From an uncultured Elusimicrobia bacterium (GTDB taxonomy: Bacteria > Elusimicrobiota > Elusimicrobia > Elusimicrobiales > UBA9959): a stretch of 64,000 nucleotides of DNA. The translations under genes and the position numbers were made by a program. The DNA is taken from assembly GCA_903889965.1 (NCBI GenBank), contig CAISZM010000028.1, positions 1 through 64,000 of the forward strand, read 5' to 3'. The notes beneath the pieces are model-generated. The model ran no database searches. It worked only from the letters and a program-made list of their open reading frames with translations, and had not been told where the DNA came from. This document shows, piece by piece, positions 1-64,000 of this stretch. Within the stretch, counting starts at the first letter, position 1. Each line of letters starts with the position of its first letter.

Positions 1-1
1 A

Positions 2-463
2 GGCAACCCCGTAGGCGAGATGGAAGCCGAGGACCTGGGACCGGAATTCCAGCCCCTGGGCGAATTCACCCGGCTCAACAATGTCTCGCTTAAACTGAAG
101 CCCCTTGGCTATACGCTGGAGGATTACCTGGCCGAAGAAGAGAGCAAAAAACCGAATATTTTCGAGGTCTGCACCGAGAAGTCCTCGGTAAACACCAGGG
201 ACCTTAAAGGCCTGCTGGAAGCCGTGATGAAAGCGGGAGCCGCCGGCGCCAACATCCAGCGCTATAAAGGCCTGGGTGAAATGAACCCGGAACAGCTGTG
301 GGAAACCACGATGAACCCGTTCAAGAGAAAACTCCTGAAAGTCACCCTTGAAGATCCGGCCGAAGCCGAAGGTATTTTTACGACCCTTATGGGGGACAAG
401 GTGGAGCCGCGCCGCGTGTTCATCGAGCAGAACGCGCTCGCCGCCCGCAACCTGGATATTTAA
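2..463 (+). CDS. gyrB: DNA gyrase subunit B, C-terminal part (gene starts before the window)
   Basis: [26 protein letters not shown]-terminal GyrB signature; immediately upstream of gyrA. Confidence 0.95.
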
Positions 464-481
464 TCAACGGAGCTATAAAAA

Positions 482-2992
482 ATGGCAGAACATAAAGACC
501 TTACCCCGAAACAGCCGGAAAACCTGTTCGTCAACATCGTGGACCGGGATATCAGCGAGGAGATGAAGTCCTCCTACATAGAATACTCCATGAGCGTGAT
601 CGTAGGACGGGCACTGCCCGACGTGCGCGACGGGCTCAAACCCGTGCACCGCCGCGTGCTGTACACCATGGACGACATGGGCCTGCAGCACAACAAGCCT
701 TTTAAAAAATCCGCCCGCATAGTCGGCGACGTGATGGGTAAGTACCACCCGCACGGCGACGCTTCCATATACGACACGCTGGTCCGCATGGCGCAGCCGT
801 TCAGCCTGCGCTATACGCTGGTGGACGGGCAGGGAAACTTCGGTTCCGTGGACGGAGACCCGGCCGCCGCCATGCGTTATACCGAGGCGCGCCTGTCGGG
901 TATAGCCGGCGAAATGCTGGCCGACATAGAAAAAGAGACCGTAAAGTTCGTCCCCAACTACGACGGGTCCATGACCGAACCGTCCGTACTGCCGGCCAAA
1001 CTGCCGAACCTGCTCGTCAACGGCTCCTCCGGCATAGCCGTGGGTATGGCCACCAATATCCCGCCCCATAACCTGGCGGAGGTCTGCGACGCGACCATCG
1101 CCGTCATAGAAAAACCCGAGCTCGAAATAAAAGAGCTGATGAAGATAATGAAGGGTCCCGACTTCCCTACGGGCGGCATTATCCGCGGCCGCAAGGGCAT
1201 CAAAGATTATTTCGAGACCGGACGCGGCTCCATCACCACCCAGGCCAGGGCGGAAATAGAGGAGATGAAGGGCAACCGCGAAGCCATCATAGTCACCGAG
1301 ATCCCCTACCAGGTGAATAAATCTACCCTTATCGAGACCATTGCGGGGCTCGTCAAGGACAAGAAGATCCCGGACATCTCGGACATACGCGACGAGTCCG
1401 ACCGGCGCGGTATGCGCATAGTGATAGAGATAAAGCGCGACGGCAATGCCCAGGTGGTGCTGAACCAGCTTTATAAACACACGCAGATGGAGTCCTCTTT
1501 CGGCGTGATAATGCTCGCCATCGTTGACGGCCGCCCCCGCGTGCTGCCGGTCAAAGAAGTCATGCTGCAGTACGTGCGCCACCGCCGCCTCATGGTGGTG
1601 AACCGCACCAAGTACGATCTTAAGAGGGCCCTCGCCCGCGCCCATATCCTGGAAGGCTACCTGATTGCCCTTCAGAACATCGACGCCGTGGTAGAGATAA
1701 TAAAGAAATCCAAGGACTCGGCCGAGGCCAAGGCCAAGCTGATGGTGAAGTTCGCCCTGTCCGATATCCAGACACAGGCCATCCTCGATATGCGCCTGCA
1801 CCAGCTCACCCGCCTTGAAGTGGGAGCCATAGAGGAAGAGCACCGCGGCCTGATGAAACTCATCGGCGAACTGCGCGCCATCCTCGCCGACCCCAAGCGC
1901 GTCCTCAAGATAATCGTGGACGAACTTAAAGAGATGAAGGAAAAGTACGGCGACAAGCGCCAGACCGAGATCACCGGCGAAGCCGCGGAACTCGATATAG
2001 AAGACCTGATACCCGAGGAGAACGTGGTCATAACCATGTCCCACGGCGGCTATATCAAGCGCATCCCGGCCGACACCTATAAGGTGCAGGGCAGGGGCGG
2101 CAAGGGCATCATCGGCTCCGAGGTGAAAGAAGAGGACTTCATAGAGAAGCTCTTCGTCACCTCCAGCCACGCCACCATCCTGATGTTCACCACGCGCGGC
2201 AAGGTTTACGCGCTGAAGGGCTACGAGATCCCCGAAGGGAACCGCACCTCCCGCGGCAAGGCCATAGTGAACCTGCTGCAGGTGAAGGACGAAAAAGTGA
2301 CCTCCGTGCTGGCCGTAGAGTCCTTCGAACAGGCCAAGGGCAAAGAGACCTTCATCGTGATGTGCACCCGGAAGGGAAACATCAAGAAGACCCCGATATC
2401 GGACTTCGCCAATATCCGGCGCTCGGGCATCATCGCCATAGGCCTCGAGGACGGCGATATCCTTACGAGCGTGGGACATACCGACGGCGCCTACGAAATA
2501 ATCATAGGCACCAAAGAGGGCATGTCCATACGCTTCAACGAGAAAGACGTGCGTTCCATGGGCCGCAACGCCATGGGCGTGCGCGGCATACGCCTGGACA
2601 AGACGGACCAGGTGATAGGCATGGAGGTGGCGGAGCCCAAGAGCAAAAAGACCATGCTTACCGTCTGCGAGAACGGCTTCGGAAAGCGCACGGACCTCGA
2701 CGAGTACCGCAACCAGCACCGCGGCGGCTCGGGTGTTATAACCATAAAGGCCACCGACCGCAACGGCGCCGTAGTGGGCATCTACCTGGTGGAGAACAAG
2801 GACCACCTGATGGTGATGACGGAGAAGGGCAAGATAATACGCATGCCCTGCAAGACGCTGCGCGTCATCAGCCGCAATACTCAGGGCGTCCGGCTCGTGC
2901 GCATGGAGGAAGGAGATAAGATCGCCTCCGTGGAGCCTGTAATCGACGACGGCGAGGAGGGCAATAAGCCCGCCGCCGAAGAAACGAAGTAG
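482..2992 (+). CDS. gyrA: DNA gyrase subunit A
   Basis: [32 protein letters not shown]-terminus and QGRGGKG GyrA box; adjacent to gyrB. Confidence 0.97.
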
Positions 2993-3007
2993 CGCATTGC
3001 GCTGGAG

Positions 3008-3048
3008 AGCGGCCGGAGGAGACTGTTCTCCCCGGCCGCTTTTTAACT
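3008..3048 (+). terminator. Intrinsic terminator after gyrA
   Basis: agcggccggaggaga-ctg-ttctccccggccgct hairpin followed by tttt. Confidence 0.85.
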
Positions 3049-3066
3049 CCGGGCTAGGCGGAAATA

Positions 3067-3666
3067 ATGGACCTGACCATATTCATTTCAACGGTTTTCA
3101 CGCTCACGCTGGTAATGGACCCGCTGGGGAATATCCCCATGTTCATGTCGGCGCTGAAGGGCGTCAGCGAAAAACGCCGCCGCGCGGTCATAATCCGGGA
3201 ACTTTTTATCGCGCTCGGCATAATGCTGTTCTTTCTCGTTTTCGGCAAGTATTTCGTCTCCCTGCTGGCGCTGGACCTCACGGCTATGTCCGTGGCGGGG
3301 GGTATAGTTTTGTTCCTGATAGCCCTTCAGATGATATTCCCTGCCCACCATTCGTCCTTTGCCGAAGGTCCCGCGGGGGAGCCTTTCATCGTGCCGCTGG
3401 CCATACCCCTGATAGCGGGCCCCTCAACGCTCACCACCGTGCTTTTGTTCTCTCTCCAGGGTCCCGGCCGCACCGGCATGTGGTTCGGCGTGGTGGGGGT
3501 GGCCTGGCTTATAAACGCCGTGATACTCGCGGGCCTCTCCAGCAGGCTTTCGCGCCTGCTGGGGGCCCGCGGTCTCTTGGCGATGGAAAAACTGATGGGG
3601 ATGATACTGGTCACCATCTCGGTGCAGATGATAATGACCGGCCTCAAAAGATTTCTGGTCGGCTGA
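3067..3666 (+). CDS. MarC family integral membrane protein
   Basis: Six hydrophobic segments; FTLTLVMDPLGNIPMF motif and overall MarC/YhgN-like pattern. Confidence 0.85.
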   Translation: MDLTIFISTVFTLTLVMDPLGNIPMFMSALKGVSEKRRRAVIIRELFIALGIMLFFLVFGKYFVSLLALDLTAMSVAGGIVLFLIALQMIFPAHHSSFAEGPAGEPFIVPLAIPLIAGPSTLTTVLLFSLQGPGRTGMWFGVVGVAWLINAVILAGLSSRLSRLLGARGLLAMEKLMGMILVTISVQMIMTGLKRFLVG

Positions 3667-3763
3667 CCTGCCAGTTCCTATTAACCTTCAGGGTCTTAGG
3701 GCCTAATATATTCGGGGTCCGGGGACCCTTTATCCTGCGCCCCCGCTGCGCCATAATATAGAC

Positions 3764-4684
3764 ATGAGAATGATTGGTCTTGCTCTGCTCCTGGCTATAG
3801 CCTCTCCTCTTTGCGCCGCAGGTTCGGCTCTCGATGAACTTGAGACGTCTCCCGGCTATGCCGCCGCCGATCTCCCTGCCGTTCCGGACGTAGCGCAGGA
3901 TGTCTCCGGGGACATCGTCGAAGCGGAACAGTATCTTCCGCCCGATAATGACGAGCCCGGTTTCGAGTGGCCCGGGGTGAACAAGGGCCTTGGCGAAGAT
4001 TTTATTTATATGGGCAGGACCCCCGCCTTCCTGAGGGCTTCGCCCGCGGCCGAAGATAAGCTCGCGCTTTCCTACGGGAAATGCAGGCTTGAACCCAATA
4101 CCGTTTACAAGGTATCCGCACGGCCCGGCTTCACCGGAAGGCAGGTGATAGTGGCGCTGGCGGAGCCGCTTCCCGGCTGCCATTTCACCCGCGGCTATAT
4201 TTATATGACCGAGGTGTCTTCCAGCTCGGCCGGCGGCCTGTGTGAACTGCCCAGAACCGTGCGCGCCTTCATGGATACGCTGGCCTACTCCGAGGGCACC
4301 GGTGACCGCTACGATTATTTGTTCGGCTTTACCACTTTCGACAGTTACGCGGCCCATCCCCACGTGGCGGTCCGTTCAGGCCGCTACCTTTCCACCGCCG
4401 CAGGTCGTTACCAGTTCCTTTCTAAAACCTGGGATGCCCTTGCCGCGCATCTCGGCCTTAATGATTTCACCCCGCCCAACCAGGATAAGGCCGCCCTCGA
4501 GCTGGTGCGCCGCGCCGGGGCCTATAAACTCGTCCTGCAGTCCGACAATTACGTGAATTTTTCCGCCGCAATAAAAAAGATCAACAAGATCTGGGCCTCG
4601 CTGCCCGGCAGCCCGTACGGTCAGCCAAGGCATCCCGTGTCCGTTCTGTGGGAAAACTACAGATCAAACCTCGCCAAGTATTAA
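3764..4684 (+). CDS. Secreted muramidase/endolysin-like protein (phage lambda endolysin/GH104-GH24 type domain)
   Basis: Signal peptide; C-terminal AYSEGTGDRYDYLFG...STAAGRYQFLSKTWDA motif typical of lysozyme-like endolysins. Confidence 0.75.
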   Translation: MRMIGLALLLAIASPLCAAGSALDELETSPGYAAADLPAVPDVAQDVSGDIVEAEQYLPPDNDEPGFEWPGVNKGLGEDFIYMGRTPAFLRASPAAEDKLALSYGKCRLEPNTVYKVSARPGFTGRQVIVALAEPLPGCHFTRGYIYMTEVSSSSAGGLCELPRTVRAFMDTLAYSEGTGDRYDYLFGFTTFDSYAAHPHVAVRSGRYLSTAAGRYQFLSKTWDALAAHLGLNDFTPPNQDKAALELVRRAGAYKLVLQSDNYVNFSAAIKKINKIWASLPGSPYGQPRHPVSVLWENYRSNLAKY

Positions 4685-4814
4685 ACGCTTCTTGCGTCAA
4701 TTCCGACATGTCCGGTCCCGCGCCAATTAACCGCACACTGTGTCCTTGAGAATATAAATTAATAGCTATACCCGACGAGGAAATCGTATATTTACTCTTA
4801 TTTTTTGCGTAGGC

Positions 4815-4858
4815 CCTGGCCGTCTGATACGCATAGCGTCTGATACGGCACTGCCAAG
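4815..4858. repeat. Intergenic repeat copy (gccgtctgatacgcatagcgtctgatacggcac...)
   Basis: Near-identical to copies at 30609-30641 and 30747-30790. Confidence 0.7.
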
Positions 4859-4861
4859 GGC

Positions 4862-4890
4862 TTGACAAGTCAAGGTTCGTCTGTTATACT
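4862..4890 (+). promoter_or_regulatory. Sigma70-type promoter
   Basis: TTGACA (4862-4867), 17-bp spacer, TATACT (4885-4890). Confidence 0.75.
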
Positions 4891-4896
4891 CGTAGT

Positions 4897-5263
4897 GTAG
4901 TCTTGATCTTTTCTAACGCGCCGGTTGTGGTTCGGGCCCAGTGGTTGCGGTGTTCGGTCGTCTGGTTCAGCAAGGTCTGGTCTGGTCGGTTGTGACAGCA
5001 GCGGCGGGCCCGGTAGAACGGTAGGATGGTTCGGCTGAGGGGAGAAGCCCCGGCCGCGGCGCGGTTTCCCGGGCCGCACCTGCTTCAGGCAGGGCGGTTT
5101 GCCGGGTTCCCGGTTCCGATGAGCGTTTCATGCGCCTCGGTTTCCGGCGGGTGTTCCGGTCCCGCAGGCGCGTTCCGCGCCGCTGGTTCCCCGGTCGCCC
5201 CAGACATAGTGTATGGCCAGTGCGCCAAGTGAAGAGCCCCCGCTTTTGGGGGCTCTCGCTTTT
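4897..5263 (+). ncRNA. Candidate structured non-coding RNA, about 360 nt
   Basis: Consensus promoter upstream, intrinsic terminator at the end, no convincing ORF, several perfect hairpins (CCGGG-tt-CCCGG, GGCGCG-ttc-CGCGCC, CCTGC-ttcag-GCAGG) and a long-range CGGGCCC/GGGCCCG helix (4933-4939/5006-5012). Confidence 0.5.
5233..5263 (+). terminator. Intrinsic terminator
   Basis: agagccccc-gctttt-gggggctct then cgctttt. Confidence 0.85.
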
Positions 5264-5304
5264 ATTGGCTATTGGAGAGGCGTGGAGTTTTATATACTTT
5301 GACC

Positions 5305-5964
5305 ATGAAAATACTGCTGATCTCTTCAAGCCCCCGGGGCGAGGCTGGCGTGACATATTCGCTTGCGGCCGGGATAGCCAGGGGCGCGCAGGCCTGCGGG
5401 GCGGAGGTGCAAACGGAACACCTGGCCGGCAAAAAAATAGAATTCTGCCGCGGCTGTGATGCCTGCCACAAGGGAGGCATGGTCTGCCCCCTCAACGACG
5501 ACGCTCCCGGCATAATCCTGAAAATGATCGGGGCGGACGGGATAATCTTCTCCACTCCCAACTATATCAACCATGTTGCCGCGCCCATGAAGGCTCTTTT
5601 CGACCGTACCTCCAACCTGATACATTGCCAGCGCCTGTCGGGTAAATACACGGCATCGGCTGTCTCCTCCGGCAGCGGACAGAATACCCCCGTGAGCGAC
5701 TATCTGGCTTCTTATGGCCGGCTGTGCGGCGCACAATCCAGCGGGGCCGTGTCCTGCGGGCCGGCGCCAGATGCCGCCGTTCTCCAGGAGGCCTTCGCCC
5801 TTGGGCAAAAACTCGCCGGGGACATTAAAACCCGAACGGTTTACCCTGAACAAGTTAAGGAAATGCTCGCCCGGCGCCGATATTTCGCGGAGGTGATCAA
5901 GCGGCGCAGGGACGCCTGGGACGGCGAGTACGATTACTACGCCGGAAAAGGCTGGCTTTCCTGA
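5305..5964 (+). CDS. Flavodoxin-family / NADPH-dependent FMN reductase-like protein
   Basis: MKILLISSSPRGEAGVTYSLA N-terminus, CRGCDAC and FSTPNYINHVAAPMKALFDRT motifs; start chosen at internal ATG. Confidence 0.85.
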   Translation: MKILLISSSPRGEAGVTYSLAAGIARGAQACGAEVQTEHLAGKKIEFCRGCDACHKGGMVCPLNDDAPGIILKMIGADGIIFSTPNYINHVAAPMKALFDRTSNLIHCQRLSGKYTASAVSSGSGQNTPVSDYLASYGRLCGAQSSGAVSCGPAPDAAVLQEAFALGQKLAGDIKTRTVYPEQVKEMLARRRYFAEVIKRRRDAWDGEYDYYAGKGWLS

Positions 5965-6132
5965 ACCGGCGCCCGGATCGATGACAAGGCGGCAGCTAAG
6001 GCCCGCCTGGCCGCGGGGTCCTGCTTGACCGCGTTGCCGGGCCGGGCTTGAAAAAGGTAGTATGGACCTTAATATCCCCGGGCTGCGGGGATAAATCAAT
6101 CGTAAGTCTTACGGCGGTAAGGCGGAGGTAAA

Positions 6133-7074
6133 ATGATCGTAAAATTTATTATCGGTATGGCTGCCGCGGCGGCGCTGAGCGGCGGGGCGACGGCGGCGGA
6201 CGTTGTCGATTTTAGCGGCGGGTCCGTAAAGGCCGTGATCAGCGCGGCGCAGTCCAGGGCGGACGAATTAAGCGGGCCGGACACTATTTTCCAGGTGGCC
6301 ACCGGGCGCACGATACACGCAAAGGGTTTTGTCAGGAAAAACCTGACGAACGCGTCGTGGAAGTCTTTTAAGAACGCGAAGGCGGATATCCCGAACGCCA
6401 TGGATCTTCGCCCCCGCCTTACGCAGGTCGAGAACCAGGGAGGCTGCGGCAGCTGCTGGGCTTTCAGCCTCACCGCTACCCACCGCGACGGACACGCGCT
6501 GGCGGGCAGGGATCCCGGCCGGCTCTCCCAGGAATGGCTGGTGGAGCACTCCACCTACGCCGCCGGCTGCAACGGCGGATACTTCGACTCCGCAAACGTT
6601 TTTATTATTCCGGGAGGCCAGCCGCTGTGGAGCGCCTGTCCGTACTCGCAGGGCAACGGCAAGTGTGACGCGAGCCTCGCGCCGGCGGCGGGCATAAAGG
6701 CCTGGTATATGCTGGGCGAAAAAGGCAAGTCCCCTACCGTGCGCGATATCGAAGCGTACATGACGCTCTCCGGAGACCCCGTCTCCATAGGCGTGGCCGC
6801 CGCCGCCGGCAGCTGGGAAAGCTACACGGGCGGCATCTATAAAAAGTGCGTCAAGGGCGAACTTGACCACATGATAAACATAGTGGGCTGGGATAACGAG
6901 GGCGCGCAATTCGACGAGGATGGCAACCTGCCTCCCGGCAAGGGAATATGGATACTGCGGAACAGCTGGGGCAAATCCTGGGGCGAGCAGGGTTATATGC
7001 GCACCAAGATGACCAGCGCCTCCGGCGAGCGCTGCAACGCCGTAGCGGAAGAGGCGGCTTTTTTCGAATATTGA
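6133..7074 (+). CDS. Secreted C1 (papain) family cysteine protease
   Basis: Signal peptide; QGGCGSCWAFS catalytic Cys, DHMINIVGW His, LRNSWGKSWGEQGYMR Asn motifs. Confidence 0.92.
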   Translation: MIVKFIIGMAAAAALSGGATAADVVDFSGGSVKAVISAAQSRADELSGPDTIFQVATGRTIHAKGFVRKNLTNASWKSFKNAKADIPNAMDLRPRLTQVENQGGCGSCWAFSLTATHRDGHALAGRDPGRLSQEWLVEHSTYAAGCNGGYFDSANVFIIPGGQPLWSACPYSQGNGKCDASLAPAAGIKAWYMLGEKGKSPTVRDIEAYMTLSGDPVSIGVAAAAGSWESYTGGIYKKCVKGELDHMINIVGWDNEGAQFDEDGNLPPGKGIWILRNSWGKSWGEQGYMRTKMTSASGERCNAVAEEAAFFEY

Positions 7075-7099
7075 GAGCGCTCCCGCGAAGCCGTTTTAG

Positions 7100-7132
7100 A
7101 ACCGCCCCGCGCGACCGGGGCGGTTTTTTTAT
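7100..7132 (+). terminator. Intrinsic terminator
   Basis: accgccccgcgcgaccggggcggttttttt. Confidence 0.85.
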
Positions 7133-7218
7133 CCCTTCGCGCGCCACGGCGGGCTTTTTGCCGGAGCCGCTAAAAAGATGTAGTATAAAGTTAATCCCAA
7201 TTTTCTCAGGAGTTTAAA

Positions 7219-7845
7219 ATGTCTTCCGCAAAAAAAAGACCTTACAAGATATCGCTCATTTCTACCCATGGCACCGGCAAAACCACCCTCTGTTACGAGG
7301 TGGCGGCGGAGCTGAAGAAGAGGGGGCTTAAGGTCAAGGTTTTCTCCGAGATAGCGGCTTCCGCCTTCGAGCAGGGTATCCCCATAAACGAAACTACCAC
7401 GCTGCCCGCGCAGTTGTACATAATGATGCAGCATATCGCCGAAGAGCTGCGGGCCACTATCCTTAACTACCAGGTGGTGGTGTGCGACCGGAGCGTATTC
7501 GACAATTTGGTCTACATGGAGCGCCGCTGCGGTGAGAACCCGTTCATACGGGAATTCCTGCGCGGCTATGCGGAAAATTTCCCCTACGACGTTATTTATA
7601 AGCTGCCGATGGTGGGGGAGCTGGTGGACGACGGCATAAGGAACGCGCATAGCCGCGAATTCCAGGAAGACATATACAACCGGCTGAACGGCCTGCTGGC
7701 GGACCTGAACATAAAGCACCGCACGCTGCCCGCGCCGAATACCGAACTGCGCAGGGAATGGGCCGACCTGATAGTGCAGGAGACCCTGGCCGCCATAAAA
7801 CAGGCGCCCGCGCCGGCGCTCGCCGCCGCCGCGCCCGTGCCTTGA
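7219..7845 (+). CDS. P-loop NTPase (NadR/AAA_28-like kinase)
   Basis: STHGTGKTTLCYEVAAELKKRG Walker A; VVCDRSVFDN Walker B-like. Confidence 0.75.
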   Translation: MSSAKKRPYKISLISTHGTGKTTLCYEVAAELKKRGLKVKVFSEIAASAFEQGIPINETTTLPAQLYIMMQHIAEELRATILNYQVVVCDRSVFDNLVYMERRCGENPFIREFLRGYAENFPYDVIYKLPMVGELVDDGIRNAHSREFQEDIYNRLNGLLADLNIKHRTLPAPNTELRREWADLIVQETLAAIKQAPAPALAAAAPVP

Positions 7846-7983
7846 TCTTTTCGGGTTAAGGAAGTTTCTTGAAATAAAGCCCGCATAAAGGGGAAGTCGC
7901 CGGGGCGGCTGATTACAGCTGCGCCCGCGGCCTTGTAAATTTATTCATGCCGTCGGCGTATGCCGTCCTGACATATATCGCTT

Positions 7984-8709
7984 ATGAAAAGACTCTTTAA
8001 ATCGATAAAGTGGCTGCTGTTATCGGTCGTTGCGCTTGGCGCAATTGTCGGTTTCGCGCGCAATATCGCAGCCCGCAGGGGAGTCGAGCTGGCCGCCAAG
8101 GAAATGACGGGGTTCCCTCTGGAAATAGGTTCGGTGAATATCGGGCTGTTCAGCGGCACGCTTGAGGTGCGCGATCTGAAACTGATGAATCCGCCGCAGT
8201 TCCATGGAGGGACATTCGTGATCCTGCCTTTGGTGCGGGCGGATTACGATGCGATGTCTTTCTTGCGCCGGACGCCGCACATTAAAGAACTGGTAGTAAA
8301 TGTTTCCGAGATCGACATCGTGAAGAACGAAAAAGGAGACACTAACGCGGCAGCGCTTCAGAAAAGTGTGTCATCGATCGTAGACGGCGGCGGTACGGCG
8401 AATAAAACGAAGAAGATGCCTTATCGCGTGGATCTGGTGAAGGTTCACATAGGCACCCTGATCAGGCGCACCTTCGGAGGCGACGGCAAGCCGCGGGAGA
8501 AAAAAATAAATCTTAATATTGACGCCACCTACAGGGACGTCAATGAATCCACCAGCATCTCAAAGCTCATCATGGACAGTGTGTTCGGCCAGGTCGGGGT
8601 AGCGGCGGTTGAAACGATCAAAGCCGTGGACTCTACGCTCAAAGGCGGCACGGACGCGCTTAAGAAGACCGCCAAAGGCCTCCTCGGCGTCTTCAGGAAA
8701 AAACGGTAA
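7984..8709 (+). CDS. AsmA-like membrane-anchored protein
   Basis: N-terminal TM; FPLEIGSVNIGLFSGTLEVRDLKLMNPPQF AsmA-type repeat. Confidence 0.65.
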   Translation: MKRLFKSIKWLLLSVVALGAIVGFARNIAARRGVELAAKEMTGFPLEIGSVNIGLFSGTLEVRDLKLMNPPQFHGGTFVILPLVRADYDAMSFLRRTPHIKELVVNVSEIDIVKNEKGDTNAAALQKSVSSIVDGGGTANKTKKMPYRVDLVKVHIGTLIRRTFGGDGKPREKKINLNIDATYRDVNESTSISKLIMDSVFGQVGVAAVETIKAVDSTLKGGTDALKKTAKGLLGVFRKKR

Positions 8710-8928
8710 CAGTCCAAACTTCCTGATATGCCGGCTTTGCGGCCGTCCGCTACGCGACAAACGGCCTTGCAGAAGGCACAACAACCTGCGGGAGCCTTGC
8801 GCCGGTCTTTTCTCAGGGATCAAGAAAGGAAAGCCGGATAGGATCTGGTCCGCCTTATTTAATATGGCCGCGGCAAAGCATCTTCAGGGCGGGTTCCGGC
8901 ATTACCGGATTAATTGTGAAGAAGAGGC

Positions 8929-10026
8929 GTGGAACAGGACAACATGATCAACAATATCCAACTATTGCGTGCCATAGCCTGCTTTATGGTCGTCTTTTAT
9001 CATTTGCAGGTAATGGTAGGGGCGAGTTACCCGGTTCATTGCAATACTCAATTTGGAACGGCAGGCGTGGATATATTCTTTGTTATATCGGGATTTGTCA
9101 TGTTTTATATCACCCGGTCGTTCGATCGTACGCCATTCCAATTCTGGAAGGAACGGATTATCAGGGTCGTCCCCCTTTACTGGATAGTTACATTTATGAT
9201 CGTTTTTGCTTTCAAATCGGGCTTTCATCCGAATGGTCTTCATGCGTTAAATTTGCGGGATCTTATTACTTCGATTTTTTTCATTCCCGATATCCGGGCG
9301 GACGGAGTGTCTGCGCCAATACTGGTAGTCGGATGGACGCTTATTTATGAGATGTTTTTTTATTTTCTGTTAGGGTTGACGTTATTCCTAAGGTCGCAGA
9401 GGAAGATATGGATTGTGTTAACACTTTTTTTCGTTTCTCTTTGTTTTGTGCGGCGCATGTTCGGGCCGTTTTCTTTCGCGTTAGATTATTACATGAACCC
9501 GATCATGCTTGAATTCTCCGCGGGCTGTCTTCTGGGCATTGTCTATGCAAGGGTGGATATTTCAAAATGGCCGTTCCCAAGGGCCCTCGGTTATGGCCTC
9601 ATTGGCATGGGAGCGATCGTTATAGCTCTTCCGGATGCTGTGTTTCCCGGGCTGCTTCATTTAACGAGGGATTCCTTTTCGGGGTCCATGACCAGGTGCG
9701 GAATTTTCGGTATCCCGGCATTCATGATCGTTGCCGGCGCGCTGGTTTTAGAAAAGGCCGGCCATCTGTGGAAGGGCAGAGCCCTGTTACTGCAGGGCGC
9801 GGCCAGCTACGCAATCTATCTCTTTCATACGGTGGGGATGCAGGGCTTTGTTAAGGCCATGGCATTTGTATTTCCGGCTAAAGATTTTTCTATGGGACTA
9901 ATTGTGATGATTTTATCGATGATCTTCATCGGTTGCATCGGCACTGGCGTACATCTTTTTGTCGAGAAACCATTACAGAAGATGATGAAAGCAAAAAAAC
10001 TGTCTTTCTCTGTAAAAACGACATAG
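8929..10026 (+). CDS. Acyltransferase 3 family (OafA/YrhL-like) membrane protein
   Basis: INNIQLLRAIACFMVVFYHLQ and multiple TM segments; start may instead be ATG 8944. Confidence 0.88.
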   Translation: MEQDNMINNIQLLRAIACFMVVFYHLQVMVGASYPVHCNTQFGTAGVDIFFVISGFVMFYITRSFDRTPFQFWKERIIRVVPLYWIVTFMIVFAFKSGFHPNGLHALNLRDLITSIFFIPDIRADGVSAPILVVGWTLIYEMFFYFLLGLTLFLRSQRKIWIVLTLFFVSLCFVRRMFGPFSFALDYYMNPIMLEFSAGCLLGIVYARVDISKWPFPRALGYGLIGMGAIVIALPDAVFPGLLHLTRDSFSGSMTRCGIFGIPAFMIVAGALVLEKAGHLWKGRALLLQGAASYAIYLFHTVGMQGFVKAMAFVFPAKDFSMGLIVMILSMIFIGCIGTGVHLFVEKPLQKMMKAKKLSFSVKTT

Positions 10027-10397
10027 TAAAGAGTTGTTTTTTGCATGGGTGGGAGGCAGCCCGGAAGCGCAGGAGCGATGCGGCCAAAGGCATCGTTATC
10101 ACGCTTGTTACGCATGGCATATTGCCATGGGATCGCAAAGAAAGTCAGCTCTGGGCGGCCCACCGGACCGCCGCCCGATACGCATAGCGGTTTCACACGG
10201 CCAGGCAGGCCTTTCCGCACGCTCGGCCCAGCGATGGCCCCGCGCGGCGGAGTTGTGAGATTTTTGGGAAAGCGGCCGATTTTTTGTATCATAAAAATAG
10301 GCGGAAGGGGAACTCCTTCCGGAAAATTATCAGGCAGCGGGAGGAATGGAATTAAGGCAAGAAATCGCAATAAACAAGCCTTGGGTTCCCTACAGAT

Positions 10398-11915
10398 ATG
10401 ACAGACCAAAGGTATTTGGATTACATAAACGCGAACAAAGGCAAATTTTCAGACGAAGCCATAGCGGAAGGTCTGCGCAAAGCGGGCGTTCCGCAGACGC
10501 AGATAGATGAGGCTTTCGCAGAGGCGGCAAGACCGCCGGCCCCTCCCGCGTATGTGCCGCCGTTAAGGCCGGAACCTCCGGCCCGGCTGACGGAGCCAAG
10601 CCAGGCCCCCGTCGCTCCGCAGCAAGCCGCGCCGGCTGCAGACGCCGCCGCGCCGCAGCAGACCGCTCCACCGTTCGATATGCGCGAAGTTCCCGGCGTC
10701 ATGCTGAAAATTTTAACGGAGCCAGCCGTGTTCTTCAGGCAAATGCCTAAGAAAGGCGGCTGGACGCAACCGGCTTTATTCTGCGCCGTCATGGCCGTGG
10801 CTTCCGCGGCGATCAGCCTAGCGGGGGTCTTGTTGCACATGGGTATGTCGCTGGCCCAGGCGGGCGGCGTTTCTGCCGCCGGCATTTACCTGACCATCCT
10901 GCTGAGGGGGATCGTCGCCTGGCCGATATTCCTTATCGTCGGTCTGGCGGTGGCGACGCTTATCGCCCATGTGTTGTGGATGATCTTGGGATCGCGCGAG
11001 GATCTGGAAACCACTTTCCGCTGCGTCGCATACCTCAGCGCCGTTGCTCCGGTCAGCTCCGCCGCCCGGCTGGTCCCCTTTATAGGGATCTGGCTGGGTC
11101 TGCTCATCTCGCTGTACGGACTCTATCTCTTCGTGCATGCGTCCGTGGAGGTGCATGGCATTGCGCGGGCCAAAGCTATGGTGGTCTTTGTTATTTTCGC
11201 CCTTTTAACCGCATTTATGGCGCTGATCTCAATGGCGTTTTGGACATATGGGCGCATGCTAAAGAGCTCACCGTTCGCTTCCCTCTTCAGTTCAAGCGGG
11301 TCGACCGGCCAGGCGAATGGCGCCGCGGGGCTCGGGCCGCTGCTTGGCGCCATTTCGGCGCAGCAAGCGTCCCGGTCTCCGGCAGGCCCGGTTCAAGGCT
11401 CCGCTTCTGACCAGCCGGCTAATCTGCCGCAGGCCGCCAACCAATTAATGGGTGCGTTGGGCGCCAACCCTAATGTCCAGGCCGTTGCGGGAGGAGATCT
11501 GAAAAACCTCCTGCCGGCGAGCGTGAGCGGCATGCGCCGCGTGGAGTTCAGCAACGAGAAGTCCGGGCTGGGACAGATGCAGTTCTCCACGGCCAAGGCT
11601 GTTTTCCGGGCGGACAGCGGTTCTACCATCACACTGAGCATCGGGGATACGGCGAGCTTTAGTAAGATGATGGCCGCTGGCTGGGCCATGATGGACATTG
11701 ACAAAGAGACCGAGACGGGTTTTGAACGGACGCTCTCCTATCGCGGCAGCAAGGCACATGAAATATTCGATCAAAAGATGCGGTCCGGGACTTTTGAAAC
11801 CGTGGTCCAGGAGAGGTTCCTGGTCAAAGCCGAAGGCGACGGCGTGGACATGCCGGCCCTGCAGGGGGCCGTAGACCAGATCGATTTCAACGCGCTGCAG
11901 CTTCTGGGCAAGTAA
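10398..11915 (+). CDS. YIP1-domain family membrane protein
   Basis: PAVFFRQMPKKGGWTQPALFCAVMAVAS followed by multiple TM helices. Confidence 0.65.
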   Translation: MTDQRYLDYINANKGKFSDEAIAEGLRKAGVPQTQIDEAFAEAARPPAPPAYVPPLRPEPPARLTEPSQAPVAPQQAAPAADAAAPQQTAPPFDMREVPGVMLKILTEPAVFFRQMPKKGGWTQPALFCAVMAVASAAISLAGVLLHMGMSLAQAGGVSAAGIYLTILLRGIVAWPIFLIVGLAVATLIAHVLWMILGSREDLETTFRCVAYLSAVAPVSSAARLVPFIGIWLGLLISLYGLYLFVHASVEVHGIARAKAMVVFVIFALLTAFMALISMAFWTYGRMLKSSPFASLFSSSGSTGQANGAAGLGPLLGAISAQQASRSPAGPVQGSASDQPANLPQAANQLMGALGANPNVQAVAGGDLKNLLPASVSGMRRVEFSNEKSGLGQMQFSTAKAVFRADSGSTITLSIGDTASFSKMMAAGWAMMDIDKETETGFERTLSYRGSKAHEIFDQKMRSGTFETVVQERFLVKAEGDGVDMPALQGAVDQIDFNALQLLGK

Positions 11916-11974
11916 GAAAGCCCGGTCCGGCGCCGTCTTCCCGGCGCGGACACGGCAGGGAGAATATACGCGGC

Positions 11975-12272
11975 GTGCAGGCGGACATCCTTAAAAATCG
12001 CTGGGTAACGCTGCAACCCATGAAGACCGCGCTGCGCGCCGGCGGGGAACAATACAAAGGTTCCAGGACGCTGAGTAACCGGACCTATTCGAAGAAATGA
12101 TTTTCCTGCCTAATCCCGGCGGGAGCGCGGTGTACACGGTTGGTTTTATGTGCCGCGACGAGCACTACCGGGAATACTGCCCTAAGTATGCAACGGTAGT
12201 TAAGGGCCTGCGCATCGGGGCTATACCGCCTTTAAAATACACGCCGGAACCACCGCCGGGCCTTGTTCCTTA
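11975..12272 (+). pseudogene. Possible frameshifted gene remnant
   Basis: QADILKNRWVTLQPMKTALRAGGEQYKGSRTLSNRTYSKK* followed in another frame by EEMIFLPNPGGSAVYTVGFMCRDEHYREYCPKYATVVKGLRIGAIPPLKYTPEPPPGLVP*. Confidence 0.35.
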
Positions 12273-12333
12273 AAGGCTGGGCGGGAACCGGCTGACCGCT
12301 CTGATGCCGCCTACAGCCAAGGAATGTCTTCCC

Positions 12334-13083
12334 ATGACCAATACGAAAACGGGCTTTTTCACTTTTTACAGGCTTTCCGACAGAGGAAACGGCAAGAAAA
12401 TGCTTCAGCATGCCACGAAACTTTATTGCCTGGAAAACTACCTCTCGGTGTTCGGGAAGGAAAACCTGTTCGTAATCGCGGATAATTGCGAGCGGGAAAC
12501 TATTTCAAAGATCGAAGAGAAAGGAGTTGTCCCGCTCGTAACGGCGTTAGGCAACAGTGGCTCATTTTTATACGCTCTGGATCTCGCCCTGACCAGGCTG
12601 GATGATGAGGACTATGTGTATTTTGTCGAGGACGATTATCTTCACTTGCCGGGCTCGCGGGAGCTCTTAAAAGAGGGGCTGGAAATAGCCGATTACGCGA
12701 CTGTGTACGACCATCCCGACAAATACGTGAATTTTTCCGGGGGCGGTTCCAACCCGTTCGTTCAAGACGGGGGAGAGCTCTCCCGCGTACTTCTGACAAA
12801 AAGTACTCACTGGAAAGAAACGAATTCAACCCCGATGACCTTCGCCGTTTCCGTAAAAATACTCAGAGAAGATCAGGCTTTTTGGAAAGGATACAAAAAG
12901 AACAGTTTCCGCCTGTTTTGTCAGCTCAGGGGAGAACCCCGGGGGGGCGTGGATAAAATAAAAAGAATACTGTTCGGGCGGCGGCCGAAAAAACCCAGGA
13001 GAATTGTTTCCAGCATTCCAGGGCGGAGCACCCATTGTGAAACAGCGTGGCTTTCTCCTTTTGTGGACTGGACAAAGGTGTAG
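12334..13083 (+). CDS. Glycosyltransferase-like hypothetical protein
   Basis: Single ORF, FVEDDYLHLPGSRELLKEG DxD-like motif; lower GC than neighbours. Confidence 0.5.
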   Translation: MTNTKTGFFTFYRLSDRGNGKKMLQHATKLYCLENYLSVFGKENLFVIADNCERETISKIEEKGVVPLVTALGNSGSFLYALDLALTRLDDEDYVYFVEDDYLHLPGSRELLKEGLEIADYATVYDHPDKYVNFSGGGSNPFVQDGGELSRVLLTKSTHWKETNSTPMTFAVSVKILREDQAFWKGYKKNSFRLFCQLRGEPRGGVDKIKRILFGRRPKKPRRIVSSIPGRSTHCETAWLSPFVDWTKV

Positions 13084-13164
13084 CCGCCGCAGTCCATTGG
13101 CCCGAATCGTATTGTTTGCGGCGTTCTTCTGCAAGCGCCGGGGTCTATTCCCCGATTTTTATCT

Positions 13165-14964
13165 TTAGCCGCGGCTGCGTGTTTCCAGTTCTTCCCAGCG
13201 CTTGAACAAAGTTGATACTCTTTTTCGGGCCTCTTCCAGTTTTTCCTGTCTGCGGTGAAGTTCCTCGGCGTCGGTGGCTATGGACGGATCTTCCAGCGCG
13301 GCGGCAGCCTGGGCCGCTCTTTTCTCCGCGGTCTTTATCAAGTCTTCCATGTTGCGCAGTTCGGCCGCTTCTTTGTGGCCGAGCGCCGGCTCTTTGACGA
13401 CTTCGTCCGCGGCGGCCTTCGCACCCGGGGCGGCGTCGCGCAGGGCCTTCCATTCCTCCCACTGTTCCAAACCGCCGAAAAAGCCGTGTCCGCCTTTCCC
13501 GTCCAGGCCAAGTATGGCCCCGCACAATCTGTCCAGGAGGTAGCGGTCGTGCGTTACCAGAATTAGAGCGCCAGGGAAATCCCTCAGGTTCGCCTCCAGG
13601 ACCTCCAGCGACCTTATGTCCAGGTCGTTGGTCGGCTCATCCAGAAGCAGCAGGTCCGCGGGCGTGCGCATAAGCCCGGCTATGAGCACCCGCGACTGCT
13701 CGCCTCCTGAAAGCCTGCTGAGGGGGAAGTCCAGCTGCTCGGGGCGGAACAAAAAGCGGTTGGCCCAGCTGTTGATGTGCACAAAAACCCCTCTGTACTC
13801 TACGTGTTCTCCGGCCGGGCATAGCGCCCGGCGCAGCGTCAAATTCAGGTCCAGCTGGTCGCGGTGCTGGTCGAATACCGAGACTTTAAGGCCTTCGGCC
13901 AGTTTTACCAGGCCCGTATCCGCGGGGAGGGTCCCGGCCAGCATTTTTAAAAGGGTGGTCTTCCCGCTGCCGTTCTCGCCTATCAGGCCCAGCTTGTCGC
14001 CTGGACGCAGCGCCAGGTCCAGCGGGCCGAATAGCCTGCGCCCGCCCAGCGTCTTGGAGACCCCGACGGCGTTCACCAGCCTGTTCGCCTGGCGTTCCCC
14101 GGAGATAAAATCGATGACGGTAGCCCTGCCTTGCGCGTTCCGGTATTCCAGCTCTGAAAGTTCGCCTATAAGGCGGCCGGCGCGGTCTATGCGGGCTTTC
14201 TGTTTGGTGGCGCGCGCACGGGGGCCTTTGCGCAGCCACGCTATCTCGCCGCGCACGATGTTGCGCACCGAATCCTCGCGCGAAGCTTGCGCGTCCAGGA
14301 ACGCTTCCCTGTTCTCCAGGAACTGGCTGTAATTTCCGGAGCTGCTGAAATGCCCTGAGGGGTAGCGGCGGTCCAGCTCTATCACCCGGCTGCACACACG
14401 CTCCAGGAAGCTGCGGTCGTGGGTGACCACCAGAAAAGAAAAAGTGAGACCAGTTAAAAAACCTTCAAGCCACAGCACGCCTTCCAGGTCCAGGTGGTTG
14501 GTCGGCTCGTCCAGCAGCAGCAGGTCCGGTTCGCGCACCACCTGCGCGAGTATCGCGAGCCTCTTGCGCCAGCCGCCCGAAAGTTTCGCTACGGCCTGGT
14601 CAGGGTCTTTAAAGCCGGCCCTGTCCATGCCCGCCGTTATACGCGCCTCGGCCATGTAATCCTCAAGGCCCAGGCCTTCCAGCGCGGCGTCAAGGAAACC
14701 GCGCACGGTGAGGCCGCGCGGAGCGTCTTCAGCTTTATCCTGCTGCGGCAGATAGCCTACGCGCAAGCCGCGGCGCGCCGCCAGTTTGCCGCCGTCGGGA
14801 GTTTCAAGGCCGGCCAGTATCTTCAACAGGGTGGATTTGCCCATGCCGTTTGGGCCTATCAGGCCCGTGCGTTCGCCGTTGAAAAGGCCGAAAGACAACC
14901 CCTCGAACAGGGGCCGAGTTCCGTAGCTTTTTGAAAGTTCCTGACAGCTTAGAAGTATGGCCAC
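13165..14964 (-). CDS. ABC-F family ATP-binding protein (Uup-like)
   Basis: Two ABC domains (GPNGMGKSTLL, GENGSGKTTLL; LSGGWRKRLAI, LSGGEQSRVLI) with coiled-coil C-terminus; GTG start at 14964 inferred. Confidence 0.9.
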   Translation of the reverse strand: MAILLSCQELSKSYGTRPLFEGLSFGLFNGERTGLIGPNGMGKSTLLKILAGLETPDGGKLAARRGLRVGYLPQQDKAEDAPRGLTVRGFLDAALEGLGLEDYMAEARITAGMDRAGFKDPDQAVAKLSGGWRKRLAILAQVVREPDLLLLDEPTNHLDLEGVLWLEGFLTGLTFSFLVVTHDRSFLERVCSRVIELDRRYPSGHFSSSGNYSQFLENREAFLDAQASREDSVRNIVRGEIAWLRKGPRARATKQKARIDRAGRLIGELSELEYRNAQGRATVIDFISGERQANRLVNAVGVSKTLGGRRLFGPLDLALRPGDKLGLIGENGSGKTTLLKMLAGTLPADTGLVKLAEGLKVSVFDQHRDQLDLNLTLRRALCPAGEHVEYRGVFVHINSWANRFLFRPEQLDFPLSRLSGGEQSRVLIAGLMRTPADLLLLDEPTNDLDIRSLEVLEANLRDFPGALILVTHDRYLLDRLCGAILGLDGKGGHGFFGGLEQWEEWKALRDAAPGAKAAADEVVKEPALGHKEAAELRNMEDLIKTAEKRAAQAAAALEDPSIATDAEELHRRQEKLEEARKRVSTLFKRWEELETRSRG

Positions 14965-15034
14965 AGTGATATTATACAAGGTTGACCCGCCCGGCGCTCC
15001 CCGGCTGGCGTCAAGAAGTGTTAAAATCACCTTA

Positions 15035-16060
15035 ATGACGGACTTGCAAGAAAAAATAAAAGTCATGCCTAAGGCGGAACTGCACCGGCACCTTGAAGGC
15101 TGCGTGCGCGTCGGCACCGTCGTGGATATGGCCCGCCGCCACGGACTTAAACTGCCAACCTTCGACCCTGCGGGCCTTGAAGACGTCTATAAACTGCGCG
15201 CTCCCGGCGCTTCGCTGCTCGAGGTGCTGGGCCGGTTCGAGCTGGCGCAGGCTTCGTTCGCCTCTTATGAAGCGGTGGAGCGCATAACTTACGAGGCGCT
15301 GGAAGACGCCTATAACAAAGAGAACATACGCCTGCTCGAACTGCGCTATAGCCCGGATTTTATGCTGAAAGAAAAGCGCCTGGACTGGCAGAAGGCGCAC
15401 GATATAATAAATTCGACCGCTGAAAAATTTGAGAAAGCCAGCAACATGGTCTGCGGTGTTATCCTTATCGCCTCCCGCAGCTACGGCATGGGCTCAGCGC
15501 TGAAGACGGCCGCTTTCGCCGTCAGCAACAAAAAGACCGTTATCGGCTTCGACCTGGCGGACAACGAGGCGGATTACCCGTCTTCGCTTTATACCGAGGT
15601 GGCGAGGGGTTTGGCCGCCGCCGGGCTCCCGCTCACGGTCCATTCCGGCGAGGAAGGACATTACTCGCGGGTGCGGGAGACCATCGAGGAACTGCGGCCG
15701 CGCCGAATAGGGCACGGCGTGAAAGCCGCCGACGACGCCTCGGGCGCGCTCATGGAGCTGATAAAAGAACGCGGGATAACCGTGGAGACCAACCCCTGGA
15801 GCAACTATCTCACGCGGGCGGTGCCGTCCGTGGAGGCCCACCCGCTTAAAAGGTTCATAAATGCGGGGCTGCGCTGCTCCATAGGGGCCGACGATCCTGA
15901 AATACTGGACACCCATTTGAACAAGGAATACGCCCTAGCCGTGGGCAGGATGGGACTCTCGCTCGAAGATATACAATATACGCTGAAATGCGCCGTGGAA
16001 GGTTCTTTCCTGACGCCCGACAAGAAACAGCAGGCGGCTAAAGAACTGGGAGTGAAATAG
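15035..16060 (+). CDS. add: Adenosine deaminase
   Basis: KAELHRHLEG, HSGEEGHY, RRIGHGVKA, IGADDPEI motifs; start at internal ATG. Confidence 0.9.
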   Translation: MTDLQEKIKVMPKAELHRHLEGCVRVGTVVDMARRHGLKLPTFDPAGLEDVYKLRAPGASLLEVLGRFELAQASFASYEAVERITYEALEDAYNKENIRLLELRYSPDFMLKEKRLDWQKAHDIINSTAEKFEKASNMVCGVILIASRSYGMGSALKTAAFAVSNKKTVIGFDLADNEADYPSSLYTEVARGLAAAGLPLTVHSGEEGHYSRVRETIEELRPRRIGHGVKAADDASGALMELIKERGITVETNPWSNYLTRAVPSVEAHPLKRFINAGLRCSIGADDPEILDTHLNKEYALAVGRMGLSLEDIQYTLKCAVEGSFLTPDKKQQAAKELGVK

Positions 16061-16137
16061 CGCGATTTGGCGGCTCCGCGGGGACGCCGGTTTTTCGGGA
16101 TAATCTTTAAAAAAACACGGTTTACAAGGACTATACA

Positions 16138-17826
<1,689 letters not shown>

Positions 17827-17856
17827 GGCGCGCGTTTCCGGCCGAAGACCGGGAAA

Positions 17857-17890
17857 GCAAAAAACCGCCGGGAGACCGGCGGTTTTTTGC
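17857..17890. terminator. Bidirectional intrinsic terminator between convergent genes
   Basis: gcaaaaaaccgccgg-gaga-ccggcggttttttgc, 15-bp perfect stem. Confidence 0.9.
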
Positions 17891-17905
17891 TTGGGCGCCC
17901 CGGGC

Positions 17906-18316
17906 TTAATTAAGGCCCTGATAAGTCTTAAGCACTTCCAGCGCCTTCTTGGTGTCGGAAACGTTCAGGAGCAGCCTGCCGCTTGACCCGCCGAAGGATG
18001 TGCCGTACACGGTAGTGATGTTCACGTCGCTTTCCCAGAGCAGCTTGGTGAGGCGCTTCAGTTCGCCGGGTTTATCCGCCAGCTCGACCGAGATCATGGA
18101 GGTCTCTATGGTGGTGAACCCGGCCGCGGTCAGCACGTGGCTTACCTTGCGGCCCGCGTCTACGGAAACGCGTACGACGCCGGAATCATCCCTTATCTCG
18201 GAGGCGATGCCTATGATATTTATCCCCTCATCCGCGAAAAGCTCTACGAACTTGTTAAGCGCGCCCGGGACATTGGGGAGGAATACGGTGTATTGACTGA
18301 CAAGTTTGGCTGGCAT
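17906..18316 (-). CDS. Tandem ACT-domain protein
   Basis: VFLPNVPGALNKFVELFADEGINIIGIASE and ELADKPGELKRLTKLLWESDVNITTVYG. Confidence 0.88.
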   Translation of the reverse strand: MPAKLVSQYTVFLPNVPGALNKFVELFADEGINIIGIASEIRDDSGVVRVSVDAGRKVSHVLTAAGFTTIETSMISVELADKPGELKRLTKLLWESDVNITTVYGTSFGGSSGRLLLNVSDTKKALEVLKTYQGLN

Positions 18317-18501
18317 AGTGGCTCCGGCTGTACGCTTCCGGCCGCCTGGCGGTCCGGTCCGCTGCGCTTACAATTAAATAATTTTTGGCGCCTCCGGTAA
18401 AGCGGCATCAGTATTACTCCCCGCGGATCCAGGCCCCGCGCGGAAACCCGCGGCGGGCCGGGGAAAGCTGGGGAGAAAAGTTATATAATAAAAATCGGAG
18501 C

Positions 18502-19047
18502 ATGAAAATATTTCCCGAGGGAAAATCCCGGATTTTGTCCTGGATATGCGTTGTGTGCGCGGCAGTTTCCGGAATCCAGACGCTGAGGACGGCCGCGGAC
18601 CTGCTTGAATTCCTGGCCATCTCCTCCACTCCGGTTTTCCTTCTGTCCATAGCGCGCTCCAGCGTACCGGTGGACATGCCTCCGCTGGCGGATTTCGCGG
18701 CGAAACATATGTTTTTGGTGTTCGCTTTAGCCGTCGTTTTCTGGCTGACGGTCTTGCTGCTGTCGCTGGGCGTGCTGGGCAGGCGGGAATGGGCCCGGCG
18801 CGGCGCCGTGGGAATGCTTTATCTCCTCAGCGCCATTTCTCTGCTGCTGCTCCTCTGCCCGCAACTGGCCGTGCCGCAACCGCTTGTCTACAGAGGGGTC
18901 TCGATGGCGCCGGAATTCAACTCGGTGGTAATGGCGGCGTCGCTGCTGCTCAGACTTGTTTCGATGGCGGCGGGCGGCGTCTGCCTTTGGTGGGCGCTGG
19001 CGCTGGACCGCGGCGGGTTCAGGAAGGAATTTAAAACTCGGTTTTGA
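18502..19047 (+). CDS. Hypothetical multi-pass membrane protein, first gene of the ACHX/rSAM locus
   Basis: ATG with cggag upstream, several hydrophobic segments, 3 bp from the next gene. Confidence 0.7.
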   Translation: MKIFPEGKSRILSWICVVCAAVSGIQTLRTAADLLEFLAISSTPVFLLSIARSSVPVDMPPLADFAAKHMFLVFALAVVFWLTVLLLSLGVLGRREWARRGAVGMLYLLSAISLLLLLCPQLAVPQPLVYRGVSMAPEFNSVVMAASLLLRLVSMAAGGVCLWWALALDRGGFRKEFKTRF

Positions 19048-19050
19048 GGG

Positions 19051-20730
19051 ATGGATATGAAAAAAACAAAGCTCTGGATCGCCGCGGCGCTCTTCTTCGC
19101 CTGCCCGGCCGTAAATTCTCTGGCCGCCGGCTTTAAAATGAACTGGGTAGAAACCGAGGTGGTGGTGGACAAGGACGGCAAGGCCCAGGTGTCGTACGCG
19201 GTGAGGTGGACAGGCCAGGGCGGGCAGCTGCACGGCTTCTATTTTGAGGGCTTTCAGGAGACCCCGGTTTTCGATAACGAGCACGCCTACGCTCTCGACA
19301 GCGACGGAAATAAGTACCGGCTTGAGATCAATAAACTCTCCGATAAAAAATACGACATAATACTGGCCGGAGGCCAGGCCTTCTCCCAGGGGGAGATAAC
19401 TTATTTCTTCCGCTACGCGGCGGACCTCGAGGATTCCGGGAACATCACGCAGACCATGGACGGCGACAAGCGGCTCGCCGTGTTCAACTGGTCTCCCGTG
19501 CAATGGGACGATGCGCTGGATCACGAGGCGCTGACCGTGCGCTTCCCGGTCGCGCTCGCGGCCCCGGCGGTAGACGACGCCGTCCTGGCCAAGCTGTATT
19601 TCCGCACCGAGAAGTTCGTGAACGAGCGCTACTCTATAGACTATCCGACGGTGAAGAACGCCGAGGGAAAGGATGTTTTCAGCGTCAGGTTCTTCCGCAA
19701 GGGGCTTGGCAGCCGCTATCATTTCCAGGTGCAGGTGTACCTTGACGCGGTTAATTTCGGTCTGAAAACAATGGCCTACGGCAGCCTGACCGCGGCCGCC
19801 CCGGCTCACACTAAATATATGCCGGCTTACGAGGGGTTTTACCTTAACCGCCTGTTTCCCGGCAGCATGCTTTCCGGCTTCCCCATGACCCGCGGCGAAA
19901 CCATATTCCTGATAATGATCATGGCGGTGTTCTTTGTGGCCGCGCCGTTCCTGATAATGACCGCGAAGCACAAAGCTATGCTGACCGCGCAGGCCGGCAT
20001 TTCGGCGGTGAACTGGGACGGTACGGAGTGGACCCCTCCCAAGTCCCAGTTGAGCAGCTTCCGCGTACCCGGCAAGATAGCGAAGAACCTGAACCCGCTG
20101 GAGGCGGGCGTAGTGATGGGGCTCCCGATATCGGAAATGCTGGGCCTGATGGTGGCCAATATGGAACGGAAGGGACTGCTCAAGATAAACGCCTACTCGC
20201 CGCTTACCGTGGAGCGGCAGCCCGGCATTAATTCCAGCAACGATCCTTATGAGACCGCCCTGCTGGCCTCGATACAGCCCGACGGCACACTGGAACAGGC
20301 TGGCGCGGAGGCGGCGCTTAAGACCCTGACCTCCGGGCTGGAACAGAAGATATGGGACTGCGACCTGGAGGCCACCAAAAAGTATTACAGCGAACAGTTG
20401 GACAGCCGCGGGCAGCAGGGTACGGACACCGACAATGCCTATTACTGGGGCGGCTTCCGCAGGCATTACCAGAATTATCAAAATCCCGCTTATGACAAAG
20501 CCGTCAAAGCGGGCGAGGGGCTTAAAACTTCGCTGCCGGCCGAGCTTAACTCCGGGTTCGACTCTTTCCGCGGCTCAAAGCTGTGCTATGCCGGCGCTTT
20601 TGCCAACTCTGCCTGCCATGACGCGTGCCACTCTGCCTGCCATGACGCGTGCCATTCGGCCTGCCATTCAGCCTGCCACTCGGCCTGTCACGGGGCCTGC
20701 CACGGGGCCTGCGTCAGCAGCGGCCATTAG
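19051..20730 (+). CDS. DUF2207-like membrane protein with C-terminal ACHX repeat tail
   Basis: Signal peptide, DUF2207-like ectodomain, TM at about residue 285-307, C-terminal ACHDACHSACHDACHSACHSACHSACHGACHGACVSSGH. Confidence 0.85.
   Translation: MDMKKTKLWIAAALFFACPAVNSLAAGFKMNWVETEVVVDKDGKAQVSYAVRWTGQGGQLHGFYFEGFQETPVFDNEHAYALDSDGNKYRLEINKLSDKKYDIILAGGQAFSQGEITYFFRYAADLEDSGNITQTMDGDKRLAVFNWSPVQWDDALDHEALTVRFPVALAAPAVDDAVLAKLYFRTEKFVNERYSIDYPTVKNAEGKDVFSVRFFRKGLGSRYHFQVQVYLDAVNFGLKTMAYGSLTAAAPAHTKYMPAYEGFYLNRLFPGSMLSGFPMTRGETIFLIMIMAVFFVAAPFLIMTAKHKAMLTAQAGISAVNWDGTEWTPPKSQLSSFRVPGKIAKNLNPLEAGVVMGLPISEMLGLMVANMERKGLLKINAYSPLTVERQPGINSSNDPYETALLASIQPDGTLEQAGAEAALKTLTSGLEQKIWDCDLEATKKYYSEQLDSRGQQGTDTDNAYYWGGFRRHYQNYQNPAYDKAVKAGEGLKTSLPAELNSGFDSFRGSKLCYAGAFANSACHDACHSACHDACHSACHSACHSACHGACHGACVSSGH
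20611..20718 (+). repeat. Nine in-frame 12-bp (4-codon) repeats encoding AC[HV]X
   Basis: gcc tgc cat gac / gcg tgc cac tct ... direct reading of the sequence; eight ACHX plus one ACVS. Confidence 0.95.
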
Positions 20731-20754
20731 GACAGGGCGGCGCAACAAAGGATA

Positions 20755-22116
20755 ATGATGGAGACTCAGGGCTGGGTATCGAGGATCGACTGGGTGGACG
20801 ACTATGTTCGCCGCATAAAGCCTTACGTGCGCGTGCGCGAGGCCGACAGCCTGCTCATAAAGATCCCGAACCAGACGCACAAGCTGAACCCCCAGGGCCT
20901 CAAGCTGCTTAAGTTCCTGATGGAGGGCGGCGCCGCGGTTTCGGTGGTGGAAAAATACCCCGAGGACCAGCGAGAGCAGGTGTCGCTTGATATCTACTAT
21001 TTTTTCCGCGACCTTATGGCTATCCTGAAGGGGTGTTATAACGAGCACGAAGAGCGCCGGGCCGTGGAAACGCTGGAATTCGGCCTGGGGCACAATACCC
21101 TTCCGGTCCTCAGCGAGATAGCGGTCACCTACCGCTGCAACCTGGCCTGCCGCTTCTGCTACGCCGGCTGCGGCTGCCGCAAGGACGAAGAGCATCCGGA
21201 CCTTCCAGCCGGGGCGCTCAAGGAAGTGCTGCGGATCATAAAGGAAGAGGCGGAGGTCCCTTCGGTCAGCTTCACCGGCGGCGAACCGCTGCTGCGCCCC
21301 GAAGTTCCGGAACTGGTGGCTCACGCCAAGACTTTGGGCATGTGGACCAACCTTATCACCAACGGCACGCTGGCGGAAAGCGCGGTGGCAGGGAGGCTGG
21401 CCGACTCCGGGCTGGACTCCGCGCAGGTCAGCGTGGAGGCCGGTTCGGCCGCGCTGCACGACGGCATAGCGGCCTGCCCCGGTGCTTTCGCGCGCACCGT
21501 GCGCGGCGTCGAGAACATCATGAAGGCCGGCATAAGGGTGCACACTAATACCACCGTCTCCGCGCTTAACAAGGACGCGCTGGAGGGGGTGCTGGACCTG
21601 GTGAAGACCCTCGGGCTTTCCAAATTTTCCATGAACCTCCTCATGCCCGTGGGCTCCGCGGGGCGTAATTTCGACGAGACTTTTATCTCTTATACCGAGG
21701 CGGGGCCCCTGGTGGAAAAGGTCAAGGAAATGGCCGACAAGCGCGGCCTCGAGTTCATGTGGTATTCGCCCACGCCCATATGCATCTTTAACCCCATATC
21801 CCGCGGCCTCGGCAACAAGGGCTGCGCCGCCTGCGACGGCCTGTTGAGCGTGGCGCCGAACGGCGACGTGCTGCCCTGCTCAAGCTACCCCAAACCAATG
21901 GGGAATATTTTAAAAGAGAAGGGAAGTTTCAAGCGGCTCTGGAACGGGAAAGAGTTCTCCTGGTTCCGCGCTAAAAGCTTCGCGCACGAGGTCTGCCGCG
22001 CCTGCCGCTACCTGGCCGTATGCAACGGCGGATGCCCGCTCTATTGGGAAAAGACAGGCTACGCCGAGCTGCTGCCCGCGGCCGAAGCCTGCGCCGCGCA
22101 GGGGAGGAATACATGA
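20755..22116 (+). CDS. Radical SAM/SPASM domain protein with N-terminal PqqD-like (RRE) region
   Basis: TYRCNLACRFCYAGCGC (CxxxCxxC), SFTGGEPLLRPE, C-terminal CDGLLSVAPNGDVLPCSSYP...CRACRYLAVCNGGCPLYWE SPASM; N-terminus LLIKIPNQTHKLNPQGLKLLKFLMEGG PqqD-like. Confidence 0.92.
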   Translation: MMETQGWVSRIDWVDDYVRRIKPYVRVREADSLLIKIPNQTHKLNPQGLKLLKFLMEGGAAVSVVEKYPEDQREQVSLDIYYFFRDLMAILKGCYNEHEERRAVETLEFGLGHNTLPVLSEIAVTYRCNLACRFCYAGCGCRKDEEHPDLPAGALKEVLRIIKEEAEVPSVSFTGGEPLLRPEVPELVAHAKTLGMWTNLITNGTLAESAVAGRLADSGLDSAQVSVEAGSAALHDGIAACPGAFARTVRGVENIMKAGIRVHTNTTVSALNKDALEGVLDLVKTLGLSKFSMNLLMPVGSAGRNFDETFISYTEAGPLVEKVKEMADKRGLEFMWYSPTPICIFNPISRGLGNKGCAACDGLLSVAPNGDVLPCSSYPKPMGNILKEKGSFKRLWNGKEFSWFRAKSFAHEVCRACRYLAVCNGGCPLYWEKTGYAELLPAAEACAAQGRNT

Positions 22117-23171
22117 ACATATTGCCGCCGCCTCAAAAGGATGGGGAGATAAAATTTTTGCTGGCCAAAAGCGTGCCCTACAGGCCGCGCATGGCGCTGG
22201 TCGTCCTGTGCCTGGCCGCGGGGCTCGGGCTGCAGGTGACGGCCGGTTTCTGGCTGGGCTACCCGCTGCTGCTGCTCGGGCTGCTGCTCGGGTTCAACAC
22301 CGGCTACGATTCCACGCCGCGCGAGACGGGCGCCCAAGCCTGGGAGCGCGTGACCCCCGACGAATATGAAAAAGTGAGGTTGAAGACGGAGCAGCTGCGC
22401 GCCTGGGACGAGGATATTTTCGACGGTACAAGTTCGCGCGGCGGGCTGGGCCTGGTCGTGGCGGCCGGGATCTGCGTGGTTCTGTACAAAATAGCCGCCG
22501 AAGCTTTGAAATTCCCCCCCGGCTCCTTTATTTATTTCGCGCTGGACGCCGCCGTGGTGATAATCCCGCTCTGGTTCGCGGGCACGCGCGGTTATCTGAA
22601 GAAGGACAAACTGCTGGTCAAGATAGGCGCGCTCAGGAAGGTGATGGATGCCCTCACCGATTCTAGCGAGGTACAGGTGCAGCCCATGCTTTCGCTGGCG
22701 GACACCGAGTCCGGAGGAAAAGAGCCGGAGGACGCGAGACTGATGGTGAAGCTGGTCGGCGCGCCGAAGGAATTTTACGGCCTTCAGGTGCAGGTTTCGA
22801 TCAACAGCGTGCAGGGGACCGATTACCCGTATCTCTATTGCGTGCTGATAGCCAAGAGCGGCTCCGGCCTGCTGAAGGACTATGAGGATCTTACCCCGAG
22901 GTCCGAAAATTCAGTTTTGAAGAACGTGGCCGCCGCGCTGTTCTCCCGCGTAGCCGCCGCGTTCGCGCAGCCGGAACTGGTTTATGAGCCCAGCGCGGCC
23001 GGGGAGGTGGATATTATCGTGGTCCGGCAGCAGACCACCCGGGACAGCGGTTACTCCACCCCGCCCGCGGCGGCCCAGGCTATCGTGGAAGGCTCGCTGA
23101 AACTGGCGCGCTCGCTTCTTGCGAAGAACTCCGCGCCCGTTCCCGCGCCGCAGGCTGACAGGGGGGCATGA
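22113..23171 (+). CDS. Hypothetical membrane protein translationally coupled to the rSAM gene
   Basis: ATGA overlap with rSAM stop, ggagg upstream, N-terminal TM helices. Confidence 0.8.
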   Translation: MNILPPPQKDGEIKFLLAKSVPYRPRMALVVLCLAAGLGLQVTAGFWLGYPLLLLGLLLGFNTGYDSTPRETGAQAWERVTPDEYEKVRLKTEQLRAWDEDIFDGTSSRGGLGLVVAAGICVVLYKIAAEALKFPPGSFIYFALDAAVVIIPLWFAGTRGYLKKDKLLVKIGALRKVMDALTDSSEVQVQPMLSLADTESGGKEPEDARLMVKLVGAPKEFYGLQVQVSINSVQGTDYPYLYCVLIAKSGSGLLKDYEDLTPRSENSVLKNVAAALFSRVAAAFAQPELVYEPSAAGEVDIIVVRQQTTRDSGYSTPPAAAQAIVEGSLKLARSLLAKNSAPVPAPQADRGA

Positions 23172-23273
23172 ACCGGCGGGACGCCTGGTTTGAAGCGGGG
23201 GCGGGTATTTAATAATATGTAGGTATCCCGGCACCCTCCCGCCGCCGTGTTGAATTTGACGAGGTATTTTAAT

Positions 23274-24107
23274 ATGTGGAACTATACCGAAAAAGTGTTC
23301 GAGCATTTCAAGAACCCCAGGAACGTGGGCGAGATAGAGAACCCCGACGGTGTCGGCGAGGTGGGCAGCATAATCTGCGGCGACGCGCTGAAACTGACGC
23401 TGAAAATAGACAGGGCCACGCAGAAGATAGTCGACGCCAAGTTCAAAACCTTCGGCTGCGCCAGCGCCATAGCCTCCTCCTCCGCCCTCACCGAGATGGT
23501 CAAGGGGCTGACCCTCGATGAGGCCTCTAAGATAACGAACCAGAAGATAGCGGACTACCTGGGCGGCCTGCCCGGGGAGAAGATGCACTGCTCCGTGATG
23601 GGCATGGAGGCGCTCGAGGCCGCGATAAAGAATTACCGCGGGGGCAAAGCCGAGAAGGTCATCGTCGGCCTCGGCGAACGCGTGGTATGCAAATGCTTCA
23701 GCGTGACCGAATCCGCCATCCTGAAAGCCATAAAGCTGAACGATCTGCACACCGTCGAAGAGGTCACTAATTTTACCAAGGCCGGCGGCGGCTGCGGGCA
23801 GTGTAAAGGCGAGATAGAAAAAATAATCAAGGATTATTGGGCCGAGGCCGAGCATAAGAGCTTCGCCAGGATGACCGTGGTGGAAAAGATAAAGATGATA
23901 GAGAAGGTCCTGTCCGAAGAGGTGAACCCCAGGCTGAAGGCCGACGGCGGCTGGATAGAGCTTGTGGACATCGAAGGCCAGAAGGTCAAACTTCGCTTCC
24001 TGGGCATGTGCCACGGCTGCCCTTCCTCGGGGGCCACGCTTAAGAACGTGGTGGAAAAAGAGCTCAAGGAGCGCATAGACCCCGCGATAGAGATTGAGGC
24101 TGAATAG
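23274..24107 (+). CDS. nifU: Fe-S cluster assembly scaffold NifU (full-length, three-domain)
   Basis: IscU-like N-domain (ICGD, FGCASAIASSSALTE, HCSVMG), central CKCF...GGGCGQCKGEI, C-terminal NifU domain MCHGCPSSGATLKN. Confidence 0.93.
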   Translation: MWNYTEKVFEHFKNPRNVGEIENPDGVGEVGSIICGDALKLTLKIDRATQKIVDAKFKTFGCASAIASSSALTEMVKGLTLDEASKITNQKIADYLGGLPGEKMHCSVMGMEALEAAIKNYRGGKAEKVIVGLGERVVCKCFSVTESAILKAIKLNDLHTVEEVTNFTKAGGGCGQCKGEIEKIIKDYWAEAEHKSFARMTVVEKIKMIEKVLSEEVNPRLKADGGWIELVDIEGQKVKLRFLGMCHGCPSSGATLKNVVEKELKERIDPAIEIEAE

Positions 24108-24235
24108 GGCCGCCCGGGGCATTATTCCGTCCACCCGGCCCGCGGGGAACCGTTGCGCGGTTCCCCTCAACCGCCGGAGCGGTTGAGCCTCCCTTCCCCA
24201 ACGGGTGTCCGAAACAAAGTCCCGGGCGGCCTTTT
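24108..24235 (+). ncRNA. Candidate branched structured RNA element between nifU and nifS
   Basis: 11-bp closing stem GGCCGCCCGGG/CCCGGGCGGCC (24108-24118/24221-24231), CACCCG/CGGGTG (24132-24137/24202-24207), GGGGAACCG/CGGTTCCCC hairpin, TCAACCGC/GCGGTTGA hairpin, followed by TTTT. Confidence 0.55.
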
Positions 24236-24246
24236 AAGAGGATAAA

Positions 24247-25449
24247 ATGGAAAAGGTTTATTACTTCGATAATAACGCCACCAGCCGCGTGGCCCCTGAA
24301 GTGGCGAAAGAGATGGAGCCGTTCTTCAACGAGCTCTACGGCAATCCTTCCAGCATGCATTTCTTCGGCGGCGGAAACCAGAAATACCTTGACCTGGCCC
24401 GGGGGCGGGTAGCCGGCCTCCTTGGAGCGGAGCCCGGGGAAATTATATTCACCAGCTGCGGCACCGAATCCGATTCCACGGCCCTGTGGTCCGCCCTGCG
24501 CGCCTGGCCGGAAAAGAAGCACATTATCACCACGAAGGTGGAGCACCCGGCCGTGCTGAACGTCGCGAAACTCCTCGAAACCCAGGGCTACCGCGTTACC
24601 TATCTGCCGGTGGACGGCTCCGGGCAGATAAACCTGGAAGATCTGAAGGTGGCGCTTACTCCGGAGACGGCGCTGGTTTCCATCATGTGGGCGAACAACG
24701 AGACCGGCGTGGTATATCCCGTGGAGGAGGCCGCCCGCATAACGCACGCCAAGGGCGCCATGTTCCATACCGACGCCGTGCAGGCCGTGGGGAAAATACC
24801 TATAAATTTGAAAGAGACCAAAATAGACATGCTCTCCCTCTCCGGCCATAAGCTGCACGCGCCGAAGGGCATAGGGGCGCTTTATGTCAGGAAGGGGGCG
24901 CGCTTCTCTCCTTTCCTGATAGGCGGGCACCAGGAGCGCGGGCGCCGCGCCGGCACGGAGAATGTGCCCTACATAGCCGGCCTGGGGAAGGCGGCGGAAC
25001 TTGCCGCGGCAAATATAGAAAAAGAGAATACTGGCGTTAAAGGATTGCGCGACCGGCTGGAGAGCTGTTTGCTTTCGGCCATAAAGAACAGCCGTGTTAA
25101 CGGCGGCGGCGCCCCGCGCCTCCCGAATACCACCAATATTAGTTTTGAGTACATAGAGGGCGAGTCCATACTGCTGATGATGAGCGAGAAAGGCATCTGC
25201 GCCTCATCCGGGTCCGCCTGCACCTCCGGGTCCCTCGAGCCTTCGCACGTTCTCATGTCCATGGCCGTGCCGCAGACCTACGCGCACGGTTCTGTGCGTT
25301 TCTCGCTGAGCGTATATAACACGCTGGAGGAAGTGGACTATATTGTGAGGGAATTGCCTCCCATCATCGAGCGCCTTCGCGCCATCTCGCCTTTCGCGGA
25401 CGGCAGGCCGCTTTTCGGCATGGACGCCTGCGAGCCTCACAAGCACTAA
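24247..25449 (+). CDS. nifS: Cysteine desulfurase (NifS/IscS-like)
   Basis: YFDNNATSRVAPEV, HTDAVQAVGKIPIN, SLSGHKLHAPKGIGALYVR, CASSGSACTSGSLEPSHVL. Confidence 0.94.
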   Translation: MEKVYYFDNNATSRVAPEVAKEMEPFFNELYGNPSSMHFFGGGNQKYLDLARGRVAGLLGAEPGEIIFTSCGTESDSTALWSALRAWPEKKHIITTKVEHPAVLNVAKLLETQGYRVTYLPVDGSGQINLEDLKVALTPETALVSIMWANNETGVVYPVEEAARITHAKGAMFHTDAVQAVGKIPINLKETKIDMLSLSGHKLHAPKGIGALYVRKGARFSPFLIGGHQERGRRAGTENVPYIAGLGKAAELAAANIEKENTGVKGLRDRLESCLLSAIKNSRVNGGGAPRLPNTTNISFEYIEGESILLMMSEKGICASSGSACTSGSLEPSHVLMSMAVPQTYAHGSVRFSLSVYNTLEEVDYIVRELPPIIERLRAISPFADGRPLFGMDACEPHKH

Positions 25450-25772
25450 AAAACATCTCTTTTGTTTTACTCCGAGGAAAAATAGATGCATTTGCGGCGG
25501 GTTCGCTGGGCCTGCCGTCGGGTTGGATCCATCAGGCACGCGGCGGCCACGCCGTGGCCGCGCTCCGCACGCAGAAAGTGGCATGCTGCCACCCGGTCGC
25601 CGGGCTTATGCAACCGGCGGGCGAAAGCTGTGTCCGTGGCAAACCTTTGGAAGCCCAGTCCACCCCGCGAGGGCCTTCTTCACCAACCCGTCGTCACCCG
25701 CTCCAGAGATACTGATAGCGGGGTTACTTTCCGCAATGGGCGCCCAAGGTAATCACCCGTCCTCCCGCTGTT

Positions 25773-25800
25773 TGAAAGACGGGGTTTAGAGTGCTATAAT
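25773..25800 (+). promoter_or_regulatory. Promoter for tRNA
   Basis: TTGAAA - 17 bp - TATAAT upstream of the tRNA. Confidence 0.65.
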
Positions 25801-25829
25801 GGTTGTTCGGTTATTGGTATCGGATTTTC

Positions 25830-25903
25830 GGGCCCGTAGCTCAGTTGGTTAGAGCAAGCGACTCATAATCGCTGGGTCGTAGGTTCAAGTCCTACCGGGC
25901 CCA
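25830..25903 (+). tRNA. tRNA with CAT anticodon (elongator Met or Ile2 not resolved)
   Basis: GGGCCCGTAGCTCAGTTGGTTAGAGC...CTCATAA...GGTTCAAGTCC...CGGGCCCA cloverleaf; CCA not encoded. Confidence 0.93.
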
Positions 25904-25953
25904 GTATTTTATCCCGAATCCACAGGGTAAGTTTCAGGCAAAACTTGCCGGCT

Positions 25954-25990
25954 AAAAGGCCGTCCCCTTACGGAGACGGCCTTTTGTTTT
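25954..25990 (+). terminator. Intrinsic terminator
   Basis: aaaaggccgtc...gacggccttttgtttt. Confidence 0.85.
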
Positions 25991-26011
25991 TCAGCGGACC
26001 GAAGTGAGCCG

Positions 26012-26992
26012 CTACTTTTTTACGGCCTTATTGTCTTTGAATGTATACTCGGCTTTCAGCGGGCCGCCTTCCTGGTAGACGCGCAGCAGTTTTATAGCGT
26101 ATCTCTCGAAAACAAATTCTTTCTGGATCTTTCCGTCCTTCGAATAGACCTTAACCGTACCGTCCGGTATTTTCCCCTCCAGGCTTATTATATTGAAGTC
26201 CTTGTCCAGGTTGGCCTTTCCTACATAATCCCCGTTGATCTGGAAAGAGAAGCGTTCGCCGCGGGCCAGGCTTATGGCCCTGGCCGTTACCGCGGATTCC
26301 CTCTCTTTGGCCGGACCCGAAGAGGCCGCAGCCCGGGAAGGGTCGGCCAGGTGGTCGTCAGCGTAATAGGACTCCGTTTTAACGGCGCCGTCGGCGTCAT
26401 ACTCTTTTTTCCAGCCGTTAAGTTTGTCGTTCTTGTAATCGGCTTCCATCAATAATTTGCCGTTCTCAGTGTAGTACTTGAACGGGCCGTCTTTGGCTCC
26501 GGACAGGTAATTAGCCTCCACCTGGACGGCGCCGTTGGCGTAATAGGCTTTAAGCGCCCCGCTGGCTTTCCCTGAGACCATCGTCTTTACGGTCTTCAGC
26601 CCGCCGTCCGGGTAGCGTTCGGTGTAGGTGCCGTCGGGTATGGCGCCTTTGAGCGAAACTTGCGCGCCGGAGGAATTGAAGGTTTCGGTGGCTGCGACTA
26701 TCCCGTCCTTTGAGTATAAAAGACGGCGTGTCGACGCTCCCTCGATCACGGTCTTCAGCGTAAATTCCTGCTCCGCCGCCGCATGCGCGGCCGCGGCCGC
26801 CGGGGCCGCCTTCTGCTCCCTTACGTCGGATTTGTTTATGGAGAGGGAGCCGTAGCTGGTCCTTATAAGCAGGGCTCCGTTCATCTCGCCGGTCACCTCG
26901 CCCTCGATCCGCGACCCGTCCTTGAGGAGGAAGGTGTCGGCCCGGCAAAAAACGGACATGAAAAGGAAAGATGCGCAGATGAGAAATTTCAT
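26012..26992 (-). CDS. Secreted MORN-variant (YwqK-like) repeat protein
   Basis: Signal peptide; repeats such as GALKAYYANGAVQVEANYLSGAKDGPFKYYTENGKLLMEADYKNDKLNGWKKEYDADG. Confidence 0.75.
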   Translation of the reverse strand: MKFLICASFLFMSVFCRADTFLLKDGSRIEGEVTGEMNGALLIRTSYGSLSINKSDVREQKAAPAAAAAHAAAEQEFTLKTVIEGASTRRLLYSKDGIVAATETFNSSGAQVSLKGAIPDGTYTERYPDGGLKTVKTMVSGKASGALKAYYANGAVQVEANYLSGAKDGPFKYYTENGKLLMEADYKNDKLNGWKKEYDADGAVKTESYYADDHLADPSRAAASSGPAKERESAVTARAISLARGERFSFQINGDYVGKANLDKDFNIISLEGKIPDGTVKVYSKDGKIQKEFVFERYAIKLLRVYQEGGPLKAEYTFKDNKAVKK

Positions 26993-27086
26993 AATAGCCT
27001 CCGATGCGTCTATTCTACAAAAGAAAACCCGCGTAAGGCCAAAGAACGCGGGCCGGGCCGCCCGGCGCGTCCCGGCAAAGGCTTGA

Positions 27087-27115
27087 TTGAATGATACTTT
27101 TTAGGTATCATTCAA
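27087..27115. promoter_or_regulatory. Palindromic operator upstream of the Rrf2 gene
   Basis: TTGAATGATAC-tttttag-GTATCATTCAA, perfect 11-bp arms. Confidence 0.7.
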
Positions 27116-27121
27116 CGTAAT

Positions 27122-27517
27122 ATGAAATTGATAAACAGGGAAGTGGATTACGCCGCCAGGGCCCTGGTTTTCATGGCCAGGGCCAATAAGCCCACCGTCC
27201 CGGTGGCGCAAATGCAGGAGACCGTGGGGGCGGCGGGACCTTTCCTGCGTAAAATAATGCAGAAGCTGCACAGGGCCGGCGTGCTGCAGGCTGTGAAGGG
27301 CAAGGGCGGCGGGTTCGCGCTGGCCCGGGCCCCGGAAAACATACGCTTAAGCGACCTGATAAGCGCGCTGCAGGGGCCGCTCAGGCTGAACGACTGCGTA
27401 GTGCGGCGGAAGCTGTGCCGGGATCACGAAGCCTGCGCGCTGCGCCGCAGGATGGAGGGCATAGAGGCCCGCCTCCTGGCGGAAATAGCGACCGTGACCG
27501 TGAAAGACCTTATTTAA
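27122..27517 (+). CDS. Rrf2 family transcriptional regulator with Cys triad
   Basis: MKLINREVDYAARALVFMAR, winged HTH, GKGGGFALAR, NDCVVRRKLCRDHEAC. Confidence 0.9.
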   Translation: MKLINREVDYAARALVFMARANKPTVPVAQMQETVGAAGPFLRKIMQKLHRAGVLQAVKGKGGGFALARAPENIRLSDLISALQGPLRLNDCVVRRKLCRDHEACALRRRMEGIEARLLAEIATVTVKDLI

Positions 27518-27715
27518 AAACACCCGCTTCCGGGTTTGGCATGTATGCGGGCCGGGCATGGGGTTGCCCATTCCGCAGCGCAGGAACCGTTGCGCATAGC
27601 GCTTGTATACGCTGCGGCACACACAGTTTTCTGTAGGATTACCCGGGCTTTTTCCGGGGACGCGGGGCGGCGGAAGTTGAGCATTTAAAGAAAGTTTGAT
27701 ACGATATGTCCGTAC

Positions 27716-27787
27716 GGCGCGGTGGCCAAGTGGTAAGGCGGCAGTCTGCAAAACTGCTATTCGCGGGTTCGATTCCCGCCCGCGCCT
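27716..27787 (+). tRNA. tRNA-Cys(GCA)
   Basis: GGCGCGGTGGCCAAGTGGTAAGGCGGCAGTCTGCAAAACTGC...GGGTTCGATTCCC...CCGCGCCT. Confidence 0.95.
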
Positions 27788-27805
27788 TAAATATTTCCAT
27801 TCTTT

Positions 27806-28966
27806 ATGAACCTCAGCAGACTTGCCCTCTCCCTCGGCCAATCGGCAACCCTCAAACTTAATGAGCTGGCCAATAACCTCAGGGCCGAAGGCAAGCCCGT
27901 TATACACCTTGGCGGAGGCGAGCCGGAGGAAAGGATCCCCGGGGGCGCGGCCGCGGAAAGCCGCAGGCTCCTGGACGGCGGCTTTGTGCGCTACACACCC
28001 GTCTCCGGCACCGCGCCTCTCAAAAAGGAGATAGCCGCCTATACCAGCCGGCATTATGGCGTGGAGCCCGGTCCCAAAAATATCGTGGTGGCTTCCGGCG
28101 CCAAGCAGGCCATATACAATTTCCTCGTTTCCGTGGTGGACCCAGGCGACCAGGTCGTCTTCCCGGCGCCGTATTGGGTGAGCTATCCCGAAATGGTGCG
28201 CCTGGCGTACGGCATGCCCGTCGTAGTTCGTCCCCGGGAGGGCCGGCTGACGGTTTCCGCCGGGGATATCGAAGCCCATATCACCAGCCGCACGAAAGCC
28301 ATACTGCTCAACAGCCCGAATAACCCGTCAGGCCAGGTCTATTCCGAAGATTTTATCCGCGAAATGGTGGAGATCTGCGAACATCGGAATATTTACCTGC
28401 TGATGGACGATATCTACAACAGCCTTGTTTTCGACGGGCTCAAGGCACCCTCTGCCTTCAATTTTTCCAAACGCCCGCTTAACGATTCCCCGATCGTTTC
28501 CGTGAACGGCGTTTCCAAGACATTCTCCATGACCGGCTTCCGCATAGGCTGGAGCGTGGCCAACGAGGCCGTGACCCAGGCAATGACGAAGGTGCAGGCG
28601 CAGGTTTCCTCCTGCCCGTCCGCTCTCAGCCAGGCCGCCGCGGCCGGGGCGCTTCGCGAGGGCGACGGTTTCGCGGAGGCGCTCAGGGCGGGTCTTGAAA
28701 AAAAGCGCGACGTAATGGCGGCGGAACTTTCAAAACTCGGTAAGGTGAAATTGCATAAGCCGCAGGGCACTTTCTACAGCTTCCCGGATTTCAGCGCGTA
28801 CGAGAAAGATTCCGCGAAACTAGCCGCCCGCCTGCTGGCCGAAGCCATGGTGGTGACCGTTCCTGGGGCGGAGTTCGGCCTTGAGGGCCACCTGCGCCTC
28901 AGCTACTGCGGTTCGGCCGCGGATATAGTGGAAGGCGTGGCACGTATACGCAAAGTCCTCAAATAA
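27806..28966 (+). CDS. Class I/II pyridoxal-phosphate aminotransferase (aspartate aminotransferase-like)
   Basis: GEPEERIP, APYWVSYPEMVRLA, NSPNNPSGQVYS, VNGVSKTFSMTGFRIGW. Confidence 0.9.
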   Translation: MNLSRLALSLGQSATLKLNELANNLRAEGKPVIHLGGGEPEERIPGGAAAESRRLLDGGFVRYTPVSGTAPLKKEIAAYTSRHYGVEPGPKNIVVASGAKQAIYNFLVSVVDPGDQVVFPAPYWVSYPEMVRLAYGMPVVVRPREGRLTVSAGDIEAHITSRTKAILLNSPNNPSGQVYSEDFIREMVEICEHRNIYLLMDDIYNSLVFDGLKAPSAFNFSKRPLNDSPIVSVNGVSKTFSMTGFRIGWSVANEAVTQAMTKVQAQVSSCPSALSQAAAAGALREGDGFAEALRAGLEKKRDVMAAELSKLGKVKLHKPQGTFYSFPDFSAYEKDSAKLAARLLAEAMVVTVPGAEFGLEGHLRLSYCGSAADIVEGVARIRKVLK

Positions 28967-28986
28967 GGCAAAGATAAAGAGGGGCT

Positions 28987-30570
28987 ATGCCGGGAACACA
29001 AACTCCGTCGGAAATCAACGATCTGCAGACCTCTGAAACTCTCTACGGGAACCTTTCGGTCCCTGAACTTTACGAACATTCCATACGCCGCAAAGAGGCG
29101 GTCATTACCGCCGGCGGGGCCCTTTGCGCGCGCACCGGCAAGCATACGGCCCGCTCGGCGCAGGACAAATTCACGGTAAAGGAACCTTCCAGCGAAGCCC
29201 ATATCTGGTGGGGCGAACAGAACGCGCCGATAGACGAGGCGAAATTCGACGGCCTGCTGCGAAAGATGAAGGCTTATATGGGAGGCACGGACATATACAG
29301 CCGCGACTGCTACGCCGGCTCCGACCCGGCGAACCGGCTTAGCGTGCGAGTCTACACCGAACTCGCGTGGCACAGCCTGTTCGCAAGCCATATGTTCATA
29401 AAACCCGCGGAGGGGGAACTGGCCGGCTTTAAGCCCGATTTTACCGTCATCACGGCGCCCGGTTTCCAGGCGCTGCCGCAGGCTGACGGCACCCGCGGGT
29501 CGGCTTTCATACTGCTGAACTTCCGCAGAAAGATGGTGCTGATAGGCGGCACGGCTTACGCCGGGGAAATAAAGAAGGCCGTCTTCAGCGTTATGAACTA
29601 CCTGCTGCCGCTTAAGGGCGTGATGCCGATGCACTGTTCGGCCAACGTCGGGGAGGCCGGTGATACCGCGATCTTCTTCGGCCTTTCCGGGACCGGGAAA
29701 ACCACGCTCTCCTCCGACCCGCTCCGGCGCCTGATCGGGGACGACGAACACGGCTGGTCCGACAACGGTGTTTTTAACTTCGAGGGCGGCTGCTACGCAA
29801 AAGTGATAAACCTCTCCGCGGAGGCAGAGCCCCAGATCTACGCCGCCACCGGGCGCTTCGGCGCTATCCTCGAGAACGTGGTATTCGACGCGCGCACCCG
29901 CCGCCTGGACCTGAACGACGGCTCTCTTACCGAGAATACCCGCGCGGCTTACCCTCTGGAATTTATAGCCAACGCAGTCAAGGGCGCGGCCTTCCCTCAT
30001 CCAAAAAATATCGTGATGCTCACTTATGACGCTTTCGGGGTGCTGCCGCCGATAGCCAGGCTGTCGTGCGAGCAGGCGATGTACCACTTTATAAGCGGCT
30101 ATACAGCAAAGGTGGCCAATACAGAGATGGGGGTAAAGGAGCCCCGGGCCACTTTCAGCACCTGCTTCGGCGCGCCGTTCATGAGCCATCATCCCGCGGT
30201 TTACGCAGGGCTGCTGGAACGTAAGATGCGCGCCAACAAGGCCGAGTGCTGGCTGATAAACACCGGTCTTTGCGGCGGCCCCTACGGCGTCGGCCGGCGC
30301 ATGAGCATACGGCATACCCGCCTGCTGCTTAATTCCGCTCTGGGGGGGAAACTCTCCAAAGTGAAGTTCACAAAGGACCCGGTGTTCGGTTTCGGGATCC
30401 CCTCCTCCTGCCCGGGCGTGCCGGCCGGAATGCTTAATCCGCGGGATGCCTGGGCCGATAAGAAGCTTTACGACGCCAAGTACAGGGAACTCGCGGGCTT
30501 GTTCGCCGCCAACTTCAAAAAGTTCGGCGTAACCGACGAAGCCATCAGCGGCGCCGGTCCCAAAATATAA
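28987..30570 (+). CDS. pckA: ATP-dependent phosphoenolpyruvate carboxykinase
   Basis: FFGLSGTGKTTLSSDP, DDEHGWSDNGVFNFEGGCYAKVI, MPMHCSANVGE. Confidence 0.96.
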   Translation: MPGTQTPSEINDLQTSETLYGNLSVPELYEHSIRRKEAVITAGGALCARTGKHTARSAQDKFTVKEPSSEAHIWWGEQNAPIDEAKFDGLLRKMKAYMGGTDIYSRDCYAGSDPANRLSVRVYTELAWHSLFASHMFIKPAEGELAGFKPDFTVITAPGFQALPQADGTRGSAFILLNFRRKMVLIGGTAYAGEIKKAVFSVMNYLLPLKGVMPMHCSANVGEAGDTAIFFGLSGTGKTTLSSDPLRRLIGDDEHGWSDNGVFNFEGGCYAKVINLSAEAEPQIYAATGRFGAILENVVFDARTRRLDLNDGSLTENTRAAYPLEFIANAVKGAAFPHPKNIVMLTYDAFGVLPPIARLSCEQAMYHFISGYTAKVANTEMGVKEPRATFSTCFGAPFMSHHPAVYAGLLERKMRANKAECWLINTGLCGGPYGVGRRMSIRHTRLLLNSALGGKLSKVKFTKDPVFGFGIPSSCPGVPAGMLNPRDAWADKKLYDAKYRELAGLFAANFKKFGVTDEAISGAGPKI

Positions 30571-30608
30571 TATTCCCGCCTGTCCCTCCGCCGTATGCGC
30601 TGCTGTTG

Positions 30609-30641
30609 CAGTCTTGGCCGTCTGATACGCATAGCGCCTGA
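30609..30641. repeat. Intergenic repeat, first copy (5' part)
   Basis: cagtcttggccgtctgatacgcatagcgcctga; remainder tacggcaccgtca resumes at 30733. Confidence 0.75.
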
Positions 30642-30730
30642 GTGGAGCGAAGCGACACAATTCAGTGAACAGTGGAGCGAAGCGACACAATTCAGTGAAC
30701 AGTGGAGCGAAGCGACACAAGTCAGTGAAC
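30641..30730. repeat. Three tandem 30-bp direct repeats
   Basis: agtggagcgaagcgacacaattcagtgaac x3 (third copy with t->g: gtcagtgaac). Confidence 0.95.
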
Positions 30731-30746
30731 AGTACGGCACCGTCAC

Positions 30747-30790
30747 AGTCTTGGCCGTCTGATACGCATAGCGCCTGATACGGCACCGTC
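30747..30790. repeat. Intergenic repeat, second, uninterrupted copy
   Basis: cagtcttggccgtctgatacgcatagcgcctgatacggcaccgtc. Confidence 0.8.
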
Positions 30791-30867
30791 ACAGTCTTGA
30801 CAGTTATGGCGGAAAATAGGTTATATGTATCTGTAATTTAGAGCGATATCCTTAAGGAGGAAGTACA

Positions 30868-31128
30868 ATGCCCGCAGCAAAAACAAACTCGAAGTTCATG
30901 GCTCCCATCACCCCTAACGCCATCCTCGGCGAAGTCGTCGGCGTGAAGCCGATACCCCGCACGGAGATCGTTAAAAAGATGTGGGCTTACATAAAGAAGA
31001 ACAACCTGCAGGACAAGAAGAACAAGCGCATGATCAACGCCGATGAGAAACTCGCGAAACTGTTCGCCGGCAAGAAGCAGGTCAGCATGTTCGACCTGGC
31101 CAAGATCATCAGCAAGAACGCGAAATAA
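30868..31128 (+). CDS. SWIB/MDM2 domain protein
   Basis: PRTEIVKKMWAYIKKNNLQDKKNKRMINADEKLAKLFAGKKQVSMFDLAKIISKN; aaggagg RBS. Confidence 0.9.
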   Translation: MPAAKTNSKFMAPITPNAILGEVVGVKPIPRTEIVKKMWAYIKKNNLQDKKNKRMINADEKLAKLFAGKKQVSMFDLAKIISKNAK

Positions 31129-31146
31129 TAGGTTGAGTCTTACTTA

Positions 31147-31180
31147 AACGCCGTCCGCGTAAAAACGGGCGGCGTTTTTT
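31147..31180 (+). terminator. Intrinsic terminator
   Basis: aacgccgtccgcgtaaaaacgggcggcgtttttt. Confidence 0.85.
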
Positions 31181-31213
31181 AATTTATTTGAAGGGAATGC
31201 GGGGCCGCGCGCG

Positions 31214-32926
31214 TCAGTCTTTGCGGCGGTCTATTATGTAGTGGCTCTTCTGGGCGGCCTTTGCGCCCCGTTTAAGTTCGGTGCCGATATTGCTGACCTG
31301 CGCGAAGGAGTTCAGCACCCGCGTATGGTTCTGCACCACGCCTATGGCTATGGAGAGAAAGGGGAATTTCTTTATATTGCCAAGACGGTCCGTGGAGACT
31401 ATGTGTCCGCGTTCCCGGTCCGCCTTGTTGTAGAACGAGGGGGCTATCTCGTCATAGGCGGCCACTATCCGCTTGGCCAGCTCTTCGGCGCGGGAGTACT
31501 GCGTGATCACGATAAAGTCGTCGCCGCCGATGTGGCCTATGAAATCCTCGGAATTCTCGTTCTGTATGGTCAGGTTCACCAGCAAATTGGCCGTGGCCTT
31601 CAGAACGCGGTCGCCGGCTTCGAAACCGTAGATGTCGTTATAGGCCTTGAAATTATTAAGGTCCAGATAAAGTACAGCGAAGGGGGAGTTCCTCTGGATT
31701 TCGCGCTCCACGCGCGCCTGTATGGACGGGTTGCCGGGTAGCCTTGAGAGGGGGTTAGTGTCCAGGACCTGCTTATTGCGCTTTAGTATCATCCGTATGC
31801 GCGCTATCAGTTCGTCCGTGTCCACCGGTTTTATGAGGTAGTCGTCTATTCCCATGCTGAGGCCGGTAAGCTTCGCGCGCTTGTCGCCGAAGGCGGTGAC
31901 TATCATTATCGGTATGTGGGCGAACAGCGGGTTCTCTTTGAGGTCCCTGGCCACCTCCAGCCCGTCCTTGCGCGGCATGTCATAGTCCAGCACTATGATG
32001 TCGGGACGTGTCTCAAAAACAACCTTCATGGCCTCAACGCCGTCGTTCGCGGTGTACACTTCAAATCCGGCAGCTTCGACCATTTCCTTGAGCAGCAGCA
32101 CCAGTTCCGTCTGGTCGTCGGCCAGTAGCACGCGCGGTCTCACGGTTTTAGGCGCTTCTCCGGGCAGAGGCCTGGCTTCGACGGCGACCTGCTCCTCTAT
32201 GAGCTTAAGCAGAAGACCCCCGGGTATCTCGCGGGCGAATATTTCCGGCAGCCCCGTAAGCACTCCCCGCTCCTGGTAATTATCGAGGCGCAGCGCGCTG
32301 AGAACTATTATCGGGATAGCGGAGGTTGCGGCTGATTCCTGCATTTCCTCCATTATCGCGAAACCGTCCTTGCGCGGCATCATGATATCGAGCAGCAGCG
32401 CGTCCGGCTTTTCGGAGCGGAGGCGCTCCATCACTTCGAGGGGGTTGTTGACCACGCGGGCGCGGTAATTGTTGGCCTCCAGGAACATTTTAAGCAGGTC
32501 CGAGAATTCGGCGTCGTCGTCGGCTATCATAACCAGGGGCTGCTTGTCTGGCGGCAGGGCGGCCTTGCGCAGGGCGGCCTTGAGGAGCTCGAAATCCACC
32601 GGCTTGGTCAGGTAGCCGCACACCTTCGGTGACGGCCCGGTGACGATATCCGCTTTCGGGGTCTGGGAGAAAATAATTATCTTCTGGGTTTCTGTGAAAG
32701 GGTTCTTTTTGATCTCGGCTATAAAATCCAGAGGATTGAAAGCCTGTATCAGTATGTTGAGTATTACCAGGTCCGGCTTCCAGTTCTGCACGGCGCTCAT
32801 GGCCTGCGCGTGCTCTGAGACCGTTTGAACTTTGTACCCGTTGGTTTCCAGGAAGGCCGACAACAGGGCGGCCGCGGCGGCGTCCGTGTCCACGATAAGA
32901 ATTTTTCTGCCCGCTGACTCGGCCAT
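31214..32926 (-). CDS. Three-receiver response regulator with C-terminal GGDEF-type domain
   Basis: Three REC domains (first with VILNIL, then LLLDIMMPRKDG and IVLDYDMPRKDG), GGDDF diguanylate cyclase-like motif. Confidence 0.9.
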   Translation of the reverse strand: MAESAGRKILIVDTDAAAAALLSAFLETNGYKVQTVSEHAQAMSAVQNWKPDLVILNILIQAFNPLDFIAEIKKNPFTETQKIIIFSQTPKADIVTGPSPKVCGYLTKPVDFELLKAALRKAALPPDKQPLVMIADDDAEFSDLLKMFLEANNYRARVVNNPLEVMERLRSEKPDALLLDIMMPRKDGFAIMEEMQESAATSAIPIIVLSALRLDNYQERGVLTGLPEIFAREIPGGLLLKLIEEQVAVEARPLPGEAPKTVRPRVLLADDQTELVLLLKEMVEAAGFEVYTANDGVEAMKVVFETRPDIIVLDYDMPRKDGLEVARDLKENPLFAHIPIMIVTAFGDKRAKLTGLSMGIDDYLIKPVDTDELIARIRMILKRNKQVLDTNPLSRLPGNPSIQARVEREIQRNSPFAVLYLDLNNFKAYNDIYGFEAGDRVLKATANLLVNLTIQNENSEDFIGHIGGDDFIVITQYSRAEELAKRIVAAYDEIAPSFYNKADRERGHIVSTDRLGNIKKFPFLSIAIGVVQNHTRVLNSFAQVSNIGTELKRGAKAAQKSHYIIDRRKD

Positions 32927-32991
32927 GGATTGATTTTAGCATTTCCGCGGCGCCAGCGGCCAAGCGGCGGTCAAAAAGGTAGAATAGGCTT

Positions 32992-33219
32992 ATGAGGCAG
33001 CAGGCTGAAGAATACTGGAAATATGCCCAGATCGGGCTTGAGCTGGCCGGCGCTGTGCTGCTGGGCTTCTGGGCCGGCTATCAGCTGGATAAAAAACTCG
33101 GAACCGCGCCCTGGCTGATGCTCGGCGGGGCGGCAGGCGGCATGGCCGCCGGATTTTACCTGGTGGCGCGCGAGCTTTTTAGCGGCGGGGGAGGGCCCGG
33201 CGGCCCCGCGGCGCCGTGA
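32992..33219 (+). CDS. AtpZ/AtpI family protein
   Basis: YAQIGLELAGAVLLGFWAGYQLDKKLGTAPWLMLGGAAGGMAAGFY; upstream of atpB. Confidence 0.8.
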   Translation: MRQQAEEYWKYAQIGLELAGAVLLGFWAGYQLDKKLGTAPWLMLGGAAGGMAAGFYLVARELFSGGGGPGGPAAP

Positions 33220-33506
33220 TTGCCTCCGCGCCGGCGGGCGCGCTCTGGGGAGGCGCTTTCGGCGCCCTGGCCGGTACGCTTTCGCGCCTGGCGCTTAAAA
33301 AAGTCCTGCGGTCGTCTGACGCCGTTTTTTACTCCGTCTTTTCGGCCGGTATACTTCTGCGCCTGCTGCTGCTCGCGGCGGCGGTTTGTCTGCTCCGCCA
33401 TGAAAGATATATAATTGTTATTACGTTCGCGGTTTCCCTTATCCTGTTCCAGACGCTTTTCGAAGCTTTTCCGCTGAAAGAAAATGGGACTAAAAGAAAT
33501 TCTTGA
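33216..33506 (+). CDS. Small membrane protein, ATP synthase I-like
   Basis: Overlaps upstream stop; hydrophobic; between AtpZ-like gene and atpB. Confidence 0.6.
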   Translation: MIASAPAGALWGGAFGALAGTLSRLALKKVLRSSDAVFYSVFSAGILLRLLLLAAAVCLLRHERYIIVITFAVSLILFQTLFEAFPLKENGTKRNS

Positions 33507-34245
33507 GCACCATGTGGTGGACCATGTCTGGTCGTGGATAGTCATGGGTCCGCTCAGGCTGCCCCTGTCCAAACACCTGCTGATGATGGGCATCGCCTCT
33601 CTCATCCTGCTGACGGTCTTCCCGGCCCTGATACGCAGCCGTTCCGCCGCGCTTGCCCCGTTCCGCGCCATGATAGAGATGGTCGTACTCTTCCTGCGCG
33701 ACGAGGTGGTCATTCCGAACCTTGGCGCGAAGGGCGCCGGTTATCTCGGCTATTTTTCGACGCTCTTCTTTTTCATACTCATCCTCAACCTGCTGGGCCT
33801 TGTGCCTTACGGCGCCACCGCCACCGGAAACCTGGCGGTTACGGGAGGGCTCGCTCTTACCACTTTCGCGCTGATAAACTTCGCCGGTATAAAGGAGCAG
33901 GGGCTGATAGGCTATTTCGGGCACATGGTGCCCAAAGGCGTACCCGCCTGGCTTTATCCGCTGCTCTTCCCGATAGAACTGATAGGCCTGGCGACCAAAA
34001 CTTTCGCGCTCTGCATCCGTCTTTTCGCCAATATGATAGCGGGGCACATAGTGATCCTGTCGTTCATCAGTTTTATCTTCATTTTCGGGTCTTTCGGGGT
34101 GGCGATCGGGCTCGGGGTGGCCCCCATTTCTGTCGGTTTGGTGCTGTTTACGCTGCTGCTGGAGCTGTTCGTGGCCTTTCTGCAGGCATATGTGTTCGTC
34201 TTTCTTACGGCTATATTCACCGGCGCGGCGATGCACCCGCACTAG
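33484..34245 (+). CDS. atpB: F-type ATP synthase subunit a
   Basis: FAGIKEQG, TKTFALCIRLFANMIAGHIVI, LLELFVAFLQAYVFVFLTAIFTGAAMHPH. Confidence 0.95.
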   Translation: MGLKEILEHHVVDHVWSWIVMGPLRLPLSKHLLMMGIASLILLTVFPALIRSRSAALAPFRAMIEMVVLFLRDEVVIPNLGAKGAGYLGYFSTLFFFILILNLLGLVPYGATATGNLAVTGGLALTTFALINFAGIKEQGLIGYFGHMVPKGVPAWLYPLLFPIELIGLATKTFALCIRLFANMIAGHIVILSFISFIFIFGSFGVAIGLGVAPISVGLVLFTLLLELFVAFLQAYVFVFLTAIFTGAAMHPH

Positions 34246-34357
34246 CGTAAGTGAGCGGAGGGCGGGGAAAAGCGAAGGGCCGTATCGGCGTTCCCGGAGG
34301 AACTTTCAGCGTTTTGCGTTTTAAGACTGGTTTTAACATCATACGGAGGTAGAATAA

Positions 34358-34651
34358 ATGAACGACATGACATTCCTCGGACTCGGTTATATCGGCGCGG
34401 GTCTCGGAGCTGGCCTTACCCTCATCGGAGCGGGCCTCGGCATAGGCAAGCTCGCCGCGGGCGCGCTGGACGGAACCGCGCGCCAGCCGGAAGCCGGCCC
34501 GGCGCTTCGAACGACCATGATCATAGCTGCCGCCCTCATTGAAGGTCTCGCCTTCTTCGCGCTGGTCATCTGCCTGCTGGCAGTGATGAACTTCGCCATG
34601 CCCAAGTCCGAGGCCGGCCCCGCGGCCGCGCAGACCGAGGCGCACAAGTAG
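34358..34651 (+). CDS. atpE: F-type ATP synthase subunit c
   Basis: GAGLGAGLTLIGAGLGIGKLAAGALDGTARQPEAGPALRTTMIIAAALIEGLAFFALVICLL. Confidence 0.95.
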   Translation: MNDMTFLGLGYIGAGLGAGLTLIGAGLGIGKLAAGALDGTARQPEAGPALRTTMIIAAALIEGLAFFALVICLLAVMNFAMPKSEAGPAAAQTEAHK

Positions 34652-34740
34652 GAACGAGTTCCGGGTCGCGGGTCACAGGCCGGAACATGAGGATGTTCGG
34701 CCGGTGACTTGTGGTTTTTTACCGGCGACTGGAGTTTAAT

Positions 34741-35262
34741 ATGGAAGCATTGATTAGGCCCGAATTCGGCCTGATGTTCTGGACAATAGCCTGCTTTGTC
34801 CTGCTGGCACTGGTGCTGTCGAAGACTGCCTGGCGCCCGCTCATGCAGGCGGTGGAAGAGAGGGAGCGCGCGATTAAAAGCGACCTGCACGCGGCAGAAT
34901 CCTCGCGCGCCAAGGCTGAAAAGCTCAGGGCCGAACTGGACGCGCAGATGGCCGCCATGAAAGCGGAGGTCAGGCGCAGCATGGAAGAAGCCAGGATCTC
35001 CGCCGAAAAAGAGAAGGATATCCTCATAGCGGCGGCGCGCAAGAGCGCGCTCATAATCATTGAGGCGGGGCGCAAAGAACTTGATGCCCAGAGGCAGGAG
35101 GCCGCGCGGGACCTGAGGAAAAGGGTGGCGGAACTTTCGGTGATGGCCGCCGAGCATATAATGATGAAGCAGCTGGATCACAGGGCAAATACCGACCTGG
35201 CCTCCAAGTACCTGGCCGAGCTGGAAAAAGAACGCCCCGACCTTAAACTGGAGTGCGAGTAA
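34741..35262 (+). CDS. atpF: F-type ATP synthase subunit b
   Basis: N-terminal TM then long helix; between atpE and atpH; internal ATG start. Confidence 0.9.
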   Translation: MEALIRPEFGLMFWTIACFVLLALVLSKTAWRPLMQAVEERERAIKSDLHAAESSRAKAEKLRAELDAQMAAMKAEVRRSMEEARISAEKEKDILIAAARKSALIIIEAGRKELDAQRQEAARDLRKRVAELSVMAAEHIMMKQLDHRANTDLASKYLAELEKERPDLKLECE

Positions 35263-35817
35263 ATGGATTCAAGCGCCAAAATACTTGCCAGGCGTTACGC
35301 CCGGGCCTATATGGGCCTGGACGGCAGGGTTTATGGCGCCGCCCTGGACGCGGCCTCGCGGGAGAAGCTTGAGGGGCTGCGGCGCTTTTTCGGGGCCGCG
35401 AGGCCACACCTGAAGGTCCTGACGCACCCGGCGCTGAACGCGGCGGTCAGGCTTGAGGTGCTGGCTAAAATACTCGGCGGCGTGGACGCCGGGCCTGCGG
35501 CGCCCTTCGCCGAGCTGCTGGTCCGGCATAACAGGTTCGGTCTTTTTGACGATATTACGCGGGACTGCCTGACGCTGTACTACGACTTCTGCGGGGTCGT
35601 GCGGGCCGAAGTTTGCAGCCGGTATCCCCTTTCGGACGGAGAATTTAAGCGGATAGAGAAAATGCTGGGCTGCGTGACCGGAAAAAAGATAAGCCTGCGC
35701 CAGGTAATAACCGAGCGCGTGATAGGCGGTTTCGAGATCAGGGTCGGCGACATGCTGATAGACGCCACGGTGCGCGGACGGCTGGAGGCCATGCGGGCCG
35801 GGCTGCTGGGCGCTTGA
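35263..35817 (+). CDS. atpH: F-type ATP synthase subunit delta
   Basis: KILARRYARAYMG; C-terminal VIGGFEIRVGDMLIDATVRGRLEAMR. Confidence 0.9.
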   Translation: MDSSAKILARRYARAYMGLDGRVYGAALDAASREKLEGLRRFFGAARPHLKVLTHPALNAAVRLEVLAKILGGVDAGPAAPFAELLVRHNRFGLFDDITRDCLTLYYDFCGVVRAEVCSRYPLSDGEFKRIEKMLGCVTGKKISLRQVITERVIGGFEIRVGDMLIDATVRGRLEAMRAGLLGA

Positions 35818-35871
35818 CCGGGATGCCGGCCAAGGTGCGATTTTAAAGCGATTTTTATAAAGGCGGGATAC

Positions 35872-37386
35872 ATGATACGACCGGAAGAAATTACAGAAAT
35901 AATAAAAAGCAGGATATCGAAATTCATCCCCGAGGCAGAGCTGTCCGAGTCCGGGCAGGTGCTGCAGATCGGCGACGGTATCTCCCGCATCTACGGCCTT
36001 AACAGCGCCGTGGTGGGCGAGCTGGTGGAATTTGAGGGCGGCGTATCCGGCATGGTGCTGAACATAGAACGGGAGAACGTGGGCGCGGTAGTGATGGGCT
36101 CCGATACCCTTATAAGGGAAGGCGACCGCGTGAAGCGCACCGGGCGCGTCATGGAAGTCCCGGTGGGTCCGGAACTGATCGGCCGCGTGGTGGACGCGCT
36201 CGGCAGTCCCATAGACGGAAAGGGTCCGCTGAACGCCAAAAAAAAGCGCCCCGTGGAGATAATCGCGCCCGGCGTAGTTGAGCGGCAGCCGGTGAAGGAA
36301 CCGCTGCAGACCGGCCTGAAAGCCATAGACGCGATGATACCTATAGGCCGGGGCCAGCGCGAGCTGATAATAGGCGACCGTCAGACCGGCAAGACCGCCG
36401 TCGCCCTGGACGCCATAATAAACCAGAAGTTCGAACCCGTGGAAAAGCGCCCTATCTGCATTTACGTGGCCATAGGACAGAAGGAATCCACGGTTGCGCG
36501 CGTGGCCAAGATCCTGGAAGATAACGGAGCGATGGAATATTCAATAATCGTTTCGGCCTCCGCCTCCCAGCCCGCCTCGCTCCTCTACTTGGCGCCGTAC
36601 ACCGGCTGCGCCATAGGCGAGGAGTTTATGGCGCAGGGCAAGCACGCGCTCGTGGTCTACGACGATCTGTCAAAACACGCCCAGGCTTACCGCCAGATGG
36701 CGCTGCTGCTCAGGCGCCCGCCAGGCCGCGAGGCCTACCCCGGCGACGTGTTCTATCTCCACTCCAGGCTGCTTGAGCGCGCCTGCAAGATGTGCGACAG
36801 GGATGGCGGCGGTTCGCTGACAGCGCTCCCCATAATCGAGACGCAGGCCAACGATGTTACGGCATACATCCCTACCAACGTCATCTCCATAACGGACGGG
36901 CAGATCTACCTCGAGCCCAACCTTTTTCATTCCGGGATAAGGCCCGCGGTCAACGTGGGCATCTCGGTATCCCGCGTAGGAGGTTCGGCTCAGGTCAAGG
37001 CTATGCGGCAGGTCGCCGGAAAACTGCGCCTGGACCTCGCGCAGTATAATGAGCTGGCGGCCTTCGCGCAGTTCGGCTCTGACCTGGACAAAGCCAGCAC
37101 GGACCAGCTGAGCCGCGGCCGGCGCATGGTGGAACTGCTCAAGCAGGACCAGTACTCGCCGATGCCGGTGCAGGAACAGGTGGCTGTGCTGTTCGCCGGC
37201 ACCAGGGGCTACATGGACGACGTCGAGCCGGAGAAGATCCGCGCTTTCGAGGGCGGCCTGGTGAAATTCCTGCGGGACAGTTACGCGAATCTCCTGGCCG
37301 AAATAATGGATAAAAAACAGCTGGATGCCGGTCTGGAGCAGCGCCTTATAGACGCTATAACGGACTTCAAAAAGCGGTTCGCCTGA
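35872..37386 (+). CDS. atpA: F-type ATP synthase subunit alpha
   Basis: [40 protein letters not shown]. Confidence 0.98.
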
Positions 37387-37392
37387 GGACTT

Positions 37393-38316
37393 ATGAAAAA
37401 ATATCTTATAACCGGCGGCGCGGGGTTTATCGGCTCCAATATAGCTTTCGCTCTCGGGGAAGAGCGCAAGGCCGGAGTAACGGTGCTGGATAATTTTACG
37501 TCCGGCAGCTACAAGAACCTTATCGGCTTTACCGGCGATATTATAGCCGACGACGTGCGAAGCCAAGCCTGGTTCGAAAAAGCGGGCGCGGTGGAAGCTG
37601 TCTTCCACGAGGCCGCCATCACCGATACCACCGTCACGGACCAGCGCGAGATGATGAGCGTGAACGTGGAAGGCTTCCGGAACGTGCTCTGCTATGCCCT
37701 GAAGTACGGCGTGAAAAGGGTGGTGTACGCTTCTTCGGCCGGAGTCTACGGCAACGGCAGCTGCCCGATGCGCGAGGACCAGAGTCCCACTCCGGAGAAC
37801 GTCTACGGTTTTTCCAAGGCTATCATGGATAACGTGGCGCGCGAGTTCGCCGCCGAACACAAGGACATTACGCTAGTGGGGCTGCGCTATTTCAACGTCT
37901 ACGGGCCGCGGGAGTATTACAAGGGGCACGCCGCCAGCATGATGTTCCAGCTTTATAACCAGATGAAGGCCGGCAAACGCCCGCGCATCTTCAAGTTCGG
38001 CGAGCAGATGCGCGACTTTGTGTACGTGAAGGATATAGTGCGCGGGAACCTGGGCGCGCTGGAAGCGCGGGAGTCGGGAGTCTGCAACCTCGCGAGCGGC
38101 ACGCCCGGTAATTTCAACGAGGTGGTGGCGGCGCTTAACAAGGCCATGCGGCTTGAACTCGCGCCTGAATATTTCGACAACCCCTACTCCTTTTTCCAGA
38201 CCAAGACGCACGCGGACCTGGGGCGGGCTAAGGCGCTGGTTAACTATGCTCCAGCGTGGAACCTGGCGGACGGTATCGCGGATTATGTGAAGATAATGGC
38301 TGAAGGGGTAAAGTAA
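37393..38316 (+). CDS. NAD-dependent epimerase, ADP-glyceromanno-heptose 6-epimerase-like
   Basis: ITGGAGFIGSNIA, YGFSKAIMDN, LRYFNVYGPREYYKGHAASM (HldD-like). Confidence 0.85.
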   Translation: MKKYLITGGAGFIGSNIAFALGEERKAGVTVLDNFTSGSYKNLIGFTGDIIADDVRSQAWFEKAGAVEAVFHEAAITDTTVTDQREMMSVNVEGFRNVLCYALKYGVKRVVYASSAGVYGNGSCPMREDQSPTPENVYGFSKAIMDNVAREFAAEHKDITLVGLRYFNVYGPREYYKGHAASMMFQLYNQMKAGKRPRIFKFGEQMRDFVYVKDIVRGNLGALEARESGVCNLASGTPGNFNEVVAALNKAMRLELAPEYFDNPYSFFQTKTHADLGRAKALVNYAPAWNLADGIADYVKIMAEGVK

Positions 38317-38380
38317 GAGAGCCGGTAAGGAATGGTTTTAAAAGGCGCCGCTGCGGCTGTTCCCGGTCTGCGATCTAACT

Positions 38381-39280
38381 ATGGCTTCGCTACGTGATAT
38401 CAGAAAACATATTTCGTCTGTAAAAAGCATCAAGCAGATAACCTATGCCATGAAGATGGTGGCGGCTGCGCGCATCAAGCGCGCGCAGGCGGCTATACTG
38501 GCCTCGCGGCCTTTCGCGCACGAAATGGACCGCCTCATAGAGGACCTCTACGGCGAGCTCGAGGAGGACGATTTTTACGGTTCCGAGGCGCAGGCCCTTT
38601 TCGAGGATCGTCCCGCGGGCGGGACGCTGTGCCTGGTGCTTGTCACCGCGGACAAGGGGCTATGCGGCTCTTTCAACACCAACCTGCTGAAGGCCGCCGC
38701 CTCCTGGCTGAAGGAGAACCGCAGCCGCAAGATCTGCGTCGTAGCGGTGGGCCGCAAGGGCCGCGATTTCCTGCGCCGTCTGAAAGGTCTCGACCTGGAA
38801 ATTAATTTCGAACTGGTGGGGATATTCCCCAAAACCGGCTACGCGCACGCCCAACTGCTGACCGACGCCGTGCTGAAGCTTTACACCGAGTGGCCCGTGG
38901 AAAGCGTGACCCTCGTTTACAACGAGTTCAAATCCATGATGACCCAGCGTATAGTCACCGACCAGCTGCTGCCGCTAAAACGCCGCATTCTCGAGAAAGG
39001 CTCCGGTGCCAGGGGTAAAACCGGAGAATTCTCTTTCGAGCCGCGCAAAGCGGATCTGCTCGGTGCCCTGCTGCCGCGCCACATCAGCGCGCAGCTTTAC
39101 CGGACGCTGCTGGAATCGCAGGCCGCGGAACTCGCGGCCCGCATGAACGCCATGGAGTCGGCCTCGAAGAACGCGAACGAACTCATAGAGGGCCTCACCC
39201 TGACGATGAATAAGACGCGGCAGGCGATGATCACGACCGAGCTTAACGAGATAGTCAGCGGTTCCGACGCGCTGGCGTGA
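38381..39280 (+). CDS. atpG: F-type ATP synthase subunit gamma
   Basis: MASLRDIRKHISSVKSIKQITYAMKMVAAARIKRAQ; C-terminal ARMNAMESASKNANELI. Confidence 0.96.
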   Translation: MASLRDIRKHISSVKSIKQITYAMKMVAAARIKRAQAAILASRPFAHEMDRLIEDLYGELEEDDFYGSEAQALFEDRPAGGTLCLVLVTADKGLCGSFNTNLLKAAASWLKENRSRKICVVAVGRKGRDFLRRLKGLDLEINFELVGIFPKTGYAHAQLLTDAVLKLYTEWPVESVTLVYNEFKSMMTQRIVTDQLLPLKRRILEKGSGARGKTGEFSFEPRKADLLGALLPRHISAQLYRTLLESQAAELAARMNAMESASKNANELIEGLTLTMNKTRQAMITTELNEIVSGSDALA

Positions 39281-39370
39281 GGGAAAGGATATGCGCGGGC
39301 GGATTTCGGGATTTGCCGGTTGACGCGGTTTTGAAGCTGAAAACGCTGACCTAGGGATCGAACGGCTTGA

Positions 39371-40807
<1,437 letters not shown>

Positions 40808-40829
40808 CGGTTCCGGCGCCCGTTGAAAT

Positions 40830-41255
40830 ATGGCAAAAAAACAACTGCTCCTCACTATCGTGACCCCGGAAAAGACGGTGCTTTACGCAAAGCCTGTGGG
40901 GTTTGTCTCGCTGCCGGCCGTAGACGGGGAAATGGGCGTGCTTCCCTCCCACGCCTCTTTCGTGGTGGAGCTGAAAGAGGGCCTGATGCATTACAAGGAC
41001 GGTCCGCGCAAAGAAGTTTTTTCCGTCCTGAGCGGCTTCGCCGAGATACATAAAAACAAGGTGCTTGTTCTGGCCGAGGCGGCGGAACTGTTAAAAGAGA
41101 TCAGCGAGGAACGCGCGCGCCAGGCCTACCAGAAGGCGAAGGAAACGCTCGCCATACGCGGCGCGGACCTGGACCTGGACGAGGCGCAGGCCGCGCTGCG
41201 GCGCGCCGCAGTGCGCATAAAGGCTTCCGAGTTCAAGCGGAAGCACAAACTTTAA
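40830..41255 (+). CDS. atpC: F-type ATP synthase subunit epsilon
   Basis: LLLTIVTPEKTVLYAKPVGFVSLPAVDGEMGVLPSHASFV. Confidence 0.93.
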   Translation: MAKKQLLLTIVTPEKTVLYAKPVGFVSLPAVDGEMGVLPSHASFVVELKEGLMHYKDGPRKEVFSVLSGFAEIHKNKVLVLAEAAELLKEISEERARQAYQKAKETLAIRGADLDLDEAQAALRRAAVRIKASEFKRKHKL

Positions 41256-41279
41256 GCCGGCCGCCCGGCAGGGGGGATA

Positions 41280-42404
41280 ATGGAATATACGCATCAGCGG
41301 GAAAGCTCCCGCCTGCTCTCGCTGGACGTGTTCAGGGGAATAACCATAGCCCTGATGATAATAGTGAACACCCCGGGCAACCGCGAAGCCTATTCCCAGC
41401 TGGACCACGCCGCCTGGAACGGCTGCACTTTCGCCGACCTAGTATTCCCTTTTTTCCTTTTTATAGTGGGGGTTTCCATAGTTTTCTCGCTGTCGCGCCG
41501 CCTTGAAGGGGGCCGTGCCTCCGGGCTCATGCCCCGGATACTGAAGCGAGCCCTTATTATTTATGCCTTCGGCATGCTGCTGAACGCGATCCCCAATTAT
41601 CATCTTTCCGCTATCCGTGTGCTGGGGGTGCTGCAGCGGATAGCTATATGCTACTTCTTCGCTTCGCTCCTGTTCGTTAAAACCGGCCTGCGTACGCAGA
41701 TAGCCGTGTGTGTTTCGGCGCTGGCAGGCTACTGGCTCGCCATGTCCTGCGTGCCGGTTCCCGGCTTCGGAGCCGGGGTTTTGACTCCGGAGGGTAACCT
41801 GGCCTCCTGGCTGGACAGGGCGATACTCGGGGCGCACACCTACCGGCAGGGGCCTTACGACCCGGAAGGCATTTTGAGCACCATACCCGCGCTGGCCACA
41901 ACGCTCCTCGGAGTGTTCACCGGGCTGTGGCTCAGGTCCGCGCGGGAGCAGATCTCCAAGGTCAAAGGCCTGCTGGCTGCCGGCGCTATTTTTGCGGTGC
42001 TGGGCTGGTTTTGGGGCCTGGTTTTTCCTGTCAACAAGGCGCTGTGGACCAGTTCCTACGTCCTGTTCACGGCCGGTCTCGCGCTCTGGCTGCTGGCTTT
42101 TTGCTGCTGGCTGATCGAGATCAAAAGAATAAAAGCGTGGGGCCGGCCTTTCGAAATTTTCGGCGTCAACGCTATAGCGGCCTATATGCTGCCCATACTT
42201 ATGGTTAAGTTCCTCGTGTTTTACACTGTAACACCGGCCGGGGCGGCAGCGCCGGAGCAGCTGCGGGTGCTGATCTGCAACGGGGTATTTGGCGGCTGGC
42301 TTTCCCCGCTCAACGCCTCCGCGGCTTTCGCTTTTTCCTATACACTTCTCTGGCTCGGCGTCTTCTGGCTGCTCTACCGCAGGAAAGTGTTCATAAAGAT
42401 CTGA
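41280..42404 (+). CDS. Heparan-alpha-glucosaminide N-acetyltransferase-like membrane acyltransferase (DUF5009-type)
   Basis: RLLSLDVFRGITIALMIIVNTPGN...WNGCTFADLVFPFFLFIVGVSI. Confidence 0.85.
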   Translation: MEYTHQRESSRLLSLDVFRGITIALMIIVNTPGNREAYSQLDHAAWNGCTFADLVFPFFLFIVGVSIVFSLSRRLEGGRASGLMPRILKRALIIYAFGMLLNAIPNYHLSAIRVLGVLQRIAICYFFASLLFVKTGLRTQIAVCVSALAGYWLAMSCVPVPGFGAGVLTPEGNLASWLDRAILGAHTYRQGPYDPEGILSTIPALATTLLGVFTGLWLRSAREQISKVKGLLAAGAIFAVLGWFWGLVFPVNKALWTSSYVLFTAGLALWLLAFCCWLIEIKRIKAWGRPFEIFGVNAIAAYMLPILMVKFLVFYTVTPAGAAAPEQLRVLICNGVFGGWLSPLNASAAFAFSYTLLWLGVFWLLYRRKVFIKI

Positions 42405-42540
42405 AATACCTTAAATGCCCGGCCTTGGCCCGCAAGCGTACGGCAGTTGCTTTTTTCGCGTCCGTTTGCTAATCTGACCTTGGGGGAGCAACCGTATAAA
42501 TAAATATCCATAAGGCCGCGGCACTGTCGCGTCCTGCGGT

Positions 42541-42870
42541 ATGCGGTTTTTCGATATGCGCGAAGTCATAGATAAAATACTTGCCGCCGAAGAAGAGGGG
42601 CGGGGCCTGGTCGCGGAAGCGCGCGGCCGCGCCTTGCTGATCCTTGCCGAAGCTAAAAAAAAGGCGGCGGGGATCGCGGCGGCTTCGCTTGAGAATTCGA
42701 GACGCGCCGCCGAAAGTGCCGTGGCCGCGGCGATAGCCGCCGCAGGGAAAGAGAAAGACCTGCGTCTCAAAGCTGCCAGGGCTGAAATAGAAAACCGCCT
42801 GCGGCTGGCCGAGGGGACAAGAAGCCGGGCTGTGGCGGCGGTGATCAGAAAAGTGCTGGGGAAAGATTAG
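42541..42870 (+). CDS. V/A-type ATPase peripheral-stalk (G/H-like) coiled-coil subunit
   Basis: Ala/Glu/Arg-rich helix; first gene of V-type cluster; start may be ATG 42556. Confidence 0.65.
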   Translation: MRFFDMREVIDKILAAEEEGRGLVAEARGRALLILAEAKKKAAGIAAASLENSRRAAESAVAAAIAAAGKEKDLRLKAARAEIENRLRLAEGTRSRAVAAVIRKVLGKD

Positions 42871-42877
42871 GGGGAAA

Positions 42878-43900
42878 ATGCTCGCTTTGAAGGACCTGGA
42901 CCATCTGGCGGCCAGGCTGCACGGCCGCCGCTCGCGCCTGTCCGACGGCGCGCGCCTGCGGGCGCTCTGCGGCCTTGGTTCCGTTCCGGTCCTGTCAAAA
43001 ACCTTATTCCCCGGTGAGGATATAGACGGCGCGGCCGGCCTTCAGGCCAGGCTGGCGGAAGGCTTTATCCTTGAAGCCCGGGAAATTTCAGCCTGCCTTG
43101 ACGAAGCCGGCGCCCGGTTCGTTGAATGGCAGGCCGCGCGTTTCCAGCTTGAGAACCTCAAGGCCGCGCTGAGGGGAATCCTGTCGGGAGCCGCGCCGGA
43201 AGACACCCGCCGCCTGCTTGCCTCTCTGCGAGCGGCGGGGGAGGGTTACGGCCCTGAGCTGGCCTCGGCCCGGGACACGGAGGCTTTGCTGGCCGTTTTG
43301 CCGGAAGGTTTTTTCAGGCGCAGCCTCGCCGCGGCCTGCGCTTCCTTTCACGGCAGCGCGGCGCTGTTTTTTATCGAGGCCGCCCTGGACAGGGATTATC
43401 TTAAAGAAATGTACGGCCGTACCAGGGGCCTGGGCGGGAGCGACCGAGCTTTCGCGGCCGCGCTCTGCGCCCAGGAAACAGGGGTCTTTAATCTCATGCT
43501 GGCCGCGCGCGGCAAATTCTTTTACGGATTTGAAAACCGGGCGCTGCTGGAGTTGTACGTTCCCGGCCAGGCAGCCGGCTTGCGGAGATTTAAAAATATG
43601 CTCGAGGCGGCCGATGCCGGCCAACTTCGCTCTATGGCCGCCGGGTTGGCTCTTGACCCTGGGCCGATGGAGCGGGATCCCTCGGTGCTCGAGGCCCTGG
43701 CCTGGCGCCGCTACGCCCGCCTGGCCAACCGCGCTCTGCGCCGCGGCCATATGGGTTTTGCCGCCGTGGCCGCGTACCTGGCGCTGCGCAGGGTCGAGAT
43801 CGCGAATCTGATCACGGTCGCGGAGGGGCTGCGCCTGGGCGTCGAGGGCGTGAGCCTGTTCAGCAGGCTTATACCGCGTATCGGGGAGGCTTATGTTTAG
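42878..43900 (+). CDS. V-type ATPase subunit C (AC39/d-like)
   Basis: Position in cluster and AC39-like pattern (RYARLANRALRRGHMGFAAVAAYLALRRVEIANLITVAEGLRLGV). Confidence 0.85.
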   Translation: MLALKDLDHLAARLHGRRSRLSDGARLRALCGLGSVPVLSKTLFPGEDIDGAAGLQARLAEGFILEAREISACLDEAGARFVEWQAARFQLENLKAALRGILSGAAPEDTRRLLASLRAAGEGYGPELASARDTEALLAVLPEGFFRRSLAAACASFHGSAALFFIEAALDRDYLKEMYGRTRGLGGSDRAFAAALCAQETGVFNLMLAARGKFFYGFENRALLELYVPGQAAGLRRFKNMLEAADAGQLRSMAAGLALDPGPMERDPSVLEALAWRRYARLANRALRRGHMGFAAVAAYLALRRVEIANLITVAEGLRLGVEGVSLFSRLIPRIGEAYV

Positions 43901-45809
43901 GCCGGAGCGAATGGCGCGGCTGGACGCCGTTTTGCTGAAAAAAGACCTGCGCCGGACCCTTTTGAGGCTCGGCGCCGCCGCCAGCATGGAACTTGACGAG
44001 CCCGCAACTCCGGGTATCCCGGCGCGCTCCGGAGGAGACCGGGACCGGGCGGCTTGCGCGGCGCTGGCCGCGCGCGCCTCGGATCTAAGGAAGTCTCTTG
44101 CCGTTACGGCGGTCGAGAGCGGGCAGACCCCGGAAATGGGCTTCGATCCGGCCGCGGCGGCGCTGGCAGAGCTGGAAAGCGCCGCAACCGCGCGGCTTAA
44201 GCGCCGCGACGAACTCTCCGCCAGATACGAGGGGCTCGCGAGGGACGATGAAAAATTGTCCCCCTATTCGGGGCTGCCTCTGCCCTCGGAATGTCCGCGG
44301 AAATTCGCCTTTCTCTACTGCGCAACCGGGGAAATACCGTCCGGGAATCTGGCCGGGCTGCGCGCTAAAATGCCCGCGAACGCCGTGATCCTGCCGCTCG
44401 CCGGGGGTAACGGCAGTGTTCGGGCCGCGGTGCTGGGCAGCGCTTCGGACGGACCTGAATTGTCAGGCGCGCTGAAGCTCGCCGGTTTCCGGCACGAGGA
44501 ACTCCCGGCACGCCCTGGTTTTACGCTGGCGGCGCTGGCCGCAAGCCTCGCTTCGGAGAGCCGGCTGGCCAAAGCGGAACTTAAAAGCGCCGAGCTGGAG
44601 GTACAAGAGCTGGCGGCCGAAGCCGCAAGGCGCCTGCCTTCCATCGAACGCGCCGCGGCGCTCGAGGGAAAACTTGCCGGGGCGCGGGACCGCCTGGGGA
44701 GCACGGGAACTTCAGCCGTGATCTCGGGCTGGGTCCCGGCCGGAGAGGCGGAGGGCCTGGCCCGCGCGATGGGCGAGGCTTCCGGGGGCTTATGCGTGGC
44801 TGAGATAAGCGCCCCCCCGGCCGGAAGCTCCGTTCCAGTACTGCTCCGACCCCCGGGTATCCTTAGGCCTTTCGCTATGCTGGTATCGTCGTACGGCCTC
44901 CCCGGCTACGGCGAAGTGGAGCCTACGGTCTTCGCCGCCGCCGCCTACCTCTTTATGTTCGGGATGATGTTCGGGGATGCTGGACACGGTCTGGTCCTTT
45001 GCGCAGCGGGTTTTGCCATGGCGCTGAAGGGACGCTCTGAAAAAATACGCGATTCCGGGCGCATGGTTTTCGCCTGCGGCGTTTCGGCCGCGCTGTTCGG
45101 GATCCTCTACGGAGGCTTTTTCGGCCTGGAGAGGCTGAAAAAATTCGCCCTGTGGCGCGATCCCCTGGCGGGCGATCCTCTCGGGCTGGTGACAGCGGCC
45201 CTGGCGGCCGGGGCCGTAATAATAAGTATCGGGGTGGTGCTGAACATAGCGAACCGGGCGCTGGCCGGGGACAGGCTCGGGGCCGTGCTGGGCAGGTTCG
45301 GCGCGGCCGGGCTGGTTTTCTACTGGGGGGGGATAGCTTTGGCCGCGGGTTTTGCCGGCGCGCGCCTCGCGCTGCCGCTGATGGCACTGGCGGTATTCTG
45401 CTGGGTCCTGAAGGAGCCCGCGCTCTATTTACTGCGCAGCCGCTCCGGGTCGCCCCCGGGCGAGGACGGCTTTGCGGCGGTGTCGGCCGAAGCGCTGGTC
45501 GGGGCTTTTGAGGCGGCTCTGCTCTACCTGGCCAATACGGTAAGCTTCGTACGTCTCGCCGCGTACGCTATGAGCCACGCCGCGCTTATGTCCGCGGCCT
45601 ATGCCCTGGCCGGGACCGCCGACGGGGTATGGGGCCGCGGCAGTCTGGCTGGCATAGCGGCCGCGGCAGCCGGGAATCTCGCGGCCATAGGGCTCGAGGG
45701 GCTTGTGGCGGCGGTGCAGGCCCTGCGGCTTGAGTATTATGAATTTTTTGGAAAGTTTTTCGAGGGTGGCGGCCGTCCGTTCAAGCCGTTCTCCCTTACA
45801 GGAGGATAA
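43893..45809 (+). CDS. V-type ATPase subunit I (a)
   Basis: MFRPERMARLDAVLLKKDL; C-terminal TM domain with GMMFGDAGHGLVL and SFVRLAAYAMSHAALMSAAYALA. Confidence 0.93.
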   Translation: MFRPERMARLDAVLLKKDLRRTLLRLGAAASMELDEPATPGIPARSGGDRDRAACAALAARASDLRKSLAVTAVESGQTPEMGFDPAAAALAELESAATARLKRRDELSARYEGLARDDEKLSPYSGLPLPSECPRKFAFLYCATGEIPSGNLAGLRAKMPANAVILPLAGGNGSVRAAVLGSASDGPELSGALKLAGFRHEELPARPGFTLAALAASLASESRLAKAELKSAELEVQELAAEAARRLPSIERAAALEGKLAGARDRLGSTGTSAVISGWVPAGEAEGLARAMGEASGGLCVAEISAPPAGSSVPVLLRPPGILRPFAMLVSSYGLPGYGEVEPTVFAAAAYLFMFGMMFGDAGHGLVLCAAGFAMALKGRSEKIRDSGRMVFACGVSAALFGILYGGFFGLERLKKFALWRDPLAGDPLGLVTAALAAGAVIISIGVVLNIANRALAGDRLGAVLGRFGAAGLVFYWGGIALAAGFAGARLALPLMALAVFCWVLKEPALYLLRSRSGSPPGEDGFAAVSAEALVGAFEAALLYLANTVSFVRLAAYAMSHAALMSAAYALAGTADGVWGRGSLAGIAAAAAGNLAAIGLEGLVAAVQALRLEYYEFFGKFFEGGGRPFKPFSLTGG

Positions 45810-45810
45810 A

Positions 45811-46137
45811 ATGAAAAACTGGTATACGCTGCCGTGCGCCGCGGCCGCTCTGGCGCTGGGATCATGTTCGGAGGCCATGGCTTCGCCGCTAGCCGGCGCG
45901 GCCGCTTCCGCGGGTTCGGATTACCGCGCCATCGGCATCGGCTTCGCCGCGGCCGCGACCATGGGTGTCTGCGTGCTGGGCGCCGCTTACGCGGTGGCCC
46001 GCGTCGGCTCCGCCGCCATGGGCGCCGCGGCGGAAAAACCTGAACTGCTTATACGGAGCCTGCTATTCGTCGCGCTGGCCGAGGGCCTGGCCGTGCTGGG
46101 CTTCGTGATCTCCATGATGCTGCTCCAGAAGATATAA
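45811..46137 (+). CDS. V-type ATPase subunit K (c ring)
   Basis: IGIGFAAAATMGVCVLGAAYAVARVGSAAMGAAAEKPELLIRSLLFVALAEGLAVLGFVISMML. Confidence 0.92.
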   Translation: MKNWYTLPCAAAALALGSCSEAMASPLAGAAASAGSDYRAIGIGFAAAATMGVCVLGAAYAVARVGSAAMGAAAEKPELLIRSLLFVALAEGLAVLGFVISMMLLQKI

Positions 46138-46140
46138 AAC

Positions 46141-46368
46141 GTGGAATTCTACTGTATAGGCGATGATGATGCCGTGCGCGGTTTCAGGCTTGCCGGTGTC
46201 CGCGGGCGGGCTGTGAACGGCGCCGCCGCGACGGCGGAGGCGCTGGAGGAGGCGGCCGCGCGGGCGGACTGCGGCGTGATAATAATCACGAGCGCCGCCG
46301 CCGGGCTCGTGCGCGCGCGCTTGAACGAAATAAAAGAGCGTTCCAGGCCGCTGATAGCCGAGATCTAG
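46141..46368 (+). CDS. V-type ATPase subunit F (short)
   Basis: GTG start; YCIGDDDAVRGFRLAGVRGRAV; 75 aa. Confidence 0.82.
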   Translation: MEFYCIGDDDAVRGFRLAGVRGRAVNGAAATAEALEEAAARADCGVIIITSAAAGLVRARLNEIKERSRPLIAEI

Positions 46369-46403
46369 GCCGCCGCGGATGAGGCGGAAGGCCGGGGGAA
46401 TTT

Positions 46404-47036
46404 ATGGAGATAGAGGGTAACGCGGAGGCGCTTGTCGGGGAGATACGCGCCCTGGCGCAGCGCGAAAGTGCGGGGATAATTTTAGCGGCCGAAGCCGAAG
46501 CCGCGGAGATACTGGACCGGGCGAAAAAAGAGGCGGAGCTGGACGCCCGCGCCCGGGCGGCCGCCGCTGGCGCCGAGGGGGAGCGGCGGCGGCGGATGGT
46601 CCTGGCCTCGGTGCCGGTGGAGGCCGGGCGCATTGCAGCCGCCGAACTGGAAGCCGTTCTTGATTCCATTAAGAAAGAGGTCCGGGCGTGCCTGCGCGAA
46701 AAAGGCTGCCCGCGCGCCGGAACTGCCGCGGCGCTGGCCGCAGCGGCCGTGAGGGGGATGGAGGGCAATTCCTTCGTGCTGCGCGTTTCCCCGGAGGACA
46801 GCCGCGGCCTCCCCGGTCTTGAGGCCGAGGTTTCCCGCCTGGCAGGCAAAGGGGCCCTCGAAATAGTCCTGAAAGAGGATCCCGGGCTGGACGGGGGGGC
46901 GGCGGTGTATGGTCCCGGAGGGCGGCAATACTGGGACAACAGTTTGACCGGCAGGCTGGAGCGGCTCTGGCCGGAGCAGCGGCGGCTGCTCAGCCTGGAC
47001 CTTGAAAAAGACTGGGGGAACCATGGGCGCGGCTGA
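46404..47036 (+). CDS. V-type ATPase subunit E
   Basis: Position between F and A; N-terminal coiled coil plus E-type C-terminal domain. Confidence 0.8.
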   Translation: MEIEGNAEALVGEIRALAQRESAGIILAAEAEAAEILDRAKKEAELDARARAAAAGAEGERRRRMVLASVPVEAGRIAAAELEAVLDSIKKEVRACLREKGCPRAGTAAALAAAAVRGMEGNSFVLRVSPEDSRGLPGLEAEVSRLAGKGALEIVLKEDPGLDGGAAVYGPGGRQYWDNSLTGRLERLWPEQRRLLSLDLEKDWGNHGRG

Positions 47037-48807
47037 AAACGGAAGGCGGCCTTTTGTCACGCGGATCAGCGGGCCGGTAGTGACCGTGGGCGGCATGGCC
47101 GGAGCCAGCATGTACGAGGTGGTGCGCGTGGGCGAGCTGGGACTGGTGGGTGAGGTCGTGAGGCAGGCCGGCGACACGGCCACGGTGCAGGTTTATGAGG
47201 ACACCACCATGCTTAAGCCCGGGGCGCCGGTGGAGCGCAGCGGGGCGCCGCTTTCCCTGTGGCTGGGGCCAGGCCTTATCGGGAATATCTACGACGGAGT
47301 TCAGCGGCCTCTCCCGGAGCTTATGGCGCGCGGAGGAACCTGGATACGGCGCGGCGAGAAGGCGGATCCTCTTGATCTCTCCCGGCCCTGGGAGTTCACG
47401 CCCCTGCTTGTTCCCGGGCAGGAGGTGACCGAAGGGCAGGCGGCCGGGCTGGTTAAGGAAACGCCGCTGGTCGAACATAAAATAATGCTGCCGCCGGGAG
47501 TCGGCGGCACGGTGCGCTCGGCCGCGGGGAAGGGCGCCTATACGCTCAACGACACGCTTGCCGTCGTCGACACTCCGTCGGGACCGGTAGAAATAAAGAT
47601 GCTGCAAAAATGGCCCGTGCGGCAGCCGCGCCCGGCGCGCGCCCGCCGCCGCGTGAGCGAGCCGCTGGTGACCGGCCAGCGCGTGATAGACACTTTTTTC
47701 CCGCTTGCCAAGGGCGGCTGCGCGTGCATCCCGGGAGGCTTCGGCACCGGCAAGACCATAACGCAGCACCAGCTGGCGAAGTGGTCGGACGCCGGGATAA
47801 TAATCTTCATCGGCTGCGGCGAGAGGGGCAACGAGATGACCGAGGTGCTGCGCGAGTTCCCGGAACTTAAAGACCCTCGCACCGGCAGGCCGCTTATGGA
47901 GCGCACTATACTGATAGCCAACACCTCCAATATGCCCGTAGCCGCGCGGGAGGTTTCGATCTACACCGGCATAACCATGGCCGAGTACTACCGGGACATG
48001 GGCTGGGACGTGGCGGTATTCGCGGATTCGACCAGCAGGTGGGCCGAGGCGCTGCGCGAGATGGCCGCGCGGCTGGAGGAGATGCCGGCCGAGGAGGGCT
48101 TTCCCGCGAGCCTCCCCTCCCGCCTGGCGCAGTTCTACGAGCGGGGCGGAGCCGTTACGGCCCTCGGCGGGTGGGAGGGCTCGGTCAGCATAGTCGGAGC
48201 CGTCAGTCCGCCGGGGGGGGACTTTTCGGAACCGGTGACGCAGCACACCCGCCGCTTTACCAGGGTGCTGTGGTCGCTGGATACGGAGCTTGCCAACGCC
48301 AGGCATTACCCCTCCATCAACTGGCTGCGTTCCTATTCGGACTATCTCGAGGAAGTGGAGAACGCCTGGGAGAAGATCGCCCCGGGCTGGAGAGAGCTGC
48401 GCGGCGAAGCCATGGTAGTGCTTCAGCGGGAGGAACATTACCGCCAGATCGCGCGCCTCATAGGGCCGGACGCCCTGCCGGACGGCCAGCGGCTGTTCCT
48501 TTTTATAGGAGGGATCATGCGCGAGGGTTTCCTGGCGCAGAGCGCCTTCGACGAAGCGGATATGTACTGCCCCCTGGAAAAGCAGGCGGCGCTGCTGAGG
48601 GTTATAATGGCGCTTTACGTCGGCGCCCGCGACCTTATAAAGTCCGGCGCGGCGCTGGCGGATATTTCCGCGCTGCCGTGCGTTGGCAGGGTCATGCGGG
48701 CCAAAACCGAATGCCCAGGGGTTCAGGAGCTCGCGGATCTTGAGGGGGCGGTAAAAGACGAGCTGGCCGAGCTCTCCGTAAGAGCGGGAAAGGGGGGCGT
48801 TGTATGA
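47023..48807 (+). CDS. V-type ATPase catalytic subunit A
   Basis: [69 protein letters not shown]. Confidence 0.97.
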
Positions 48808-50204
48808 GCTTGCGCGACAGCGGGCTGGAATACGTCGGAGCCTCCCGGATAGAGGGACCTCTGGTGGTTGTGGAGCGCGTCCGTGACGCGGGCTTCGACG
48901 AACTTGTGGAGATAAGGGACCGCGGCGGGCGTCCGAGGCTGGGGCGAGTGCTGGATATCTCGCAAGATGCCGCAGTCGTGCAGGTGCTCGAGGGCACAGA
49001 AGGCCTCTCCTGCGGCACGCTCAGGGCGCGCTTCCTGGGAGAAAGCCTTAAACTGCCGGTTTCGGAGAGCATGCTCGGGCGCGTTTTCGACGGGCTTGGG
49101 CGCCCGGCCGACGGCGGACCGGCGCCTCTTTCCGGGGACAGGCGCGACGTAAACGGTTCGCCCATCAACCCCGTGGCGCGTCGCTACCCGCGCGAATTCA
49201 TACAGACCGGCATTTCGGCCATAGACGGCATGAACGCCCTGGTGCGCGGCCAGAAACTGCCGATCTTCTCCGGCAACGGCCTGCCGCACGACCGAGTCTG
49301 CGCGCAGCTGGTGCGGCAGGCCCGGCTGCCCGGAGAAAAAGGCGGCTTCTCAATAGTCTTCGCGGCGATGGGCGTGAAGCGGGACGTGGCGGATTATTTT
49401 ATGCGCGACTTCGAGGAATCCGGAGCCCTCGAGCGGGTGGCGATGTTCTTGTCGCTGGCGGACGCGCCAGGGGTTGAGCGTCTGCTTACGCCGAGGGCCG
49501 CGCTGACGCTGGCCGAATACCTGGCCTTCGACCTCGGCCGGCACGTGCTCGTGGTGCTGACGGATATGACGAACTATTGCGAGAGCTTGCGCGAGGTGGG
49601 AACTGCCCGGGGCGAGATCCCCGGGCGCAAGGGCTACCCCGGCTACCTGTACTCCGATCTGGCCTCCATTTACGAGCGGGCCGGGCGCGTCGAGGGCTCG
49701 GGCGGCTCCATAACCCAGACCGCGATACTCACCATGCCTTCCGACGACATCAGCCACCCGGTGCCGGACCTGACCGGCTATATCACGGAGGGGCAGATAG
49801 TGCTGGACCGGGACCTTTTCCAGCGCGGCGTATATCCTCCGATAGCCGGCCTCCCAAGCCTTTCACGCCTGATGAAGGACGGTGTCGGCAAGGGCTATAC
49901 GCGCGGGGATCACCCGGCGCTGGCGAGCCAGCTTTTCGCCTGCTACGCCTATGTTAAGCGCGTGCGGGCACTGGCCGACATCATCGGTGAGGACGACCTG
50001 AGCGCCGGAGACAAGCTGTACCTGAAGTTCGGGGAAAATTTTGAGCGGCGCTTCCTCAACCAGGGCGAGCACGAGGACCGGCCTGTCGAGACGACCCTGG
50101 ACCTGGGCTGGGAGATGCTTTCCATGCTGCCCCGGGAGGAACTGCACCGCGTCAGCGGAGAGATGCTGGATGAACACTATAAAAAGAACAAGGAGCGAAG
50201 GTAG
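48804..50204 (+). CDS. V-type ATPase subunit B
   Basis: [61 protein letters not shown]. Confidence 0.97.
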
Positions 50205-50210
50205 AAAAGT

Positions 50211-50840
50211 ATGGCGCTCCTGGACTTGCCCGCCACAAAATCCTCGCTCCTGGCCCTCAAGCGGCAGCTGGCTTTCGCCGAGGAGGGCTATAGCCTCCTC
50301 GACCAGAAAAGGGAGCTGCTGCTCGGGGAGCTGACAGTCACTTCCGGGCGCGCAAGGCAGGCCCGGCTGAAAGCCGAAGACGCGCTTCGGCGCGCTTTCA
50401 GCGCGCTCAGGGAGGCGACGCTCGACGCGGGTTCCTCCGCCGTTGACAGGGCCGCCCTCGGGGCGCGCGCGGCTCACAAGGCGGAGATAGGGGAGCGCCG
50501 GCTTATGGGCGTGCGGCTGCCGGAAGCGTACGGGATGGCGGAGCCGGCATTCACGGCGTTCGGTCCCGGCGGAACTCCGGCCGCCGCCGACCTGGCCGGG
50601 AAATTGTTCGCCGGCGCCCTGCCGCTCCTCGCCGGCCTGGCCGGGCTGGAGACCGCGGTCCTGCGGCTGGCCCGCGAACTTAAAAAGACGCAGCGCCGCT
50701 GCAACGCCCTTTCGAAAAGATTGATGCCCGATTGCCGGGAAACGATATCTTTCCTCTCCGGGAATCTCGAGGAGAGGGAAAGGGAATCTCTTATCGTTCT
50801 TAAGATGGCGCGCGACCGGCTGCGTTCGTCGCGTGAATAG
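50211..50840 (+). CDS. V-type ATPase subunit D
   Basis: ATKSSLLALKRQLAFAEEGYSLLDQKRELLL; RRCNALSKRLMPDCRETISFLSGNLEERERESLIVLKMARDRL. Confidence 0.93.
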   Translation: MALLDLPATKSSLLALKRQLAFAEEGYSLLDQKRELLLGELTVTSGRARQARLKAEDALRRAFSALREATLDAGSSAVDRAALGARAAHKAEIGERRLMGVRLPEAYGMAEPAFTAFGPGGTPAAADLAGKLFAGALPLLAGLAGLETAVLRLARELKKTQRRCNALSKRLMPDCRETISFLSGNLEERERESLIVLKMARDRLRSSRE

Positions 50841-51548
50841 CTACCTGCCCGCGGTGTGAACCGCGACGGCTCCGGGGCAGAGTATGCGGTGGGCTGGTCC
50901 GGAAAAACCGGCTTCGGCCAGCAGCGCCGAGAAGTCCCCGGCGCCGTAAAAAGCCAGGATCGTTTTTTTCAGGAAGGTATACGACGCCCTGCTTTTCGGC
51001 GATGCCAGGTTAAGCAGGCCGATGACGGTTCCGACGTAAAAGCGCATAAGCAGCCGGATAAGGGGGTTCCCGGGCCGGGTTGTCTCGAGGTTTACGAAAA
51101 CGCCCCCGGGTTTAAGCACCCTGCGGAATTCGCGAAGGGCCGCCAGCAGTTTCGGTTTGTCTATATTAAGGTTGCGGGTGGCGAAAGATATGGCCACGAG
51201 GTCGAAGACGGCGTCCGGGAAAGGGAGCGCTTTCGCTTCGGCCTCTACGAATTTGACACCCGGCATCTTTTTTTTCGCGGCGGAGAGCATGGCCGCGCTG
51301 AGGTCGGCGCCGGTGATGGCCAGGCCGGGTCCGAAGGCTCTTTGAAGCGCCAGCGAAAAGTCACCCGTGCCGCAACAGACGTCCAGGGCCGTACACGCAC
51401 CGGGGGCAAGCTTTTTCGCGGCCGCGGCGGCCCTGGCCCTCCAGTAACGGTCCAGCCCGAAGGTTAAAAACGAGTTAGCCGCCCCGTAGAAAAAACAAAT
51501 ACCGTCGTAAAACCCGGCTATCGCTAGCTCGGAAGTCTTGGACGGCAT
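50841..51548 (-). CDS. Demethylmenaquinone/ubiquinone methyltransferase (UbiE/MenG-like)
   Basis: FYDGICFFYGAANSFLTFGLDRYWR, LDVCCGTGDFSLAL, ISFATRNL, PGGVFVNLETTRP. Confidence 0.88.
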   Translation of the reverse strand: MPSKTSELAIAGFYDGICFFYGAANSFLTFGLDRYWRARAAAAAKKLAPGACTALDVCCGTGDFSLALQRAFGPGLAITGADLSAAMLSAAKKKMPGVKFVEAEAKALPFPDAVFDLVAISFATRNLNIDKPKLLAALREFRRVLKPGGVFVNLETTRPGNPLIRLLMRFYVGTVIGLLNLASPKSRASYTFLKKTILAFYGAGDFSALLAEAGFSGPAHRILCPGAVAVHTAGR

Positions 51549-51571
51549 TCGTTTCGGCCCGGAAGAAGCGA

Positions 51572-51766
51572 TTACTTCTTTTCTTCTTTGTTGTCGTTTT
51601 CTGCCACGAACTTTTTTATCTCTTCAAAGCCCTCGATTATGAGGCGGGCCTTGGAGAGGCCGAAAGAGAACGGGTATTTGTCGTTCTCGTTCCGTTTGAG
51701 TATAAGGACCGGCTGGCCTTTGTATTCGGTTCTGTCTACTATCATAATTGGTTCCTCCACAAGCAT
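51572..51766 (-). CDS. Small hypothetical protein
   Basis: 64-aa ORF, likely start at internal Met (MIVDRTEYKGQPVLILKRNENDKYPFSFG). Confidence 0.55.
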   Translation of the reverse strand: MLVEEPIMIVDRTEYKGQPVLILKRNENDKYPFSFGLSKARLIIEGFEEIKKFVAENDNKEEKK

Positions 51767-51985
51767 TGGCCCCCCCCGATAAGGCGCAGATACAGTATTG
51801 GCGGCTGTGCCGCGAAACCGGCCCGCGAACGCGGTCCGGCCTCCCCGGGGCGCTTAAGCCTCAATATTAGCACAAACGGGAGGCGCGTTTCAATAATATT
51901 ATTAAACATCTAAAAGTATTGCGGGAAGACGGGCGAAACCGGAGCCAAATTTGCCATGCCAGCCTTTTTTTGTTAAATTCAGGTT

Positions 51986-52504
51986 ATGGCAAAAAAAGAA
52001 ATTTTCTGGACTCTGCTGGTAAAGGCCGTAAAAACGCTGGTGATCCTGTTCACGCTTTTCGCGATAGGCTGGTTCATGGACCAGCTGCCTTTCGCCCAGG
52101 CCCTGCCGTTCATGAGCCAGAAGCTGCCAGTGGGCGCTTTCCTGAACGCCGTTGTTTCCGCGTTCGCCGTGGCGGTAATGGTGAAGTTCGGGCGGGAGGC
52201 CTCTCCCCCGGTGGACGGACTGTTCGACTTTATGCCCGGAGCCGGTGCGTTGGCCGGCAGCCTGATAAAAATACTCGCCCTGCTTTTCGCGTACTACGCT
52301 TTCCAGGACGCGGTTTTCCCCTTCATAAGGAATTTCGAGTGGATTTACCAGTCCTTTTTCCTGGGTTTCACGCTTTTCTTCCTGGCGCGCGCCGGTCTGC
52401 AGATATACGGAGCCAGCGAGCAGATAAGCCGTTTCCTCCTGGGCGCCCTTAAACCGTATAAACATGGTCCGGATCCTGAAACCCGCCCCGAGAAGCGCAC
52501 TTGA
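51986..52504 (+). CDS. Hypothetical membrane protein
   Basis: Four hydrophobic segments, upstream of pil operon. Confidence 0.7.
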   Translation: MAKKEIFWTLLVKAVKTLVILFTLFAIGWFMDQLPFAQALPFMSQKLPVGAFLNAVVSAFAVAVMVKFGREASPPVDGLFDFMPGAGALAGSLIKILALLFAYYAFQDAVFPFIRNFEWIYQSFFLGFTLFFLARAGLQIYGASEQISRFLLGALKPYKHGPDPETRPEKRT

Positions 52505-52610
52505 CAACCGGGGGTTTACATGCAATAATTAATTGTTGTAATCAGACTACATCGTCAGGCTGGTGTTTGGCCGGGGCTGTCCCGATCCGGAGCGAGGGGT
52601 TTTTAAACCG

Positions 52611-53720
52611 ATGCTTTCAAGTCTTACGAAAATAATGTTCCCGCCCAAGGAAGTGATCGGTCTTGATATCGGCAATTACGCCGTAAAGATCGTCTGCTTT
52701 TCCGAAGACAAAAAGACGGTGAAGCTCAGGGATTGGGGATACATACCGCTCGATATCAAGGCTGACGCCCTTCCCGACGAAAAAAAAGCCATCATTTCCA
52801 AGGAAATCAAAACATACCTGAAGAAAAAAAGCATACAGGCCCGTTATACGGCCGCGGCCGTCTCCGGCAACGCCGTTATAGTCCGTTACGTCAAACTTCC
52901 CAAGCTTTCCCGCAAGGAGCTTGCCCAGACCATCAACGTGGAGGCCGAGCCCTTCATCCCTTTTGACATCAAGGACGTGAATCTCACCTACTCCATACTT
53001 AACGATTTCTCCGAGGACGGAGAGCCCAAGATGAACACGGTGCTGGTGGCCGCGAAACGCGAGGCCGTGCAGGACAAGATAGATATAATAGAGGGCGCCG
53101 GGCTCGACCCGCTCATTATCGACGTGGACTCCTTCGCCCTGGAAACCCTTTACAGCCGTCTTGCCCCCAAGGGCGAGAGCAATTCGGTGCTGATGCTTAA
53201 CATCGGCCAGAAAGTGACGAATATCTCGATAATAGCCCAGGGCGTTACCCGCGTGGTGCGCGACATCTTTGTGGCCGGCGCCACATTCGACAAGGCCATA
53301 GCCAAGGCCCTCAAATCCGACACCGCCGCCGCCGACGCGGCCAAAAGAGCGCATCCTCTCCTGGTTTCCGAGGAGGATAAGGCCGCGGCCATAGAGAATT
53401 TCGACCGGGAAGGCATCGCGGTTTCCAAGGCCGCCGCGGGGGTCCTGCGCGATCTCTATACCGAGGTTTCCCGCTCCATAGATTTCTACCTGTCGCAGGG
53501 CGTCGATCACTCGATATCGAAAATTTTCGTATCCGGCGGTATGGCGAACCTTGGCAATATCACAAAATTCCTTTCGGCGGAGTTCAAGGTGCCGGTGGAG
53601 GTCGTCAACCCGATGGCTTTCCTGTCGGAGCAGCCCAAGAACATCCCGCGTGACGTTCTGCCTGCCCTGGCCGTGGCCGCGGGGCTCGCCTTGCGCAGGC
53701 TTAAGGATTGGGAAGAATGA
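52611..53720 (+). CDS. pilM: Type IV pilus assembly protein PilM
   Basis: VIGLDIGNYAVKIV actin-like fold; first of pilMNOPQ. Confidence 0.93.
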   Translation: MLSSLTKIMFPPKEVIGLDIGNYAVKIVCFSEDKKTVKLRDWGYIPLDIKADALPDEKKAIISKEIKTYLKKKSIQARYTAAAVSGNAVIVRYVKLPKLSRKELAQTINVEAEPFIPFDIKDVNLTYSILNDFSEDGEPKMNTVLVAAKREAVQDKIDIIEGAGLDPLIIDVDSFALETLYSRLAPKGESNSVLMLNIGQKVTNISIIAQGVTRVVRDIFVAGATFDKAIAKALKSDTAAADAAKRAHPLLVSEEDKAAAIENFDREGIAVSKAAAGVLRDLYTEVSRSIDFYLSQGVDHSISKIFVSGGMANLGNITKFLSAEFKVPVEVVNPMAFLSEQPKNIPRDVLPALAVAAGLALRRLKDWEE

Positions 53721-54268
53721 TCAAGATAAATCTCATTCCCCCTCAGTACATAGAGCGGATAGACCACAAGGCGGTCATCGCCAAGGCCGTGCTGGTCGGA
53801 GTTGTTGTGGTGGCCAGCATCGTGCTGCTCTCGCTGTGGCAGATCACGCGCGCTACCACGATAGAGGTCAAATTGTCGAAGCGCACCGCCGAGCTTAAAA
53901 CGCTCCAGAAAGACGTGGATGCGGTGAAAGCCATCGAGGCGCAGATAGCGGAAGTCCAGCGCTACCTGGACGCCATAAGCAGCATCAATAAGGGCCGGTT
54001 CGTATACACGCGCTTTATGCAGGACCTTACGAGCGACCTGCCCGGCACCATCTGGTTCAACGGCGTGGCCACGGCCACCAACCCGGATTCGCTCAAGGTG
54101 GACGTTTCCGTAAACTCCAATTCCGCTTATGACCTGGCCTACTGGATAAATTCCCTGGAGACGGGCGGGCTCTGCTCCGACGTCGGGGTCGGCGGCATCG
54201 CCGTTTCGGAAACGGAAGATGGACGGCACTTCGCCGTGCCTCTCACTTTCAAATACTTGTACAGGTAA
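53717..54268 (+). CDS. pilN: Type IV pilus assembly protein PilN
   Basis: MIKINLIPPQY N-terminus, single TM, ATGA overlap with pilM. Confidence 0.9.
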   Translation: MIKINLIPPQYIERIDHKAVIAKAVLVGVVVVASIVLLSLWQITRATTIEVKLSKRTAELKTLQKDVDAVKAIEAQIAEVQRYLDAISSINKGRFVYTRFMQDLTSDLPGTIWFNGVATATNPDSLKVDVSVNSNSAYDLAYWINSLETGGLCSDVGVGGIAVSETEDGRHFAVPLTFKYLYR

Positions 54269-54272
54269 AAAA

Positions 54273-54824
54273 ATGGGCAAGATCCAACTTACCAAAGAGC
54301 AGATGGGGCAGATAGCGGCGGGGGTGCTGTTCGGCGGGTTGTTTATTTATGCCTACCTGACCTATTTCTGGCTGCCCATGGCCAAGAAGATAGGCGAAAA
54401 CACCTCCCAGGTGGCGTCTATCGAAGCGGACATCAGCAAGGCCAAGATACAGAAGGCTAAGTACAAAGATCTGGAGTCCAAACTGGCCTCCATCGTGGCC
54501 GAGAAAGAGGCGGCGCAGAAACAATTGCCGCGCGAGCGCAAACTGCCCGACCTCCTCCGCACCATAACCACTCTCAGCCGCAAATACCAGGTCAGCGTGC
54601 AGTCCATAGTGCCCACTGGCAGCGCCCAGGTGGAATATTTTACCCGGGTTTCATACCAGATAACCCTGAAGGGTAACTACACCGATATAGGGCGTTTCCT
54701 GACGGCGCTCGGCCTCGAGGAGCGCATCCTTACCACAGAGAACCTTAATCTCTCCGCCACCCCGGGGGCGGACACTTCGATCAGCGCTTCCTTTACCCTG
54801 GTGGCGTACCAGTATAACGGCTGA
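54273..54824 (+). CDS. pilO: Type IV pilus assembly protein PilO
   Basis: Single TM plus coiled coil, position in operon. Confidence 0.88.
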   Translation: MGKIQLTKEQMGQIAAGVLFGGLFIYAYLTYFWLPMAKKIGENTSQVASIEADISKAKIQKAKYKDLESKLASIVAEKEAAQKQLPRERKLPDLLRTITTLSRKYQVSVQSIVPTGSAQVEYFTRVSYQITLKGNYTDIGRFLTALGLEERILTTENLNLSATPGADTSISASFTLVAYQYNG

Positions 54825-54830
54825 TAAAAT

Positions 54831-55277
54831 ATGCGCCTTATAATAACGGTCCTACTAGCTTCCTATGCGGTCCCGGCGTCAGCCCAGGTCGCGGTTTCCA
54901 CGCATCCCGCCACGGTTGAACAGGCTTACCGGCCTGTTAACGCCCGGGACCCGCTCATCCCCTCTACCTTTTTCGGAGACCAGAAGGGTACCGCCGCTCC
55001 CTCCAAAGGGACCGCCGCTGCGGATAAAGGGATCTTCTCCATTTACACCCTTACTCTCAACGGAATAATGGATGACTCGAATGGCCGGCAGGCGCTGCTG
55101 CGCGATCCGTCCGGGGCCAGCTACACGCTTAAATCCGGCCGGCTTATGGATTCCAAAAAGAAAACCGTGCCCGGCGTGACCGGCGTGGTTAAAGGCAAGC
55201 AGGTTATATTGACCACCAGGGATAAAAAGGTTTACCAGCTCAACCTGCGCGAAAAAGAAAGCTTACCGGAGAAATAA
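54831..55277 (+). CDS. pilP: PilP-like pilus assembly lipoprotein/periplasmic protein
   Basis: Signal peptide; NARDPLIPSTF; position between pilO and pilQ. Confidence 0.7.
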   Translation: MRLIITVLLASYAVPASAQVAVSTHPATVEQAYRPVNARDPLIPSTFFGDQKGTAAPSKGTAAADKGIFSIYTLTLNGIMDDSNGRQALLRDPSGASYTLKSGRLMDSKKKTVPGVTGVVKGKQVILTTRDKKVYQLNLREKESLPEK

Positions 55278-55279
55278 AA

Positions 55280-57199
55280 ATGAAAAAACTCATAGCCTCG
55301 GCCGTGACCCTTGTTTTTTTCGCCCAGAATTCAATGGTCCTTTACGCCCTGGAAAACGCTTCGGTCCAGTCGGTGCGGGTTTCGGCCGACAATGTTTACA
55401 TAGCGACCGATCGCCCGGTTGAGTACAAGGTGCTCAACATCGAGCAGCCTCCCCAGATGGTGCTCGAGCTCCTCGATTCCAAAATGAAGACGCTCCAGGA
55501 TATGCCGGCGAACGGCCAATTCCTGCGCAAGGTCCGCACCAGCCAGTTCCAGACGAGCCCCGTGAGCATTTCCCGCGTGGTCATGGAACTGACGCAGAAG
55601 ACCGCGTACGAGATAACCCGTAAGGGCTCGGAACTTGTGGTAATGCTGCACGCGCTTCCCGCCGCGGCCAAGGCCCCGGTTCAGGCCGCGCTCCCTCCCG
55701 TGGTTCAGGTCAAGGCCGCGGCCGCCGATGTGCCCGCCGGGGTGAAGGTTATAGCCCCAGACGTTAAAAACCAGGCCGCCGCCAGGCCGATAGAGATGAC
55801 GCTCGAGGCCGCCCCGATAAAGCCCTCCGATCTCGTCTACACCGCCCCTACGGCCGCCCCGTCGAAGGAGCGTGCGCAGTTCTCCCGCAGCATAATGGAT
55901 ACGCTCTCCCGCGATCCGATAAGTTTCGATTACAGCGACGCCGACATCCGCGAAGTGATAGATATGCTGGCCGCCAAAGCCGGCGTAAACGTTATCTACA
56001 ACGACGACGTTTCCGGGCCCGTCACGATAAGCCTTAACAAGGTGCCGTTCGACGAGGCTTTCCGCACGCTGCTTAACATGAAGGGCCTGGCCGCGCAGCA
56101 GGCCGGCGACAATATACTGCGCATCGGTTCGCCATCGGGCTTCATAGCCGAGCAGAAGAAGGCCCTGCCGCAGACCCGCGTCTTTTTCCTCGGCTACGCC
56201 AGGGCGGCGGACGTGAAGGTGCAGGTAGATTCCGTGGCGGCGGCCGAAGGGCGCAAGGCTACGTGTACGGCGGACGAGGGAAATAACGCGCTGGTAGTCA
56301 CCGATTCCCCGATGGGGCTGGACGTGACGGCCCGCCTGATATACAGCCTGGACCGCATCCCCAAACAGGTGCTGATAGAGGCCAAGCTGGTAGAGGTTTC
56401 CCTCGACGACTCCTTTGATTACGGCGTGCAGTGGTCCGGCTACGGCATGGATAAGAGCGGCGCTTATTTCGGCGCCGGCGACGCTTCCAGCCCTATCGGT
56501 CCCACCGCGGCGCTCGGTACCCCCAGCAGCATTCTGACTAACTACAAAAATGTGATAGCGGGTACGGCGCAGCCCGCCGGCCCCACCGCTAACAGCCAGA
56601 GCGGCACCGGCGTCAACCTGCCGGCGAACGTGGTTTACGGCGCCTTCCGCCTGGGCAAGGTGGCATCGAATTATATGTTCGATACCATCATTACGGCAGC
56701 CGCCAAAAAAGGCAAAGCCAAGGTGCTGTCCGATCCCAAGGTGGCCACCCTTAATAACAAGGAAGCCAGCATAAACATCACCACCCAGATCCCGTACACC
56801 ACGTCGGATACCACCGTCGCCGTGCCCCCCGTCACCACCACCAGGGTCGTCTATCTTACCACCGGCATAGTGCTCAAGGTGACGCCGACCATAAATCCTG
56901 ACGGGCGCATTTCGATGAAGATCAATCCCTCGATAAGCCAGGTTTCCCTCACCGTCGCCGCCGTGACCGGCGGCGCTCCCGGCATCGACACCCGTTCCGC
57001 TGACACCAGCGTGATAGTGAGGAACGGGGAGACCATCGTTATCGGCGGCCTTATCTCCGACACGCAATCCGAGGCCGTCTACAAGGTGCCGCTGCTCGGG
57101 GACATTCCTCTTCTCGGCTGGCTATTTAAGAAAAAAAGCATGAGCCGCAACAGGATGGAACTCCTGATCTTCGTTACACCCAGGATACTGGAAAATTAA
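55280..57199 (+). CDS. pilQ: Type IV pilus secretin PilQ
   Basis: AMIN domain, ISFDYSDADIREVIDMLAAKAGVNVIYNDDVSGPVTISLNKVPFDEAF, VIGGLISDTQSEAVYKVPLLGDIPLLGWLFKKKSMSRNRMELLIFVTPRIL. Confidence 0.97.
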   Translation: MKKLIASAVTLVFFAQNSMVLYALENASVQSVRVSADNVYIATDRPVEYKVLNIEQPPQMVLELLDSKMKTLQDMPANGQFLRKVRTSQFQTSPVSISRVVMELTQKTAYEITRKGSELVVMLHALPAAAKAPVQAALPPVVQVKAAAADVPAGVKVIAPDVKNQAAARPIEMTLEAAPIKPSDLVYTAPTAAPSKERAQFSRSIMDTLSRDPISFDYSDADIREVIDMLAAKAGVNVIYNDDVSGPVTISLNKVPFDEAFRTLLNMKGLAAQQAGDNILRIGSPSGFIAEQKKALPQTRVFFLGYARAADVKVQVDSVAAAEGRKATCTADEGNNALVVTDSPMGLDVTARLIYSLDRIPKQVLIEAKLVEVSLDDSFDYGVQWSGYGMDKSGAYFGAGDASSPIGPTAALGTPSSILTNYKNVIAGTAQPAGPTANSQSGTGVNLPANVVYGAFRLGKVASNYMFDTIITAAAKKGKAKVLSDPKVATLNNKEASINITTQIPYTTSDTTVAVPPVTTTRVVYLTTGIVLKVTPTINPDGRISMKINPSISQVSLTVAAVTGGAPGIDTRSADTSVIVRNGETIVIGGLISDTQSEAVYKVPLLGDIPLLGWLFKKKSMSRNRMELLIFVTPRILEN

Positions 57200-57220
57200 C
57201 AATCCGGCCTGCCGGCGGCG

Positions 57221-58669
57221 GTGAAAATGCTGGTTTACTTATTCTCCGCCGTCTTCGCCGTCGCCCCTGTTCTGCAGGCCGTTTTCGACCTGCGGCTGCA
57301 GCTCGCTTTTCAGCAGGTAGTTCTCCTGGCCTGCGCGTCCTGGTTTTTCCTGCGCCTGTACGGCGACGGCGTTCCGGCCGGCCTATCCTCAAAAAAATTC
57401 TATCCCCTCTGGGGGGCCGCGGCCCTCAGCCTGCTCTCGCTCGCGCTGAGCCCTTTGCGCGGCTGCATCTTTAACGAGTGGGGGAACTACGGCGCCGGCC
57501 TGCTGATATTCGCCTTTTCCTCTTATTTAGGGCCGCAGGAAAGGCGTACGGCCGACGGGGCCGTTCTGGGGGGGGCGTGGCTGGTCATCGGGCTTTCGAT
57601 CTTCCAGGCGTTCGCGCTTAAAAATTTCACCGTCAGCCCGCCGCTTACCAACCTTAACGCCCTGGCCCTGTACGCCGTCATGATCGTCCCGCTGGCTCTG
57701 GAAAGGGGCCAGTGGCCCCTCGCCGCCGCCATGGCGGCGCTCGTGGTCTGGACCCAGTCGCTGGGCGCCGCGCTCGCCGGCCTGGCCGCGGCCGGTGTCT
57801 ATGGTTTTTCCCGGCTTAAGGCCGGCGGGTCAAGCGGCAGGAGAATGGCGCCGGCCGGTTTTGCGGCGCTGTGCGCCCTGGCTTTCTTCTTCTCGAGGGC
57901 GGACTCTATAGCGGGCCGGCTGGCCTGGTGGGGCAGCGCCTGGGACATGTTCCTGGCCCGACCGCTTGCCGGCTTCGGATACGCCTCTTTCGCGCGGGTC
58001 CAGGCGGCTTTCCAGCCCGCCGGCGTCTTCAGGGAACACGCGATCTACGCCCATAATTACTACCTTGAATTTTTGGCCGAGAACGGTTTCCCCGCGGCGG
58101 TTCTCTGGTTCTTTACCGTTTACGCGGCCGTGCGCGCCAAGCGGGGGCTGGTCAGGTATTCCCTGATAGCCGCGCTGGCGCATTCTGTAATTGACTTTGG
58201 CTTGTCCGTCCCGGCCAATTTCTGGATCTTCTGCTACCTGCTGAGTTCCCCGGCCCGGGAGGAGCAGCCGCTGCGTATCGGGCGCAGGGCCGCGGCCGCC
58301 GCGCTTGTTTTTGCCGCCGCGATCTTTGCCGCGCTCGGGGGGCTTAATTTCTCCAGCCTGTCTTTCGAAATGGCGGAGCGGCGCGCCCTGGCCGCCGCCG
58401 GGAAGAGCGGACTGCCGTCCGCCGAATACGAACTGCGCGGCGCCCTGGGGTCGGCCCTGTTCAGGGGGCAAGCGCTTGAATTCCTCGGCGGCATCAGTTC
58501 CAGGGTGCCCGGTCAGGATCGGCGCGCCGCGCGGTATTACGAAGGCGCGCTGCTGGAAAACCGTTACAGCGCCAGGGCCTGGTTCGCGCTGAAAAAGATC
58601 TATGCCGCCCCGGGTTCTGAAATGGCGGCCGCCGGGCTTGCCAGAAGGCGCGCGGAGGTCTTTAAATGA
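57221..58669 (+). CDS. O-antigen ligase/polymerase-like membrane protein
   Basis: Multiple TMs; PLAGFGYASFARVQ...HAIYAHNYYLEFLAENGFPAAVLW. Confidence 0.8.
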   Translation: MKMLVYLFSAVFAVAPVLQAVFDLRLQLAFQQVVLLACASWFFLRLYGDGVPAGLSSKKFYPLWGAAALSLLSLALSPLRGCIFNEWGNYGAGLLIFAFSSYLGPQERRTADGAVLGGAWLVIGLSIFQAFALKNFTVSPPLTNLNALALYAVMIVPLALERGQWPLAAAMAALVVWTQSLGAALAGLAAAGVYGFSRLKAGGSSGRRMAPAGFAALCALAFFFSRADSIAGRLAWWGSAWDMFLARPLAGFGYASFARVQAAFQPAGVFREHAIYAHNYYLEFLAENGFPAAVLWFFTVYAAVRAKRGLVRYSLIAALAHSVIDFGLSVPANFWIFCYLLSSPAREEQPLRIGRRAAAAALVFAAAIFAALGGLNFSSLSFEMAERRALAAAGKSGLPSAEYELRGALGSALFRGQALEFLGGISSRVPGQDRRAARYYEGALLENRYSARAWFALKKIYAAPGSEMAAAGLARRRAEVFK

Positions 58670-60297
58670 GAGTTTCGCGCGAAATAACAGAGAACGCGGA
58701 CATGGCGGCGCCGTCTTTTCTCCTGGTTTTGGCGCTGGCGCTGGGGGGGCTGCGCTCCTCCGCGGCCTGGGCTGTTTTTACGGCCCTCTTCCTGGCCTGG
58801 TTCCTCATGAGCCGCAGGCCTTTTGCGCCGACCTCAGCCCTGCCGGCGCTTTTTTTCTCCTGGCTGGCCGCCGCCTCGTTTTTCTCTCCGGATTTGGCGG
58901 CCTCGCTGCCCGTCTTGTGCAAATACGCCGTGCTGGGTCTGTTTTTCTTCAGCGCCTCTTCGGCTCCGTGCGGCAGGGAAAACTGGCTGAGAGCGGTGCT
59001 CGGGCTGGGCGCTTTGGCGGCCTCTGTTTTTATTTTTCAGAAATTATCGGGAAGGCCGGTCCTGGGGCTTGTGGGGGCCAACCCCAATTACTCGGCGGTT
59101 TTCGCGGCGGCCGCCTTCCCGGCCGCGGTCATAATTCTTTCCGGCGCTGAAGGGGTTCGCGGAATATCGGTGTACTCCGTGCTTGTGCTTCTCCTTGCCG
59201 CGGGAATGGTCGTTTCGGGCTCGCGCGGCGCCCTGCTTGCCGCCTGCCTGAGCGCGGGCGCCGGGCTCGCCGTCTTGGGGAAACGCCGCGCCCTGGCCGC
59301 GCTGATACTCGCGCTGCTTGCTGTGGCGGCCTTATCCCCGGTTTCAACGCTGGAAGGCGTATTTAAATTTTCGGCCGCCCGCGCTTTTGAAAGGCCCCGC
59401 TTATGGGGGGCGGCGCTCGAGGCAGCGGCCGCCAGGCCGTTCTTCGGCTGGGGCCCGGGGCTTTTTGAAAGGGCCTTCGAGATCGTTAAATTCCCGTATT
59501 TCGACGGGATATCGTATTACGGGCACTATACCATGCATGCGCACAGCGAACCCTTGAACCTGGCGGCCGAGGCGGGATTCCCTGCCGCGGTATTTTTTGT
59601 GCTGGCGGCGGCGGCCGGCCTGCTGGGCGGCGGGCGGCGCGGACTGCCCCTTAAGCTTGCGGCGCTCGCCGTTTTTATAGAGGCCGGAACCGATATGATA
59701 TTTTACTCCGGGGCTTCCGCCCTTCTTTTCTGGGGCTGTCTGGGCTTTTCGGGGTACGCCGGGGAGGCGCCCGCCGCTCGGCCCAAATTGAAATGGCTGG
59801 CCGCCGGTTCGTTGTGCGCGCTTTGGCTGGCCGCGGGCCTGGCCTCCGGAGCTGCCGTCCGAGGCGGATCATTTTTGCAGCTGGGGTATTCTGAAGCGCT
59901 GGCCGGCAGGAATCCGGAGCTGGCGCTGGCCGCTCTGGACTATTCCGGCCGGCACGAGCCTAAGGACCCGTTCCTTGCCGAAGCGGCGGGCCGCGTGCTG
60001 GCCGCGTCCGGAAGATCCGCCGAGGCGGAGGCCAGCTTCCGCAGGGCGCTGGCGCTGGAGCCATTTTACGCCGGGGCCAGACTGGACCTGGCTCACCTGC
60101 GGGCCGACGCGGGGCTGCGCGGCGAATGTTCGGCCATGATACGCGCCATGCCTTTGCCGTCCGTTTCGGGCGCGCGAAACTCATATCAACGCGCGCTCCT
60201 GGAGCGCGGTGGCGTATCCATTGAACGTCTGGAAAAAGATATATGCTGGAAAAAGAAAACTGGCGGCGCTACTGCTCCCGGTCCGCGAACACGATAG
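58666..60297 (+). CDS. O-antigen ligase family protein with C-terminal TPR-like region
   Basis: PFFGWGPGLFERAF...HAHSEPLNLAAEAGFPAAVFF; C-terminal TPR-like repeats; ATGA-type overlap with upstream gene. Confidence 0.82.
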   Translation: MRVSREITENADMAAPSFLLVLALALGGLRSSAAWAVFTALFLAWFLMSRRPFAPTSALPALFFSWLAAASFFSPDLAASLPVLCKYAVLGLFFFSASSAPCGRENWLRAVLGLGALAASVFIFQKLSGRPVLGLVGANPNYSAVFAAAAFPAAVIILSGAEGVRGISVYSVLVLLLAAGMVVSGSRGALLAACLSAGAGLAVLGKRRALAALILALLAVAALSPVSTLEGVFKFSAARAFERPRLWGAALEAAAARPFFGWGPGLFERAFEIVKFPYFDGISYYGHYTMHAHSEPLNLAAEAGFPAAVFFVLAAAAGLLGGGRRGLPLKLAALAVFIEAGTDMIFYSGASALLFWGCLGFSGYAGEAPAARPKLKWLAAGSLCALWLAAGLASGAAVRGGSFLQLGYSEALAGRNPELALAALDYSGRHEPKDPFLAEAAGRVLAASGRSAEAEASFRRALALEPFYAGARLDLAHLRADAGLRGECSAMIRAMPLPSVSGARNSYQRALLERGGVSIERLEKDICWKKKTGGATAPGPRTR

Positions 60298-61397
60298 AAG
60301 GCAACGGGGTCGAACTGCTGCACAGCGGGGAAGAGGCGTTCCCGGCCATGCTGGCGGCGATCGGCGGAGCCCGCAGCTTCGTACTCCTGGAATCTTATTG
60401 CTTCGCGGATGACGGGATAGGCCGCGTCGTGGCCGACCTGCTGCGGAAAAAGGCCCGCGAAGGCGTGGAGGTGTACCTGCTGTACGACTCGGTCGGATCC
60501 ATACTGACCGACCGGGATTTCTTTTCCGGTCTGGCGGCCGTAGGAGTAAATGTGGCCGAGTTCAGACCCGTAATTTTCTGGAAGCCGTATTGGAACTGGA
60601 TAAAGCGGGACCACAGGAAGATCCTCTGTGTGGACGGGGAATGGGCGTTCGTCGGCGGGTTCAATATTACCGACTACGACGCGCCGCGCTCCATGGGCGG
60701 ACGCGGCTGGAAGGACGTCCAGGTGAAGGTCCGCGGCCCCGTAGTGGCGGCCGTGGAGGGAATATTCTGGGAGGCGTGGACGGTCTCCAGCCCGGTCCGC
60801 GGCCCCGCGGCGCGGCCGCGGCCTGTCCTTGCTTCGGTCGTGGCGGGCGGCCAGGCGGTTTCTGTTGTTTCGGCCAACGGCATACGCAATGTCCGTTCAA
60901 TACGCCGAAGTTACCGCTACGCCATAGACCGCGCCCTGAAGTCCATCTATATCACGAACGCCTACTTCCTCCCGGACCGACTGGTTTACCGCCGCCTGAT
61001 AAAAGCGGCGCGGCGCGGGGTCGACGTATGCGTGATAGCGCCCTGGGAGACCGACCACCCTTACGTGCGCTGGGCCTCCTGGGCCATGTACGGCCACATG
61101 ATGAAGAACGGGATAAAGATATACGAGTGGCATGGCCCCATACTTCATTCCAAAACGGCGGTGATAGACGGGGTCTGGGCCTCGGTCGGCAGTCACAACC
61201 TTGACCACCGCAGCCTGCATTACAATCTTGAATTGAACCTTAACATCCACGGTACCGGGTTCGGCGGCGAACTCGCGCGGGTTTTCCGCGAAGACCTTAA
61301 GAATTCCCGGCAGATAACGCGGGAGGACCTGCGGCGCCGGCCTTGGACCGCGCGCGCGGCCTCAAGACTTCTTTACTTCATCCGCTCGTGGCTATAA
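60243..61397 (+). CDS. Phospholipase D-family / cardiolipin synthase-like protein
   Basis: Two HxK motifs: RDHRKILCVDGEWAFVGGFN and LHSKTAVIDGVWASVGSHNLDHRS. Confidence 0.9.
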   Translation: MLEKENWRRYCSRSANTIEGNGVELLHSGEEAFPAMLAAIGGARSFVLLESYCFADDGIGRVVADLLRKKAREGVEVYLLYDSVGSILTDRDFFSGLAAVGVNVAEFRPVIFWKPYWNWIKRDHRKILCVDGEWAFVGGFNITDYDAPRSMGGRGWKDVQVKVRGPVVAAVEGIFWEAWTVSSPVRGPAARPRPVLASVVAGGQAVSVVSANGIRNVRSIRRSYRYAIDRALKSIYITNAYFLPDRLVYRRLIKAARRGVDVCVIAPWETDHPYVRWASWAMYGHMMKNGIKIYEWHGPILHSKTAVIDGVWASVGSHNLDHRSLHYNLELNLNIHGTGFGGELARVFREDLKNSRQITREDLRRRPWTARAASRLLYFIRSWL

Positions 61398-62785
61398 TGA
61401 GAACGATCCTTCTGCTGTTACTCCTCGGCTGCCCGCCGGCGCTTTGCGCCGGGGGGGAGGCGCAGCCCCAGAACGCCCGGGAAACCGAACTGGCCGCGGT
61501 GAGGGACAGGCTTTCATTCAGCCTTTTCTTCAGGGGCGAGGTGGCCGACGCGCTGATCGCTTCCGGAGTTGCGGCCAGGTATGTGGGCCTGGGCGGAGTG
61601 GAGACCAACTCCGGGGCGCGCTCAATAGTGATGGAATGGATACAGAAAAATAAGGGCGCGGCGGCGGAGCTATACCTGAACCTTAGATCCGGCGAGACCG
61701 CGCCGCCGGAAAATATCCGGGAGCATGAATCTGTGTGGGAGATCAATCCGAATTTCCTGAGCCTGATCAAGGACCTCAATGCCGCCGCCGGAGGGGCCGG
61801 CGTTCCGATGGAGGCCCTTGAGGCGGCGGGCCGGAGTCTTTACGAGGGGCCCCAGCAGACGGGCGCCGTCCGCGCCGCGCTGGCCGGCGACGCAGGCCCG
61901 GGGGGAGCCGCCTTTTTTTCCGGATACGCCGATTACCGCCTGAACAAAGCCGGGCTGGAGCGTGAAGTCGCCGCGGACGGCGTCTGGCTGGCGGCTGCGC
62001 GCGGCCCGGACGGGGGAGCCCCGCGCGGGCTTGAGAGGCCGTACAGGGAAGCGCTGGCGGAGTATGGGGATTTCGTGGTGGCAGCCTCGGGGGTTAAAGG
62101 CCGGGGTCGTATAACCGGCGCCGAATCCCGGGCGCTTGAGTCCGGCCGCGCGCGTGTGCGCGCAAAAATAGCTTCGCTGGAACTGAGTCTCAGGGCGGCG
62201 GACCTGGCGGCGATAGAGGCGGCGCTGCGCGCGCTGGCCGGGACGGCTGGAGCGGACACACTGGCCGCCGCCGCCGCAGGCTTGAGGGCTTCTTTTGAGG
62301 CGGCCGCCGCGGGCCAGCAAGCCGGGGCAGGGCTGGGCGCCGCGGAAAGGGATTTTTCGGTTTTTTACCTGCGGTATTCGGCCTACAGCGGGTTTATCGG
62401 CCTCAAGCGCGCGTCGGAGGCGGGGGGGTTCTCCTGCCTCTATGACTACGCGATGCTGAAGTATCTCGCCTATTTTTTTCCGCGCTCCGCTTACCCGGCT
62501 GACAGGGCAGAGCTGGAGGGAGCCGCCGCCGGGCTTGATGAAGCGCTTTTGAAAGCGGCCGAAGGGAATATCGCGGGCGCTTTCTCCGGCTTGCCTGGCG
62601 GGCCTGGAAGAATAGCCGCGGCCGCGGGCCGCGTCAGGCGCGCCTCGGCTTTCAACCGCAGCGCGCAGTTTTTTTTATGGGGCCTGCTCTTCAGGCCGGT
62701 GGAACTGAATGTGGAGCTGAAAGGCGGCCATGCGGTCTTTAGACCCGAGGCCGCGCTCTTCAGTATTATGGCCGGGAAATTGTGA
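61397..62785 (+). CDS. Hypothetical secreted protein
   Basis: Signal peptide, overlaps upstream stop (taatg). Confidence 0.65.
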   Translation: MRTILLLLLLGCPPALCAGGEAQPQNARETELAAVRDRLSFSLFFRGEVADALIASGVAARYVGLGGVETNSGARSIVMEWIQKNKGAAAELYLNLRSGETAPPENIREHESVWEINPNFLSLIKDLNAAAGGAGVPMEALEAAGRSLYEGPQQTGAVRAALAGDAGPGGAAFFSGYADYRLNKAGLEREVAADGVWLAAARGPDGGAPRGLERPYREALAEYGDFVVAASGVKGRGRITGAESRALESGRARVRAKIASLELSLRAADLAAIEAALRALAGTAGADTLAAAAAGLRASFEAAAAGQQAGAGLGAAERDFSVFYLRYSAYSGFIGLKRASEAGGFSCLYDYAMLKYLAYFFPRSAYPADRAELEGAAAGLDEALLKAAEGNIAGAFSGLPGGPGRIAAAAGRVRRASAFNRSAQFFLWGLLFRPVELNVELKGGHAVFRPEAALFSIMAGKL

Positions 62786-63848
62786 AACCCTGCAGCTTAT
62801 CGTGCGCCGCGGCTTCAGCTTCGGCCTTCAGCGCGTTCTTCATGCGGGCTTGAGCCACCTGCTCGCGTACCCCTCGTATCCACTTATTGTCTATCTTGTT
62901 CAGGCGGCTGGTCAGTTCTTCCAGGGTCTTAGGCGGCTTCAAGCCCAGTATATTAGCGTACATGTCGTCTTTTACGCTCTGTCTCTCGTCCCAATGTACG
63001 GAAGTAAAGCCGGAGATCAGTCCCTGCTTGAATTGGGCAACGTCGCTGGCCGGGTCCTGCCCGAACCGCGAATACGCTTTCAGCATCATGCTTTCCCAGT
63101 GGCCGTTGCTGACGGCCTGCGCCGAGGGCATAAGGAGCAGGCCGCCTAGCCGCCTGGCTTCAGCCACCGTGGGCGCTTTGGAACCGTTGAAAAAGGTGTT
63201 GTAGCTTATCAGGTCGTCTATCCCGTTGAAGAGCGTGTTTATCGCGTCGCCCATGAAGTACGCGGAAACTTCGTCCGCCTTCATCCAGGAGTAACGGTAG
63301 AAAAGCGACTGCGAGCGCAGGTCGGCCTGTATGGCGTTGACCGCGTCGTAGTGTTCCCTGGCGGGCGTACCCTTCGGCGCGCCCTTGTCGGCCAGCACGT
63401 CCCGCTCCGCGTGTACGTACTCGTGCAGCAGCGTGGAGATCTCGTAGGGTTTAAGGTCGAAGCGCACCCGGGGTTGTCCGCCTTCGCTGAAATCCGGCGG
63501 GAGGTGCAGCGTGTTCATCATATAGCCATAGGTCGCGGCCGCGTCCGCCGGCATACCGCCGAAAACCACCTTCACTTTCGAGGTAAGCGCACGGAGCTGC
63601 CCGGTCGCAAGGCCAACGCTCTCAAGGCGGAGGAAAAAACCGGACATGTCCGCGCTTACGGTCTTGACGGATGAAACGCCCTGGAGCGCGGCCGGTTGGG
63701 CGGGCGCCGACGGGACCGGCACGGCCGCTTCGGCCGCGCGTTCAAGGCTGAACGAGTCGTTAAAATCTTCTGCGGCTGGAACGGCGCGGGCCTGCGACAG
63801 ACAGGCCAGCGAAAGGGCTGAAGAAAGCGTAAGGATATAGAGGCGCAT
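62766..63848 (-). CDS. Hypothetical secreted protein with HExxH motif (putative metallopeptidase)
   Basis: Signal peptide; STLLHEYVHAERDVLADKG. Confidence 0.65.
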   Translation of the reverse strand: MRLYILTLSSALSLACLSQARAVPAAEDFNDSFSLERAAEAAVPVPSAPAQPAALQGVSSVKTVSADMSGFFLRLESVGLATGQLRALTSKVKVVFGGMPADAAATYGYMMNTLHLPPDFSEGGQPRVRFDLKPYEISTLLHEYVHAERDVLADKGAPKGTPAREHYDAVNAIQADLRSQSLFYRYSWMKADEVSAYFMGDAINTLFNGIDDLISYNTFFNGSKAPTVAEARRLGGLLLMPSAQAVSNGHWESMMLKAYSRFGQDPASDVAQFKQGLISGFTSVHWDERQSVKDDMYANILGLKPPKTLEELTSRLNKIDNKWIRGVREQVAQARMKNALKAEAEAAAHDKLQGFTISRP

Positions 63849-64000
63849 TAGGTTCCTTTTGTCCGGACCGATACCGCTCGTACATTAAGTATAACAGCGG
63901 CGCTGGTCCTTGGCAAAGGCACAAAGGCCCCCGAAAAGCGGTTTTAGGGCCCAGGCCGCTATGGGCACTCGGGCCCGCGGCGCCCGGCGCCGGTTACAGC

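Follow-up and report, generated by a model that had tools for sequence, protein, structure and literature searches.

The nifU–nifS gap and its palindrome

The window analysed here is a stretch of 64,000 nucleotides from the genome of an uncultured Elusimicrobia bacterium (2.24 Mb in 87 contigs); its named relatives, among them CG1_02_56_21 and UBA9634, are MAGs of Elusimicrobia. On its forward strand nifU (23247–24107, with the stop codon TAG at 24105–24107) is followed by nifS (24247–25449). The two gene names, given in the earlier note on this DNA, proved correct by curated models, with scores above cut-off for NifU_proper (348 bits) and FeS_nifS (611 bits). No NifH was found over the cut-off in the window's own genome. 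Hence, nifU and nifS are here a NIF-type Fe-S assembly pair with no evidence of nitrogen fixation, and most likely serve general Fe-S assembly. The gap between them is 139 nt long, and the element described below begins right behind the nifU stop codon, as had been reported. The likely Shine-Dalgarno sequence of nifS (AGAGGA, 24237–24242, assigned by inspection) lies outside the element, as do the two genes.

The entire element, a palindromic repeat that we call type A, occupies 24108–24231 on the forward strand, where all its parts are also read. Its 5′ distal arm, GGCCGCCCGGGGCATTATTCCGTC (24108–24131), is complementary to its 3′ distal arm, TCCGAAACAAAGTCCCGGGCGGCC (24208–24231). The outermost 11 bp are formed by GGCCGCCCGGG (24108–24118) and its exact reverse complement CCCGGGCGGCC (24221–24231), directly 3′ of which stands TTTT (24232–24235). 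Further in, CACCCG (24132–24137) and CGGGTG (24202–24207) form the inner helix. This is followed by hairpin 1, GGGGAACCG-TTGCG-CGGTTCCCC (24144–24166), the abutting hairpin 2, TCAACCGC-CGGA-GCGGTTGA (24167–24186), and an unpaired stretch, GCCTCCCTTCCCCAA (24187–24201), that is conserved among copies. All the motifs listed in the earlier note, including the arms, CACCCG/CGGGTG and the two abutting hairpins, were found where it had placed them.

When the gap region was folded, as that note had proposed, RNA of 24100–24245 gave −77.7 kcal/mol, compared to −57.7 ± 4.0 kcal/mol for dinucleotide shuffles (z = −5.0; 0 of 200 shuffles as stable), and folding of 24108–24231 as DNA gave z = −4.85. The nested multi-branch fold is therefore real, and more stable than every shuffle. 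No riboswitch had been recognised in it. At the gathering threshold Rfam had no match to the element and only two tRNAs in the window. At permissive thresholds the sub-threshold Rfam matches were chance-like and none was relevant.

Other repeats were also observed in the window. The gap behind nifS (25488–25790) holds repeat-like hairpins, GCGGCCACGCCGTGGCCGC and GCCGGGCTTATGCAACCGGC, that resemble inner hairpins of type-B and type-C palindromes of congeners, with a fold z of only −2.0. At 27548–27625, shortly before the tRNA at 27716, stands part of a related but longer repeat (GGGCCGGGCATGGGGTTGCCC...GCAGGAACCGTTGCGC). A short module, GGCCGTCTGATACGCATAGCGCCTGATACGGCAC, occurs at 4811–4867 and 30609–30802; in the latter place three tandem 30-bp units, AGTGGAGCGAAGCGACACAATTCAGTGAAC, at 30641–30733 stand inside a split copy of the module.

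Copies, placement and the same gap in relatives

Searching the genome of the window at the DNA level revealed one complete second copy of the element along with partial ones. Six aligned copies sharing the branched fold (17 of 42 pairs doubly changed) were used to build a covariance model, R1, which matches the window's copy at 24107–24232 with 126.8 bits. The genome-wide search for copies that the earlier note had called for gave 20 R1 matches in the own genome at E ≤ 1e-3, and about 33 copies in one congener (G013). A further congener, G003, has at least 27 copies. R1 matches were found in 31 of the 32 genomes of the same Elusimicrobiota genus, with per-genome counts of at least 1 to 74, since scoring was limited to about 110 candidates in each genome. 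Counts were high in G022 and G006, whereas G010, G011, and G047 had one match or none. In a phylum-wide search under stricter filters (151 genomes), the matches were confined to this genus and one sister genus. No match to the element was obtained by BLAST in collections of plasmids and phages, and the literature on such repeats in Elusimicrobia contained nothing relevant as judged by titles.

With a home-made codon-usage gene caller, trained on the window and applied to many genomes, 101 of 102 distinct copies were found to be intergenic. Seventy-four lay between co-directional genes (46 antisense and 28 sense to them), while convergent genes flanked 14 copies and divergent genes 5. The median distance was 22.5 nt behind the upstream stop codon versus 46 nt before the next start codon (p = 5e-4), and the copies adjoin unrelated genes. 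Such placement, avoiding promoters and genes, is that of REP- or ERIC-like repeats. Of the 102 copies, 27 bear a 5′ tail of the AGTC type together with a 3′ flank of the CTCC type; the rest, including that of the window, are devoid of them. Homology on both flanks was detected in 21 pairs, so some copies occupy the same place in several species.

The type-A family is modular, for in five G013 copies (L221, L224, L225, L228, and L230) a third hairpin (GTGACTATTCCGCTAACGCGCAATAGTCAC and similar) is inserted behind hairpin 2. Repeats also nest in repeats: the hairpin 1 loop of some copies is an insertion site of other repeat modules, and a module similar to GGCCGTCTGATACGCATAGCGCCTGATACGGCAC sits there in three of them (L171, L172, and L227).

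The nifU–nifS gap itself was compared among relatives. In five congeners (G005, G009, G015, G023, and G024) it is empty, with a length of 9–10 nt. In G012 a type-A copy has the same orientation and place and is followed by a second, different palindrome, while four congeners (G013, G016, G017, and G020) carry type A in the opposite orientation. G003 retains the arms only, as a bare palindrome of about 31 bp. Other congeners have different repeat families in the gap, including a second palindromic family, type B, which itself has matches in 32 of 32 congeners (2–39 each). In the eight members examined of a sister family the gap measures −7 to +2 nt, that is, the genes abut or overlap. These states were scattered over a nifU+nifS tree whose deep nodes are weakly supported. 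Gaps that are empty, or filled by an inverted copy or another repeat, argue that the gene pair can do without the element and that the gap is a repeated landing site.

Taken together, the element is very probably one copy of a non-autonomous, interspersed intergenic palindromic repeat of about 125 bp and of REP/ERIC/MITE-like character, belonging to a genus of Elusimicrobiota. Most likely it is a new repeat of this kind, confined to a few Elusimicrobiota. It has the many interspersed intergenic copies of a MITE. Another mark of a MITE, terminal inverted repeats common to the copies along with a transposase-bearing element, was not found; the arms are inverted repeats, but they differ between copies.

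Paired change in the arms

Alignment of 117 rows, fitted to the structure and including 15 reverse-strand echoes that are left out of our own counts, showed pairing in 94.8% of the cells, and 39 of 42 pairs had double changes. The doubly changed cells numbered 826 versus 213 in shuffles, and the covariation score of 0.458 fell to 0.130 on shuffling and to 0.09 or less on sliding. Double changes across copies were seen at all six inner-helix pairs, and they also preserve pairing in hairpin 2, the sequence of which is variable. The core of hairpin 1, in contrast, is nearly invariant.

The distal arms were examined in 23 copies of G013. Between copies they are 64–66% identical, whereas the rest of the element is 85% identical. 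Each copy's own arms are nevertheless 90% Watson–Crick paired, compared to 64% for arms swapped from one copy to another, and the best partner of an arm was that of its own copy in 19 of the 23. Type A thus has an unusual trait, namely arms that are copy-specific yet self-complementary, around a conserved two-hairpin core.

For a helix maintained as part of the mRNA of the host, G·U should exceed A·C in copies lying sense to host genes. Cells with G·T (37) were rarer than those with A·C (84). The ratio of A·C to G·T was 18:10 in copies sense and 37:19 in copies antisense to host genes; this comparison ignores the relatedness of the copies, which makes its p-values too small, and the point is the same direction in both orientation classes. 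The scarcity of G·T, the lack of any bias towards the host mRNA strand and the pairing of each arm with its own partner make the complementarity look like a property of the DNA. This points to a palindrome that is kept up at the DNA level rather than by a function of its RNA.

Arm complementarity could be maintained through template-switch repair of a hairpin or cruciform. Template switching is a documented source of hairpins with such double changes, and of their upkeep (PMC8794818). Alternatively, the arms may be renewed by way of a hairpin intermediate during mobilisation. Comparison of the arms at orthologous sites gave similar numbers of pairs altered on both sides (73) and on one side (61), which suggests that both partners may also change without leaving the site; alternatively, the site may have received an insertion more than once.

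Possible mobilisation, alternative readings and known systems

The earlier note had offered a mobile palindromic repeat as the second of two readings, and the many scattered intergenic copies support it; mobility is suggested by this scatter, the occurrence in both orientations and the empty sites. We therefore favour spread by mobilisation through a putative enzyme, in which new copies would arise at intergenic sites in either orientation, mostly in gaps between co-directional genes close behind the upstream stop codon. A bolder reading, tentative and rather improbable, is of a mobile palindromic DNA element recognised by its structure and not by its end sequence. Its two-hairpin core would be conserved, and its arms would be renewed in each copy as a pair. 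A putative Elusimicrobiota enzyme would copy one arm from the other when the element is mobilised, or around that time, by template switching or by way of a hairpin. Two observations count against the mobile repeat in general. Hairpin 1 and the unpaired CCTCCCTTCCCCAA are conserved, which implies that their sequence is under some specific constraint or that the spread is recent, and the sites shared across species could reflect retention for a function.

Direct traces of a mobilising enzyme were sought. Among 75 untailed copies, 2 had target-site duplications of at least 5 nt, against a null mean of 0.8; the boundaries of the copies may be off by a few nt. No partner with a transposase turned up in the vicinity of Y1 genes or where contigs end in repeats, which also weighs against mobility. 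It may be noted that contigs C9, C59, and C31 of the window's own genome, G000 (loci L300, L299, and L294), end at identical 141-nt stretches of a related, long type of repeat, which indicates that long-type repeats break the assembly. A transposase-bearing parent was considered at these ends and rejected, as the flanking ORFs of two of the contigs, judged by reading and not by family search, read as ordinary genes.

Type A could be thought of as a REP element spread by a RAYT (TnpA_REP, a Y1 transposase), in the manner of the GTAG-REPs. The palindromes with their many copies and the tail and flank found on some of them are as expected for this, and of 16 genomes of the genus that were searched, 14 encode Y1_Tnp proteins. 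It is nevertheless improbable, since the own genome, with its 20 copies, and G003 have no Y1_Tnp, cis linkage failed (an R1 copy within about 1.5 kb of 0 of 20 Y1 loci in congeners), the Y1 loci inspected bear other short inverted repeats of their own, and the GTAG tag is absent. A RAYT may once have been present and since been lost. A bidirectional intrinsic terminator or insulator, in which a GC stem is followed by TTTT, would fit CCCGGGCGGCC-TTTT at 24221–24235 and the excess of convergent over divergent placements. We regard it as very improbable: T-runs in the 6 nt that follow the element as modelled were found in 0 of 102 copies and A-runs before it in 1 of 102, so that the GC stem with a U run describes the window's copy and not the family. 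Moreover, most copies have co-directional genes on either side, and a terminator there would be polar.

The remaining readings assign the element a role in the nifU–nifS transcript. The first reading of the earlier note was a riboregulator or attenuator that would adjust nifS relative to nifU, and the note had itself named many copies at unrelated loci as evidence to the contrary; such copies are what was found. A specific riboswitch or attenuator upstream of nifS, responding to Fe-S or cysteine status, would accord with the location and with a compact multi-branch fold that has a conserved core. The sense-oriented conservation upstream of the same gene that marks a riboswitch is lacking, however. 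The same element stands beside unrelated genes genome-wide in both orientations, it is absent from five congeners that retain nifU–nifS and from the sister family, it is inverted in four and replaced by a different repeat in others, and Rfam does not match it. Sequence comparison already weighs strongly against this reading, which is hardly credible. A less specific effect is possible, though doubtful: the transcribed branched hairpin might, by analogy, alter the processing or stability of the mRNA between the two cistrons and shift the nifU:nifS ratio, and the host might keep it for that. The preference for co-directional gaps near the upstream stop codon, the very stable RNA fold and the retention at some orthologous sites are in its favour, and there are precedents in ERIC (Yersinia) and NEMIS (Neisseria), which act on the mRNA of their host operons (PMC2229807). 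It is opposed by the congeners and sister family in which the same gap is without the element or holds it inverted, and by the excess of A·C over G·T in sense and antisense copies alike, with no G·U excess on the transcript strand. It is partly compatible with a mobile repeat, of which it could be a secondary effect; an ERIC/REP-like side effect on the nifU–nifS mRNA is plausible by analogy, but would not be specific. For the mobile repeat that we prefer, transcription of the element at nifU–nifS, if it occurs, would be that of a passenger in the operon mRNA, any effect on nifS being secondary.

A false lead is thus removed, in that a strongly covarying fold that resembles RNA and lies between two nif genes is a genome-wide repeat and not a riboswitch; covariation alone would have misled. 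The type-A copies also form a natural data set of more than 100 copies in some 30 species, in which the arms diverge, complementarity stays and there are hardly any G·T intermediates. They may serve as a test bed for hairpins maintained by DNA template switching rather than by selection on RNA.

Among known systems, ERIC/IRU resembles type A in being an imperfect palindrome of about 127 bp with paired 5′ and 3′ ends, intergenic and often intercistronic in both orientations, with no known dedicated transposase. Type A differs in its two-hairpin junction core, its copy-specific yet complementary outer arms and its phylum, the comparison having been one of size and architecture. NEMIS/Correia elements of Neisseria have conserved terminal inverted repeats, whereas the termini are the most variable part of type A, for which no clear target duplication was found. 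They too are palindromic mini-elements with long and short forms that differ by an internal block, and at 105–155 bp they form RNA stem-loops acting on neighbouring transcripts (PMC2229807). REP/REPIN sequences and the GTAG- or CGTC-tagged REPs share with type A the GC-rich extragenic palindrome in many copies, and part of the type-A copies have the tag-like AGTC 5′ tail. These REPs are, however, single stem-loops of 20–40 bp with a terminal tag, in contrast to a branched element of about 125 bp. GTAG REPs are linked to RAYT genes, unlike type A with its AGTC tail and no Y1 linkage; CGTC REPs are likewise without a transposase (PMC3733652). Integron attC sites have core sites (GTTRRRY/RYYYAAC), which by inspection type A does not, and lie in cassette arrays rather than in ordinary intergenic gaps. 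Like type A, however, they preserve structure while the arm sequence is specific to each copy, with strict Watson–Crick pairing of DNA.
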